Source: Antedon mediterranea (taxonomy: Eukaryota; Echinodermata; Crinoidea; Comatulida; Antedonidae). From it: 64,000 nucleotides of DNA. Under the pieces are notes generated by a model. The model made no database searches, was not told the origin of the DNA, and was given only the letters and a program-made list of their open reading frames with translations. A program made the position numbers and the translations under genes. How positions within the stretch are numbered: position 1 is the first letter of the stretch; every line of letters starts with the position of its first letter. Of this stretch, positions 1 through 64,000 are shown one piece after another. The stretch spans positions 1,741,001-1,805,000 of the forward strand of contig NC_092675.1 in assembly GCF_964355755.1 (NCBI RefSeq), written 5' to 3'.

Positions 1-257
1 AATATTTCGTCAAACCGTTACCGCTTGGAACAATGACCAATTACCGATATTGATTACCGATATCCATCTGCTAATGATGCTTCCGAATTATTGATTTCAA
101 TAACATAAAAATTCGCTAATGAACCACACTGTTTAGTTAAGTAATAACGAAGCTGTCATTGTGTTGTATCGTTTGACACATAGTGTAACAGCAGTTGAAA
201 TGATTGACATTTTTCATGAGAATCGGTCAAACACCAGTCAAGTGACCACATGATGAA

Positions 258-350
258 CTCGTTCACGCGCGCGGTTATTGACTGAGAAGTCACTACTGCT
301 GCTGCGCGTGGCGCCAAAACACCTGTAGTACACCCATGACGGTAGAAATC
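258..350. promoter_or_regulatory. CpG-rich patch, possible promoter
   Basis: A short block with clustered CG dinucleotides (CACGCGCGCGG, GCTGCGCGTGGCGCC) in otherwise AT-rich DNA upstream of the first recognised CLPP exon. It could be the CLPP promoter or 5' UTR. A CAG/GTAAGA-like donor sequence on the minus strand around 363-376 also allows a divergent transcript. No open reading frame with a mitochondrial leader was found here. Confidence 0.2.
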
Positions 351-599
351 GCAAAGATATCTTACCTGTTTCCTAAATTAATTTAACTGTCCCAATATCT
401 TTATAATAAAATAAAAACATTATTGATTTCATTCTCTAGCGCTTAGAGTATACGAACAGAGCATTAGAACAGAGAATACCCGTTACGCTACAAAGTACAT
501 GACTGAGAGAAGCGAACTTATTATTACGTAATTCATCGTTACATCATAATATTATATTCATGACCGTCAAAGCTGGTATTAACCTGTTTATATCCAAGA

Positions 600-780
600 T
601 GATCGGTTGGCTCAGTCGGCTGAGCACTGTGTTAACAACACGGATGTCGGGTTCGAATTCAACCCCACCACCACGACCATGGGGTTCGAACCCCATGCTG
701 GTCGTGGTGGAAAATAGTTAAACCTTTCGAGGTACTGTTTGGGGTTCACAGAATAATACGTCCCCCGTTCCACCACACAG
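600..780 (+). mobile_element. tRNA-derived SINE-like element with internal hairpin
   Basis: Pol III promoter-like boxes are present: an A box TGGCTCAGTCGG near 608 and a B box GGTTCGAATTC near 649. Directly after the B box is a strong inverted repeat (668-710) whose centre GGGGTTCGAACCCC is itself B-box-like. The right-hand boundary is approximate. No acceptor-stem pairing was found, so it is not called as a functional tRNA gene. Confidence 0.55.
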
Positions 781-1612
781 GAAAGTCAATGCATCTGGTT
801 ATGCCATGGAAACGATCGATGTCGTAATGCTTAGCACCCTCAATTTTAAGAACACAAATACATGTTAGGAACAAATATAGAATTGTATTGAGGAGGGGAG
901 TGTTTCTGTAAGATCAAATACGCAATGTTGGGTCGCGAAAATTCCCAAAATAGGATCATGGGGTCGCGGTCTAAAAATGTTGCGGAACTCTGGTGTAGAT
1001 AGGGCTTATATTCTTACATGATAAAAGAGCAGATAAATAATATGATGATGTTGGAGTTGAAGCACGCCCTCTAGCCTACACTCGACTAAAAAAAAGTACG
1101 AAAACCAGTACAGTTAGTACATCATCAATATATACGGCGACGAAAATTTAGGAAACACGAGTTTGAATATTCCATATATATTATATATATATATAAGTAA
1201 TAATAGGCCTAGTCATGTTTAGAGCAAAACATGCTAAGGTAATAATGAAAAGAATGACATTCTAGCTGTCATAATTACATTTATAAAATTATGTGTACTA
1301 ACCACACACATCTACTACAAGCTAGGCCTAGGCCTAGAGCTATAGGCCTTTTGCCTGTATGTATTGTAGGTAGATTATGACAGGCCGGCTATGCCATTCT
1401 AGTGTAGTGGGCCTGGTTGCCATCGGGACGGTTTGTCCCAACCATACCCCATTCAGTTCCTTGCTTGTTAAGCCGTGAAATTTGCAAAAAGTCTGTACGT
1501 TTGAAGGTCTGAAATATACCAAAAAATAACATTGCTGTGTAGTTCACAACATTATAAGATTTCTAAAACAAAAAACAACATTTTTATACTGATACTTGTT
1601 GTTTTCTTTTAG

Positions 1613-4600
1613 AATTTGTGTAAAGGTATCCAACAATGGAGGGCTTTCCACCAAACTGTGCAAAAGAATTCACCAATGGTGCCAATCGTTATAGAACAAA
1701 CAGTAAGTAAATAAATCACATTATTAAACCAATCCTGTGTCAACAGACAAGTTGCTATTTATTCTCAGTTTTTCCTGAAGTTGATTTTACTAATTGTTGG
1801 AGGATTAATACAGACAGGCTTCCAATCCGAAATGGTGAAACATGGTATCCCTCGTATCATTGCAGCTTTAGTAAAAGATTTTTGTAAGTTACTCTCATGG
1901 CCCTTATCAATTGTACTAGCAATTATACCCGCCCCAGGACAGGTTTCAAAATTAGTTTAAAGCCTTCTCAATCTCAGTACATAACACCCAACGCCAGTAT
2001 CTCTCTACTATACTTACCAACCTTCACCCCTCTTCAATAACACCCCACACTCTTTTTCAAAAACAAATTCTTCCCATTGAATGACAAATTCAATTCAAAC
2101 TAAGCTTCAAATTGAGAGGAGTATACATAGCTATGATACCATAGGCCTAATAATGGTTTAAGTACGTTGTACTGTAAATTGGCTAATAATTACTGCTGCG
2201 GTCCCCCAGCCTTCTTTCTCCTCTCAACATCCCAGCCACAATCAACAAACCTTAACTCCTCCCCTGGACATTTCAAATATATTCCTAGTACAATTCCAAT
2301 CATATAGGCTACTTCATTACGGCAGTATTTTCGCTCCCCCTCCTCCTCGTCCTCCAAACACACCCCAGACACACTGGGTGATGTGTTTAAGACGGTCAGT
2401 ACAAATTATATTAGCCATCACTCCCAACCCATAATCCCTCAGTGGTAGTTTTCAAATGTAGTTTAAAACATTCCAAATACAGTTTCGGTTATGGTGATTG
2501 GCCTACATCCCCACCCCAAACTCCCAGCCCCTTCCCATGGATAATTAAAATACTTCAACATTTTCCAACCACAATTCTGACCCACTATACAACCACCGGG
2601 AGAGGTGTGTGTCATGTGTTCAATGTGCGTCAAACATTATGAATACTATGACGCACCCCTGCGTCAAAAAAGTGACTATACCTTTAGGTGACCATGATGC
2701 ACCCATTTTGAAGCATGTTGTTCATGATATGTTTAATAGTATTAACATTTTTTTTCTATAAACATCACAAATTGAATTAAAACTAACTTCTATTAAACAT
2801 ATAATATTTCTCTTACATACTGTATTTTTTTCTTCAGGGACGTGGAGAGCGAGCTTATGATATCTATTCAAGACTTTTAAAGGAGAGAATTATTTGTTTG
2901 ATGGGGCCTGTAAGTATACATTATATGAAGTTTATATTTTAAAAATGAACTTTTGAAGATTTTCATTTTCCATTACTCAATCTAAAATTGTAATATTTTG
3001 ATTACCATATAGAATCATATACCCTCCTAGTTTTATTGGCAAATTTCTTTTTGCTGTTGGTTGGGTTTGAAAAAAAAAAAAAATACAGTACTGTATAACC
3101 ACACCCCTTATAAAAATAGAAAATTAAGCCTATACAAAAAGACTAGCTATGCCAATATACCAAAGTGCTAGTTTATACCCTAAAGTAGCCCAGAGTGGGC
3201 TTTAACCAATTAGGGGAAGTTATATTTTTAAACCTCTGTGTGGCCTTATTGTGCTAAAATTGGTTTATATACTATTGTGTGGGCGATCATTAAATACTGA
3301 TATAAATTTCTGTGAAACCTATCAATGGTCCTAATGTAATGTTCTCAAATAGCAATAAGATATCCTATTTGTGTTACACTTTAATTATGGTTGAATTCAC
3401 ACATATTATGTAGTATCGTATAACATAGATCAGATTAGAATTGTATAATTATTATATTAATATTATTTTAATTAAATTTTAATTAAAAAGTATCATTTTA
3501 ATGGTTAATATTTGGATAATACAGCTTGTATTGAGTATTATAAATGTTTACATATACAGTAGTGTATACATCATTATTACATTATTATTTAAATTAGCAT
3601 TTTGAGCTGGGTTATTGTTTGTCAAATCTGCATGTATTGTAACAAAAACATGTTTACATAGTACAATGTGCAAATAAAAATTGTTAAATTGTTTAAGCAT
3701 GAAATTGTACGAATCCACATCAAAAATAGTTTACCGTATATGCCAAAGCAAGAAAAATATAAGTTGAGCATGCAATAGTGCAGTTATTTTAATATCATGT
3801 GATCCACAATCATCCAATCAAATGACAAGAATCTACTTAATGTGTTATAATATCAGATATCTATTTGACATAATTTTTTTTTGTATAAACAAACATCACA
3901 TTAAAACATATCAATGTATAATTTTGAGGTTTTTCACTTGTTGTATCAAGTTGTATTCAACTATCATCATATTAACATGAACAACTGTGTTAATCACAGT
4001 ACTACTATTTTGAAAGATTATAAATTTATATATAGCTCAACTATTGATTTTTTTATTGTGTTTTTTTTTTAGATACATGATGAAATATCCAGTGTAGTAA
4101 TAGCACAATTACTGTTTTTACAATCGGAAAGTAATAAGAAACCTATTCATTTATATATCAACAGTCCAGGTATGTACAGTACTTATATAATATAATATTA
4201 TGCGGACGATTTGAGAGAAGTAAGTGGGTCAAAGAGTGAACTCATCAGACTTTTAAACTTGTAACTGGACCATTACCATTACTGAAAATGCAATCCAATC
4301 AAAATAAAGAATAAATAAATAAATGAATTCATAAATATTAATCTATTACTTTATAGGTGGAGCAGTAACATCTGGATTAGGAATCTACGATACAATGCAA
4401 TATGTAAGACCACCAATAGCGACATGGTGTGTAGGGCAAGCATGTAGCATGGCATCATTACTATTAGCAGCAGGCGCACCTGGTATGAGGCATAGCCTAC
4501 CAAATTCTAGGATAATGGTCCATCAGCCATCTGGAGCTGCTCAGGTATTGAATTGTTCCTTAGTTTGTATTGTGGCATAAAGGGCAAGCCTGTAGCATGG

Positions 4601-7600
4601 ATGCTAGTCCATAAAAATGACCACAATCAAACTCTTCTTAGCCTGATTTCCTACCAATGATGTTTTTTTTTTCTTACAGGGTCAGGCAACAGATATAAAA
4701 ATTCAAGCTGAGGAGATATTAAAGATGAGAGCACAAATAAATGAACTTTATGTGAAACACACAAGTCAACCATTGAGTGTAATAGGTAAGAGTTTGCATT
4801 ATTCATAATTTTCATTTTTGCATTTCACTTATTTTCATTTTATTTATGATTTAACATTTCTTATTACATTGAACGCAACATGCTACAGTGGTTCTCCCTA
4901 TGCTACAGTACCACTACCTGTGCCACTACCCAAGCTACAGTGCCACTACCCATGCTAAAGTGCCACTACCTATGCTACAGTGCCGCTCCCCATGCTACAG
5001 TGCCACTACCCATGCTACAGTGCCACTACCCATGCTAAAGTGCCACTACCCATGCTACAGTGCCACTACCCACGCTACAGTGCCACTACCCACACTACAG
5101 TGCCGCTACAAACGCTACAGTGCCGCTCCCCATGCTACAGTGCCACTACCCATGCCACAGTGCCATTACCAACGCTACAGTGCCACTACCTATGCTACAG
5201 TGCCACTACCCACGCTACAGTGCCGCTCCCCACGCTACAGTGCCGCTCCCCACGCTACAGTGCCACTACCCAAGCTACAGTGCCATTACCCATGCTACAG
5301 AGCCACTCCCCATGATACAGTGCCGCTCCCCATGCTACAGTGCCGCTCCCCATGCTACAGTGCCATTACCCATGCTACAGTGCCACTCCCCATGCTACAG
5401 TGCCGCTCCCCACGCTACAGTGCCGCTCCCCACGCTACAGTGCCGTTCCCCACGCTACAGTGCCACTACCAATGCCACTACCAATGCCACAGTGCCATTA
5501 CCCATGCAACAGTGCCACTCCCCATGATACAGTGCCGCTCCCCATGCTACAGTGCCACTACCCACGCTACAGTGCCACTACCCACGCTACAGTGCCATTA
5601 CCCACGCAACAGTGCCACTCCCCATGATACAGTGCCGCTCCCCATGCTACAGTGCCACTCCCCATGCTACAGTGCCACTCCCCATGCTACAGTGCCACTA
5701 CCCAAGCTACAGTGCCACTACCCACGCTACAGTGCCACTACCCACGCTACAGTGCCACTACCAAAGCTACAGTGCCATTACCCATGCTACAGTGCCACTC
5801 CCCATGATACAGTGCCTCTCACCATGCTACAGTGCTTCTCACCATGCTACAATGCCATTTACCTTACAATTTATTTTACCTTTAATAATTACATTTTGCA
5901 AGTCTTCATGACCAATTAATAGAATTTTCTTTTTAATCTATGGGACAATTGAGCAATTAGTGTATTTGCATTATAATGACTAATATAAGCACTAATGAAA
6001 GCATTTCTATAAATCAACCAATTGAATCTTAACTTTTGAACTGTAGACTTTAAGAAGAAAACTTAACGAATACCGAGAAATGATTTATCTTGGCTTTCGC
6101 TTCTAACCCCTACCATTTATCAAATTTTGCTTCATAAAATTCTTAGTATTAGATACTTTAGTATTTCCTGAAAATGTCCATAAAAGTGCAAGAGAAGTTG
6201 AATGTTGAATGTTGAATGTTTTACATAACGATTGACATTATACTGTAGTAATTGGAAATACTGTAGAATAATTAATAGTTTCTGAACATTTTGCAAAAAA
6301 AAGGATTTAATTGTTTTACAGTTCTAGACGACAATTTGGCTTAATATTTGTGAAAAAAAAACATTTTGGCACACATGGCGTGTCATAACTATACTTGAGC
6401 TGGAATTTAAACAATTTGTGGCAAGTCTACATACTGTAAACATCCATCTGCATATAAAGCAAAATATATAATCTCTCTAAGTTGGAGTTGGATAGCCGAT
6501 TGGTTAGGACACTTGACTGTCATAAAGATAGACCCGTGTTCAATTCCCGACAACTCACAGTCCACTCAGCTGTAAAATGAGTATCTGGTTGAAAATACTA
6601 GGGAGAAAAATGGCGGCGTGGAAAGGAACTGGCCACCCTACCACATAATGCCGAGGCTTAGTACAATAAGCTTCTAACAGCTTATAATTCCCCTACGTTC
6701 AGAATGAACACGGGACTCACCTTTACCTTTACGTTTAATCTCTCTAAGATCTTTATGAGTTAACATTATCTATATATAAATTTACGTAAGGGCAAAATTC
6801 GGTAAATCGCGCCTTACTTCTAGAATGTTTACTCGATGGTATATAAAGTTGGTTCGTACTTTCGATACTGATTTTAACCACCTGATGTAACCCTGTTTAC
6901 TAATTAAATGGAGTTCGATAATTAGTTATTGATGATTAAAACGAATTGCCCCAATTAGGGGTGTTTTCCGATCGTGGTATACACTGTCCAATGCATGTCT
7001 ATCTTGAAAAATACCCGCATACAATAATACGAGGATGCTTCGCATTTTCCTATCTCCTCCTACGATAATTGTTTTTAATGGATAAAAACCGGTTGAACAG
7101 CTCGAGTACAGCATCATAATGTTGAAGACAGACCTATTTTCTTAAAAACATACTATTTTGATAGATTTAATATACATTTATACAAATGTATTGATTTCCG
7201 ATGAATGGAACATTCCAATAATAACTCTTTGCTTTAACTCATGTACCACCAGCTGTAGGTAAATTTATTGGCCCTTGGGGAATTAACCTAAAACCTATAT
7301 ATAGATAAGTATTGCAATACTTGGACATTACTGTAAATACGTATTAACATTTGTGGTCGCCATTGAATTTACTGTGAGTGTGGGTACTGTTAGATGTATA
7401 ACACAATCATGTACAAATAAACGTATTACTGTGAGTGTAGGCTCTACTGTTATATAGAACGTACAATATACAAATAAACTGTAGTACTGACAGTTGCTTC
7501 TCAACGTTTGTATTAATTAATAATTACAAAGAATATAAACGTTGTAGTGGTACGTGTATCGTTACATGTACTATGCCATTTCAATCGACTATGACAGTGA

Positions 7601-9448
7601 CAGTTTTAACAAAGTATTAAGTCGCAAATGTGTTACTGTATCAAGTGGTATATTATTTATAGGCCTGTGAGTAGGCCCTACTGTTATATAAAACGTACAA
7701 TATACATATAAACTGTACTACTGACAGTTGCTTCTCAACGTTTGTATTAATTAATAATTACAAAGAATATAAACGTTGTAGTGGTACGTGTATCGTTACA
7801 TGTACATGCTATTTCAATGGACTATAACAGTGACAGTTTTAATAAAGTATTAAATCGCAAATGTGTTACTGTATCAAGTGGTATATTATTTATAGGCCTG
7901 TGAGTAGGCCCTACTGTTATATAAAACGTACAATATACATATAAACTTTACTACTGACAGTTGCTTCTCAACGTTTGTATTAATTAATAATTATAAAGAA
8001 TATAAACGTTGTAGTGGTACGTGTATCGTTACATGTACTATGCTATTTCAATGGACTATGACAGTGACAGTTTTAACAAAGTATTAAGTCGCAAATGTGT
8101 TACTGTATCAAGTGGTATATTATTTATAGGCCTACAGTATCAAAGTGAAAAACATATTTCGTTACTGAGTAGATAAATAATATATTAAAACATTGTTCTT
8201 ATTTGTACCCATATCCTCTCCCCCATCCCTCAAAACTAATGTTACACACAAAACACAAATTGGGTTTGTTTAAATGAGTCCAAATAACAAATTTGGACTC
8301 ATTTTGTGACAAGTTTCTCTTTCGGAAGTAATTCCCAGTGTGCTAATTTCAGTTTAATACATAAATCATCGTGTCTATTTATTCGTTTCTGTAAACAATA
8401 ATAACTATTATCGTCCTGCAGTACGTACATCAAAAAAAGCATTTTTTTACGCTGAAATTACTGTGTATTCGAGAACCATCTGTGGGCACGACCTAGATGG
8501 TACGCGAGCGAAGCGAGCGTACCATCTAGTTAAACAAATTCATGCATATTATTAGGATAAAGTCAATGATGTAACGCAATTTAAAATCAAACAGATTTGC
8601 ATTTATATTTGTTTCTAATCTTACGGATACTCTGCTGTATTATAAATGGGTATTTGATCAATAAGACATACAAAAAGCGTATGACAATTACTGAAATTAT
8701 TTAGATGTAATGTCTACTATAGTATAATTCGATGATTCACAGAAAATAATAACATAGCTTACGAATAAATAATAAGATAACTTGATATGTGTATACAGTG
8801 ACTGTGTTGTAATTCATGGCCAGTCTCTATTCCTGTACTACACTGCTCTTAAATTGACATAATCTCAACATATATAATATATTAAGCGCTCTTAATTGAG
8901 AGAAATCCTTTAACAATTTGAAAGAAAATTGAAACTTAGTCTGTTGATACCGGTATATACCTACCATTAAAAAATCATTTATTTACTTGAAAAAAAAAAA
9001 TGTAATTTAAAGTCAGACAATGTGTTTTGGGTAAATGTAACCATATTATTTAAGCTCTGTCTACACTATCAAACTAGTTTGACAAAAAAAGTGTGATTTT
9101 CCCAAATATTGTAGTGATATGCCCAAATATGGTAGTGATATGACATCATCATATCCATATATGGGCAGATGACATAGAGTCTTATAGTGCAGACAGAGCT
9201 TTACATCTTTGCCTTATCAAATCGACCACTTAAAAAGCATAGAATGAATCATGATGCTAGAATTATAAACCTATTATTCTATAATTTAGTATAATTGTTT
9301 CTTTTTCTCTTCTTTAGAAGAGGCAATGGAACGTGATCGGTTCATGAACCCACTGGCTGCCGTACAGTTCGGCTTGTTAGACAAAGTACTTGAACATACA
9401 CCAGTGCTACCAGACCAGGCAAATGACAACAACATTGGCACACCATAA
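1613..9448 (+). CDS. CLPP: Mitochondrial ATP-dependent Clp protease proteolytic subunit (5' end missing)
   Basis: Serine peptidase that forms the proteolytic barrel of the mitochondrial matrix ClpXP protease. Six exons join in frame: 1613-1702, 2838-2909, 4073-4169, 4357-4544, 4680-4785 and 9318-9448, with GT donors and AG acceptors, giving 227 residues. The first visible exon reads through VPIVIEQT, followed by [18 protein letters not shown]. The catalytic triad is visible: Ser at 4446-4448 (QACSMAS), His at 4521-4523 (MVHQPSG) and Asp at 9335-9337 (MERDRF). The exon at 1613 follows a good polypyrimidine/AG acceptor and has no suitable start, so the exon with the initiator Met and most of the transit peptide was not found; it may lie at 1-1600 or outside the window. 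The protein ends soon after LLDKVLEH, and its last codons and TAA belong to a 54-bp tandem repeat. Intron 5 (4.5 kb) holds a 20-bp minisatellite, a SINE and a 234-bp triplication. Family assignment is secure. Confidence 0.93.
4879..5856 (+). repeat. 20-bp minisatellite in CLPP intron 5
   Basis: About 49 copies of a 20-bp unit, ATGCTACAGTGCCACTACCC, with variants C/T at ACG/ATG and CACTACC/CGCTCCC. The unit contains no stop trinucleotide in any + frame, so three overlapping frames stay open for up to 343 codons. These ORFs have no start context, splice continuity or family resemblance and are taken as artefacts. The array lies about 90 bases after the exon 5 donor. Confidence 0.95.
6484..6740 (+). 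mobile_element. tRNA-derived SINE
   Basis: The head has an A-box-like segment (TAGCCGATTGGTTAGG) and a B-box-like segment (GTGTTCAATTCCC). A body follows with the typical SINE phrase CTGTAAAATGAGTATCTGG, and the 3' end is a short tandem tail, ACCTTTACCTTTACG. It lies in CLPP intron 5 in sense orientation. Family name not assigned. Confidence 0.7.
7430..8140. repeat. Tandem triplication, unit about 234 bp
   Basis: Three head-to-tail copies of an AT-rich unit. GTTACATGTA recurs at 7561, 7795 and 8028, giving a 233-234 bp period. Each copy ends near TTATTTATAGGCCT. Copies differ by scattered substitutions and 1-3 bp indels. No coding potential. It lies inside CLPP intron 5. Confidence 0.9.
8493..8529. 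repeat. Hairpin, 13-bp perfect arms
   Basis: Arms CTAGATGGTACGC and GCGTACCATCTAG pair perfectly around an 11-nt CpG-rich loop (GAGCGAAGCGA). It is conspicuously GC-rich in AT-rich surroundings. Function unknown; possibly the core of a fold-back element. Confidence 0.7.
9051..9203 (+). mobile_element. MITE family A copy 1
   Basis: Terminal inverted repeat AAGCTCTGTCTACACTATC at the left and a diverged complement (TATAGTGCAGACAGAGCTT) at the right. The interior has two CCCAAATATGGTAGTGATATG modules and TCCATATATGGGCA. TA at each end fits a TA target duplication, as in Tc1/mariner-type MITEs. It lies in CLPP intron 5 just before exon 6. Confidence 0.85.
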
Positions 9449-9773
9449 CATACACCAGTGCTACCAGACCAGGCAAATGACAACAACATTGGCACACCAT
9501 AACATACACCAGTGCTACCAGACCAGGCAAATGACAATAACATTGGCACACCATAACATACACCAGTGCTACCAGACCAGGCAAATGACAACAACATTGG
9601 CACACCATAACATACACCAGTTGCTGCCAGACCAGGAAAATGACAACAACATAAGCACACCATAACATACACCAGTGCTACCAGACCAGGCAAATGACAA
9701 CAACATTGGCACACCATAACATACACCAGTGCTACCAGACCAGGAAAATGACAACAACATAAGCACATCATAA
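9395..9773 (+). repeat. 54-bp minisatellite overlapping the CLPP stop codon
   Basis: Seven units begin CATACACCAGTGCTACCAG at 9395, 9449, 9503, 9557, 9611, 9666 and 9720. The period is 54 bp, with one 55-bp copy. The first unit is CLPP coding sequence ([17 protein letters not shown] plus TAA at 9446-9448). The other six are downstream and presumably 3' UTR. Both strands stay open in one or more frames through the array; those ORFs are artefacts. Confidence 0.95.
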
Positions 9774-9826
9774 CATAAATGTTTATTTTCTTCATTTGAT
9801 CTTGTTTTCAATTTTCTAGGCTAGAA

Positions 9827-9832
9827 AATAAA
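9827..9832 (+). terminator. Candidate CLPP polyadenylation signal AATAAA
   Basis: An AATAAA hexamer lies about 380 bases after the CLPP stop, just beyond the 54-bp repeat array. If it is used, the whole array is transcribed as 3' UTR. Position and motif only; no transcript evidence. Confidence 0.35.
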
Positions 9833-9840
9833 ACAACATA

Positions 9841-10167
9841 GATGTATTGTCCCCTGAAAAACAATTGAAAACATTTTTTTGTTGAATAGTCATATAATTA
9901 ATGCCACATAATTTCCAATAATTGGATAAAAATAAAATTGCATTTACCTGATAAAACCATATTTAAAAAAAAACGCCAATCAGAAGCCAATTGATTGGTT
10001 GTTAAGTTAACTGTTTCTTTTGTCTGTTTTATAAGAAAAATCATTATAACTATGTTCATTTTTTTGGCCAAAAGTGAATAATTTTATTAAACCTAAAAAT
10101 TACCTATTCGAATTCTGATTCTATTCACCTTTATTTGTCATATTTTCGGGAACAATGCATCTTTAAA
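9841..10167. mobile_element. MITE family B copy 1
   Basis: Ends are inverted: GATGTATTGTCCCCTGAAA at the left and TTTCGGGAACAATGCATC at the right. The AT-rich interior has CCAATTGATTGG and TTGTCTGTTTTATAAG segments that recur in related copies at 17.8, 22.4 and 32.5 kb. Begins just after the CLPP 3' repeat array. Confidence 0.7.
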
Positions 10168-12400
10168 GACTTTTTGAAAAATAAATCTTTTTAGAAAATA
10201 CATATAAAAAACATTAAAGATTTTAATAGATTAACAAGTTTTCTAAGCTAGAGAAAGAACAACATTTGTTTATTGTTTAAATCTTTAAAAAAAACAACTA
10301 TAAAATAAAAACACTAGGCCTGTATAAAGATAGTATAGTAATTAAACAATTACCTATGCTAGAAAATAAAGAAGACCTGTTAAAACATGTACCGTAGAAG
10401 TAATGATAAATAATAAATACATTTACTATAAAATATGAATAGATGACTAGACTATGAATAATGAATATATAACAATATTGTTTATTTTCAAACTAAGAAC
10501 ATTGTATAACAATGAGGATGCTTGTAGATATATGAAGTTGTAACTATAAAATAACATGATTATGTTTCATATATCATTTTTGATTACATTGTGGTTGATA
10601 TTCATTCACTGTACAACGCAAATCATTATCTTAAGAATATTCGAAAATACTAAATCAAAACACTTGGGGTTTTGAACATTACTTTCAGTCTCTGAAAATT
10701 AAACATTTATTACTTAAATTCCTTGTATATATATATAAATCATCAACTAAAACGAAATCAAATAATTACATTTAATGTTTTTCCCAACAAGAGTTTAATG
10801 TCCTTTTTTAAACTGATTTGTTTTTTTATTAACAAAGTGATTAATTTTGTGATTGCAATGGAATATTAATAACTTGCTTGTAATTACAATATGAAATTGA
10901 AATTTCATTTCCTCTTAGATGGACTCCTTGGTTTATATAAATGTCACAGACAATTATATTAACAATCTACGAAAGCCTATTCCTGCCACTTAAAGCCTAT
11001 TCTTGCCAATTAAAGCTCAGGTACAGGCATGCATTTTAAATATATTATCTGGTTCCCAATGGTTAAATGTACATAAAACAAATATGTGTAACAGAAATCA
11101 GGACGAAAAAACATGAATTTCCCTTAAAGTGGCCAAATACAAACATCCTTTTTTCAGTAATTAGGTAGTTTAACCAATGTATTACCATATCCGGTAACTC
11201 CCTAGAAAGTGAAACAAAGTTGGTGGGTATACAGTGGATAATTTGACTATAGTACGAAAAAAACAAAATAAAAGTACGAAAAAAAATATGAGTTCAATAA
11301 AAACAGAACAGAAACGTAAGTCATTTTACCTATATTTAGTCATCTGATAACATTTTGTTGAAATTTCGACATAAAAAACAATGATGATCTAAAAATATCC
11401 CTTTATACAATTTAAATGCTATTACATTGTAAATTGGTCTTTTAAGAACGTCTGCCGTTGTAATCTGATAACATTTTGTTGAAATTTCGACATAAAAAAC
11501 AATGATGATCTAAAAATATCCCTTTATACAATTTAAATGTTATTACATTGTAAATTGGTCTTTTAAGAACGTCTGCCGTTTTAATCTATAAAAATCGTTA
11601 TGTTCAATTAAAAAAGTTATAGTTATAACAGTACATATTATTTTTATTCCGACATTTGAAATTGACCGTTACAAATGACATTGTATGTATATGCCTAGAT
11701 ATACAATATTAACATACACAGCTGTATACGCAATTTATGACGTAACCAGTCAAGTAAGAAATGATATTACTCAATTATAGAGAAAAAATAGCACTATATG
11801 AATTCAGTATATTTTATATTCTGTAAAATGACGGTTTTGGCAAATTTGTTCAAATTAATTTTTTAAATAGTGCTATAGAAATGTAGCATTTTATTAGTCA
11901 TTTGTAGTCTTATGTACGAACTAAAAAGTCGCATCCATGAACTTTATATACCAATCGAATGTCACGTTTCCTTCCATATTGGAACCACCACTCAGCCCTA
12001 ACATTAACCCTGAATCATGGGTACATCTTAAACTATCTAGCGCACATTAAACATGAACCCTGACATTATTATCGTACGGTTGTTTCAATCACCAATCCAG
12101 AAACGTATAAAAATAGTCTGCAAATTCATAAAATTTAATTATATTTGACGTTGGAAAATTAACTGTGAAAATAACACATTGAAATAACAGTATGTTGCAC
12201 TACTACACTCTTGAACTCTCATATGTATCATAAATAACGACTTGTTTGCTGTGAAAGCTTTACATACATTTGCATGAGACATTACTCATATTTCATGTCT
12301 AACTACTTGTTGTGATGTAGATGACGCTAATGTCTGTATTGTTTTTATATTAAAGAAACTATATATTGAGATACTGTGGACGTATTCACCATTCACAATT
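10168..12400. other. Intergenic AT-rich DNA; one tandem duplication
   Basis: No exon-like open frame or splice-bounded conserved peptide was recognised on either strand. The only structure seen is a direct duplication of about 123 bp: 11340-11463 and 11464-11586 are near identical, each starting ATCTGATAACATTTTGTTG and ending around GAACGTCTGCCGTT. Confidence 0.6.
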
Positions 12401-12737
12401 AAGGCCAATTTACACAGACAAGCGGTAACGGTAATACAAATACAGAAGCTATGTTCCCACTAGGACGTAACGCAAGGACGTAAACGCAACGCAAGCGTTT
12501 TAACCAATGACAAGCGAAGTTATAGACACTTAACAATCACAAGCGAATAAGCCATCGCTTGTGATTGGTCAATTCACTTGCGTTGCGTTCCGTCCTTGTG
12601 TTGCGTCGCTAGTGGGAACCACGCTTTATGACGGGCGATTTCCGCTGAGGATAGATACAGCAGGGAGTTGTAAAATAAGTTTTACAACTCCCTGGATACA
12701 GATTCTACGTTACCGCTCGCCTGTGTAAACTGGCCTT
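12401..12737. mobile_element. MITE family D with nested fold-back element
   Basis: The outer inverted ends are AAGGCCAATTTACACAGAC (12401) and the complement GTGTAAACTGGCCTT (to 12737), each followed inward by GCGGTAACGG or its complement. Inside, 12453-12620 is a separate inverted repeat with ends GTTCCCACTAG and CTAGTGGGAAC and a palindromic body rich in AACGCAAG. A third perfect hairpin (15-bp arms, TAAG loop) lies at 12661-12694. This is best explained by one element inserted in another. Confidence 0.75.
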
Positions 12738-13174
12738 AGGCTAAGGAAAACACTTCTAGCTAAGTGAATAAAAAAATCTCATAGCTAAGTGAATACAAAA
12801 ATATCCTAGCTAAGTGAATACAATTTAAGTGAAATATTTAATATGTAAGGGAAATATTTCAATTAAGTGTGATTGATGAATACGGCCACTGGACGGTAAC
12901 ATTATGTATGGATTTCCTAGTAATAGAACATTGATTTTCATTTCCTACGCGGTGGTTTCATAATTGTAATATTTAGTTATAATTTATGGATAGTGGAGGT
13001 TGTTTACTCTGTTAATGCATTTACGATTTGAATGTGTGAATTAACTTGAAGCTTGTTTCCAAATTTACGCAACGCAACGACGTAAGCGCAACGCAATGAC
13101 CTAAGCGCAACTCAGCGACGTAATCGCAACGCAAGTGAATTGACCAATGACAAGCGACAGTTCGAATACTCATT

Positions 13175-13306
13175 GGTTCCCACTAGACACGGAACGCAAG
13201 TACGTAACGCAACGTAAGTAATTTGACCAATCAAATGCGATGAATGTGATTGGTAAACTTACTTGCGTTCCGTCTACGTCCTTGCGTTGCTTCCCAATAG
13301 GAACCA
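13175..13306. mobile_element. Fold-back element, relative of 12453-12620
   Basis: Ends GGTTCCCACTAG and ATAGGAACC with AACGCAAG / CTTGCGTT arms form one long imperfect palindrome around GATGAATGTGATTGG. The preceding 13060-13160 has repeated CGCAACGC motifs and looks like a broken second copy. Confidence 0.65.
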
Positions 13307-13309
13307 AGC

Positions 13310-15029
13310 ATAAGAGAACATTCTTTTGTTATTTTGGTTTAAATAAGTGAACATTTGGTTGTTGATTGTCTTTTTAAAAAAAAAGTCGAAGGTAGGGAGG
13401 TTTTTCCTTGAATTTGAGACATCTGACCGGGACGGACAATTATTGTTTTGTTGTGGCCCTTGTTGACTTACTTTATTCAACTTGTAAATTATCAATCTCA
13501 GTAGGCCTCAGTATTTCTATCTAACTTCGCCATTTCAGTACATCGGCAAGGAAAATAAATCGTCGGATAATCAATTTTAATATATTTTAAAAATTGGCAC
13601 CAATTTTAGCTGTTTGTTTGGTTTGTTTACGCACCTGACTCAGTACTGTATAATCATTCAGTATCTTGGAAGGTTCTATGAACCATCAGCGTTACATGAA
13701 TTACTTACTTACTTACAAACTTCAAACAAGATTACGGGTTGGCTAAAAATAATGTCACAACCATAATTCAATTCAATTCAATTCACATTTATTCACGTCC
13801 AGAAGACAAAAGTAACAAAAACAAAATGGCGAGTGATAATACAAGAAAATGGACGAAGGCAAATCCCAAAAAGATAAGAATCTTGTGACAGGATTGAAAA
13901 AAAAAAATATATAAATAAAGAAAATAAATTAATTAAACAATAAAGAAATAAAAAAATAAATATATATAAAACCAGTAGATAAAAGTTTGAATAATGTCAT
14001 TTGACGCTGTAGGCCTATAACGCTTTCCTAGACACGCTAGGATTTCGACTACATTAGAATTACATTAGAAGATAAGTATGTCAGTCATAACCAGACACTA
14101 GACAAAACGTATGCTCATAATTCTAACATTGAGCCTGTCGGTAATACTGCCGGATTATTATCTCTTTTCAACATCGAATTAAAGGATCATAGAGCGTAAA
14201 CTAGACAAAATCAAAATTCGTTCTCGGAAGCTTTAGCATTTTTCGGAGAATTAAAAAAAAAACACGTCTAGAGGTTAGTGCATTGTTCAAAGGAAGAAAA
14301 TAACATGAATAATAAATCACTAAATAAATCATTAAATCACTTTTTATTATTTGTATATGTTGTCATAGCAACAAAAGAACAACGTTTTCTTGAAGCTCCG
14401 GTTCACTAAATGACCTTTGAACCCTGTGTTTATATATGCTCAATCGTGATTCATAAGATAAATACATACAGCATACTGTCCAGTTGACATTCAGTACCGT
14501 ATTTAATACTCACTATACATTGGAACATGTTGTTAATATAATCATGCTAGTCTACGGCTAGGCCCTCCCTTCACGGACTTAAACCAGGCGACCGGTGAGT
14601 TTTTGTGAAATTAAAGATCGTTTTTCATATCATAATGTTTGCTACTGATACGCTGCTAAATGTGAAGTCTGAGGAATACTCTATTAGTATTAATACAATT
14701 AAATATTAGATTGTCAATATCGCAAACGACACTCTTCTGTTTACCTATATAGCTACCTTTATACGAATAGAACTTAAGTGTGATCTTAGACAGTGACAGG
14801 TTTGTGTCCCCTCCTCTCGTTCACTATGTTATGATATCCTATACATATTTCTATTCATACGAATATGCCTAATCTCAACGTATACCGTATAGTAAATAAT
14901 ACGATAGTTATAGGCCATATTTAACATTACTTTGGGGAAACTATCACATGCTTTTTAGATCGTGGTAGTTTCCGTTTAGACCTTACTCCTTTCGCTTTAG
15001 TGTGCGACCTTAGAAATTATAATAATACG
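13310..15029. other. Gene-free AT-rich stretch
   Basis: No supported gene. An ATTCA simple repeat beginning near 13768 followed by TTTATTCACGTCCAG looks like the reversed 3' tail of a non-LTR retroelement. The remainder shows only A/T-rich low complexity (for example 13895-13970). Confidence 0.45.
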
Positions 15030-15301
15030 TCCACATTTATATAGCGACCTTTTCATGAGTAATCATGCTCAAAGGCGGGTCATTTTTGGATCAAACACTA
15101 TGAAAACATACTCCGATAATGCAGCTAGTAATCAGCACAAAGTTGTGGCTTGATCTAACCGGTACCCATTTATACACCTGGGTGGAGAGAGGCAAACGTA
15201 AATAAAGTATCTTGATACAAGCAATGCGGCGAGAGTTGGATTCGAACCACGACCTCACGATCGGTAATCCAGCGTACTGCCAACACACTGCGCCACACGC
15301 C
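15030..15301 (-). mobile_element. tRNA-derived SINE, minus strand
   Basis: On the minus strand the head (15301 down to about 15232) has A box TGGCGCAGTGTG and B box GGTTCGAATCC. The body contains CACCCAGGTGTATAAATGGG, a core segment common in invertebrate deuterostome SINEs, and it ends near CGCTATATAAATGTGG. The tRNA-like head lacks a well-paired acceptor stem, so a SINE is preferred to a tRNA gene. Confidence 0.65.
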
Positions 15302-17165
15302 CTTACAGAACTTAATTAACCTACACACACGTACGTAATAGAAATGATATTCTCGACGTTACAAACATTTCTAATTACTGAAGAAGATGATAGATTATGA
15401 ATTTCAAGACGGTCATTAGTTATTCAACTCTCGGCTGTAGCAGACGTAGACTTCTTCTTAACGGTAGGATGTTGGACACCTAGAGGCTATCTAATGAAAT
15501 ATTAACACCTTCCAACCATCCAGGTCAATAACGTAAATCATAGCTATTTGAAACGTGATACAGATTAATAATGATAATATTTTACCTTTATATAATCAGG
15601 CACTAGAGGCATGTATGCGCCAATGTAATATTAAATTAGCAAATACGTTTTGAATTTCATTTTAGTTGTTGAATAAAATGATAATGATAAATTTGGACTT
15701 ATAAGTGCATAATGCATAAAGCCTCTATGCGCTTCACATAAAATAAAAGTAATCCATGAAAAAAAAAAAAAATAAATAAATAACAGTTTAAAAATAATAA
15801 ACAAATTAAATTATTAATATTAGTAAAAACAAGAGAACTAAAATAAAAAAAAAACTTTCACGTGATTTTTCTCCAACCTCCAATATCTAATTTACCTTGT
15901 TTCTAATGCAATTTTCGTATTTATACAAATCGTTCAAATGATGCTTTGTGCGCCCTCATTTATGATCTGAAATCGCTGTAAATAATAAATCTATAAATTA
16001 TTTGACTATTACATATATATGCGTTATCAATAAAACCGTCATTCCGTGTAGGCCTACACTGACACGCTCACTCAAACCACGCTGCGAGCTGAACTTAATC
16101 TTATCGCGTATTTACTGAAGTTCTAAATCTGGTTTATTTGTGCCATGCATACGTTTACGGAAATATCACAAGAACATATTCGAACATTATTTCCTTGATC
16201 TCGATCCTGATAAGAGGATGTGTTGTTGTCCAGTACTGTACTTTTTTCTTTAACCGGTAAGCATGTTATTTATGGTTCTTATTATAGGGAGTAGTGTATG
16301 TGATTAATGTGTTAGATAAGTATATGCTAGACAAAGTCTAGATTACATTAGAGGGTTTATATTTATAGGCCACCGAATACTTCTTCGCCAAACTACCGTA
16401 GCTCATACGTACGTTATCGTTAGCATTAATGCTAGTTAATTAATTAAAATTCCGGATTTAAAATAGGACTATATCAGTATATTTCAAAAGGCAAATTAAT
16501 GAAAACATGACAATGCTGTAGAAGGCACAAAAATAAGCAACATCAAAACAACAGTAGGCCTACAGTAACAGCAAGAAAAGAACATTACAGATTCGGGTAA
16601 CATAACAACTGATCTACCACTTCCACAGTGTAAGTCAAGCCATGACTGTAATTGTTAAATATTTTAACTCACGCTTTCTGCTTTTTATTGTTTTATTGCA
16701 GTTTTATACCTTTTTATCTCCATTTTATGTGTATTGTTCTTGTTGTCTTGTGTACATATGTTGACAATGAGTTTGACCAAATAAATGAATGAATGTATAT
16801 AATAATATATAATATATCAGTATTTTATAAACTTATGATTTTATTCAGAATAATTCTTTATAATTAAGCAATATTGTTTTTATATATTCACCATCTGTTG
16901 GGTATGATAAGAGATAGCACAGCGTGTAGGTATTTAACAATGCACTATCCACAACAATCATTACCTTTTAGCCTTTATCAATTATTAAAGAGTATAATAA
17001 TTCAATATACACACATTATAAACTGGCGGTGTGAATTGAATTTTTTTAATAGAATATTAAGTGGCTTGTTTTAACGCAAGTCTGGCAGCACTCAGGAAAG
17101 GAAGCTGAACAGGTTTTACATTTTGCATTTACTATTTCCTATGTACTTCCTTTACAGCTGCTAGC
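15302..17165. other. Gene-free stretch with a retroelement-like tail
   Basis: No supported exon. Around 16620-16800 a T-rich segment ending GACCAAATAAATGAATGAATG resembles the 3' end and microsatellite tail of a non-LTR retrotransposon. Low-complexity A-rich tracts occur at 15758-15850. Confidence 0.4.
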
Positions 17166-17336
17166 TAAAGCCCTGTCTACACTATCAAACTAGTTTGACA
17201 ACAAAAAGTGTGAATTAGTGCCCAAATATGGTAGTGATGTGCCCAAATATGGTAGTGATATGACATCATCATGTCCATACATAGGCACATCACATTGTTT
17301 TGTCACATGAAGTTTGATAGTGTAAACAGAGCTTTA
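17166..17336 (+). mobile_element. MITE family A copy 2
   Basis: Left end TAAAGCCCTGTCTACACTAT, two CCCAAATATGGTAGTGAT modules, and right end TTGATAGTGTAAACAGAGCTTTA. The left and right ends are inverted complements. Confidence 0.85.
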
Positions 17337-17842
17337 GGCCTAATGTGTACAATTGGAGAATAGGAATTCCATTTCAGACATAATTTTCCCTTCACTTCTT
17401 GCACGCGAATAACCCAGGACATAGGTAACAACAAGCATAATTTAAGTAATTTAAGTCAACATAGTAATGCAAAATAAGATTGACATTATGATTTTAAAGG
17501 GTCATAATTCCAAATGTATTCATCGTCATATTACAATCTTCACAAAATTATAATTATGCCCTTTGCTACCATTGGGACCTTATCAGCTCAAAACGAAATA
17601 CGGGTAAATAAATAATAATTGTTATTATAATGTGACGTCATGAATGATTTCCATGAGAATAATATTACTTAACAGTTACCAACAATCCGGTATACAGAAA
17701 TTTTTCAATATAAACATATATAAATGATCGATTTATACAATACTGTACTGTAAAATTAATTATTATTATTTAGTATATTTTTAATAAAATAATTGCGTAG
17801 TGCAAAACAAAAACATCATTATCCGGTAGGGAATATAAACTT

Positions 17843-18088
17843 AAAGATGTATTGTCTCTCGGAAAAAATATGTTAATGTTACATAATAGTTTGATCCAAA
17901 AAAAATATTTACCTTAAAAAACTCAAATTTAAAGCAAATAATAGTCAAATTAATTGGCTGAGAGTCAATTGGTTTTTAGTTAAATTTAACAGTTCACTTT
18001 GTCTTTTTATAAGTGAAAACATTTTTTATTGGACTATTAAAGTCTGATTTTATTAATCTTCATTTTTCATGATTTTGAGGGACCAAAC
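17843..18088. mobile_element. MITE family B copy 2
   Basis: Starts AAAGATGTATTGTCTCTCGG and shares the interior segments GGCTGAGAGTCAATTGG and TTTGTCTTTTTATAAGTG with the copy at 9.8-10.2 kb. The right end (TTTTGAGGGACCAAACAC) is diverged. Confidence 0.55.
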
Positions 18089-18389
18089 ACAAATTTTCAA
18101 ATATGATGGAATCGGCAATAAATGAGTCGCTGTATGGTGTCAGACCGACAGAACCCGCCTATGTAAAGTCCCAACCCATTGTCTGTCTTGAAAATATAAC
18201 ACTATGAACATCCGTTTCGCATGCGTGTCGGTCGTATGTTTCTATAGATAAGCGGTATGCCTAAAGCCTTGCGGAGGGTGCGGTTCGTAAGAAGCCAAGG
18301 TGTGCCATCAAGTGCAGTAAATCCAATGACCGGTGGACCGGTTGTAGTCGTCACAACAATTTCGACTTTTCCGGTGACCATCAAGAGCA

Positions 18390-18556
18390 GTGGCGTAACG
18401 CAGAGGCCTGAGCTGGCCCCTGGCTTCCTCTGGGTGTTTTTAGCCCCTTTCGACATATTTTAATGCCTGTTTTTTCCTCTGGACACTGCTCAGATCCCTA
18501 TAAAATCCGGGGCCCCTGGGTTTAGCCAGTGAGCGCTCATAGCCGTTACGCTGTGC
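18390..18556. mobile_element. Dispersed element, inverted relative at 54.5 kb
   Basis: Starts AGTGGCGTAACGCAGAGGCC and ends GCTCATAGCCGTTACGCTG, so GCGTAACG is inverted at the ends. The central TTTCGACATATTTTAATGCC matches, in the opposite orientation, sequence near 54570-54600. It is a non-autonomous DNA-transposon-like repeat and carries short ORFs on both strands that are artefacts. Confidence 0.55.
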
Positions 18557-20200
18557 AAGAGTCTTTACGAAGTTCGAAGTGTCAGATGTTACTGAAATGA
18601 TTTTCATTTACGTAAACCCGGCATATTTAAACAGAGTACGTCCTAAATTTAAGAAAACATAATACATTACAAATATATTTCTTTTAATTAATTTTACGTT
18701 TGTTGTTTAGCACTGTTCTTTAATACATTATTCAAACAGGCCGTGTTGGCATGAAAAAATCACTGATATTAACACATGCGTAACATACGTTCAAGACATC
18801 ATAAGATAAGATATCGATAGCAGATTAAAATTCATTTAAGAAGGAAATGTAGACAGTCACACCTAATAACATATTCTTGCGGTAATGGTTCAATAACATA
18901 TTCTTGCGGTAATGGTTCAATAACATATTCTTGCGGTAATGGTTCTATGATTTTTATACACATTTTTTCGTGATGCCGTGGTCCGAGCGAGTCCAACCTC
19001 TTCGGTCAAAATCGGAGCGCGGCCTTTTTAATGGCTTATACCATCACGCCTAGCTAACTATAGTCTGACATTTAATAAAGATGGAAGAACTGGCTTAATT
19101 GAATAAATGTTATAAAATAATGAAAGCTATAGAATGCGAGTACATTCACAATATTTACATGTGGGAGGTGAAACTTCCATCGTCCAAGCACACTCAGTAG
19201 GTACATTAAGTTACTGAGTAAACTAGAAATTGTATTTAGGGTTGCCTTCGTTGTCATTAGGTACACGTCACCGTCGAGGGAACACTATTCAACGCTGTTT
19301 ATGTTTCCATAGTAATAGATATGATAGATAAGTAACTGTTACTTAGAAATATTAATTACCGTGACCGCAAAAGTGATATGCCTTCTTTTTTGCATGTGAT
19401 TATTAAATATTTAGTCAAATGTTCTATTAATCAGTGAGCTTATTATTCGAGCTTCACTTAGAATTCTCTAAAATGTTTTCTAGTCTATAGCTAATGGGTA
19501 CCTGGTATAGGTCAAACACAACTGCGCTGATACTGGCTGCAACATTTAATGGGAGTATGTTTCCAGACGTGTTTGATATATATATGACTGGGGTAATAAT
19601 GTGAAGCGCTTAGAGGCTTGCTCCAAGTCTGTATTCATTGTCTTTTTTATTTAATTTTTTTTATTTCGATTTTTGTCTTTTTTTAACTTTTTACTAAAAT
19701 TAAGACAAAATCCGTCTGGAACTCAGACTAAGAGGCTTTATGTAAGCTAAGATCGACGTATTTAATATTATAATATTTATTTGGTAGGCCTATCTTAAAT
19801 ATTTGATATTATATTTATTAGAAATTGACACGTACTGATATTAGAGTAATTTTTTTTTCAACAAAAAAGTGTAGTAAGGTCCCGGTAGACCTTACAAAAA
19901 AGGCTGCGTGTTGAAATAAAACCAAACGTGCTTACGATTTCCCCCTTGGGTACAGTAGTTATTTCTTCGGGGAATATGTATACAATAGTATGTGAGACTT
20001 GGCAAGGTTAAGGCCCACTTTTATCATTCTTCTAAACGGAATATTCCAATGTAAATGATGATCAACATTTCAGCATAAGAAACATGGAGGTTAGCTTGAA
20101 TTCATGTTACGACTTATAGAGGAACTTATTTTACCAGGAAGACTTTATATGGAGTTTATAAACACACTGGGCGTACACCAAAGAAAACGGTTTCGTAGTA
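18557..20200. other. Gene-free stretch with a 27-bp x3 repeat
   Basis: No exon recognised. Three direct copies of the 27-bp unit AATAACATATTCTTGCGGTA + ATGGTTC lie at about 18865-18947. The rest is AT-rich without further visible structure. Confidence 0.55.
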
Positions 20201-20209
20201 ACTGTATTT

Positions 20210-21990
20210 TTAGTGTATAGAGTGTTTTTAATCGGTATAGAGTATAGAGTGTTTTTGCTCGGTATAGAGTGTAGAGTGTTTTTGATCGGTATAGAGTATA
20301 GAGTGTTTTTGATCGGTATAGAGTATAGAGTGTTTTTGATCGGTATAGAGTGTAGAGTGTTTTTGATCGGTATAGAGTATAGAGTGTTTTTGATCGGTAT
20401 AGAGTATAGAGTGTTTTTGATCGGTAGGTATAGAGTATAGAGTGTTTTTGATCGGTATAGAGTATAGAGTGTTTTTGATCGGTATAGAGTATAGGTGTTT
20501 TTGATCGGTATAGAGTATAGAGTGTTTTTGATCGGTATAGTGTATAGAGTGATTTTGATCGGTATAGAGTATAGAGTGTTTTTGATCGGTATAGAGTATA
20601 GAGTGTTTTTGATCGGTATAGAGTATAGAGTGTTTTTGATCGGTATAGAGTGTAGAGTGTTTTTGATCGGTATAGAGTATAGAGTGTTTTTGATCGGTAT
20701 AGAGTATAGAGTGTTTTTGATCGGTATAGAGTATAGAGTGTTTTTGATCGGTATAGAGTATAGAGTGTTTTTGATCGGTATAGAGTATAGAGTGTTTTTG
20801 ATCGGTATAGAGTATAGAGTGTTTTTGATCGGTATAGAGTATAGAGTGTTTTTGATCGGTATAGAGTATAGAGTGTTTTTGATCGGTATAGAGTATAGAG
20901 TGTTTTTGATCGGTATAGAGTATAGAGTGTTTTTGATCGGTATAGTGTATAGAGTGATTTTGATCGGTATAGAGTATAGAGTGTTTTTGATCGGTATAGA
21001 GTATAGAGTGTTTTTGATCGGTATAGTGTATAGAGTGATTTTGATCGGTATAGAGTATAGAGTGTTTTTGATCGGTATAGAGTATAGAGTGTTTTTGATC
21101 GGTATAGTGTATAGAGTGTTTTTGATCGGTATAGTGTATAGAGTGTTTTTGATCGGTATAGAGTATAGAGTGTTTTTGATCGGTATAGTGTATAGAGTGA
21201 TTTTGATCGGTATAGAGTATAGAGTGTTTTTGATCGGTATAGAGTATAGAGTGTTTTTGATCGGTATAGAGTATAGAGTGTTTTTGATCGGTATAGTGTA
21301 TAGAGTGATTTTGATCGGTATAGAGTATAGAGTGTTTTTGATCGGTATAGAGTATAGAGTGTTTTTGATCGGTATAGTGTATAGAGTGATTTTCATCGGT
21401 ATAGAGTATAGAGTGTTTTTGATCGGTATAGAGTATAGAGTGTTTTTGATCGGTATAGAGTATAGAGTGATTTTGATCGGTATAGAGTATAGAGTGTTTT
21501 TGATCGGTATAGTGTATAGAGTGATTTTGATCGGTATAGAGTATAGAGTGTTTTTGATCGGTATAGAGTATAGAGTATTTTTGATACCGCGGTATAGAGT
21601 GTAGAGTGTTTTTGATCGGTATAGAGTGTTTTTGATCGGTATAGAGTGTTTTTGATCGGTATAGAGTATAGAGTGTTTTTGATCGGTATAGAGTATAGAG
21701 TGTTTTTGATCGGTATAGAGTATAGAGTGTTTTTGATCGGTATAGAGTATAGAGTGTTTTTGATCGGTATAGAGTATAGAGTGTTTTTGATCGGTATAGA
21801 GTATACGGTGTTTTTGATCGGTATAGAGTATAGAGTGTTTTTGATCGGTATAGAGTGTAGAGTGTTTTTGATCGGTATAGAGTGTAGAGTGTTTTTGATC
21901 GGTATAGAGTATAGAGTGTTTTTGATCGGTATTGAGTATAGAGTGTTTTTGATCGGTATAGAGTATAGAGTGTTTTTGATCGGTATAGAG
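20210..21990. repeat. 27-bp minisatellite, about 65 copies
   Basis: Unit: GGTATAGAGTATAGAGTGTT followed by TTTGATC. Common variants are GAGTGTAGAG, GTGTATAGAG and GTGATTTTG. Because 27 is a multiple of three and the unit lacks stops in some frames, long ORFs run on both strands (up to 643 codons on -, repeating LYSIPIKNT; up to 369 on +, repeating GIEYRVFLI). No introns, signal peptide or non-repeat domain accompany them, so they are treated as non-coding. Irregular copies at 20425, 20495 and 21590-21650 break the period. Confidence 0.95.
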
Positions 21991-22079
21991 ATGACCTATA
22001 TCAACAACAGAAACAGAAAAATTTGTGTTGAAGGGGGAAATTCCCTTGAACAAAATGTCCATATTTTTCCATGAATTAG

Positions 22080-22430
22080 TACTGATGACACGATTTTTTA
22101 GTTTCAGTTGTTGGTGTGGTGCCTTGTAGGCCTATTAATGATAATCGAGCAGTAGTACTAGTGAATCTTAAACAGTATGATTGAGCACGTTATTACGTGT
22201 AGGCCTAATGAATATAAATCACTGGGTGAATACACGAAGTAGTTGTGACGAGAATTAATGCAACAACCAGCTTCTTCGATAAATTAATACATTTAATAAT
22301 AATCATAAGCCGTTGGCTATATAAGTATCTGTAGGCCTACGATTACGGAGGAACAAGTAACTTTTTGAAGCCATTATTGATTGATTGTGGTAAATGCATG
22401 GTTGGTGTTGTCTGACAACAATGTTTTTCC
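22080..22430. other. Spacer between repeat arrays
   Basis: About 350 bases of AT-rich DNA between the 27-bp array and the family B copy. Nothing recognisable beyond scattered TAGGCCTA words. Confidence 0.4.
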
Positions 22431-22432
22431 CG

Positions 22433-22626
22433 CTAAAGATGTAATTTCCATGAAAAATGAAGATTAATTAAATCAGACTTTGAATATGGTATTTTGTAGT
22501 TTTAATAAAGTTAATGACTTCCATATAGAATAATGTTTTCACTTATAAAATAACATAATAATAATAAACATAATAAAAAAATCCATTGGCTGGCATATTT
22601 TTTCAGAGGCACAATACATCTTAAAG
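22433..22626 (-). mobile_element. MITE family B copy 3
   Basis: The right end GGCACAATACATCTTAAAG is the inverted form of the family B left end. The interior has TTTTCACTTATAAAATAAC, the complement of the TTATAAGTGAAAA segment in the 17.8 kb copy. Confidence 0.55.
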
Positions 22627-22832
22627 TCTCAATTAACGATAGAATTATTTTGACAAGTGACAATCAATCTTTAATCCTTTTTTTAGACTGATTATTGATA
22701 TTAATATGTGCAGTCGTTGTGTACCGAGGAAGTGGTATTCTTTTGACAGTATGTATTGGCTTAAGGTAGGACATTTTTCATTGAACAACAACAATAAGGC
22801 TAATTAATTGTGTTAAAAAAAGAACTATATTA

Positions 22833-25800
22833 CTTATCACTCATGCGCCTGGGTGGTCATCCTCACGCAGTGGGCCGAGTTATCACTCATGCGCCTAGGT
22901 GGTCATCCTCACGCAGTGGACCGAGTTATCACTCATGCGCCTGGGTGGTCATCATCCTCACACAGTGGGCCGAGTTATCACTCATGCGCCTGGGTGGTCA
23001 TCCTCACACAGTGGGCCGAGTTATCACTCATGCGCCTGGGTGGTCATCATCCTCACACAGTGGGCCGAGTTATCACTCATGCGCCTGGGTGGTCATCATC
23101 CTCACACAGTGGGTCGAGTTATCACTCATGCGCCTGGGTGGTCATCATCCTCACACAGTGGGCCGAGTTATCACTCATGCGCCTGGGTGGTCATCCTCAC
23201 GCAGTGGACCGAGTTATCACTAATGCGCCTGGGTGGTCATCATCCTCACACAGTGGGCCGAGTTATCACTCATGCGCCTGGGTGGTCATCATCCTCACAC
23301 AGTGGGCCGAGTTATTACTCATGCGCCTGGGTGATCATCCTCACACAGTGGGCCGAGTTATCACTCATGCGTCTGGGTGGTCATCATCCTCACACAGTGG
23401 GCCGAGTTATCACTCATGCGCCTAGGTGGTCATCCTCACACAGTGGGCCGAGTTATCACTCATGCGCCTGTGTGTTCATCCTCACACAGTGGGCCGAGTT
23501 ATCACTCATGCGCCTAGGTGGTCATCCTCACGCAGTGGACCGAGTTATCACTCATGCGCCTGGGTGGTCATCATCCTCACACAGTGGGCCGAGTTATCAC
23601 TCATGCGCCTGGGTGGTCATCATCCTCACACAGTGGGCCGAGTTATTACTCATGCGCCTGGGTGATCATCCTCACACAGTGGGCCGAGTTATCACTCATG
23701 CGCCTGGGTGGTCATCCTCACACAGTGGGCCGAGTTATCACTCATGCGCCTGGGTGGTCATCATCCTCACACAGTGGGCCGAGTTATCACTCATGCGCCT
23801 GGGTGGTCATCATCCTCACACAGTCGGCCGAGTTATCACTCATGCGCCTGGGTGGTCATCATCCTCACACAGTGGGCCGAGTTATCACTCATGCGCCTGG
23901 GTGGTCATCCTCACACAGTGGGCCGAGTTATCACTCATGCGCCTGGGTGATCATCATCCTCACACAGTGGGCCGAGTTATCACTCATGCGCCTGGGTGGT
24001 CATCATCCTCACACAGTGGGCCGAGTTATCACTCATGCGCCTGGGTGGTCATCATCCTCACACAGTGGGTCGAGTTATCACTCATGCGCCTGGGTGGTCA
24101 TCATCCTCACACAGTGGGCCGAGTTATCACTCATGCGCCTGGGTGGTCATCCTCACACAGTGGGCCGAGTTATCACTCATGAGCCTGGGTGGTCATCATC
24201 CTCACACAGTGGGCCGAGTTATCACTCATGCGCCTGGGTGGTCATCATCCTCACACAGTGGGTCGAGTTATCACTCATGCGCCTGGGTGGTCATCCTCAC
24301 ACAGTGGGCCGAGTTATCACTCATGAGCCTGGGTGGTCATCATCCTCACACAGTGGGCCGAGTTATCACTCATGCGCCTGGGTGGTCATCCTCACACAGT
24401 GGGCCGAGTTATCACTCATGCGCCTAGGTGGTCATCCTCACATAGTGGGCCGAGTTATCACTCATGCGCCTTAGTGATCATCCTCACACAGTGGGCCGAG
24501 TTATCACTCATGCGCCTGGGTGGTCATCCTCACACAGTTGGCCGAGTTATCACTCATGCGCCTGGGTGATCATCCTCACTCAGTGGACCGAGTTATCACT
24601 CATGCGCCTGGGTGATCATCCTCACACAGTGGGCCGAGTTATCACTCATGCGCCTAGGTGATCATCCTCACACAGTGGGCCGAGTTATCACTCATGCGCC
24701 TGGGTGGTCATCATCCTCACACAGTGGGCCGAGTTATCACTCATGCGCCTGGGTGGTCATCGTCCTCACACAGTGGGCTGAGTTATCACTCATGCGCCTG
24801 GGTGGTCATCATCCTCACACAGTGGGCCGAGTTATCACTCATGCGCCTGGATGGTCATCATCCTCACACAGTGGGCCGAGTTATCACTCATGCGCCTGGG
24901 TGGTCATCCTCACACAGTGGGCCGAGTAAACACTCATGCGCCTGGGTGGTCATCCTCACACAGTGGGCCGAGTTATCACACATGCGCCTGGGTGGTCATC
25001 ATCCTCACACAGTGGGCCGAGTTATCACTCATGCGCCTGGGTGGTCATCCTCACACAGTGGGCCGAGTTATCACTCATGCGCCTGGGTGGTCATCCTCAC
25101 ACAGTGGGCCGAGTTATCACTCATGCGCCTGGGTTGTCATCCTCACACAGTGGGCCGAGTTATCACTCATGCGCCTAGGTGGTCATCCTCACATAGTGGG
25201 CCGAGTTATCACTCATGCGCCTTAGTGATCATCCTCACACAGTGGGCCGAGTTATCACTCATGCGCCTGGGTGGTCATCCTCACACAGTGGGCCGAGTTA
25301 TCACTCATGCGCCTGGGTGATCATCCTCACTCAGTGGACCGAGTTATCACTCATGCGCCTGGGTGATCATCCTCACACAGTGGGCCGAGTTATCACTCAT
25401 GCGCCTAGGTGATCATCCTCACACAGTGGGCCGAGTTATCACTCATGCGCCTGGGTGGTCATCATCCTCACACAGTGGGCCGAGTTATCACTCATGCGCC
25501 TGGGTGGTCATCGTCCTCACACAGTGGGCTGAGTTATCACTCATGCGCCTGGGTGGTCATCATCCTCACACAGTGGGCCGAGTTATCACTCATGCGCCTG
25601 GATGGTCATCATCCTCACACAGTGGGCCGAGTTATCACTCATGCGCCTGGGTGGTCATCCTCACACAGTGGGCCGAGTAAACACTCATGCGCCTGGGTGG
25701 TCATCCTCACACAGTGGGCCGAGTTATCACTCATGCGCCTGGGTGGTCATCATCCTCACACAGTGGGCCGAGTTATCACTCATGCGCCTGGGTGGTCATC

Positions 25801-26004
25801 CTCACACAGTGGGCCGAGTTATCACTCATGCGCCTGGGTGGTCATCCTCACACAGTGGGCCGAGTTATCACTCATGCGCCTGGGTGGTCATCCTCACACA
25901 GTGGGCCGAGTTATCACTCATGCGCCTGGGTGGACATCCTCACACAGTGGGCCGAGTTATCACTCATGCGCCTGGGTGGTCATCCTCACACAGTGGGCCG
26001 AGTT
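22833..26004. repeat. 46/49-bp minisatellite, 3.2 kb
   Basis: Roughly 66 copies of GTTATCACTCATGCGCCTGG + GTGGTCATCCTCACACAGTG + GGCCGA (46 bp). Many units carry an extra ATC (TCATCATCCTC, 49 bp). The order of 46- and 49-bp units and point variants (for example CCTTAGTGATC at 24470 and 25221, GAGTAAACAC at 24925 and 25675) repeats with a 751-bp offset, showing a recent block duplication. Several overlapping ORFs exist only because the unit is stop-poor. The array ends about 390 bases before the first sialyltransferase coding exon. Confidence 0.95.
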
Positions 26005-26388
26005 TTCAGACACTATTCGATTTTGGGATCTATAGCTTGTTAAGGCCTTCGACCCAGTGGAGTTTATTTGTTTATGTTTTTATGATGCGCATATCTCAGA
26101 ATTAAGCATACTTTATTATAGGTGGAATCACAACAAAGTGTACCCTTAATAATATAATATATTACATTAGGATATACTAGGAATACAATGTTGGTTAGTG
26201 TCCCTGCCCCATATTCCCTGCCCCATTTCCCCCCCCCCCCATTTCTCTCTCCCTCTTTACAGAAATCATGTATCCGTCACCTCAGCCCCCATTGTACTTT
26301 GCCTTTAGGGCATATAACTCCTTATATTAAGATATTGTTTAAATGTGAATGTATGATTATTGCTAACACGGAGCATTAACGTTAAAAT

Positions 26389-29300
26389 ATGCTTTACCAT
26401 TTTCAGAAGGGAATGCTATGGGCATGCCTATACAGTGTAATGATTTCACTGATAATATATACAGTATTAAAATCGCTGTCACAAAACCAAGTAGTACACC
26501 ATGAAAGGTCTGAAGATTGTAAACTTGGTCACGTATTTGTAGGCGAAGAGAACACGACGGATACAGTACAAACAACAGAGCAAGCGCCAGAATCAGACGG
26601 CTATTTATCTGTCATAGATGATAAAGTGAGTGTTTTTTAAATGATTGATTACATTTTATTGTATTTTATATCATCACCACTCAACAGTGACACGTCAATA
26701 ACAGAGTTGAACAATACAATAATAATTATAATAAATTTGTCGATTGACAAATATAATATATAAATCCAAAACAGACAACATGAATATTTTAATATTGTTT
26801 TACGAAACAATGACAAATACTAGATAGAATTATTATAAAGAGCGAGTAACAGACATCTTGTGTTATTGTACATGAACAAAGTATATGCTAATTAAATAAT
26901 ATTTGGCTACACAAGTTGCAGAAAATATTTCGTTTGACAAAACTGTCGCTAAAGGTATGTTCACATTGAGCGCTGATTCGATATGGTGGGCAGATAAAAC
27001 TCGTCACGTAGGTTTTGTGTTCAGTGTGATGTAGCTTAACTGATTATTATTATTACATATATACGATCATCATCACATTATCAACAGAAAGACGTATACT
27101 AAAAGGTCATACGTGGGAATGCAGTGCACACATATTTCAATAGTTAAAATTTACATTTTACTATATATGCGAAGAAGATCAGAGTACTGATAACAGCAAT
27201 TATTGTGGTACGTATGGAATGGGATATAACGCCGAGGAATGATCCCATTCACCTTTACTCCCCTCTTCATTATCCCTCCCCACCCCTTTACTCGTAAGCC
27301 TCCACTTTACGCGGGGGGAATAATCAATCCCTTCACCTTCACTCCCCCTCCACTTTACAACCCCCTCCCATCACCCCACCCCTTTACTCGTAAGCCTCCA
27401 CTTTACGCGGGGGAATAATCAATCCCCTTCACCTTCACTCCCCCTCCACTTTACAACCCACTCCTTTACTCGTAAGCCTCCACTTTACGTGGGAGAATAA
27501 TCAATCCCTTCACCTTCACTCCCCCTCCACTTTACAACCCCCTCCCATCACCCCACCCCTTTACTCGTAAGCCTCCACTTTACGCGGGGGAATAATCAAT
27601 CCCCTTCACCTTCACTCCCCCTCCACTTTACAACCCACTCCTTTACTCGTAAGCCTCCACTTTACGTGGGAGAATAATTAATCCCCTTCACCTTCACTCC
27701 CCCTCCACTTTACAACCCCACCCCTTTACTCGTAAGCCTCCACTTTACGTGGGGGAATAATCAATCCCCTTCACCTTCACTCCCCCTCCACTTTACAACC
27801 CCACTCCTTTCCTCGTAAGCCTCCACTTTACGTGGGAGAATAATCAATCCCCTTCACCTTCACTCCCCTCCTCATTACCCTCTTCATAACCCCTCCTCAT
27901 AACCCCACCCCCTTACTCGTAAGCCTCCACTTTACACGCGGGACGATAATCAATCCCCTTCACTCCTCTCGTAACCCTCCACTCCTTTGACGTTATATGA
28001 CATACGGGTTGTCTTCAAAGATGACGTAAGCAATTCTAGTGTAGACCGCCGATACTTGTTGTATGGTTGATATTATTTTGGAAATGATAAAAGCTGTAAA
28101 TGTGCTGTAGGCCTAACCGTATCACTGTCTCTAAATGAACCAGATCCTGTGTTATGATTATTCCTTATTCTCAGTGTCGTGTTTCGTATTATTCCTAATG
28201 CAAACCGATCGATCGTATTGGATTACGATCGATTGGATAAATTACGCGTTTTTTCGGATTATTTATCATTAATTATAGATTATGTGTTCGTTTCTATCAG
28301 TAATTGTAAAGTTAAGCACAGACATTTATTAGTATCTTTTATTTTATTCTTATTATTATGTGTGTAAATTTGCTGGTGTTTGGTATACAATAGAACATTT
28401 CATTTCATTTATTTTGTCTCATAAAAATACAATATAAATAAACATGAACAAAGAACAAGAAAACATCACACAAAACCAGGCAGAGACAGGGTTCCAAAAA
28501 AGCGAACTTAATCAATATCTAGTAGGTCTCCTATTGCACTGATTGTATAAAAAACATTTAGAATAAAATTTGTATAAACACTAAAAATGCATATAATACT
28601 ATATCAAAATAAATTAACATACACCTTAATTAGAAAAGAATAAATCATATCGAGGCATGTTACGTTCGTCCGTTCATACCTAAATGGTTTGGGATTCATA
28701 GGCCTGTTGAAAGCTTTAAAGGGGGTATTATACACCCCTTTTTGATGATTTTTTTTTATTTGATGATTATGACAAACATGTAGACACAATTAGTCGTTGA
28801 AAATTTATTTTTTTTAAAAATATATTTTAAAATTATTCTTTCTTTATTAAATTGGAGCAAAAAAAGAAAAGAAAAAGAAACATAATAAAAGACATTTAAT
28901 AAACAAAAACATGGGCCACCAAAAATCAGTATCTTGATAATAAAAGTTCTGTTATATTTTTAAAAACAACATTATTTTTAGACTTAATATTCGTTATAAA
29001 GGCAGGTTGTTCCAAAATATTGAGTCGGTTTAAAAGACTTTACTGGATATTGGATTACATAGGGTCCGCTTCTATTAAGAAAAGGAATATTTCTTTAAAT
29101 GTATTTTGAAAGAGAACAGTTTTTAGCTGCAACGCGATATTTGTGTAGCCTATAGGCATAAAATCTATAGAAAAGCCCACACAATCTCTTCATTATTACT
29201 AATGAAGGGTTTTGTTTATTCAGCCAACTATTTCGATGATGAATTCATGGAGTAAATAACAAATTTGATTGTTATTAAGTCCCAAATCGGGGCAAAAGTT

Positions 29301-32300
29301 CCTTTGTGCAATTTACTATAGAAAATTATAATGCCTCCTGTATGTTTTCGATTTCTTCCTTACGGTTGACTTTGCCACTGTAAATAAGTACGCCTATTAA
29401 TGTATCCTCATACAATAGAGGAATTTATTATTCATCCATGCTCATAGCACTAGTAATTTACAATTCATACATGTTCTTAACATAACAAACTTATTGTGTC
29501 CGATCACTGTAATTTATAATACGTCCATATCACTGTTAAAATAGTGTTTAGATCTTAAAAACATGTATTTTTTACCCACTTTTTCCACACATTACATTTA
29601 GTCGTAAAAATATGTTTAGATATAAAAAATGACGTTTAGGTTCTAAACAGCTTTTTTCCGCCACAGTAAAATCGTATGCACGCAACGCTAAACACGTGCT
29701 ACCTAAAACATGTTGACTGCTAAACATGTGGAGACATTGAACATAATAGTGAAATGTTGACTGCTAAACGAGTGGAGGAAAATAACATGTAGCTATCAAC
29801 ACGTTTAGGTTTTAAACACACTAAACACGTAACTATCGTGTTTAAAAGCTCCATACTGTTTTCACAGTGTACAATAGTAATTTTAATCATCAAACAGCAA
29901 TATTTTTCAAAATTCCAGCCGACCGTGGGGCTGCACCTCAATTATGTCTTAGCAAACCCTTGAATTTCTTGGAAACTTTGTTTCAAATAAACATAAAACT
30001 AAATCACACTATTAATCAGTTTGATTATCTCCAACTCCTCAACCCAAATTGACGTCACAAGGAAGCATCCAAGTTCAAACCATCTATGTTTTTAATGTCG
30101 TTAAACAAAAAAGTGTTGTTTAAATGACCTACGGCGTCATTTATGCCCCAGATTCCTTTCAGCAGATTGACAAAGTACTTCAATCCGTTTAAATGTTTTA
30201 CTTTGGAAAAAGTTTGGAGATGTTTAAAAAAAATTTGACAATAATTAGTACCTGTTCTTTTAAAGAATTAATTTTCGGTTGTTAATGCAGCATCAAGAAC
30301 AAACTATATTCAATTGACATTTACTCTATATACAAAATAAACATAAAATTGTCAGCGCTAAATAAACCATCTGTAATAAGTAAACCAATTTTATTGTGAA
30401 GACGTAAATGAACTACTCAATTATGTGCATAAACCTAAATAATACAAACATAGATAAAATTAGAGATACGCTGCAAACAAAATTCGTAGAATTCAATTCA
30501 ATTCAATTCAATTAAAACTTTGTTATCCCCATGGGGAAACTCTGTTGGCCTTTTCAAAAGTACAGTACATACAAATATAAAATGGATACAGTACATAAAA
30601 TATAAAATACGATAAAAAAAAGCCATACAAAATATACATATAAAATCCTAAAAAGTCGATTTAAAATACTACAAAAAATAAAACTAGCGCATAAAATACG
30701 ATTACACGATTATATAATGAATGATATTATCATTCATTATATAATCGTATAGCGGCAGGGACGAATGAATTGCCATATCTATTTGTTTTAATTTTTCTTT
30801 GAAGGAGTCTGTCACAACGTTGACTTTTGTTAAATTTATAGTGCAGAGGATGAGCGTGGTCTTTTAAAATAATTTTCAATTTTTTAATTACTAATTCCTT
30901 ATATAAAACTTCAGGTTGAATTTGTTCAGAGCCTACTATTCTACTGCCTTGTTTAACTATTTTATTAAGTAAAAGTCTATCTTTAAAACGTGAATTACCA
31001 TAATAACATATTAGGCAAAAACTAAGTACACTGTTTAAGATAGAAGTATTATTATTATAAGTAACATTAACATTTTTTTTTTTTATGATTCAATGTTTCA
31101 TTCATTTTGTAACTTCAGAAAAACCTTGAAATGACATTTGTATAGATTAACTCAATTTGACGGGACTCTTTTTTTATTTTTTGGGAAGACCTCACAATCT
31201 TAAAGTAGACCTACATAATTATTCTCAGAAATAAACTCTGCGGGAGAGTGTTTTTTTCCTTGAAAAAATACTGCATATTGCGTGCATATCAAGTTCTCTT
31301 TATGAAACATTTTGCGAAAGTTTACTGTTTATACCAGTTATTTATTTTACCACATTAGGCCTAAGCAATAATTCAGCTGCCCTTAAATCATTATACGCAT
31401 TGTTATTACCCCTTTCAATACTATTTATAGGGTAAGAAAATGTGACAACTTTTTTCAAGGATTTATAGTACCTTCATTCTTACAAAAATTATTATTAATA
31501 TTTGCAGAATTCTTGCAAAACATTTTGCTATGGAATATGGCTTTGTATTTTTAATGTGGTCTTTATGATATTGCATACAATTTACAAATAGCATACTAAC
31601 AAACCATGCCTATTGATTTTCATGAAAATCGATATATTGGTGACGTCACAAAGCTTACTGAAATCTCGAGTTATCTGTATCTTCAACATGGGACGAAATA
31701 CCGTAGTGCTCTTGGGTGGGCTTCTTTTCGAGATGGGCTTCTTTTCGAGATGGGCTTCTTTTCGAGAGTACTTTTGCAAACTGTAGAGGGGGCTTCTTTT
31801 CGAAATGAATGCTGTAAATTTTGTGAATTTCTACTACAATAATATGACTTTTGTGACATTTTTTCAATCGTGAAATTATGTTTAATATACCAATTAAAAA
31901 ACAATATAAAAAGCAAAAAAAGCAGTCCTATGATTCACCGTCAAATACAATCATTTGTGGAAATTCCCTGCTGATTTTACATATTTGCCAACGAAGCAGA
32001 CAAGAAAAAGATACAAGATGCGATTAAAGCACCATTTGGACGACAATAAACTGTAAAATAAATGTATGATAAACGCGATCATACATATTAATTATTATCA
32101 TCAGTCTGCATCACAAGTATCTGGCATTAAATTATCCTACTACAGTAACTCTTAATCACGTCTTTGTATTGTTTATTTCTGTTTCTTTTGACGTTCAGTT
32201 AATAAACCTACATTCTTAATATTACAGTATCTATCTCGAAAAGAAGCCCATACTATCCTGAAAAGAAGCCCAAGGGGCTTCATTTTGAGATGGGCTTCTT

Positions 32301-35300
32301 TTCGAGAGTACTTTGTAAACTGTAGAGGGGGCTTCTTTTCGAGATGGGCTTCTTTTCTAGGTTTAAGCCCATGGGCTTCTTTTCGAGGTTTTACGATATT
32401 AAATAGCACGCCTCTGTTTCGGAGCTCTTAATTTATTATTTTTTTATATGACTATCTTTTTAAAGTTATTTTGTCCCCTAAAAAATTGTTTTTTTTGTTC
32501 AAATTTGTCTAGAAAAATTGTTATTGCCATTTTACATAATAGTTATTTACTTTGACCAAAAATGGATCGGGGAAAAAAGTGACTTACCTGAAAAAAGTGA
32601 CTTACCTGAAAAAAATGACTTACCTGAAAAAAGGTTAATTTAAAGCAAAATACTTCATATCAATTGTCTGTCAGATAATGTTTTTTTTTGGTTATTAACC
32701 GTTTCGTTTGTCTTTTAATAAGTGAAATAATAATTTTTTTATGTTTTTTTTACAGAAGTAGTGGCCTATTTATCTTGTATTTGTATCAATATTTCATTCC
32801 ATGTGTTTGTGTGTGTCATGGGGGGGGGGGGGGGACAATACATTTTTAACTACCGTATTTAACCAAACGTGAACCTTTTGTAATTGGTTAAACAGCGTAC
32901 ATAGACATTGATGTTGTCTGTATTCAACAACAACGCTTCAATTCTTAATTTCTACCGAATCAATATAATTATTATTAATAATCGATATCACCACCGCGAG
33001 CAAGACCAGCGATAGTCTGAATTATGATAAATGAGCTTGAACACTTCAATATCTTCATCATCATTAAATATCTATTATACTATTATTATTATGTAATTAA
33101 TAACAGGCTGCAATTTGGATTGTACTGTAGTTTTATATAAACATACCGTACCGTATATTGAAAAAAAATAACCATCCTTGTTTACAAATAAGAGAGAAAT
33201 AGAACCAACAAGATAATTTATTTATCAGTGTTATTACGCAACGCGAGTCTACAGCTCACTATGTCGGTCGGTCGGTCGGTTGATCGGTAAACACTAACTT
33301 GAGCACGCGACTGCAGCCATGTATATGGCCTTGTTTATGTTCTATTCGGTCTAAAAATAGATACTACAAAACGACAATCAAAGATTGAAATTGTATAAAT
33401 ATCAATTAATTATAGTTATTTTTGGAAATATTAAAATTAATTAATAATACCACAATTAATTTAATATTTATAAAAAAGAATAGAGATTTAGAAAACATTT
33501 TACTGGCAATTTTAAAACAAAAACACCTTACCCTGAATTTATTGTGACAGTTTTAAAATGTCTTTAATATTGTTGTACAGTACTTGTTTTTACCGCAGGT
33601 CACCACGCCTTAATAGATGCTTGACTTTAGTATAATTTATTGGAAATATCAGAAAAATCTATTTATGGATTTTCCCAGATCAAATAATATGTTGTCATGT
33701 GTATTATGAATACACTGCCTAACATGGCTCAACAATGAGTGTACACTGCGAAAATAGTGTTTAGTTTATGTAGTTTATACCCACTTAGCCTTGAACATGT
33801 TTAGATATGAAACATGTTTAGGTTCTAAACACATTCTAAACATGTACCCAACTCAACACATCACATTGATTGTTAAACATGTGAAGCAATATAAATACAC
33901 GTTTAGGTTTTAAACGTGTTTAATTTGTCTTATGTGGAGCTCATGTGTGGAGCTTTTTTCCGACACAGTAAAACTACTACACTACTGCTAAACGAGTGAA
34001 GGAACACAACATGTAGCTATCAACACGTTTAGGTTTTAAACACGCTAAATATGTAACTACGTGTTTAAAAGCACCACACTATTTTTACCCGCTGATTCTC
34101 AGAGGATAGATATAGGAAAAACTGTTTCCTTTAAAAAAAAAAAAAGGTGTTTTGTTGACGTAATTTAGACGTAATTATCGCGTGTCGTTGATAACTTGCC
34201 ATTTACACTATACAATAATTTTTCGATTATAATTGACTTACGACCAAACAGCCCACACTCCATTATTGTATGTATTATTTATGTTTTATGCACTGTGAAT
34301 CGTGGAATTCTTGATTGATTTTAAACACATTAATATCACTAGATGCAGTTTTATATAGTATTAAAGCGCGATATTGGAGATTGATTTTGCTTCACAAAAC
34401 AACACATATTATAATATTATACAGTTGTCTTGAGTTAAGCAGACCAAAGCATTGATCTTGGTCATTCATTCGTGAGATATCACTTCATTTTATTCACTTG
34501 TCTGTTAATTTAATTAAGAAGGATTTCTTTTCGCTTTTTTTATGAAAGTTTGAAAGTTAATGCGAACTATAATGTCAGTATGATTAACTAGCTTAATACC
34601 ACATATCATAATTCTCTGTAGGCCTACCGGTACTGTATATTTCTTTCCAGTATATTATAGGAAAATTCCCTAATACAGTATCACATGTGTTTCACGTATC
34701 ACCATATAGAGCATATCCTAACCCTCCTTAACCTACTACCCCACATGAGATGTTGTACGGAATTGTCCCACAGTATATGGTAAATATTGTCGTTAAGTGG
34801 CGTTACAGCACTGAGAATCGATCACCATCTTGAATATACTGTAACGAGAAATATGAATTTGCAAGTGATGATGCAGATTAGCTAAACTCCACTCTATGTA
34901 CGCTTAACTTAAGTACTTTTGAACACAGCTTTACTGATGATACTATGCGCGCCTATGTTTAAAAAAATAGATCATATTTTCCTTTCTGATACATGCCTAT
35001 GGTTTAAAAGGTATAAGAGATCGTTGGTTAAAGCCTATCTCGGATTATTCAGATCAGCTTAACTCCGTTCATGCTCGCTTAACTCTGTGCGTGTGAACAC
35101 AGCCGATCGATACTATGCCTCGGTTTATAAGAAAAAACAACAACAGTTCAGTTCCATTTTGTGGAATACACTACCAATAGACATCAGAAAACGTCAACAC
35201 CTTCAAAATACGACTGAAACCCCACTTGTACACAGAAGCATTTCCTGTTTAACTTTGTCAAGCACCTTTGAACATTATTTTACCGGAGCTATATAAGTCT

Positions 35301-37115
35301 GATTGATTGATTGATTGAGTAACACCCTATTTTCCTTCTTCGTTCACAGCCTCTTCGATACCACTGCGAACAATGTGCTTTAGTTACCAGTTCGGGTCGT
35401 CTTCTCGACAAAGGTGCTGGTTATGACATAGATCGAGGTGTATGTGTAATACGTATGAACACCGCACCAACAGAAGGGTACGAGGAAGACGTCGGCTCGA
35501 CGACAACTATACGTGTGGTTGGACACACAAATATGAATAGAGTTTTAAAAAAACAACCTGATTTACAAAAAACATTCTTTGAAGACGAAAAAACTCGAGC
35601 AAATATTGTTATTGTGCCATGGTTGTTTTACGAGGATTTTTCAAAGGAAAAGGACGAATCTTTTCTAGTAACTAAAGAATTTTCTACGTTATATCCAAAC
35701 GTATCGTTTTATTATACAACGCCAAATAAAGTTAAGTTAGCAGAGGAAATATTTATGAATGAAACTGGCATTACCAGGTACGTAAATCGTAAATCTCCCC
35801 CTCTCCCTCCACCCAATATTTCAAAATCCATGACCGTGGTTCTTGACTATTTCATAACCTTTGGAAAATAAATATGGTGTTAACATGGGATTTGTACAGA
35901 TGTATTTCAAACGAACAGTGCAGGCCTACACAAGCATAGTTGAAGTGTGAAAATGTTTTACCGGAACAAAATCTATCACCTTTAACTAACATAGAATTAG
36001 AATCACAATTTGAAATTTGTTTTGTATGTTTTTTTTTTAAAGGAAAGCGGCGCGGACATGGTTATCGACAGGTTGGATGACAATGTTATTTGCGATAGAT
36101 ATATGCGACTGGATTGACGTCTACGGCCTAGTTAATGATGATTATTGCAAGTAAGTAACAGTCGTGTTCAAAATTGAAATATGAAGAATTTGAAAATGCC
36201 CAATAGATTAATATAACAGTATATGTACGTATGTTCTTTCAAATATTGGCAACAGGCTATTTCCTTTGACTCTTTTACACTATTAAAAGTAGTATGACGG
36301 TTTATAGGTGTTCTCTTTAACGAATAACCACGACATGCTTTGCTGCACGGCTGGGATGAGTTTATTGAATTGCAAAGTTACCCAGTCAGTCCCTGCCGAC
36401 TGGGTTCTACATCGCAATTGATGGGCGTGGCATTTAAGCCATACATTAAGCCTTGTCTAAACTATCAATCTATGTGAAAAAATAATGTGATGTGCCCATA
36501 TGTGGACATGATGATGTCATATCACTACCATATTTGAACATATCACTACCATATTTGGGCACATCACCTTTTTTTTGTCGTCAAACTATTTTGATAGTGT
36601 AGACAGAGCTTTAAAATCCCTTCTTTTTTTTTAAAACTGAGCGTCCGATTGATTTGCGCGCTTCGATATCTTGTTTTTTTATTTATTTTTTCTTTTAGGC
36701 CTACATATTTATGATGTACATTAACGGTTATTTATGGTTTTCTCGTTGATTTTATTACAGAGCTCATCCTAACGATACAACACCATATCATTACTATGCC
36801 GATAATTCTAAAAAGGAATGCTGGTACTATGATCGCAGTGAGAATACTGTGTTGTATGGCCATAAATTTCTCACCGAAAAAGCGATTTTTGCGAGGTGGG
36901 CAAAAAAAGTTAGCATATATTTTCATTATCCTTCGTGGGAGGGCGTGGTAACGAACGGAAAGCACGTTGACACGCCGTTTTTAAAACTATATGATGAATC
37001 CAAGAAAAACGGAAAGCTCCGTAAAGTGGAACAAGCGGAAATGATGAAAAAGCGTATAGCTGCGAGACGGGCTTACTTGGAGAAGAGGAGAAAGATGAAA
37101 AAGAAGAAGGGGTGA
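26389..37115 (+). CDS. ST6GALNAC: Alpha-2,6-sialyltransferase, ST6GALNAC5/6-like
   Basis: Type II Golgi enzyme of the CMP-sialic acid:glycan transferase family (GT29), expected to add alpha-2,6 sialic acid to GalNAc-containing glycans or gangliosides. Coding exons 26389-26625, 35350-35777, 36043-36150 and 36761-37115 join in frame to 375 residues. An N-terminal membrane anchor (LYSVMISLIIYTVL) precedes a short stem. Sialylmotif L (CALVTSSGRLLDKG through EDVGSTTTIRVVGHT), motif S (TWLSTGWMTMLFAIDICDWI), motif III (HYYADNS) and motif VS (HKFLTEKAIFARW) are all visible, as are the motif L and S cysteines. The start is uncertain: an acceptor-like TTTTCAG at 26400-26406 could precede a start at Met 26413. 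After the usual family end there is an extra tail rich in Lys/Arg (KKRIAARRAYLEKRRK), ending KKKKG. Subfamily (3, 5 or 6) is not resolved. Intron 1 is 8.7 kb and repeat-filled. Confidence 0.9.
27240..27990. repeat. 82-104-bp tandem repeat in sialyltransferase intron 1
   Basis: CTCGTAAGCCTCCACTTTAC recurs at 27291, 27387, 27469, 27564, 27646, 27729, 27812 and 27916, so units are 82-83, 95-96 or 104 bp. The longer units carry an extra CCTCCCATCACCCC segment. It is strongly C-rich on the + strand (CCCCTTCACCTTCACTCCCC), a marked base skew against the AT-rich surroundings. Confidence 0.93.
28000..29530. other. Intronic sequence, mostly featureless
   Basis: Part of sialyltransferase intron 1. No internal exon recognised. 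A short inverted repeat surrounds 28204-28236 (CGATCGATCGTA / TACGATCGAT). 28395-28500 (TTTATTTTGTCTCATAAA onward) resembles a reversed retroelement tail, at low confidence. Confidence 0.35.
29531..29870. mobile_element. MITE family C copy 1
   Basis: Ends CACTGTTAAAATAGTG and CATACTGTTTTCACAGTG are inverted. The body is made of repeated TTTAG/CTAAAC words (AACACGTTTAGGTTTTAAAC, TAAACACGT). A close relative sits at 33744-34094. Confidence 0.7.
30489..30750. mobile_element. Retroelement-like tail and palindrome
   Basis: Four to five ATTCA/AATTC units precede AAAACTTTGTTATCCCCATG, which looks like a reversed non-LTR 3' end. The segment closes with an AT-rich palindrome at 30707-30747 (CGATTATATAATGAATGAT and its complement around a short centre). 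Boundaries are uncertain. Confidence 0.4.
31716..31806 (+). repeat. GGGCTTCTTTTCGAGAT tandem repeat, locus 1
   Basis: Three near-identical 17-bp units, GGGCTTCTTTTCGAGAT, then GTACTTTTGCAAACTGTAGA, then GGGGCTTCTTTTCGAAAT. The same arrangement recurs 520 bp downstream at 32234-32388. Confidence 0.85.
32234..32388. repeat. GGGCTTCTTTTCGAGAT repeat, locus 2, inverted
   Basis: It begins with the complement (CTCGAAAAGAAGCCCA, then TGAAAAGAAGCCC) and turns into forward units (TGGGCTTCTTTTCGAGA) with the same GTACTTTGTAAACTGTAGAG spacer as locus 1. The whole block can fold into a long stem. Confidence 0.85.
32458..32755. mobile_element. MITE family B copy 4 with internal tandem repeat
   Basis: Starts TTTAAAGTTATTTTGTCCCC and shares TCTGTCAGATAAT, GTTATTAACCGTTTCGTTTG and TTTTAATAAGTGAAA with the other copies. 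Four direct units of GTGACTTACCTGAAAAAA at about 32579-32637 are a local expansion. Right end lost. Confidence 0.5.
33744..34094. mobile_element. MITE family C copy 2
   Basis: Ends CACTGCGAAAATAGTG and CACACTATTTTTACCCGCTG are inverted. The interior AACACGTTTAGGTTTTAAAC and GTGAAGGAACACAACATGTAG match the copy at 29.5 kb closely. Confidence 0.75.
34100..35080. other. Intronic stretch, nothing recognised
   Basis: The last part of sialyltransferase intron 1 before the LINE fragment. No exon-like frame. Degenerate GCTTAACT...GTGTGAACACAGC segments at 34905-34930 and 35070-35105 hint at a diverged repeat. Confidence 0.35.
35085..35322 (+). pseudogene. LINE 3' end (reverse-transcriptase ORF C-terminus), frameshifted
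   Basis: The frame through 35139-35200 reads FSSILWNTLPIDIRKRQ, the LWN-LP motif usual near the C-terminus of CR1/Jockey-type LINE ORF2. A +1 shift near 35198 then gives TFKIRLKPHLYTEAFPV and a stop. The tail after TATATAAGTC is TGAT repeated, a typical LINE 3' microsatellite. It sits directly upstream of sialyltransferase exon 2. The family assignment is from motif style only. Confidence 0.7.
36446..36614 (-). mobile_element. MITE family A copy 3
   Basis: Inverted ends TTAAGCCTTGTCTAAACTAT and TTGATAGTGTAGACAGAGCT. The interior GACATGATGATGTCATATCA and CTACCATATTTGGGCACATC is the complement of the 9.05 kb copy. It lies in sialyltransferase intron 3, between motifs S and VS. Confidence 0.85.
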
Positions 37116-38289
37116 ATCCTTCTCCTACTCCCGTCTTAGATGGGTATGAACAAGCAGAGAAGGTGTCATCACATTCTATGTAGCAAGACAATATAGTGCT
37201 GACAATTCATGGAATGTATACAATTGATATTATTGTACGAGACAAGCTGTAGTTACGACCGACTGAAGAATTTTACGGTGCGATTTCATTGATCTAGGAC
37301 CCTGTTTGCCACGAAAAAGTATGAGTTACCTGTACTTTCATTAAAAAAACATACGTTCGGATATATTTTCCAGGCGTAGAAGAAGTGAAAACATATTTAT
37401 TGATTGTTTGCCTTTTCAGCCGACCCAGCTTCTTTCGTTTAATCACAGTACTTGTTAAAATACAGTATATTATTTGTGTTGAATCTGTTAGGCATATGAA
37501 CAATCTTTAACAAGCTATTGTATATTCAAAATAATGACACAAAATTAGTGTTATTTTATTTTCATCAATATTTTATAGGCCTAACAATTTTGTATTTATT
37601 TATAGAATATATAGGCCTACAGATTCGGTAGAAAATTCGTTTATCAGCTTTAAAAATAGGTATTAATTTTTATTTTTGCGTATAAACGCAATAAGGGAGT
37701 TACGGTACCACTTTGAAAAAAACTTTTATAAATATCGGTAACTGTTTAATAGAGATGTTAACATTGCATAGACACGTATGTATGTATATTACATTTACTA
37801 TTTATATAATGCTACACGTTTATATAACCTGAAATATGAGAAAGATCGAGACAGATGTTTATAATTGAAATAGAGGATTGGTTATACCACCTGCTATCCA
37901 CACATAACCCCCTCCTAGAATCAGATAGAGGGATGAATCTCTGATTGGTCAAAATTACAAGTACAACCCAGCATAGTTATGATACGAATAGGCTGGCGTG
38001 TATATTATTTATGGAGCATAAAAAACATTCAGACAACAGCTCTATCGTAAAGAATGTTCCCATTATTGCTCCATTTGCTCGCATATAGGCCTAAACAATG
38101 TAATAGAAAGATTGATAGTTCACCGTCTTCCAGCAGTATACATTGTAACAAGGATCAGGCTGCCATAAATATACCTCCAAAGTTATTTGTACCTGTTTAA
38201 AAAAGCGAGTTTATCCAATAGCCAAGTTTAATACTTTCAGTTCGGTATTTTAATATCTTAAAAAGTAGGCCTATTTTAGAATTTAGTGT
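37116..38289. other. Sialyltransferase 3' flank, no further gene
   Basis: An ATTAAA at about 37340-37345, some 225 bases after the stop, is a possible polyadenylation signal. The remainder is AT-rich with no coding signal on either strand. Confidence 0.35.
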
Positions 38290-38395
38290 ATTTATTTATT
38301 TTTTATTTAAAACATATTTAGGCAGGATAACATAATTCAGAAAAGAAAAGATCACAAAATTTCTGTTTTTCAATATAGTCCTGCAATAAAAAAAA
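38290..38395. repeat. Dispersed repeat pair, copy 1
   Basis: TTAGGCAGGATAACATAATT, then CAGAAAAGAAAAGATCACAA, then ATATAGTCCTGCAATAA. Nearly identical sequence occurs at 52665-52758. Probably a retroelement 3' fragment. Confidence 0.75.
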
Positions 38396-38559
38396 TATAA
38401 CAATCAGTAAATATAGAACGTTAATAATAATACGTGGGAAAAACAATTATTTTGTTAAAGAATTGCTTTTTATAATTAATTTTATTAGTGTAAATGCCAT
38501 TTGGTGGTGGTGGTGAACCTGTGTACGATTAAATCTATGTTGAATTTTATGAGTATTTA

Positions 38560-38730
38560 ATAAACCTCCTTTTGGAACACGGGGATACCTCTATTAAGGG
38601 GTCAATATCCCGTGAAATAATGAGGTCTGCACTACGAATACTGTACTACCCTTATTCAGGGGACACTGTGATTAAGGAGAGCGGGCTATCTAAACTTAGC
38701 TCTGTTCCTTCCACAAGAGTGCATCAGTCA
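38560..38730. mobile_element. Possible pogo/Tigger-like MITE remnant
   Basis: Contains GGGGATACCTCTATTAAGGG and ATTCAGGGGACACTGTGATT, phrases of the kind found in pogo/Tigger-derived non-autonomous elements. Ends are not delimited. Assigned by resemblance only. Confidence 0.3.
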
Positions 38731-39109
38731 AAAATTACAATCGGGACGTATTTTTTTATTTGATTGTGAAGAATAACGTGCCCTAACTCTTACTGGCATG
38801 TGACGTGACACGTAAAACCTTTCGGGCTTGGAGATGTTTCATATTGAAACGCCTTGTTATGATCCCTATATTACTTATTACTCTGTTATTATCACAGGTG
38901 CCTCAGAATATTTCATCATAGAGAATTTATTTCTCATTACGTGAATAAAACTGTTCATACGCTACTAATGCGTTTCAATGCGTTTCTCCTCTTTCTTTTT
39001 TTACAGAATACTATTGAGGTACTGTACGACTTTATGACCGTAGACTTTGACATCATTACGATAACACTAACATTCAATTATTATGGGATAATATTGAACA
39101 GATTTTTCC

Positions 39110-39200
39110 TTGGCCCATCAAGGTTCAAATCTTCGCTTTCCGCTATAGCGCACCATCTTTCGGATGAGACATTAAGCCGTTGATCCTGTGTGCAACATGG
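39110..39200 (+). mobile_element. SINE/LINE 3' fragment
   Basis: CTTTCGGATGAGACATTAAG followed by CCGTTGATCCTGTGTGC is a phrase shared by many metazoan SINE/LINE 3' regions (GGATGAGACGTTAAACCG type). Short and diverged. Confidence 0.4.
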
Positions 39201-39261
39201 CTCATATCATATGTGCACATGTGCAGGTGTATAATATTTATCACGTACCAAGACTGAAAAA

Positions 39262-39346
39262 AGTCATATTTTGCCATATCACTGCAATATTTAGACACAT
39301 CACACTTTTTTTGTAAAACTAGTTTGACGGTATATAGACAGAGAAG
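39262..39346 (-). mobile_element. MITE family A, truncated copy
   Basis: Carries the right half only: GCCATATCACTGCAATATTT, ACACATCACACTTTTTTTG, and the terminal AAACTAGTTTGACGGTATAT with AGACAGAG. Confidence 0.65.
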
Positions 39347-39859
39347 GACTAAGTGGTTTATCATGGTTTGTTTGTTACATATAGCTATATTACTGCATAA
39401 TAATTGATATAATAATATAATCGATATTTTTGCCTTTTTACGAGAAACAAATTCCTGTACTGTAGTACAGGGGTACTTCTATATAAGCTAACGGCTAAAC
39501 TTCGACCCTTATTTTTCGACATCTGATTAGTATAATGCAATATGAGCATATAGCAATTATTACATATTTTGTCAATTTCCGAAAAAAATCCCTGCACTAT
39601 CTAGGCATGGAGGTATAAAATTAGATACCTCCATGATCTAGGTAGGCCTAGTAAGGGATTTTTTCCCCGAAAATTGCCAAATTTTTATCTCGCCATAATA
39701 CAAAATTGATAACGCTATGATTTCACACAATATAATGTCCATATATAGCTAAGAAAAATTATTGCGTGGCCATTGTTATTTGTGATTTTAATACCTACCA
39801 GTAGGCCTACGTCAGTTATCGAGGAGGAATATACCCTGCAGGCAGGGGAATTCATTTAC

Positions 39860-40013
39860 AGTAGAAACAGAGCTCTTCAATTTGGTATGCGTCAGCGCGG
39901 CCGGTTGATGACGCGTCGACATCGTATTTACACGCTGTTTTACACACAACACAGTAGAACAGTACGACGACTAAACTACACCGCCGCCAGCTGTTACACA
40001 TCACCTAGCCGAA
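39860..40013 (+). promoter_or_regulatory. CpG-rich YIPF promoter / 5' UTR
   Basis: CG dinucleotides cluster (GCGTCAGCGCGGCCGG, TGACGCGTCGACATCG) immediately before the YIPF start codon, unlike the flanking AT-rich DNA. No TATA box was seen. A CpG-rich TATA-less housekeeping promoter is the likely reading. Confidence 0.5.
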
Positions 40014-43000
40014 ATGGAACAGGTAATTAATATTTATAGTTGAAAAAATGCCTATTTATTACAGGAGTACCTTCAAAGGTCTAGGCCTACCTACAGAGGT
40101 CTACTACTACTTCTCTAGGCATAATTGTATAGGCCTAGGGCCGCCCTCTAGTCTAGTAGGCTGGCTAGGCCTAGTTAGTAGTAGGCCTACTGTAGTAGTA
40201 GTAGGCTAGGCCTGGCTGGCCGAGCCTACTCATCTCTAGTAGGCCTACTACTAGAGCCTAGTAGGCCCTTCTAGACTAGCCTGCCTAGAGCGAGTAGGCC
40301 CACACAACTAACAAGCTAGCTAGGCCTAGTATAGGCCCCATCCTCTTTGTCCTCTGGCCTTAGCGTAGGTCTAGCTAGCAGTAGTAGTAGAAACATTTTG
40401 TCGAAACGTCCTATTTTCATGCTTTTTAAAATTAACAAATTTTTGTAGCATGGGATCATCACGTTTTATATGTTTGAACTAAACAACCATTTCATTTTTC
40501 AGAATGATAGCAGTAAAGGTTTGCTAACAGGAGGAGATCAACTACAGTTTCATGGTAAGAATTAAACAATTCAACAATGTAGCAATTAAACAGACTCACT
40601 TACACACACTCACACAAAGAATTGGTTAGTCTTTTATGATTAAAAATGGTTTTTTTAGAATTTGATAATGATGATGATGATTCTCCATTGATCGATGCAG
40701 CAGATAAGGACACATCAGGCAGTCAAGTACAGACGCACACCTTTAACAATTACCCGAGTGATGGCGATGAAGAAGGAGACAAAGCTGAGGTAAAATCATT
40801 CTCAACATATATAATATATAAAATTACATACTGCAGGTTACATAGGCCTAGAGAGAGTATAATCAAATATCAGATAAGCCTATGCTTTCAATAAATGAAA
40901 GATAACATTTTTCACCTGATGAAATTATTTGTACCATTGCACTCATTAACATTCATTATTTGTACCATTGTACTCGTAAACATTCATTATTTGTTTACTA
41001 GTATTGCAGTACATTTTATATAGTGGTGACAATCGTATTCATATTTGGGGACACTGTGTTGTTTATCACCATTTACAATATTATTATGCTATGTGCTATA
41101 TAGTTGCTAACTGGCAAGAAAAAACAGGCAGCCTTTTGGACATTTGAATATTACCAGACTTTCTTTGAAGTTGATTCGTATGAAGTAGTGCGAAGGTTGA
41201 TGGCTTCATTTATACCCCAACCTAGCAAAGACTTTCTCAACTCTCAGATTCGACCTAATCCAGATCTTTATGGTAAGCCCAACACAGATTACTTTGTGTC
41301 CTACTGAACACTACAAGCCATACAACAAACGAACAACCAGAAACGAAATAACCTCACTCCTAAATTAAGCTGAACCTAGCCCCCTAAATATACCCCTCTA
41401 AAGCTCTGTCTACACTACCATAATTGGGCATATCACTGCCATATTTGGGCAAATCACATTTTTTTGTCAAACTAGTTTGATAGTGTAGACATAGCTTAGG
41501 CTTAAGTGGTACTATTATGTATAGCTTTGTGGTGCATGGAGTATTTAGTAGGGCCGATTTCTTAATTTCTTTCACACATATCAACTCTGTTTTGATGTGG
41601 TCTTTGACAGGTCCATTCTGGGTTTGTGCTTCGTTGGTCTTTACAATTGCTATCAGCGGTGATCTGGCCAATTTCTTTACAACCAAGGGAGGCCATGGAT
41701 GGCATGCTAATTTTTATCACGGTAAGTGAATGTTTTGACATTTTTTTGGACTTTTTAATACATTATGATAATCAAACTATTTCAGAAATTAAAGAAAAGT
41801 TCCTTTACCAAATTATACGCTTGAATGCAGCCAGCACAGGCCCCCCCCCCCCCCAATGGTTTTACAATACATAAAAGTCCACCTATTATTATATATCAAC
41901 AATTTATTCTTTTAGTTACTTTGCTAGGCATCTTTTATCCACGAATTGATAATTATTGTGACATTATATAAACAAGATTGTAGGCATCACAACCATTAAT
42001 AACCAACACCACTAATTTGTTTAATATCTAGTTACTGTTGCTGCAACTATCATATTTTTATATGCCTGGCTGACACCGGGAGCGGTCTGGGGTGTGTTGT
42101 CATGGCAAGGTAATCCAGCGGGATACACATTTTTGGAAATGGTTTGTGTCTATGGATATTCTCTAACCATCTATATTCCAATATCTGTAAGTATAAGTAA
42201 TGTTTAAGTGATTTTTTATAATAAGCTTATATTGTTACTCAAAATACCAACAATCCTAATTCAAGTAGTGTGAGTTTTTACTGTTTAAGAAAGTTATTAA
42301 AATAGGGTCCTACTAAAATGAGACACAAAACTGGAACTGTCCGATTACATTATCTGAAAAGGAAACAGTTTATACTGTATTAAAATTCACGATCAGTAGT
42401 CCACCACAAAATGTATATTTTCATAATTAGCCTTTTCTTATTTGCAATAGTTATTACTGGTCATACCTTCACCAGCATTTCGGTACACATTGATGGCTAT
42501 TGGTCTCATCCTGTCTGTGTCTGTCATGCTACTTAGCATGTGGCCGGCTGTCAAAGACTTTGATATCAAGATATCTGTTATTACACTGGCTGTAATCTTC
42601 ATACTTCATACACTGTTGACTGTTGGATTCTTAGTGAGTTTACTTTTATATTTATTAATTTACCAATCAATTTTAGATACTTTATTCATGTTATTTTTAA
42701 ATGCATTGAATTTGCGAAATAAAAGTTTATATATATATATTTACTGTAGAAAAATAGGCCTATACAATTCTTTTTTGGTCATGTGCGTCCAATGAAAAGT
42801 TCCATTTCTGTCTGGTCAAAATATATACTGACCCAATACTGGTCACCTCTAGCGTACAGAATGAGTGACGAACCAGAGCTACTAGACCAACAAGGATCTT
42901 TAGGGTCAAGTTACCAAATACAGTCGATTTTCCCAATACCGGACTCCCTGAAAACTGGAAACTCTCCCAATACCAGACTTTCCTTGAGGTCCAAAATGTC

Positions 43001-43353
43001 CCAAATTCATTTTTACTATAGAAACACATTCTGAATACCAGACTTTCCAAGAAAACCAGACATATTAGGCCAACCTAAAGGTTCCAATATTAAGAGAGTT
43101 GACTGTACATTATAATATGTAATATTGTGCTTGTGTTTATAATTTGAAACAATGTTGGTTGCTCACTTGTAATGCCTGTTTGTGACTTCCTTTTTTTCAT
43201 ATTATACTTACCTTATCTTGCTTATTGTTGTTAATTAATTAAAACAACTTTATATTTCAGTTATATTTCTTTGATGAACAATTTGACGCAACTCATATTG
43301 ATCCGCATATTACAACAACTCACGCAGCCCTGAAGCCAACCAAATCATCATAG
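40014..43353 (+). CDS. YIPF1/2: Yip1-domain family protein YIPF1/YIPF2
   Basis: Golgi/late-endosome multi-pass protein of the Yip1 family, implicated in vesicle traffic through Rab GTPases. Exons 40014-40022, 40503-40554, 40659-40789, 41104-41272, 41611-41721, 42032-42186, 42451-42633 and 43261-43353 join in frame to exactly 300 residues, close to the usual length. The N-terminus is acidic and cytosolic (FDNDDDDSPLID). The conserved entry segment FWTFEYYQTFFEVDSYEVVRR follows, then five hydrophobic helices: WVCASLVFTIAIS, VTVAATIIFLYAWL, FLEMVCVYGYSLTIYI, LMAIGLILSVSVMLL and VITLAVIFILHTLL. It ends in LYFFDEQFD and a short tail. The first coding exon is only nine bases (M-E-Q). FARSA starts 998 bases after its stop, on the same strand. 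Which of the two vertebrate paralogues it represents is not decidable; an invertebrate would be expected to have one. Confidence 0.93.
40076..40390. other. TAGGCCTA-dense low-complexity block in YIPF intron 1
   Basis: Built largely from TAGGCCTA, CTAGGC, GCCTAG and TAGTAG words with many small palindromes. It lies 60-370 bases after the first YIPF exon. The same octamer is scattered through the window, but this is its densest cluster. Confidence 0.7.
41399..41498 (-). mobile_element. MITE family A, short deletion copy
   Basis: TAAAGCTCTGTCTACACTAC at one end and GTTTGATAGTGTAGACATAG at the other, with only about 60 bases between. It retains CATATCACTGCCATATTTGG. In YIPF intron 4. Confidence 0.85.
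42920..43110. mobile_element. Pogo/Tigger-like non-autonomous element
   Basis: Left end TACAGTCGATTTTCCCAATA and right end TTAAGAGAGTTGACTGTAC are inverted around CAGTC. The interior has repeated CCAATACC(G/A)GACT phrases. It lies in YIPF intron 7. Confidence 0.5.
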
Positions 43354-43449
43354 TTATTAATGACCTTTGAATACAGGTCACCAAGAAAACTGTTCATCTT
43401 CGGAGTGTGACCAATTTTTCTTTGTACCTAAAGTGCAATTTTATTCTAC

Positions 43450-43455
43450 ATTAAA
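43450..43455 (+). terminator. Candidate YIPF polyadenylation signal ATTAAA
   Basis: ATTAAA lies 97 bases after the YIPF stop and is followed by an A-rich run. An alternative AATAAA at 44318-44323 is only 28 bases before the FARSA start codon. Confidence 0.35.
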
Positions 43456-43630
43456 AAAAACAAATGATTGTTTTTACAAAATATAATTTCCAATACAGTA
43501 CCCAGTGGCGGATCAGTGATTATGAAATTTGTGGTGGGAGTGTAGTGAATGAAGATTGAAATGAAATTAAGTGCTGAACTTAACCAAAATATTCTATCTT
43601 TTGCATTATAATTTAAAATGTTAGTTAATG

Positions 43631-43736
43631 GGGATGTGCCTATATATGGACATGATGATGTCATATCACTACCATGTTTGGGCATATCACTGCCATATTT
43701 AGGCACATTACACTTTTTTTTGTCAAACTAGTTTTT
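43631..43736 (-). mobile_element. MITE family A, truncated copy
   Basis: GATGTGCCTATATATGGACA, TGATGTCATATCACTACCAT and GGCACATTACACTTTTTTTT match the family interior. It stops at TCAAACTAG without the outer terminus. Lies between YIPF and FARSA. Confidence 0.75.
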
Positions 43737-44350
43737 TGTTTGGAGATCGTGAATCACTTAAAAAGATTTGTACTTTACATTTGTTTAAAGCTAAATTTTA
43801 TTACAAAATTTAAAATTGTATTCTTTATTAAATACAAGTCAATGAATAGTTGATAACAATCATGATACAAAGGAGAAGAATTGGTGTGGTTTATCATTTA
43901 TTTTGGGTGATGGTTATACCTTCATTTTGAATTTTAAAACAAAAAATCAGAGTATTTAAATTTAAAACACATAATTATTAAAACTTTTCAATTTTATTTC
44001 TCCTAACTTTTCTGTATATAAGCCTCTATTGTATTTTTACATAAAATATTTGTCAATTATTATGATCAATATATTTAAAATATTATATTCATTAAATTGT
44101 TTTTTTAATACTTTATATTTAGTGTTTGTAATTTGTAAATTTATTATGTTGTATTTTTATGAAAATATTATGGTCTAGCCAATATAATATGTAGGCCAAA
44201 AGTGAATTATAAAACTCCCACTCCCCTGTACTGTCCGTAATAACCCCTGTCCATCCTTGAAAATTAGCTTTGTAAAATGATTTCTAAACCCCACTTTCCC
44301 AAATTTGTAATTGTTTCAATAAACACGATACTCTGGCAACCATTTTAATC

Positions 44351-47300
44351 ATGGCGGACGCACTGGGCGTAGAAATTCTAAAGCTGGTAAATGAAAATGA
44401 AGCTATAGATACTGTTAAAATTGCTTCAATTTTCGGAAAAGACCATCAGCAGATAGTTGGAGCAGTAAACAGTCTAAAATCTGTAGGAGATGTAAGTATT
44501 TTTTGTTTTATGATGTTCAATCTGTTTCCACTAGCTAGCCCTTATGAACGTCATGTTTGCCACGCGGACTGTACGCGGTATTAGTCAAGTTACAACGGGC
44601 CCCTTTACCGTATGGAGGTGGCCTAGCTTTGCTTGCCCTGCATACTGTGTATGCTTGGTCCTCCAAGCTGTGACAACTTATGTCTATATTGTGAATAAAT
44701 ATTTGAAAAAATGAAAATGCAATATTAATAAAAATTAAAATACTGTTTTTGAAACGGTTTTCAAAATTTGGAAAAAAAAATTTACAATCTGACATCATCA
44801 ATTGATGATTAGTTAAGTTAGGCCCCCGGTTAGGCCTCTCGACAATTATAATAAGATGACATTTGAAAATGTTGTAATGTAATAATCAATGTCAAACATT
44901 TACGGCTTTGTTCCATAGCACAATGTTTGTATTTTGTTTTTATTTTAATCTTTAGGTTATTCAAACAGAACAGCTATCCAACAAACATTGGGAACTAACT
45001 AAAGAAGGCAAGTTGTTTGTGGAACATGGTAGCCACGAGGCATGTGTATATGAAGCTGTGCCATCAGATACTGGAATCAAGCAAGCAGATCTCATGGTAT
45101 TCTATTATGAACTTGTTTACTCTAACAAATAATTGAATGTTTGCTACAACTGTCAACTCTATTAATACCAAACTTGCTTGCCTAAAATGTTTGGTTAATT
45201 ACCCTAAATTCTGAATGTGTTTTTAATGGTAGAAAAAAATTTGAAACCTTTTAGATCTCAAAAATCAAAAAAAGTTTTTGAGGGACTACATTTTTACTAG
45301 ACATCAGCAGTTTTATTTTACATTGTAACAGTCATTTAATATTATCATAAAGCTGTCTACACTATCAAACTTTATGTGACAAAAAAAAATGTGATGTGCC
45401 CATATATGGACATGATGATTTCTTATCACTACCATATTTAGATATATCATTACCATATTTGGGCACATCACACTTTTTTTGTCATACTATTACTAGTTTG
45501 ATAATGTAGACAAAACTTAAGAATCCAAAATATTTTGAACTAGGATTTAAAATCAAACAATTTGTTCTCATCTCTTGTAGAAAACTTCACCAAATGCTAA
45601 AATAGGGTTTAGCAAAGCCATGTCAGCTGGTTGGTTAATAATGGACAAAACTGCTGAAGGAGGACCTGTAGTCAAAAGAAAGGTATTCTACTAATACTAT
45701 ATTGATTTCGTTTAAAAGCATAGAATTGCAGTATTCTAAAAAAAGTACTGTGTGTTATCCCATGTATTATCCCATGCTAATCCCACCCCATCATTTTTGA
45801 CAAATTGTTGTACCATGGAAATATACTTTGTCATATACAGTACTGTAGTTCTGACTCAATTTGTTCTTTTAATTACATTACCTCATGTACCTATATTTAA
45901 GTTTAATCGCATTATCTTGTTATCTGCAGGTACCTTCTATAGAAGACAAAGCCAAATCTCAAGTGATGTTAGTCCAGGCTGGCCAGATAAGTAACATTCC
46001 AGAAAAAGAATGCAAAGAATTAAAAAAGAGAAAACTTATTGTTGAGGTGTAAGTTGATTAATTTTATATCGTCAGTTTTACAAATGCATTGTATATATAA
46101 TAATAAAGAGCTTAAAATAGAGGAACTTTAATATTGGAATCTGGAAGTTATATATTGTTGTCATGATCATATTTCAAGCAGAGGATGTGCGAAGTAGTAC
46201 ATTACAGCCAGTGATCATAACTTGGCCCTCTGAGAGAACAGTTTCTGACTGAAGAGTTCGCCCAGTATAAATAAAATATTTTAATTCAATCATAACTTAT
46301 ATTTGTTAATACAATAACTTTAAATTTTCACTTTATTATTACTTTTTTTGCAGAGTGGTGAAGAGTTTCAAATTAACAAAAGGTTCAGATTTTTCTCTTT
46401 CTGTCAGTAAACTAGAAACGGATTTGACTCCTGAGATGATCTCAAGGTAAACTATTTGGCAATTATTATTTTTTTTGTCTTGTGTTGGCAATTATTATAC
46501 TCTAGCTTTCTGATTGATAATACTAATAATATTTTTTTTTAAATATTTTTTTAAAGAATTTTTCCTGCAATTTAACTATTAATAAGTCTATAAATCAAAT
46601 TTAGCTGATCTAAAGTGTTTAGTAAACTAAGTGTATATAACTAATTTAATTGATATAAATGTAATTAGAATACTATAGATATATCTATACATATGTTATT
46701 GTTATTTACCTTCCCTAAATTTAAAAATGTGATATACTTAAGTATAGAGAATTAATATAATTGTTTGTAACTACTGAGGAGTAGCTTTGCATCAAGCAAT
46801 TTGTACTTTATACTAAGTACATTGAAAATACAGAGAAGAAATTCTCGGGTTTGACTCAAACTCATGACCTCTAGATCACTAGCATGGCGTTCATAACTCT
46901 TTATTTTTTTATATAAGTATTCTCAATGTACTTAGTGTAAAGTACAGATTATGTTAGAGTAGGGCAAAACATCTGACCAATTATTAAAAACATTTTGTCT
47001 TAATATCTTGATTTCTAGTGGTTCTTGGAAAGAGAAGAATTTTAAAGCATATAATTTCAACGCAATGGGTGTAATGCCAGTATCGGGACACCTCCATCCT
47101 CTCATGAAAGTTAGAGCTGAATTTAGACAAATATTTTTAGAAATGGGGTAAGTGTAATCTCCTGTCAGCACCAAGGATTTGTATTTTGTCTTAAGCTCTG
47201 TCTACACTATCAAACTAGTTTTAAAAAAAAATTAGTGTGATGGGCCCAAATATGGTAGTGATATAACATCATCATGTCCATATATGGGCACATCAAATTT

Positions 47301-50300
47301 TTTGTCACATAAAGTTTGATAGTGTAGACAGAGCTTTAGAGAACTTTAACAGTTTAAAGGGGGGTTCCGGGTTTAAAATGAATAGTAAAAAATGTAAAAT
47401 ATATTTGTTTGTCTCTTGAATGGTAAAAGTTTCAATTTATATAAGCGCCCAGTGAAGCAGAACGAAGGCTGTGAAATCAGGCCAGATTACAAGTGCAGCT
47501 ACGGCAAAATCACACTGTGGTTACAAAATAGGAAATTCGTGAAATGGTCCATCTTCCGACGACTCGTTATCATAAACCATATCAATTACTTTTGTAAAAG
47601 TATACTTATCTGATGTAATTTTAGTCGGTCTTCCCATTTATAAAGTCAATTTTTTATGAAAATTCATCAAAACAGTGAAAAATTAGATATGTTTGCACTT
47701 TACGTTTGCCGATTTTCGCACCGACTTAGGGAAAAATCAAAATCAATGAAGCGTAACGTATACTGTACATTCCTGCTGAGGATCGAGCGAGACGACGATA
47801 CACGTGCTCTCTCTGCTGCCCATGCCTGGCATCGTCACGTGATAAGCAGATACAACAATACCAAACTGGTCGGGTCGAGTATACCCCGTCTATAATCACA
47901 ACATAAACGATGTACAGTATTTGATTGAAGGTCGACTCGACCTACCGGAATGGTATAGATAATATAGCTCGAATGAGAGAGTTGGAATATTTGTGTAGTG
48001 CAGCCTATAGTAAAAGGCCTGGTAGTATCAATTCGCATAGGGTCTACTACACTAGCTAGCTCAATTTTTAACTGGGCCGGATCGGCTAGGTCTCCTTCCT
48101 ACTACCTGGTCTACTTGCTTGATGCATGAGTATCCGCTTTTTTGGAGAGTAAACTAAACCTATTTATTTTAGGCCTACTTAGACGATCGGGACACCATAC
48201 GTGTGGACGGCGATCGGACCTTGTTTTGCTTCAATATTTACAGCCGATTTTGTAGAATGTTTTAGGTTTAGATTGTTTAGGAGTTTGGTTGATAGGATGG
48301 GTTTTGTTATTTATGGGCCAATCGTCTAGTAGTAGGCTAGCTAGGCCCATGGGCCCCATTGTTTTAACGTAGCCATCGTGGCATGGAATCCCTAGTCAGA
48401 ATGGCTCTCGCCCATATTATTATTAGGCTAGGCCTAGAGTAGTATTGTACGTGAAGCCGATAATACGATCTGTACTATAGAGGTATAAAAATAGTATAAT
48501 TTATGACTCCGTATCTGTACTAAATTTTGTATTTCATTAAATGTCAAATAAATATATGCTACTACTGTTATTATTACACTTTAGGCCAAGCTTAGAAAAT
48601 CTACAAAAAATGTATTTCACAATGGTGGTCGTCGTTTGACAGGGGAGAGAGATGTAAATTAGTTGACAAACACAACGTACATGACGTCGCGAGTTTGGAA
48701 TCCACTGGTGACGTGATTTTGTGAATATCTCATGAATATTAATGAGCTTCCCTAAGCTGCTAAAAAACAGACTTTCCATGAATTTACCCTAAAATGTATA
48801 TGAAATTTAATTTTTTTAATTTCTCGTTATTACTTCTTCATTCTGAAATGTCTATATTGTTATAATATTTTTTATTTAATAAATAAACGATATTTAAAAG
48901 CAATTTTAAACCCAGAATCCCCCTTTAAATCTGAAATCTATCTGCTGCCACCAATAGTGAATGAAAATGATTTTGCACAGACAGTGCAACATTCTAAACC
49001 ACATAAAAGTCAGAACTAACACTGCTCATAAATTGCAAATTATAAGAATTAAATATTATAGTTGATTTGTTTCTAGGTTCACAGAAATGCCAACCAATAA
49101 CTATGTTGAAAGTTCCTTCTGGAATTTTGACGCCCTCTTCCAGCCTCAGCAACATCCTGCCAGAGACGCTCATGATACATTTTTTATACAAGGTTTGAAA
49201 TTAAAAATGGTTATTTTGTTCTTGATATCAAGTTTGCAGTACACCACGTATATCTAGTTCTGAGTTTCTCAACGTTTGGTTTGGAGTGAGAAACATTTGA
49301 TTCTTGTTCTATTTTATGCTTTGATCCGACGTGGTCATTTGGACTGCATAAACATGATTGGTTCTTCAGACATACATAGATATCAGGGAGATGTTTACAT
49401 CTGGCATACCTCTTTACCATAAATTCTTATGCCCAATATTTGCCCCCCCCCCCCTTCTATGTTTGGATGTATATTTAAAAATAATATATAGCTATTTATA
49501 GTTTAAAAATATTTTTATAAAATATTAAACTTTTCCAGTTTAGGACCTCTGTAATTAATGATACTGATATCATGAGATATCTATTCAATATTTTATGTTT
49601 TATAGATCCAACGTATGCCACAGAATTTCCGATGGAGTACTTGGAAAGGGTGAAGAAGGTGCATTCAGAAGGAGGATTTGGCTCACAAGGGTAAAGCACT
49701 GTCTACACTATTAAACTTTATGTGACAAAAAAAGTGTGATGTGCCCACATATGGTAGTGATATGTCCAAATATAGTATCATGTCCATATATGGACACATC
49801 ACATTTTTTTTCACAAAAAGTTTGATAGTGTAATCAGAGCTTTAGATTGTTGACATTGCTATTACATCACACATAAGCCTGATTTTACAATAAATAATAT
49901 AAGATACAATATTAATTTAAAAGATTGATACAAAAAATTGCATGCACAGATCAAACAGACATCCATGAAAACCATAAAAAAACCATGTGTAAACTTTCAC
50001 TTATTGGCGACCTTTGGTTAAATGATACGCTACTATGCAGATAGCACTCATAATCTCAGTCTACACTATCAAACTTTATGTGCCCATATATGTTATACCA
50101 CTTTTTTGGTCAAACAAGCTTAACAATGGTTCTGTGCATATGTTCTGAGCATGTGTAAAAGGGCTTTTTACTCAGTAAATCAATACGGCGACCCATAATG
50201 ATGGCACCTATTTCTTAGGGATAGAAAAAATAAATTAAAAAATAATCTGGTAATAAATGGTGTTGAAAATGAAAATTTGTAATCATATATTTAGGCATAA

Positions 50301-53300
50301 ATATGACTGGAGTATAGAAGAAGCAAAGAAGAACTTATTACGAACTCACACAACAGCAGTTAGTGCAAGGATGCTGTATAAGCTAGCCCAGGTAATATTA
50401 TGTTCTACAATTTACAATTTTAGTCTAGCATACTCGAAAACTGAAGTCACCATCAGGCATCATCATCTGTCACTTAATATATATAATTTTACCACAAATA
50501 TATTGAGAATTTAAACACATACAAATAAAATGCAGTATATTAATATTAATAATTATATATTACTAATTATAAATATTATAATAATTAATATTACTATTTC
50601 CTATTATCTTGAATAGTTAGAAGAGTTTCATCCAGTGAAGTACTTTTCAATTGACCGTGTGTTCCGTAATGAAACTCTGGATGCTACACACTTGGCGGAA
50701 TTTCACCAGATAGAAGGTGTTGTCGCTGATTACAACCTTGCTCTGGCTGACCTAATTGGTGTTCTACATGCATTCTTTAAGAAATTAGGTAAGTTAAGTT
50801 GACCCATTATCATGAGCAATATAGTAGTGATATGCCAATATGACACATTCATGTCTATATATACATTTTTTTGTAACATAAAGCTGATAGTGTGAACAGA
50901 GCTTTAGGCTACCATGTTTGCATGCTAACCATAAATATTAAGACAATAATTCTTTTCTAAAATTATTTTTACATCAAACCAGGTATAGAGAAACTGCGTT
51001 TTAAGCCAGCTTTTAACCCATACACAGAGCCTAGTATGGAGATATTCAGTTACCATGAAGGCCTAAAGAAGTGGGTGGAAGTTGGAAACAGCGGGGTGTT
51101 CCGTCCTGAGATGTTGCTCCCAATGGGACTCCCTGAAGGCGTGTCAGTCATAGCTTGGGGTCTGTCCCTTGAAAGGTACGTGCTATTTCTATTCCTTCTG
51201 TTATGGTCTGTTGATCCTGTCACAGTCTATTCGTCTATACAGGCTATTTATTTACTTATTATAATGTACTAGTTTTTAGTGGGTCTCCTATCACAAGCCC
51301 ATGGGGTTTCCTGGAGCTCCCTTTCATCTTATTTAATTTTTTTGTTTTCTTCCTTTTTTTTTGTATGTGTATTGTGAGGTGAATAAAACAGATTGATTGA
51401 TTGATAAGATTTTTTTTCTGAATTGGATGAATAAATGTGTTTGTAACCTTTATGTTTTAAATGTGACATTGTTGTGATTACCGTAGACAAGTCAGACATT
51501 AGTGATAAATTCAACCCGACTTGGTGACACAGATTGTAAAGGATAACGATTTGTCTTGCTTTAATTCTTCTTCTATGTCAACTGTAAAATAAAATAGTGA
51601 TAACAAATTCTTAATAAGTTGCAAGTTGTAACATTAAAATAAAATGTACAAAATACTGTATAAATGTACAATTTACAGTATTATGGAAACGTTTTGAAGG
51701 TCTGAAGTCAAATATGGCAATATAATTGTGATTTGTGATATGTTAAGCTCTGTCTACACTATCAAACTAGTTTGAATAAAAGTGTGATGTATCCAAATAA
51801 ATATGCCCAAATATGGTAGTGATATGACATCATTGTGTCCATATATGGGCACATTTGTTTGTCACATAAAGTTTGATAGTGAAGAAAGAGCTTAATGCTT
51901 CAAATGCTAGATTGCCTTGACTATTTAGGAAAAATATCAATGTATTAGGCCTAAACCTGATAAATGTTCAATGTACAACATTATGGAACCATTTTCAAAG
52001 TAAGGTCAGCTTTAGGTCAAATGGAAATTTAGGCGTGATTTGTCTAATTTTATTATCCTGTCCAAATACAAAAAAAAACGTAATTCTTCAAATGCTAGAT
52101 TGCCTTGAATATTTCGGGGAAATATTAATGTACTAAACCTGATAAATGTTCAATGTAGAACATTATGGAAACATTTAGTGGAATTAACTATAAATGTACT
52201 CCCTGATAAATGTTATAACAAATCCGTCATAGCAGTTTCATGAAGATTTACTTCCTCTCTAACAATACATGCTAATCCATTATTCACAAGCTATTTCCTT
52301 TAATTATATCATAATAGCATGTAATACTTAACACATTCAATTAGTAAGGTGTCAGAAGTAGCCTACTTGTGATGTAATAGCTTTTGTTACACTGTACTGT
52401 ACTTGTTAGGGTCATACCATTTAGTGTGTAATTGATAGAAGACTTTAACAATAGGATAAAAGGTTTTATTATGTACTATCATGGTAATATGGTATCTTGT
52501 GAAAAAAAAAAAATACAAAAATACAAATTCTTCCTGCTAACCAAAAGCATTGTAAAACGTTCCAACTGACCTCATTTTGAGACAACATCCACCACCCTGT
52601 TATGGTGTCAGAAACATCCCTACAGTGGGGTTTAAAGTCCCCAGTGGACTTACATTAACCATTTTATTTATTTATTTTATTAAAACATATTTAGGCAGGA
52701 TAACATAATTCAGAAAAAAAAGATCACAAAATTTCTGTTTTCAATATGGTCCTGCAATGACCACAGGCTCAATTGACTAAAGCACTGTCTACACTATTAA
52801 ACTAGGTTGACAAAAAATATATATATACCACATCACATTTTTTGTCACATAAGCTTTGATAGTGTAGACAAGGCTTTACATTAACCACATCATAGGCTAA
52901 ATTGACTAAGACTGGACCAATTCAAACACTGGCTAAAATTTTCTCAGCATTAAATTAGACTGGTTAATTTTACCGACAGTAGTCCAATTTGACCATGTGA
53001 CTCTGGTAGGTTCATGACCTTAACCATGCGCTTCAACTTAAATTTTGTAAACTTATGATAAAACTAATTGCGTGAAATTATCCAAGTGCAATTGGTCAAA
53101 TTTTTCTGATGGCCTTGGGTAAAGTTACCTTTTTCAAGTCCAGGAGTTTATAAATAAATTTTACATAAGCTTCATTAAAAAAAAGAAATATGATGTTTAC
53201 TTACCTATTCCATGACCTATGATTCCTTATTATCCATTAATATCAGGCAGCAGTATCCAAAAGGCTCACGGTATAATTATCTTGGCCTGTGTGCAGCTTT

Positions 53301-54042
53301 TAATCAAAGTCAGGCTGAAACAAGGAGTGGAATTAATTGCTGCATCTACTTCTAATAATGAAAAGCAAGCTTTATATCAGAATATAATAGTCTCTGTCTG
53401 CTCATTAATGTTCCACTGTAAAGTAATAATTGTCACGCTAGAATGATGTACGACGATTGTTTGAAAGATAGTCATATTTCAGGATTATTATACTGAAAAC
53501 GCAATGTAACTTTCGTCGATACAATATTTTAATATTTGAAATGAATACTATTTACAACCCATGAACACAAATTTGTTTTTAAATATCAAGATAAAGGAGA
53601 CTTGTAAAACATAGGGGAGACTATTGGAAAGCTACTAGCCTAGGTCTAGACCCAAACCAAAATAGTTCCTACCTTGACAAAAACACTGAAGTGTACTTTA
53701 ATTTTAATATTGGATGGGCTGGTGGTAGAATATACAAAGCTCTGTCTACACTATCAAAGTGTGATGTGCCCAAATATCACATTTTGATAGTGTAGACAGA
53801 GTTTTACAGTCAGTTACCTAACAGTACTTCAAAATGATATTATTATTTATATTTATTTATATAAAATACTGTATAAGATTAGTAGCTACAATTTAAAATT
53901 ATAACATTAAGTTATTATTTTTGTTTTTTGTTTTAGACCGACGATGATTAAATATGGAATTGATAATATTCGAGAACTAGTTGGTCATAAGGTTAACCTG
54001 CAGATGGTTCAGGAGAATGGTATATGCAGATTAGACAAATGA
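44351..54042 (+). CDS. FARSA: Phenylalanyl-tRNA synthetase alpha subunit, cytosolic
   Basis: Catalytic alpha subunit of the alpha2-beta2 class II enzyme that charges tRNA-Phe. Twelve exons keep frame and give 497 residues (human about 508): 44351-44491, 44956-45096, 45581-45682, 45930-46048, 46354-46446, 47019-47147, 49077-49192, 49606-49690, 50295-50391, 50617-50788, 50983-51175, 53937-54042. The N-terminal winged-helix region ([26 protein letters not shown]) precedes GFSKAMS. Class II motif 1 ([16 protein letters not shown]), motif 2 ([19 protein letters not shown]) and motif 3 ([14 protein letters not shown]) are intact, as are [19 protein letters not shown] and [15 protein letters not shown]. 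Start choice: ATGGCGGACGC matches the expected MAD start. Two points are odd. The intron 8 donor is embedded in a MITE end, and the junction codon before KYDW gives GSQGHKYDW, with His where Tyr is usual. Introns carry many MITEs. Confidence 0.96.
45348..45519 (-). mobile_element. MITE family A copy in FARSA intron 2
   Basis: Ends TAAAGCTGTCTACACTATC and TTTGATAATGTAGACAAAAC. The interior CCATATATGGACATGATGAT and CCATATTTGGGCACATCACA matches the family. Confidence 0.85.
46800..46950. mobile_element. Inverted-repeat element with tRNA-like centre, FARSA intron 5
   Basis: Arms TTTGTACTTTATACTAAGTA and TACTTAGTGTAAAGTACAG are inverted. The centre, read on the minus strand, has a tRNA/SINE-like stretch (CTAGAGGTCATGAGTTTGAG). 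It lies less than 100 bases before the exon 6 acceptor. Confidence 0.6.
47191..47338 (+). mobile_element. MITE family A copy in FARSA intron 6
   Basis: TTAAGCTCTGTCTACACTAT ... AGTGTAGACAGAGCTTTA. Interior GGGCCCAAATATGGTAGTGA and TCCATATATGGGCACATC. It sits 15 bases upstream of a larger TIR element. Confidence 0.9.
47353..48929. mobile_element. 1.58-kb TIR transposon-like element in FARSA intron 6
   Basis: Left end TTTAAAGGGGGGTTCCGGGT followed by TTAAAAT. The right end ATTTTAAACCCAGAATCCCC followed by CTTTAAA is its inverted complement with three differences, about 27 bp in all. TTAA at both edges could be a target duplication. The interior is 1.5 kb with only short ORFs (65-80 codons), none recognised as transposase, so it appears non-autonomous. 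A TAGGCCTAG-rich, CpG-containing segment lies at 47930-48450. Confidence 0.75.
49692..49844 (+). mobile_element. MITE family A copy abutting FARSA exon 8
   Basis: TAAAGCACTGTCTACACTAT starts two bases after the last base of exon 8 (49690), so the intron's GTAAAG donor is mostly MITE sequence. It ends GTTTGATAGTGTAATCAGAG + CTTTA at 49844. The interior is GCCCACATATGGTAGTGATA. Confidence 0.9.
50055..50121 (+). mobile_element. MITE family A fragment
   Basis: CTCAGTCTACACTATCAAAC and TTTATGTGCCCATATATGTT, then TTTTTTGGTCAAACAAGCTT. Heavily deleted. In FARSA intron 8. Confidence 0.6.
50821..50906 (+). mobile_element. MITE family A fragment
   Basis: Right half only: ATAGTAGTGATATGCCAATA, TGTCTATATATACATTTTTT, and AGCTGATAGTGTGAACAGAG with CTTTA. 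In FARSA intron 10. Confidence 0.7.
51380..51410 (+). mobile_element. LINE-like 3' tail
   Basis: GAATAAAACAGATTGATTGA followed by TTGATAAG: an AATAAA plus TGAT microsatellite tail of the same style as the LINE end at 35.3 kb. The 5' limit of the element is not visible. Confidence 0.4.
51743..51894 (+). mobile_element. MITE family A copy in FARSA intron 11
   Basis: TTAAGCTCTGTCTACACTAT ... AAGTTTGATAGTGAAGAAAG. Interior GCCCAAATATGGTAGTGATA and CCATATATGGGCACAT. Confidence 0.9.
52665..52758. repeat. Dispersed repeat pair, copy 2
   Basis: TTAGGCAGGATAACATAATT and CACAAAATTTCTGTTTTCAA plus TATGGTCCTGCAATGA match 38290-38395 with few differences. In FARSA intron 11. Confidence 0.75.
52778..52878 (+). 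mobile_element. MITE family A, short copy
   Basis: TAAAGCACTGTCTACACTAT and CTTTGATAGTGTAGACAAGG with a shortened interior of about 50 bases containing a TATATATA run. Confidence 0.85.
53735..53806 (+). mobile_element. MITE family A, minimal copy
   Basis: AAAGCTCTGTCTACACTATC and TTTTGATAGTGTAGACAGAG flank only about 30 bases (GTGTGATGTGCCCAAATATC), giving a near-hairpin of 72 bp. In FARSA intron 11, about 130 bases before the last exon. Confidence 0.85.
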
Positions 54043-54054
54043 AATAACTGTAAA

Positions 54055-54060
54055 AATAAA
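54055..54060 (+). terminator. Candidate FARSA polyadenylation signal AATAAA
   Basis: AATAAA lies 13 bases after the FARSA stop codon. That would imply a very short 3' UTR, so a downstream signal may be used instead. Confidence 0.3.
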
Positions 54061-54514
54061 TTATAAATATATATGAAAATTTGTAAACACAATTACTGGT
54101 GTCCCTTAGAAAGTAAATTGTATATTTGCATTTAAATTTAAATATTTTTTAGCTTAACCATTCAAGATTCACTATGATTTAAATTACAGGACGGTGGTGT
54201 ACATTTTCACCCGTTTCAGCTGTCCCAGTTTTTAATAAATTCAATTGTAAAAAATGTAGGTAGTGTAACAACAAACATTTTGCACAGATTAAGTTTGAAT
54301 TCTTCCTATGTGTTCAAAACCTTAAATATAGTTAATTAAAGATATGGGCACCAAAAATAACATTCAATATTGCTATATAGATTTATTGTATTTACATAAA
54401 TTCTTAAAAACATGAAATGTTGCATACGACATCAGAAATTTTACTTCACAGTCTTAAAATTTATGTTTATTTGCATGAAATGCCCATTTTGACATGCCCC
54501 CCCCCCCCCCCCTG

Positions 54515-54665
54515 ATGAACGGCTATGAGCGCTCGCTGTCTAAACCAAGGGGCTCTGGATCTTACAGACATTGAAATATGTCGAAAAGGCTAAGAATGCC
54601 TGAGGCATCTAGGGTTGGAGGGCCATTTAGGGTCCCTAAACCAGTGATCTCAGGCCTCTGCATCA
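54515..54665 (-). mobile_element. Relative of the 18.4-kb dispersed element
   Basis: AACGGCTATGAGCGCTCGCT, CTAAACCAAGGGGCTCTGGA and TTGAAATATGTCGAAAAGGC are the complement of the element at 18390-18556. A C-homopolymer precedes it. The 66-codon ORF across it is an artefact. Confidence 0.55.
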
Positions 54666-55059
54666 CACCACTTGGTACAACCTGTCCAGAGATTGGCTTA
54701 TTAAATATTTCTCAAGAGCTGTTGAATCATTTATGGTATTGCCATATAGCTTGCCTAGTGAATGTCTGGCGATCTTAAAACACATGTCAAAGGTCATCAC
54801 TTCTACATACTGTATTATAGTAATAGATTAAATACACCTTGACATTGACAGTAACTGAAGCAAGCATGTTATAAATAAACTGCCTTTAAGCACATCACAG
54901 CTAGTTGTCATATCAATTCATGTTCCTTGTACCCTTTGGCGGCTTCAAGTTTCTATTTATTAATCGGCCTGTATTGTGACTAGGTGCCGTACAAAAAATC
55001 AATCTTGAGTATATTTAAAGACTAAAGTTACACAGCATTATGAATGCTTTTACTAAGTT

Positions 55060-55490
55060 AGTATGGCATGCTGTGTAGCCATGCAATTCAACTGGTAATG
55101 TGTATAGGCATTATACTGCATTTATGAATGTATTGAATGCTGTAGCCTACCATGCAATTCAACTGGTAATGTGTATAGGCATGATACTGCATTTATGAAT
55201 GTATTGAAGGCTGTAGCCTACCATGCAATTCAACTGGTAACGTGTATAGGCATGATACTGCATTTATGAATGTATTAAAGGCTGTAGCCTACCATGCAAT
55301 TCAACTGGTAATGTGTATAGGCATGATACTGCATTTATGAATGTATTGAATGCTGTAGCCTACCATGCAATTCAACTGGTAATGTGTATAGGCATGATAC
55401 TGCATTTATGAATGTATTGAATGCTGTAGCCTACCATGCAACCAACATGGTAATGTATAGACTTTATACTGCATTTATTAACCTTGCTAC
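55060..55490. repeat. 71-bp tandem repeat, six copies
   Basis: CCATGCAATTCAACTGGTAA recurs at 55079, 55150, 55221, 55292 and 55363, and in diverged form (CCATGCAACCAACATGGTAA) at 55434: a constant 71-bp period. Each unit also has GTGTATAGGCATGATACTGC. It lies 1 kb past FARSA, and a family A MITE begins right at its end. Confidence 0.95.
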
Positions 55491-55613
55491 TAAAGCTCGG
55501 TCTACACTATCAAACTAGTTTGACAAAAAATGTGTGATGTGCCAAATCATCATGTCCATATATGTACAACACATTTTTTTGTCACATAATGTTTGATAGT
55601 AGACAAAGCTTAA
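55491..55613 (+). mobile_element. MITE family A copy
   Basis: TAAAGCTCGGTCTACACTAT, AACTAGTTTGACAAAAAATG and TCACATAATGTTTGATAGTA with AGACAAAGCTTAA. The flanking 71-bp array appears to continue weakly after it (CATCCAACCTGGTAATGCAT at 55633), suggesting insertion into the array. Confidence 0.85.
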
Positions 55614-55699
55614 GTGAGAATACTGTGTACCCATCCAACCTGGTAATGCATTAGACATTATACTGCATTTGTGAATGGGGATAAATGGTCTTATAATGT

Positions 55700-56260
55700 T
55701 TAATTCACTACTGACCAGGCCATATTATTCATTCTGTTGAAGAGGAAACTGAATAATTATCTAATTAAATGTTCACATTTTAAAAGTAATACTGTATTAT
55801 TGTTGTACATCTCCGTGACTTTCGTTTAATAAAACGTGTATACGTTATTCCACGTTCCTGGTTACTTAAATACCGCACGGCGTACTGTTGTTTTTCTTCC
55901 GTTCACCAGCATTTTGGCTATTATTCTCGGGGGTTGGGGGGGGGGGGGAAGAAAATTAGAGTAGTCCTGAAGGTATCGCTAATAGGCCTACTAAAACCCA
56001 TCTGCTACCATACACTAGTATTGCTAATTTCTATCTATCTAGGTCTACAAACTAATTTATCTGAGTGTAAAACTGCAAACGATCCCTTGCATAATATTAC
56101 TTACGTGCTTTAATATCGATAATTACTAAGACCTTGTCGCTTAAGGCACGAGTATCCGAAATAGTCATAAATCTCACTAATTATCAGTTATAACCCTTTC
56201 CACTAGCCGTCAGTGTATCATGTATTTATATATTCACATGTTGATTATATATAGGTCTCT
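55700..56260. other. Intergenic, nothing recognised
   Basis: AT-rich with a G-homopolymer near 55930-55950. No exon or repeat structure was identified. Confidence 0.35.
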
Positions 56261-56269
56261 GTATAATTG

Positions 56270-56470
56270 TATTAGAGCGATAGCTAGCTTGGTGGTTAAC
56301 GTGCTTGCCGCACCTCTTAATCTCAAGGTTCGGGGTTCAATCCTGACCTAGTGCCGGGGTTCAATCCTGACCTAGTGCCAGGGTTGTAACTTACGGCTCT
56401 TTTAACTCCACTCCCTAAGCCTCAAATGAGACTTAGTTTATAAGCATGATAAATTATTAAATAGTTTATC
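56270..56470 (+). mobile_element. tRNA-derived SINE with duplicated B box
   Basis: A-box-like TAGCTTGGTGGTTAACGTG, then GGGGTTCAATCCTGACCTAG, which occurs twice in a row (about 56334 and 56356). The body follows: TTTAACTCCACTCCCTAAGC and CAAATGAGACTTAG. The duplication of about 22 bp covers the B box. Confidence 0.6.
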
Positions 56471-56479
56471 CATCCTGTA

Positions 56480-57300
56480 ATCGGCGGGTTACTCGCTGTT
56501 TGTTGGAAAGATGAAAGAAAGAAAACAAAAACGCGTTACAGGAGGAAAAGGATATGATATTAATATTGCTACTGGTAAAGTAGACCTAATACTAATAGAT
56601 GCTAACGGATGTGAAATATAGAGAAACCAATACAGATTTTATAAAGACTTCACGATATTAAATTTCGTTTTAAAACACAGAACAAGTTAAATGGAATAAT
56701 ATTTAACTAAAAGAACAGAATCGTAAACGGCCGATACAAAATATTGATATGCAGCCTGAAATCGGTCAACGGCTTTCACATTCAACATTACGTTGCTATC
56801 TCACGTGATTTGAATGGGTCATTGCCATGTATATGTCGTGCGGACGTGTGTTAATAATGCCCGACTACTCTCCTTAAAGCAAGCAACAACACATTTAAAA
56901 TCCTAAAAAACATCGTGATATTTACATGATTATGGTACTTCAACTCGAGTGCCAACATTTAAAGGAGAGAAAGACGTGACTTCACTACCGTGCTCATGCT
57001 TCTTGAATAGGGACTCATACCGTATTCTACAAAAGCTATTGGATTAACTTCAGCATTTTTAATAAAGCTGAATATAAAGGCCTATAATATATATACTGTA
57101 TTGTATAGAGACTGTATATACCCACTTTTATTTACGTTATTTTGGCCATTGGAAATTATGATTATTACTAATCGACCTATCTATGAAATGCCAAATCCCT
57201 TTTAAAATTTCGTAATTATCTAATTAAAAAGGCTTTTAATTAACGTACGGTAAGTTATAATATATGGCAATAAAGTGTATATCGCAGTTTCGAACTATGG
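56480..57300. other. Intergenic, nothing recognised
   Basis: No supported coding or RNA feature. Mostly AT-rich single-copy-looking sequence. Confidence 0.35.
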
Positions 57301-57309
57301 TTAACATAT

Positions 57310-57480
57310 AAAACTACGTAAAAGCAACCACCAGAACCGGACCAGGAGCGAGTTGGTCCGGCTCACTCCTATAGTCTTTTCGGAAAAGGTCCAGTATACA
57401 CAGTTTTCCCGTGTGTACTTTAAAGAACCCAGTTCATCATTCGAGACGAGTAGGGGTTCACAAAAACACATGTGTCAGGG
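57310..57480. mobile_element. Possible SINE fragment
   Basis: GTGTACTTTAAAGAACCCAG and CATTCGAGACGAGTAGGGGT have the style of SINE/LINE bodies. The preceding GACCAGGAGCGAGTTGGTCC is a short hairpin. Assigned by resemblance only. Confidence 0.3.
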
Positions 57481-57754
57481 GATTACCACCTATCGGATAG
57501 GACAGTCATTAATTTGCTATTGGTAATCCTTGGCCATGCTGAAGCCCGTGCTGAAGACTTGTAGTCGATAGAACACAGTAATTTGTCAAAAGTAGGCAAA
57601 GTATTAGGGCAAATAAAATAATAGAAGTAAGTATACATTAATGCGATATTGTTATTACCAAATTTATTTAAAGTGTTTTCTATCAGAAATCGTGTACTGA
57701 ATAAACAAGAATACATGTGGGACTGTCAAATCCCAAACACGCACACTGCAAAGG

Positions 57755-57980
57755 AAGGCCAATTCACACACTGACGATCGAGCGGTAACGGTTGGCGGAA
57801 AACCGCGTAGCTTGTCCCACTGAGAATCTGTATCTCTATCTACAGTGGAAACCGCCCGTCCACTTTGAGTTGTGTGTAAATGGTAATTAGGAATAACAGA
57901 TTCTATATTGGCCTTAACACGCTGGTGATGGTTAATACTGTTCATAGTGAGTAGAGTGTTGTCGCCAGATTGTGGTCTTT
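57755..57980. mobile_element. MITE family D, diverged copy
   Basis: AAGGCCAATTCACACACTGA, GAGCGGTAACGGTTGGCGGA and AACCGCCCGTCCACTTTGAG match the end structure at 12.4 kb. The right end GTTGTGTGTAAATGGTAATT is diverged. It directly adjoins a second copy. Confidence 0.6.
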
Positions 57981-58433
57981 AAGGCCAATTTACACAGACG
58001 AGCGGTGTTTGTGTTTTTTTTTCTTTTTCTGTCTCAAAATGTCATTTTTTGTTAATGTAATGCGTCCGTATAATATGTTTTATGTTTATGCTTAGGACTA
58101 CAAAGACAAGCCACTTTGGCTTCTGTTTATCTTAACCCATAAACTTTGTAAAATATTGAATATTGAATAAATGTTGTTGTATATTGAAAAAAACAAACAA
58201 AACGGTAAAACAAAATAGAATGTGTTGTTATTCCTTATGACCATATACACACACAACTCGGAGTGAACGGGCAGTTTCCGCTCAGGATATAGAGCTGTTT
58301 TATTCATGAACCTTTTTTACTTGTTTTTATGTGATTTTGATCAAATGAATGAATGAATGAACAGATGTTACGCAGGACAAGCTACGCGGTTTTCCGCTTT
58401 AACGTTACCGCTCGTCATTGTAAATTGGCCTTT
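57981..58433. mobile_element. MITE family D copy
   Basis: Left end AAGGCCAATTTACACAGACG + AGCGG and right end ACCGCTCGTCATTGTAAATT + GGCCTT are inverted. The interior has GTGAACGGGCAGTTTCCGCT and CAAGCTACGCGGTTTTCCGC, shared with the copy just upstream. A T-rich insert and an ATGA microsatellite (58340-58362) enlarge it. Confidence 0.7.
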
Positions 58434-58439
58434 ATCATG

Positions 58440-59230
58440 ACAGATGATGTAGTGACCATGATGGCAGAAGGTGATGAGGTCACAGGTGGCCGATATAATT
58501 ACTGCGATGGTGACGAGGGAACCTAAACAAATGGTTTGTTATACTTGGATATAATATTTATTATCGTTAGTATTAAATTCATATTAATTCAAATTTTATA
58601 GAAATATTGAATAACGATATTGCGCCATACGAAAAGTTAGAATGACGTAGTCTGCTTTGTGTGTATGTAGTCTGCTTTGTGTGTATGTAGCCTGCATTGT
58701 GTCTGATCTAGATCGGTTTTACTAATTAATTATACCAAACAATAAATATTTGATTTGATCGGCTACGTACACATTACCGTATACACGCTACACTTGCCTA
58801 AGCCATACGATGTCTATCACATTAATGATGACCGCGTAAAAACCCCCTCCCACACTAAAATAACAAATATTACCATATTGTCATTATCATAGCAAATACT
58901 ATATTGTAAAATAAATATTATGCAAATGAGGCTGCAAAAAAAGATTATTAAACCAGACAAAATCAAATTAATTTAGTACAAAGACTATGATGACGTCATA
59001 TTGAAAAGAATAATTAAGATTACAATGTAAAAGCTATATTGATTGTTAATATGGTCAATAGCCTGATTAATTTTCTATACCATGGAAATCATATTTGAAG
59101 TACAATATGTAGAACAATAATAATGGGTTATTATGACATATTTTTAATCAAATTAAATGAAACCTAATTAAATATAAAGAAGAGTTCAAAAGTGTACATC
59201 ATTTCCGCACCCTATTGTCGGTCCGTGCTT
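58440..59230. other. Upstream flank of the Ras-like gene
   Basis: No gene recognised. A 20-bp unit GTAGTCTGCTTTGTGTGTAT is repeated about three times at 58647-58706. Otherwise AT-rich. Confidence 0.45.
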
Positions 59231-59416
59231 AATGATATCCGGAGTATACAGCGACCACACAAACCCCCTGCCCCTTTCAGAGAGTACCCAAGTCCTATTG
59301 TTTGTCTCACGTTGTCTTTCCCGCATTGATATAGCCGTTCGCCGTGCTTGCGCGGTTGTCACGACACACATTCTAATCAGTCGATCGCAATTGATTGGCA
59401 AACGCCGAGTCGTGGA

Positions 59417-59423
59417 TATAAAA
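59417..59423 (+). promoter_or_regulatory. Candidate TATA box
   Basis: TATAAAA lies 43 bases before the Ras-like start codon, within a locally less AT-rich block (59200-59460). If it is functional, the 5' UTR would be very short. Position and motif only. Confidence 0.4.
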
Positions 59424-59465
59424 CCAAGACGATGTAGGACTAACGATCACTTGTGAGCATAACAC

Positions 59466-60206
59466 ATGATGGCCTCTCGTCGACGAGAGAACATGCTAAC
59501 AAGGAAGGCTTACTCATACGACTATAGCAAACATTCTCTTCAAACTGTTCGAGTTGTTGTAATGGGAGCAGCAAAAGTTGGCAAAACATCTATTATTTCT
59601 CGATTTCTTAATGGGAACTTTGAGGAAAAATACAAACCAACTGTGGAAGGATTTTTCTGTCGTGATTATAAAAGCGTGGATAATACACGAACTGTTCGAT
59701 TGGAGATTGTGGACACGTCAGGCTCGTTTGCATTCCCTGCCATGCAAACGCTTTATATCGCTTCAGCTGACGCGTTCATTCTCGTTTATTCGTTCACAGA
59801 CTATGAATCTTTTAAAGAGGTTAAAGCTTTGCGTCAACAACTTGTAAGAGAAAAAAAAGACGAAAACTTTCCAATTGTTATTGTTGGAAACAAAGACGAT
59901 ATCGAAGAAAGGGAAGTATCCAAAGCGGAGGCAGACTTGTCTCTGGATGTGAATGATGGTAAGCACATTGTAGTTTCAACCAAATTAAATCAGAACATCG
60001 AAGACATTTTCTTTAAAACATTAAAAGAATGTAATGTTGAAGTTGACGCGTTTCTATCTCCAAAAGTATCAACTCGACGACGAAGCTTACCCGCAATTTT
60101 CTCAGGCCGCACATCAGAGAGCAATTCTTGTTCAAGTTCTAGGAGAAGTTCGTTAATTGTTGAGGAGTATACAGCTTCTAAAGACGATCGGTGTATCTTA
60201 TCGTAA
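59466..60206 (+). CDS. Ras-like small GTPase, RASD (Dexras/Rhes)-like
   Basis: Single-exon ORF of 246 residues encoding a membrane-anchored Ras-family GTPase. G1 is GAAKVGKT (34-41). The effector region is EKYKPTVEGF. G3 is DTSG (83-86) followed by SFAFPAM, which resembles the DTSGxxPFPAM of RASD proteins and puts Ser where Ras has Gln61. G4 is NKDD (142-145) and G5 is STK (near 167). A basic Ser/Arg-rich tail (STRRRSLPAIF, SSSRRSSLIVEE) leads to a CAAX box, CILS, at the end, predicting farnesylation. The N-terminal extension before G1 (33 residues) also fits RASD. Start: adjacent Met codons at 59466 and 59469; the first is used. RASD proteins modulate G-protein and cAMP signalling, but the exact orthology (RASD1/2 against another divergent Ras branch) is inferred from motifs alone. 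Confidence 0.88.
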   Translation: MMASRRRENMLTRKAYSYDYSKHSLQTVRVVVMGAAKVGKTSIISRFLNGNFEEKYKPTVEGFFCRDYKSVDNTRTVRLEIVDTSGSFAFPAMQTLYIASADAFILVYSFTDYESFKEVKALRQQLVREKKDENFPIVIVGNKDDIEEREVSKAEADLSLDVNDGKHIVVSTKLNQNIEDIFFKTLKECNVEVDAFLSPKVSTRRRSLPAIFSGRTSESNSCSSSRRSSLIVEEYTASKDDRCILS

Positions 60207-61430
60207 CAATTTACAATGTCTAAACTTATTTATACAAATTGTGGTAGGCCTTTGGTACGTAATTATATCAGGAACAACGAGGTGTTTTAACGAAGCCGAC
60301 GATGATTGAAGTAAGAAATGTGTCCAAAAGAAAGCAGTGCGGAAAAAAGCAATGCCATATTTTTTCTAAATTATACATGGTAAAAATGCATACCAAATAA
60401 GACACGCTTAACTGTACTTAACATTGGATACTTGGTTCAAAATTAACCATACTGTGTATGTACCATGTTTCAACAGCAGAGATTATCTCATGATTAAAAC
60501 AAACTTTCCAGCAATGCTTTAAACAGTACGTTTTGATATCCCGATTATAATAGTTAAAATGATCGTGTGTAAAATTGATAACATTCAAAATGAATTTCCA
60601 TTTGGTAAGAAAACAATAATTGCGGATAATGATAAATTCTCTACGTCATTATATCTGAGCCATCAATTAGGGTCTCAAACATTAATATACGATAGTCTAG
60701 ACTACGATAAATTATGATCATTATACTGTTATTTTGCTATTTACCGAATGTGACAGAAAACACTTAATCAAATATAAAGCATGCAACAATGTACGTGTCA
60801 CAGTCAACAAAAGTAATGCCTTTTGAAGATGAAATATATCGTGTCAAGTGCGTAATTATATGTGACGTAATTACAAGCAATTGAATAACATTAACCGGAA
60901 ATCTATAGGCTTTGCTAAACAATCTTATACCTCTTGAAAAAGAATACTGTAATGACAAATATTTTATTATCAAGTAAATTAAACGATCTGTCACAAATTC
61001 AGAAATTAAATCTCTTCTTTTTAATCCTTGTAATACAGGAAACATAAACATAATTTTGATAACCATACGGTCGTCGCATCATGACAGTCGACGAGTTACA
61101 AACAAACAATCTTATCCTGAAAAGAGGAGTTAATTTCACAAGGATAATACATTTTTGTGAGATTATTGTTTATTATATAACACCTAAATAAATTCCTGTC
61201 ATTCGATTGGACGATTGTGGGTCACATGGCGTGCAATAGTACGCACTATATTTGTATAATATTATAACGGAAATTTTATGAATGTTTTATCCTTGGCTGT
61301 TGTTTACAAGTATGAAACGCCAGCTAATGAACTGTAACCAATAATGTGAAACAACCACTCCAGAATGTAGAAACACCAACAGCTTATATGTAGTCAATAT
61401 AACAAAAATCAACACCAGCTAATGTAGCAC
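60207..61430. other. 3' flank of the Ras-like gene, nothing recognised
   Basis: AT-rich sequence without exon-like frames. Possible AATAAA motifs are distant (near 61187). No other structure seen. Confidence 0.35.
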
Positions 61431-61499
61431 GGTCTACTGTCAGGTAGCAAGAAACGAAATTGCCTTACAGCTATAGGCCTAGTTATAACTATATCGCCA

Positions 61500-61620
61500 G
61501 TGTAGGAGAATATATATTTTACAAAAACGTCCATCTCGTAAGCAACCACCTCCCCAAAGCGACCACTATATTAGAATCACATCATCTGCTATGTGATGTC
61601 TACCAGATCTTTTACTCTTA
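61500..61620. mobile_element. Possible pogo-like element fragment
   Basis: CGTAAGCAACCACCTCCCCA followed by AAGCGACCACTATA resembles segments repeated in pogo/Tigger-type non-autonomous elements. Ends not found. Confidence 0.3.
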
Positions 61621-61699
61621 CGTCATTAACAAAACATCCGGGTCTGTTTTGTGCATTTGCGCTTAGGCCTATCATTGTCAGTGGCTCTACAAAAATACG

Positions 61700-63000
61700 T
61701 AAAACTTCACGCACTCATACAAACATTGGTAGTGAATAGTGAATCGTATGGTAGGGCCACAACTTGTGGTGAATCTCTCTATAAGCTTGTGTTTTAAGTT
61801 TAATTTTTTTCAATGTAGACCTAACGCTTTCTTAAATGTCTTAGCAGGGCAATGGATGTCCATCTAAATCTGCATTTGCTTACTATATAGTGCACCATTT
61901 ACTGTCATATTTGTTTTCGAAAGTCATTTTAAGATCTATCACTGAACGGCGTGCCTGCTTTCAGTTTATGACCGATATAATGTCATTACCATCATCATTT
62001 CGTTGTCATAACGTTCACGGATCTCTTATTCAATCAATCTATCTTAGTGGAATTACCATTAGTTGGTGGTTTAGTGTCTCCCTAATGCCTTAATCAGATA
62101 AATGGTTATCTCGGATCTTTCTGGACGCTATGAATTTCACGGCATCACAATAATTAAAGTTATTCACAAGTTAGACTACTACTACTACATCTACTACAGC
62201 AATGCATATGTGCATATACTATTACCTTATTTCTACTTCAATATCTGTATTCTTATAATACTGTAAACATGTTTTTGCGTAGGCCTAATTTTCTCCTCCG
62301 ATACCACTGATATGTCTCCACGACAGGAACGTGCCCATGTTATGAATAGGCCTACGGTAGGCCTATTTGTTTTTTTCATGTGTCGGAGACGCGGATAGGT
62401 TATATCGCCTAATTTTGAAAAAAAAATCTCGAAAAACCCCACCATACACAAAAATTAAAAACGATTCAAGATGTAATAATGAGTAAAAATAAAAAAAAAA
62501 TAATCACTTTTCAATCTCGTTCTTTTTCATTATTTATAGAGATAATCATTTTTGCACAGCGTTTGTTTTTATTATTTATAGGCCTTCGTCGGACCATAGA
62601 GATGTTATTATAGTGAATATAGTGTCTCTATGGTAGGACTGTGAAACAAAAAAATTAATGATTATTATATTTATTTCATGTTATAGCCAAAAGCTTGTTA
62701 TTTTTCATAATATTAAAGTCATAATTTAGCATGATTTAGTTCTGCATCATCTTATGAAATGTAAATACGTCACGTGATGAAATAATACGATAGTAATTGT
62801 GGTATAAGTTTCTAATTTTATAGGCCCAAATAATGACTTTGTCGGACAATGAAAGAAAAGAATAAATGGTTGTTATGTTTATTTCCTGTTATAGCCAAAC
62901 ACTTTCAAAATAAAAGTTTCATAATTATTACGCTTATAGTTTAGCAGTAGATTTAGTTCTGCATGGTAAGTCTGTTCTTATGAAATACTTACGTAATCAA
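61700..63000. other. Gene-free stretch with a short hairpin
   Basis: CCATAGAGAT near 62597 pairs with GTCTCTATGG near 62622 (stem around GTTATTATAGTGAATATA). The segments TATTTCATGTTATAGCCAAA (62670) and TATTTCCTGTTATAGCCAAA (62879) mark a diverged direct duplication of roughly 210 bp. No gene seen. Confidence 0.45.
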
Positions 63001-63150
63001 TAAATCAATCAATCAATATCAATTTATTCCATACTAAGGATGTACAAATATGGCATAAAAAAGTTATTGAAAATGGAATTCGAAATAAGCAAAGCTTTTA
63101 AGCCGAGACTCTTAAAACAAACAAGAAGGTAATAAAACATTATTTATATC
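63000..63150 (-). mobile_element. Reversed LINE/SINE 3' end
   Basis: Starts with ATCA repeats (AATCAATCAATCAATATCAA) then TTTATTCCATACTAAGGATG. On the minus strand this is a retroelement end with a TGAT tail, as in the 35.3 and 51.4 kb tails. Confidence 0.4.
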
Positions 63151-63208
63151 AATAACAATAAAAACCAAACAAGAATAAATTGGTTGATAATAATAATAAT
63201 ACGACTAA

Positions 63209-63369
63209 AGGGTCTTTCACATCTGTTCCGGCACATTTCCGGACCGGCGAATCGAACATCAATGTTCCGTTTTCATGCGCCAATCGATAAGCGCGTAGCC
63301 GCATGAAAACGAAACATTGACGTTAGATTGAATTTTCCGGCGCCGGGCGGAACAGGTGTGAAAGACCCT
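63209..63369. mobile_element. GC-rich palindromic MITE
   Basis: Ends AGGGTCTTTCACATCTGTTC and GAACAGGTGTGAAAGACCCT are inverted. Inner arms TTTCCGGACCGGCG and TTTTCCGGCGCCGG, plus GTTTTCATGCG / CGCATGAAAAC, extend the pairing over most of the element. Confidence 0.8.
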
Positions 63370-63870
63370 GTAGTTAGTGGTATATAAGTGTACCATTTTG
63401 TACAGCCCAACTCAACGACACTTATTCTGCTTTACCACTGACAAAAGTACAGGATTATTATAATGTTGTTGTAAAGGTTTAGCCTTTAAAACAGAAATTA
63501 AAGATCGGTTTATACGTGAGGACATTCTGTTCTAGCCTCTCTTATCCGTTCTAGCACTCTTCACTTTTACAATCTTAAATGTTGTATTACTTATAAATTG
63601 TCTTTGCGTCTTTCTTTCACGGCCATTATTTTCGCGAAATCACAAGATTTGATAATTCAATAATACATAATTAAAATACGATGAGAGTGGCTCGTCTCAA
63701 ATGCTCTTATGTTTGGTTACCATGACGTTTCATGATGCTATGAAACTCCATAAGACGAAATGTATACAGTATATTTGAATCCCTTAGCGTGTCATTTATA
63801 AACAATACAATAAAACATATTAATAATTGAGAGTAGATATCTAAAGTTTTTTTTTACTATACGTTCATTC

Positions 63871-63982
63871 GATTCTGCAGCTGTCAAAAGATAAAGTCTC
63901 ACTGACTATCGCAAGTCATCTAGATACGTATCTAGATGACTTGCGATCGTCAGTGAGATCGTATACTATAAACTACAGAATC
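63871..63982. repeat. Loopless near-perfect palindrome with outer inverted ends
   Basis: 63897-63958 is a 62-bp palindrome centred on TAC|GTA at 63927/63928. The arms (TCTCACTGAC, ATCGCAAGTCATCTAGATAC) match with a single mismatch and no loop. Outer words GATTCTGCAG (63871) and CTACAGAATC (63973) also pair with one mismatch. Probably a fold-back mobile element. Confidence 0.85.
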
Positions 63983-64000
63983 GGTGTTGATTTACGATAC

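Follow-up and report, generated by a model that had tools for sequence, protein, structure and literature searches.

An abundant miniature transposon adjoining the 5' splice site of FARSA intron 8 in Antedon mediterranea

The FARSA gene and its exon 8/intron 8 junction

The window (the whole stretch of 64,000 nucleotides analysed here) contains a twelve-exon gene at positions 44351-54039 that encodes the cytosolic phenylalanyl-tRNA synthetase alpha subunit (match to human FARSA, 3l4g, E 4.6e-218). The spliced product aligns with human FARSA across GSQG|HKYDW with no gap and with no residues missing relative to the human protein. Donor and acceptor are thereby set at 49690/49691 and 50294/50295, respectively; homology across the junction thus bears out the end of exon 8 proposed in the initial annotation. 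The letters in the interval 49680-49700 read GGC TCA CAA GG|G TAAAGC. FARSA is present in one copy in the 354-Mb assembly, and the protein is therefore not supplied by any second gene. Since this essential, single-copy gene is intact, we infer that its GTAAAG donor is in use. The features at the junction are as follows:

49606-49690, forward strand: FARSA exon 8, ending in a codon split GG|G (phase 2), placed by protein homology to human FARSA and splice positions
49691-50294, forward strand: FARSA intron 8, GTAAAG...TTTAG (GT...AG), 604 nt
49691-49696, forward strand: 5' splice site GTAAAG, in which G is host, TA(A) target duplication and the remainder MITE terminus
49692-49844, forward strand: MITE of the AGCTCTGTCTACACTATC family (TAA|AGCACTG...CAGAGCT|TTA), 153 nt counting the flanking triplets
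49692-49694, forward strand: left flanking triplet TAA, a TA or TWA target duplication
49842-49844, forward strand: right flanking triplet TTA; the next base, G, completes a GCTTTAG end, acceptor-like and unused by FARSA
50054-50096, forward strand: second MITE terminus, incomplete, within intron 8
50295-50391, forward strand: FARSA exon 9, placed by protein homology and splice positions

The MITE and its family

The element has the hallmarks of a MITE, being 153 nt long with inverted ends, no coding capacity and 14,109 exact termini genome-wide. Of these termini, 8,502 are exact TAAAGC-type occurrences of the 17-mer TAAAGCNCTGTCTACAC and 5,607 are exact 17-base ends of the TTAAGC type, both counted in 354 Mb; the reversed control of the former gave 0, so the match is not due to chance. 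Both the coordinates 49692-49844 and the abutment of a MITE terminus on the donor at a TA/TWA target had been proposed earlier, and both are confirmed here. As judged from the sequence, a small and very common transposon thus lies within a 5' splice site that an essential gene already possessed, and has rewritten the outer bases of the site only.

Full-length relatives elsewhere share 81-88% identity with the FARSA copy, which diverges by 8.4% from a 30-copy consensus. The insertion is consequently neither fresh nor a recent polymorphism, and an empty allele is unlikely to be encountered among sibling individuals.

Target site and the donor before insertion

Examination of the bases outside unbiased MITE ends shows a TWA flank, preceded preferentially by C (43-47%) or G (20-29%), with T one position further out (53-67% at position -2). 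A strict TWA duplication would make the two flanking triplets identical; of 41 unpinned copies, 24 have such matching TWA triplets, where independent ends would give about 19. The combination found in FARSA, TAA on the left and TTA on the right, occurs in 14 of the 41, and the opposite arrangement, TTA/TAA, in three. In view of these flanks and this level of agreement, the FARSA insertion may reflect duplication either of TA or of a TWA triplet that was later altered.

Three candidate donors may accordingly be written for the site prior to insertion: GTAGAT for a TA duplication (empty site GTAGATTG), GTAAGA for TAA (GTAAGATT) and GTTAGA for TTA (GTTAGATT). In the empty-site form, the latter two alternatives read GTAAGATTG (TAA) and GTTAGATTG (TTA). 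The initial annotation gave GTAGATTG as the sole pre-insertion sequence; it stands as one of three readings, as the TAA/TTA flanks also allow GTAAGATTG and GTTAGATTG. Under all three duplication readings, GT preceded the element. The view that the MITE altered the donor is therefore retained, whereas the stronger claim that it supplied the 5' splice site is not, the preserved GT being of host or target-duplication origin and the MITE contributing only from about position +4/+5. A search for empty sites by joined flanks produced nothing convincing in 360 kb of loci, the joined flanks of eight other MITE copies retrieved self-matches only genome-wide, and no FARSA paralogue that could represent an empty allele was found in the 354-Mb assembly.

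It might also be proposed that the MITE created the intron itself, in the manner of an introner, as an element with GTAAAGC...GCTTTAG ends would splice out exactly; the segment 49691-49845 indeed has GT at its left junction and TTTAG at its right, and these ends are introner-like. Reading on from 49846, however, yields ATTGTTGACATTGC..., which is not FARSA, and the true acceptor at 50294 lies 449 nt further on, with no loss of residues relative to human. In an introner, both splice sites would lie at or adjoin the element ends, whereas here the element terminates at 49844. The next exon of the Argonaute gene described below likewise begins well past the element. An introner origin of FARSA intron 8 is thus highly improbable and is refuted unless the downstream 449 nt are themselves a later insertion. 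As a separate observation, the segment 49691-49845, by virtue of its GT and TTTAG junctions, could in principle be removed as a cryptic intron.

Strength of the donor

Donor strength was computed as simple pairing with the 5' end of U1. The present FARSA donor, GTAAAG, scores -6.2 kcal/mol, compared with -5.9 for GTAGAT, -8.9 for GTAAGA and -5.0 for GTTAGA, such that the strengthening suggested in the initial annotation is either undecided or fails. That the insertion converted a weak GTAGAT into a stronger GTAAAG is consistent with the TAA/TTA flank class, which accords with a TA duplication, and with the shift from -5.9 to -6.2. This difference is negligible, however; the older donor would have paired better (-8.9) under a TAA duplication, and in two other genes (Argonaute and L061, below) the same replacement weakened the donor from GTAAGT (-10.6 and -12.2, respectively) to GTAAAG (-6.8). 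We consider strengthening rather improbable. Among the remaining FARSA donors, GTATTC (twice), GTAAAC and GTAATA lack G at position +5, and GTTTGA lacks A at positions +3 and +4; GTAAAG is therefore within the gene's own range.

The predicted fold of intron positions +1 to +157 has an energy of -75.7 kcal/mol, against a mean of -27.7 for shuffled sequences (z -13.8). In this fold, the lowest part of the hairpin stem includes donor positions +2 to +6, for which the predicted unpaired probability is 0.00-0.04. The predicted hairpin could hinder the FARSA donor. The insertion may then have been non-neutral, with U1 access or ADAR editing as routes by which splicing of FARSA would be weakened or regulated, for which the stability of the fold and the pairing of the donor would argue. 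Against this, equilibrium folding takes no account of timing, U1 having the opportunity to bind while the far arm is still untranscribed, and other FARSA donors are also partly paired by prediction; most of the sister donors in other genes are more open. On balance, we regard a non-neutral effect as unlikely, albeit less so than strengthening.

Recurrence in other genes

The base preceding the 8,502 TAAAGC ends is G in 1,627 cases; GG precedes 79 ends and AGG precedes 31. Among the 79 GG|TAAAGC copies, 30 were read, FARSA being outside this set, and the same MITE-donor junction was recognised in two genes by homology and, provisionally, in four more. In the Argonaute gene (L039, 1490-1510), the exon ends AAAG|GTAAAGC, and the alignment of human AGO3 with the spliced product runs through the junction (E 1.7e-43). 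In HIBCH (L053, 1490-1510), the exon ends ...THFVESEK|GTAAAGC and is aligned with 3bpt to its last residue (E 3.8e-37). The provisional cases are L043 (a coiled coil), L056 (an EF-hand protein), L061 and L063, whose exons would end at the MITE terminus, near position 1501 on the donor strand; all four have open frames, and plausible next exons were found for L043, L056 and L061. L061, which we take to be SMYD4-like, shows weak TPR matches only. The FARSA event is thus not unique: at least two, and probably six, other genes appear to carry the same junction, as in a recurrent, tolerated accident.

The Argonaute gene is the one homology-verified sister case in which the right flank is intact. 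Rejoining its flanks with one TAA gives the canonical donor AAAG|GTAAGTC, and the same operation on L061 gives AAG|GTAAGTAG, likewise canonical. The rejoined flanks point to existing donors that were struck by the element and weakened at positions +5/+6.

Extrapolation from 360 kb gives about 2.45 million GGTA and 0.78 million GGTAA sites on both strands. If 50,000-100,000 donors of the GGTA(A) type are assumed, donors would make up a few per cent of these sites, and a handful of hits among 79 copies would be expected. Six donor cases in 30 correspond to a binomial P of 0.0002-0.07 at an assumed donor density of 3-10%. The observed number may therefore be somewhat above chance; enrichment is not claimed, as only two cases are proven by homology and the intron count is assumed. 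Any excess could be explained by the preference of the MITE for G after TWA. A more far-reaching proposal, that the family is systematically splice-compatible, converting G|GTAAG to G|GTAAAG, replacing intron starts repeatedly beyond chance and tying its hairpin to each donor, seems to us doubtful, about as much so as strengthening. On the acceptor side, inspection by eye of 76 ends in which G follows TWA revealed no exon starting exactly there; in L054, an ING-like exon begins about 20 nt past the MITE end.

A tolerated overwrite and its relation to known systems

Very probably, the junction represents a tolerated MITE overwrite of the pre-existing donor of FARSA intron 8, an accident that recurs in other genes. 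The intron would have existed beforehand, with a donor beginning GTA or GTT, and the MITE would have inserted on the TA (or TWA) that starts at donor position +2, the location where it is now found. The duplicated target would have restored GT(A) and the MITE terminus added (A)AGC, so as to form the present GTAAAG, presumably still recognised as a donor. Only about +4/+5 and +6 would have been altered; other FARSA donors vary there too, which would account for the tolerance of the insertion. Recurrence may be ascribed to the extreme abundance of the element and to the overlap of its target, (C/G)TWA(G/C), with the donor consensus G|GTAAG.

Introners with target-site duplications and terminal inverted repeats resemble DNA transposons and recruit a splice site partly from the target duplication (Gozashti et al. 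2022, PMC9860276). The FARSA element shares both its terminal inverted repeats and this partial use of the duplication; unlike introners, it adjoins only the donor of a pre-existing intron, the acceptor being 449 nt beyond. Within the PHIS superfamily, PIF/Harbinger elements generate a TWA duplication and NuwaII elements use a C|TNA|G target (PMC4482050). Like these, the FARSA MITE family has TWA flanks with C/G outside. Its outer triplets are mostly TWA; in contrast to PIF/Harbinger, the duplication is not clean, being matched in the 24 of 41 unpinned copies noted above and replaced by TAA/TTA in 14. The resemblance to the NuwaII target is one of related preference, and the C and G frequencies show that it is not strict. 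PF13359-type transposases are abundant, with 150 PF13359 matches in the genome; no autonomous partner bearing the MITE ends was identified.

MITE-associated alternative splice sites have been described in mulberry (PMC6593561). In both systems MITEs are found at splice sites, but those of mulberry are involved in alternative splicing and exonization, whereas in FARSA it is the regular donor, in an essential gene, that appears to have been rebuilt in place. An abundant MITE that targets TA/TWA can thus strike donors without destroying them, since its terminus provides an acceptable substitute for positions +4 to +6, and the affected genes offer a natural series for gauging the extent to which the 5' splice sites of essential genes withstand overwriting.

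Other occurrences of the MITE end and neighbouring repeats

A laminin-like gene (L018, near 2956, reverse strand) has an exon that ends CAG|GTATG, with the MITE beginning at about intron position +6. On contig C1, MITE termini at 410889-412375 are spaced by 42 bases or multiples thereof and form a tandem array of the MITE end; a comparable array at 1406556-1410619 has a spacing of 92 bases and multiples. In the window itself, positions 55079-55515 contain a tandem repeat of about 71 bases, seen as repeated YCIYECIE...NSTGNVYRHDTAFMNVL translations.
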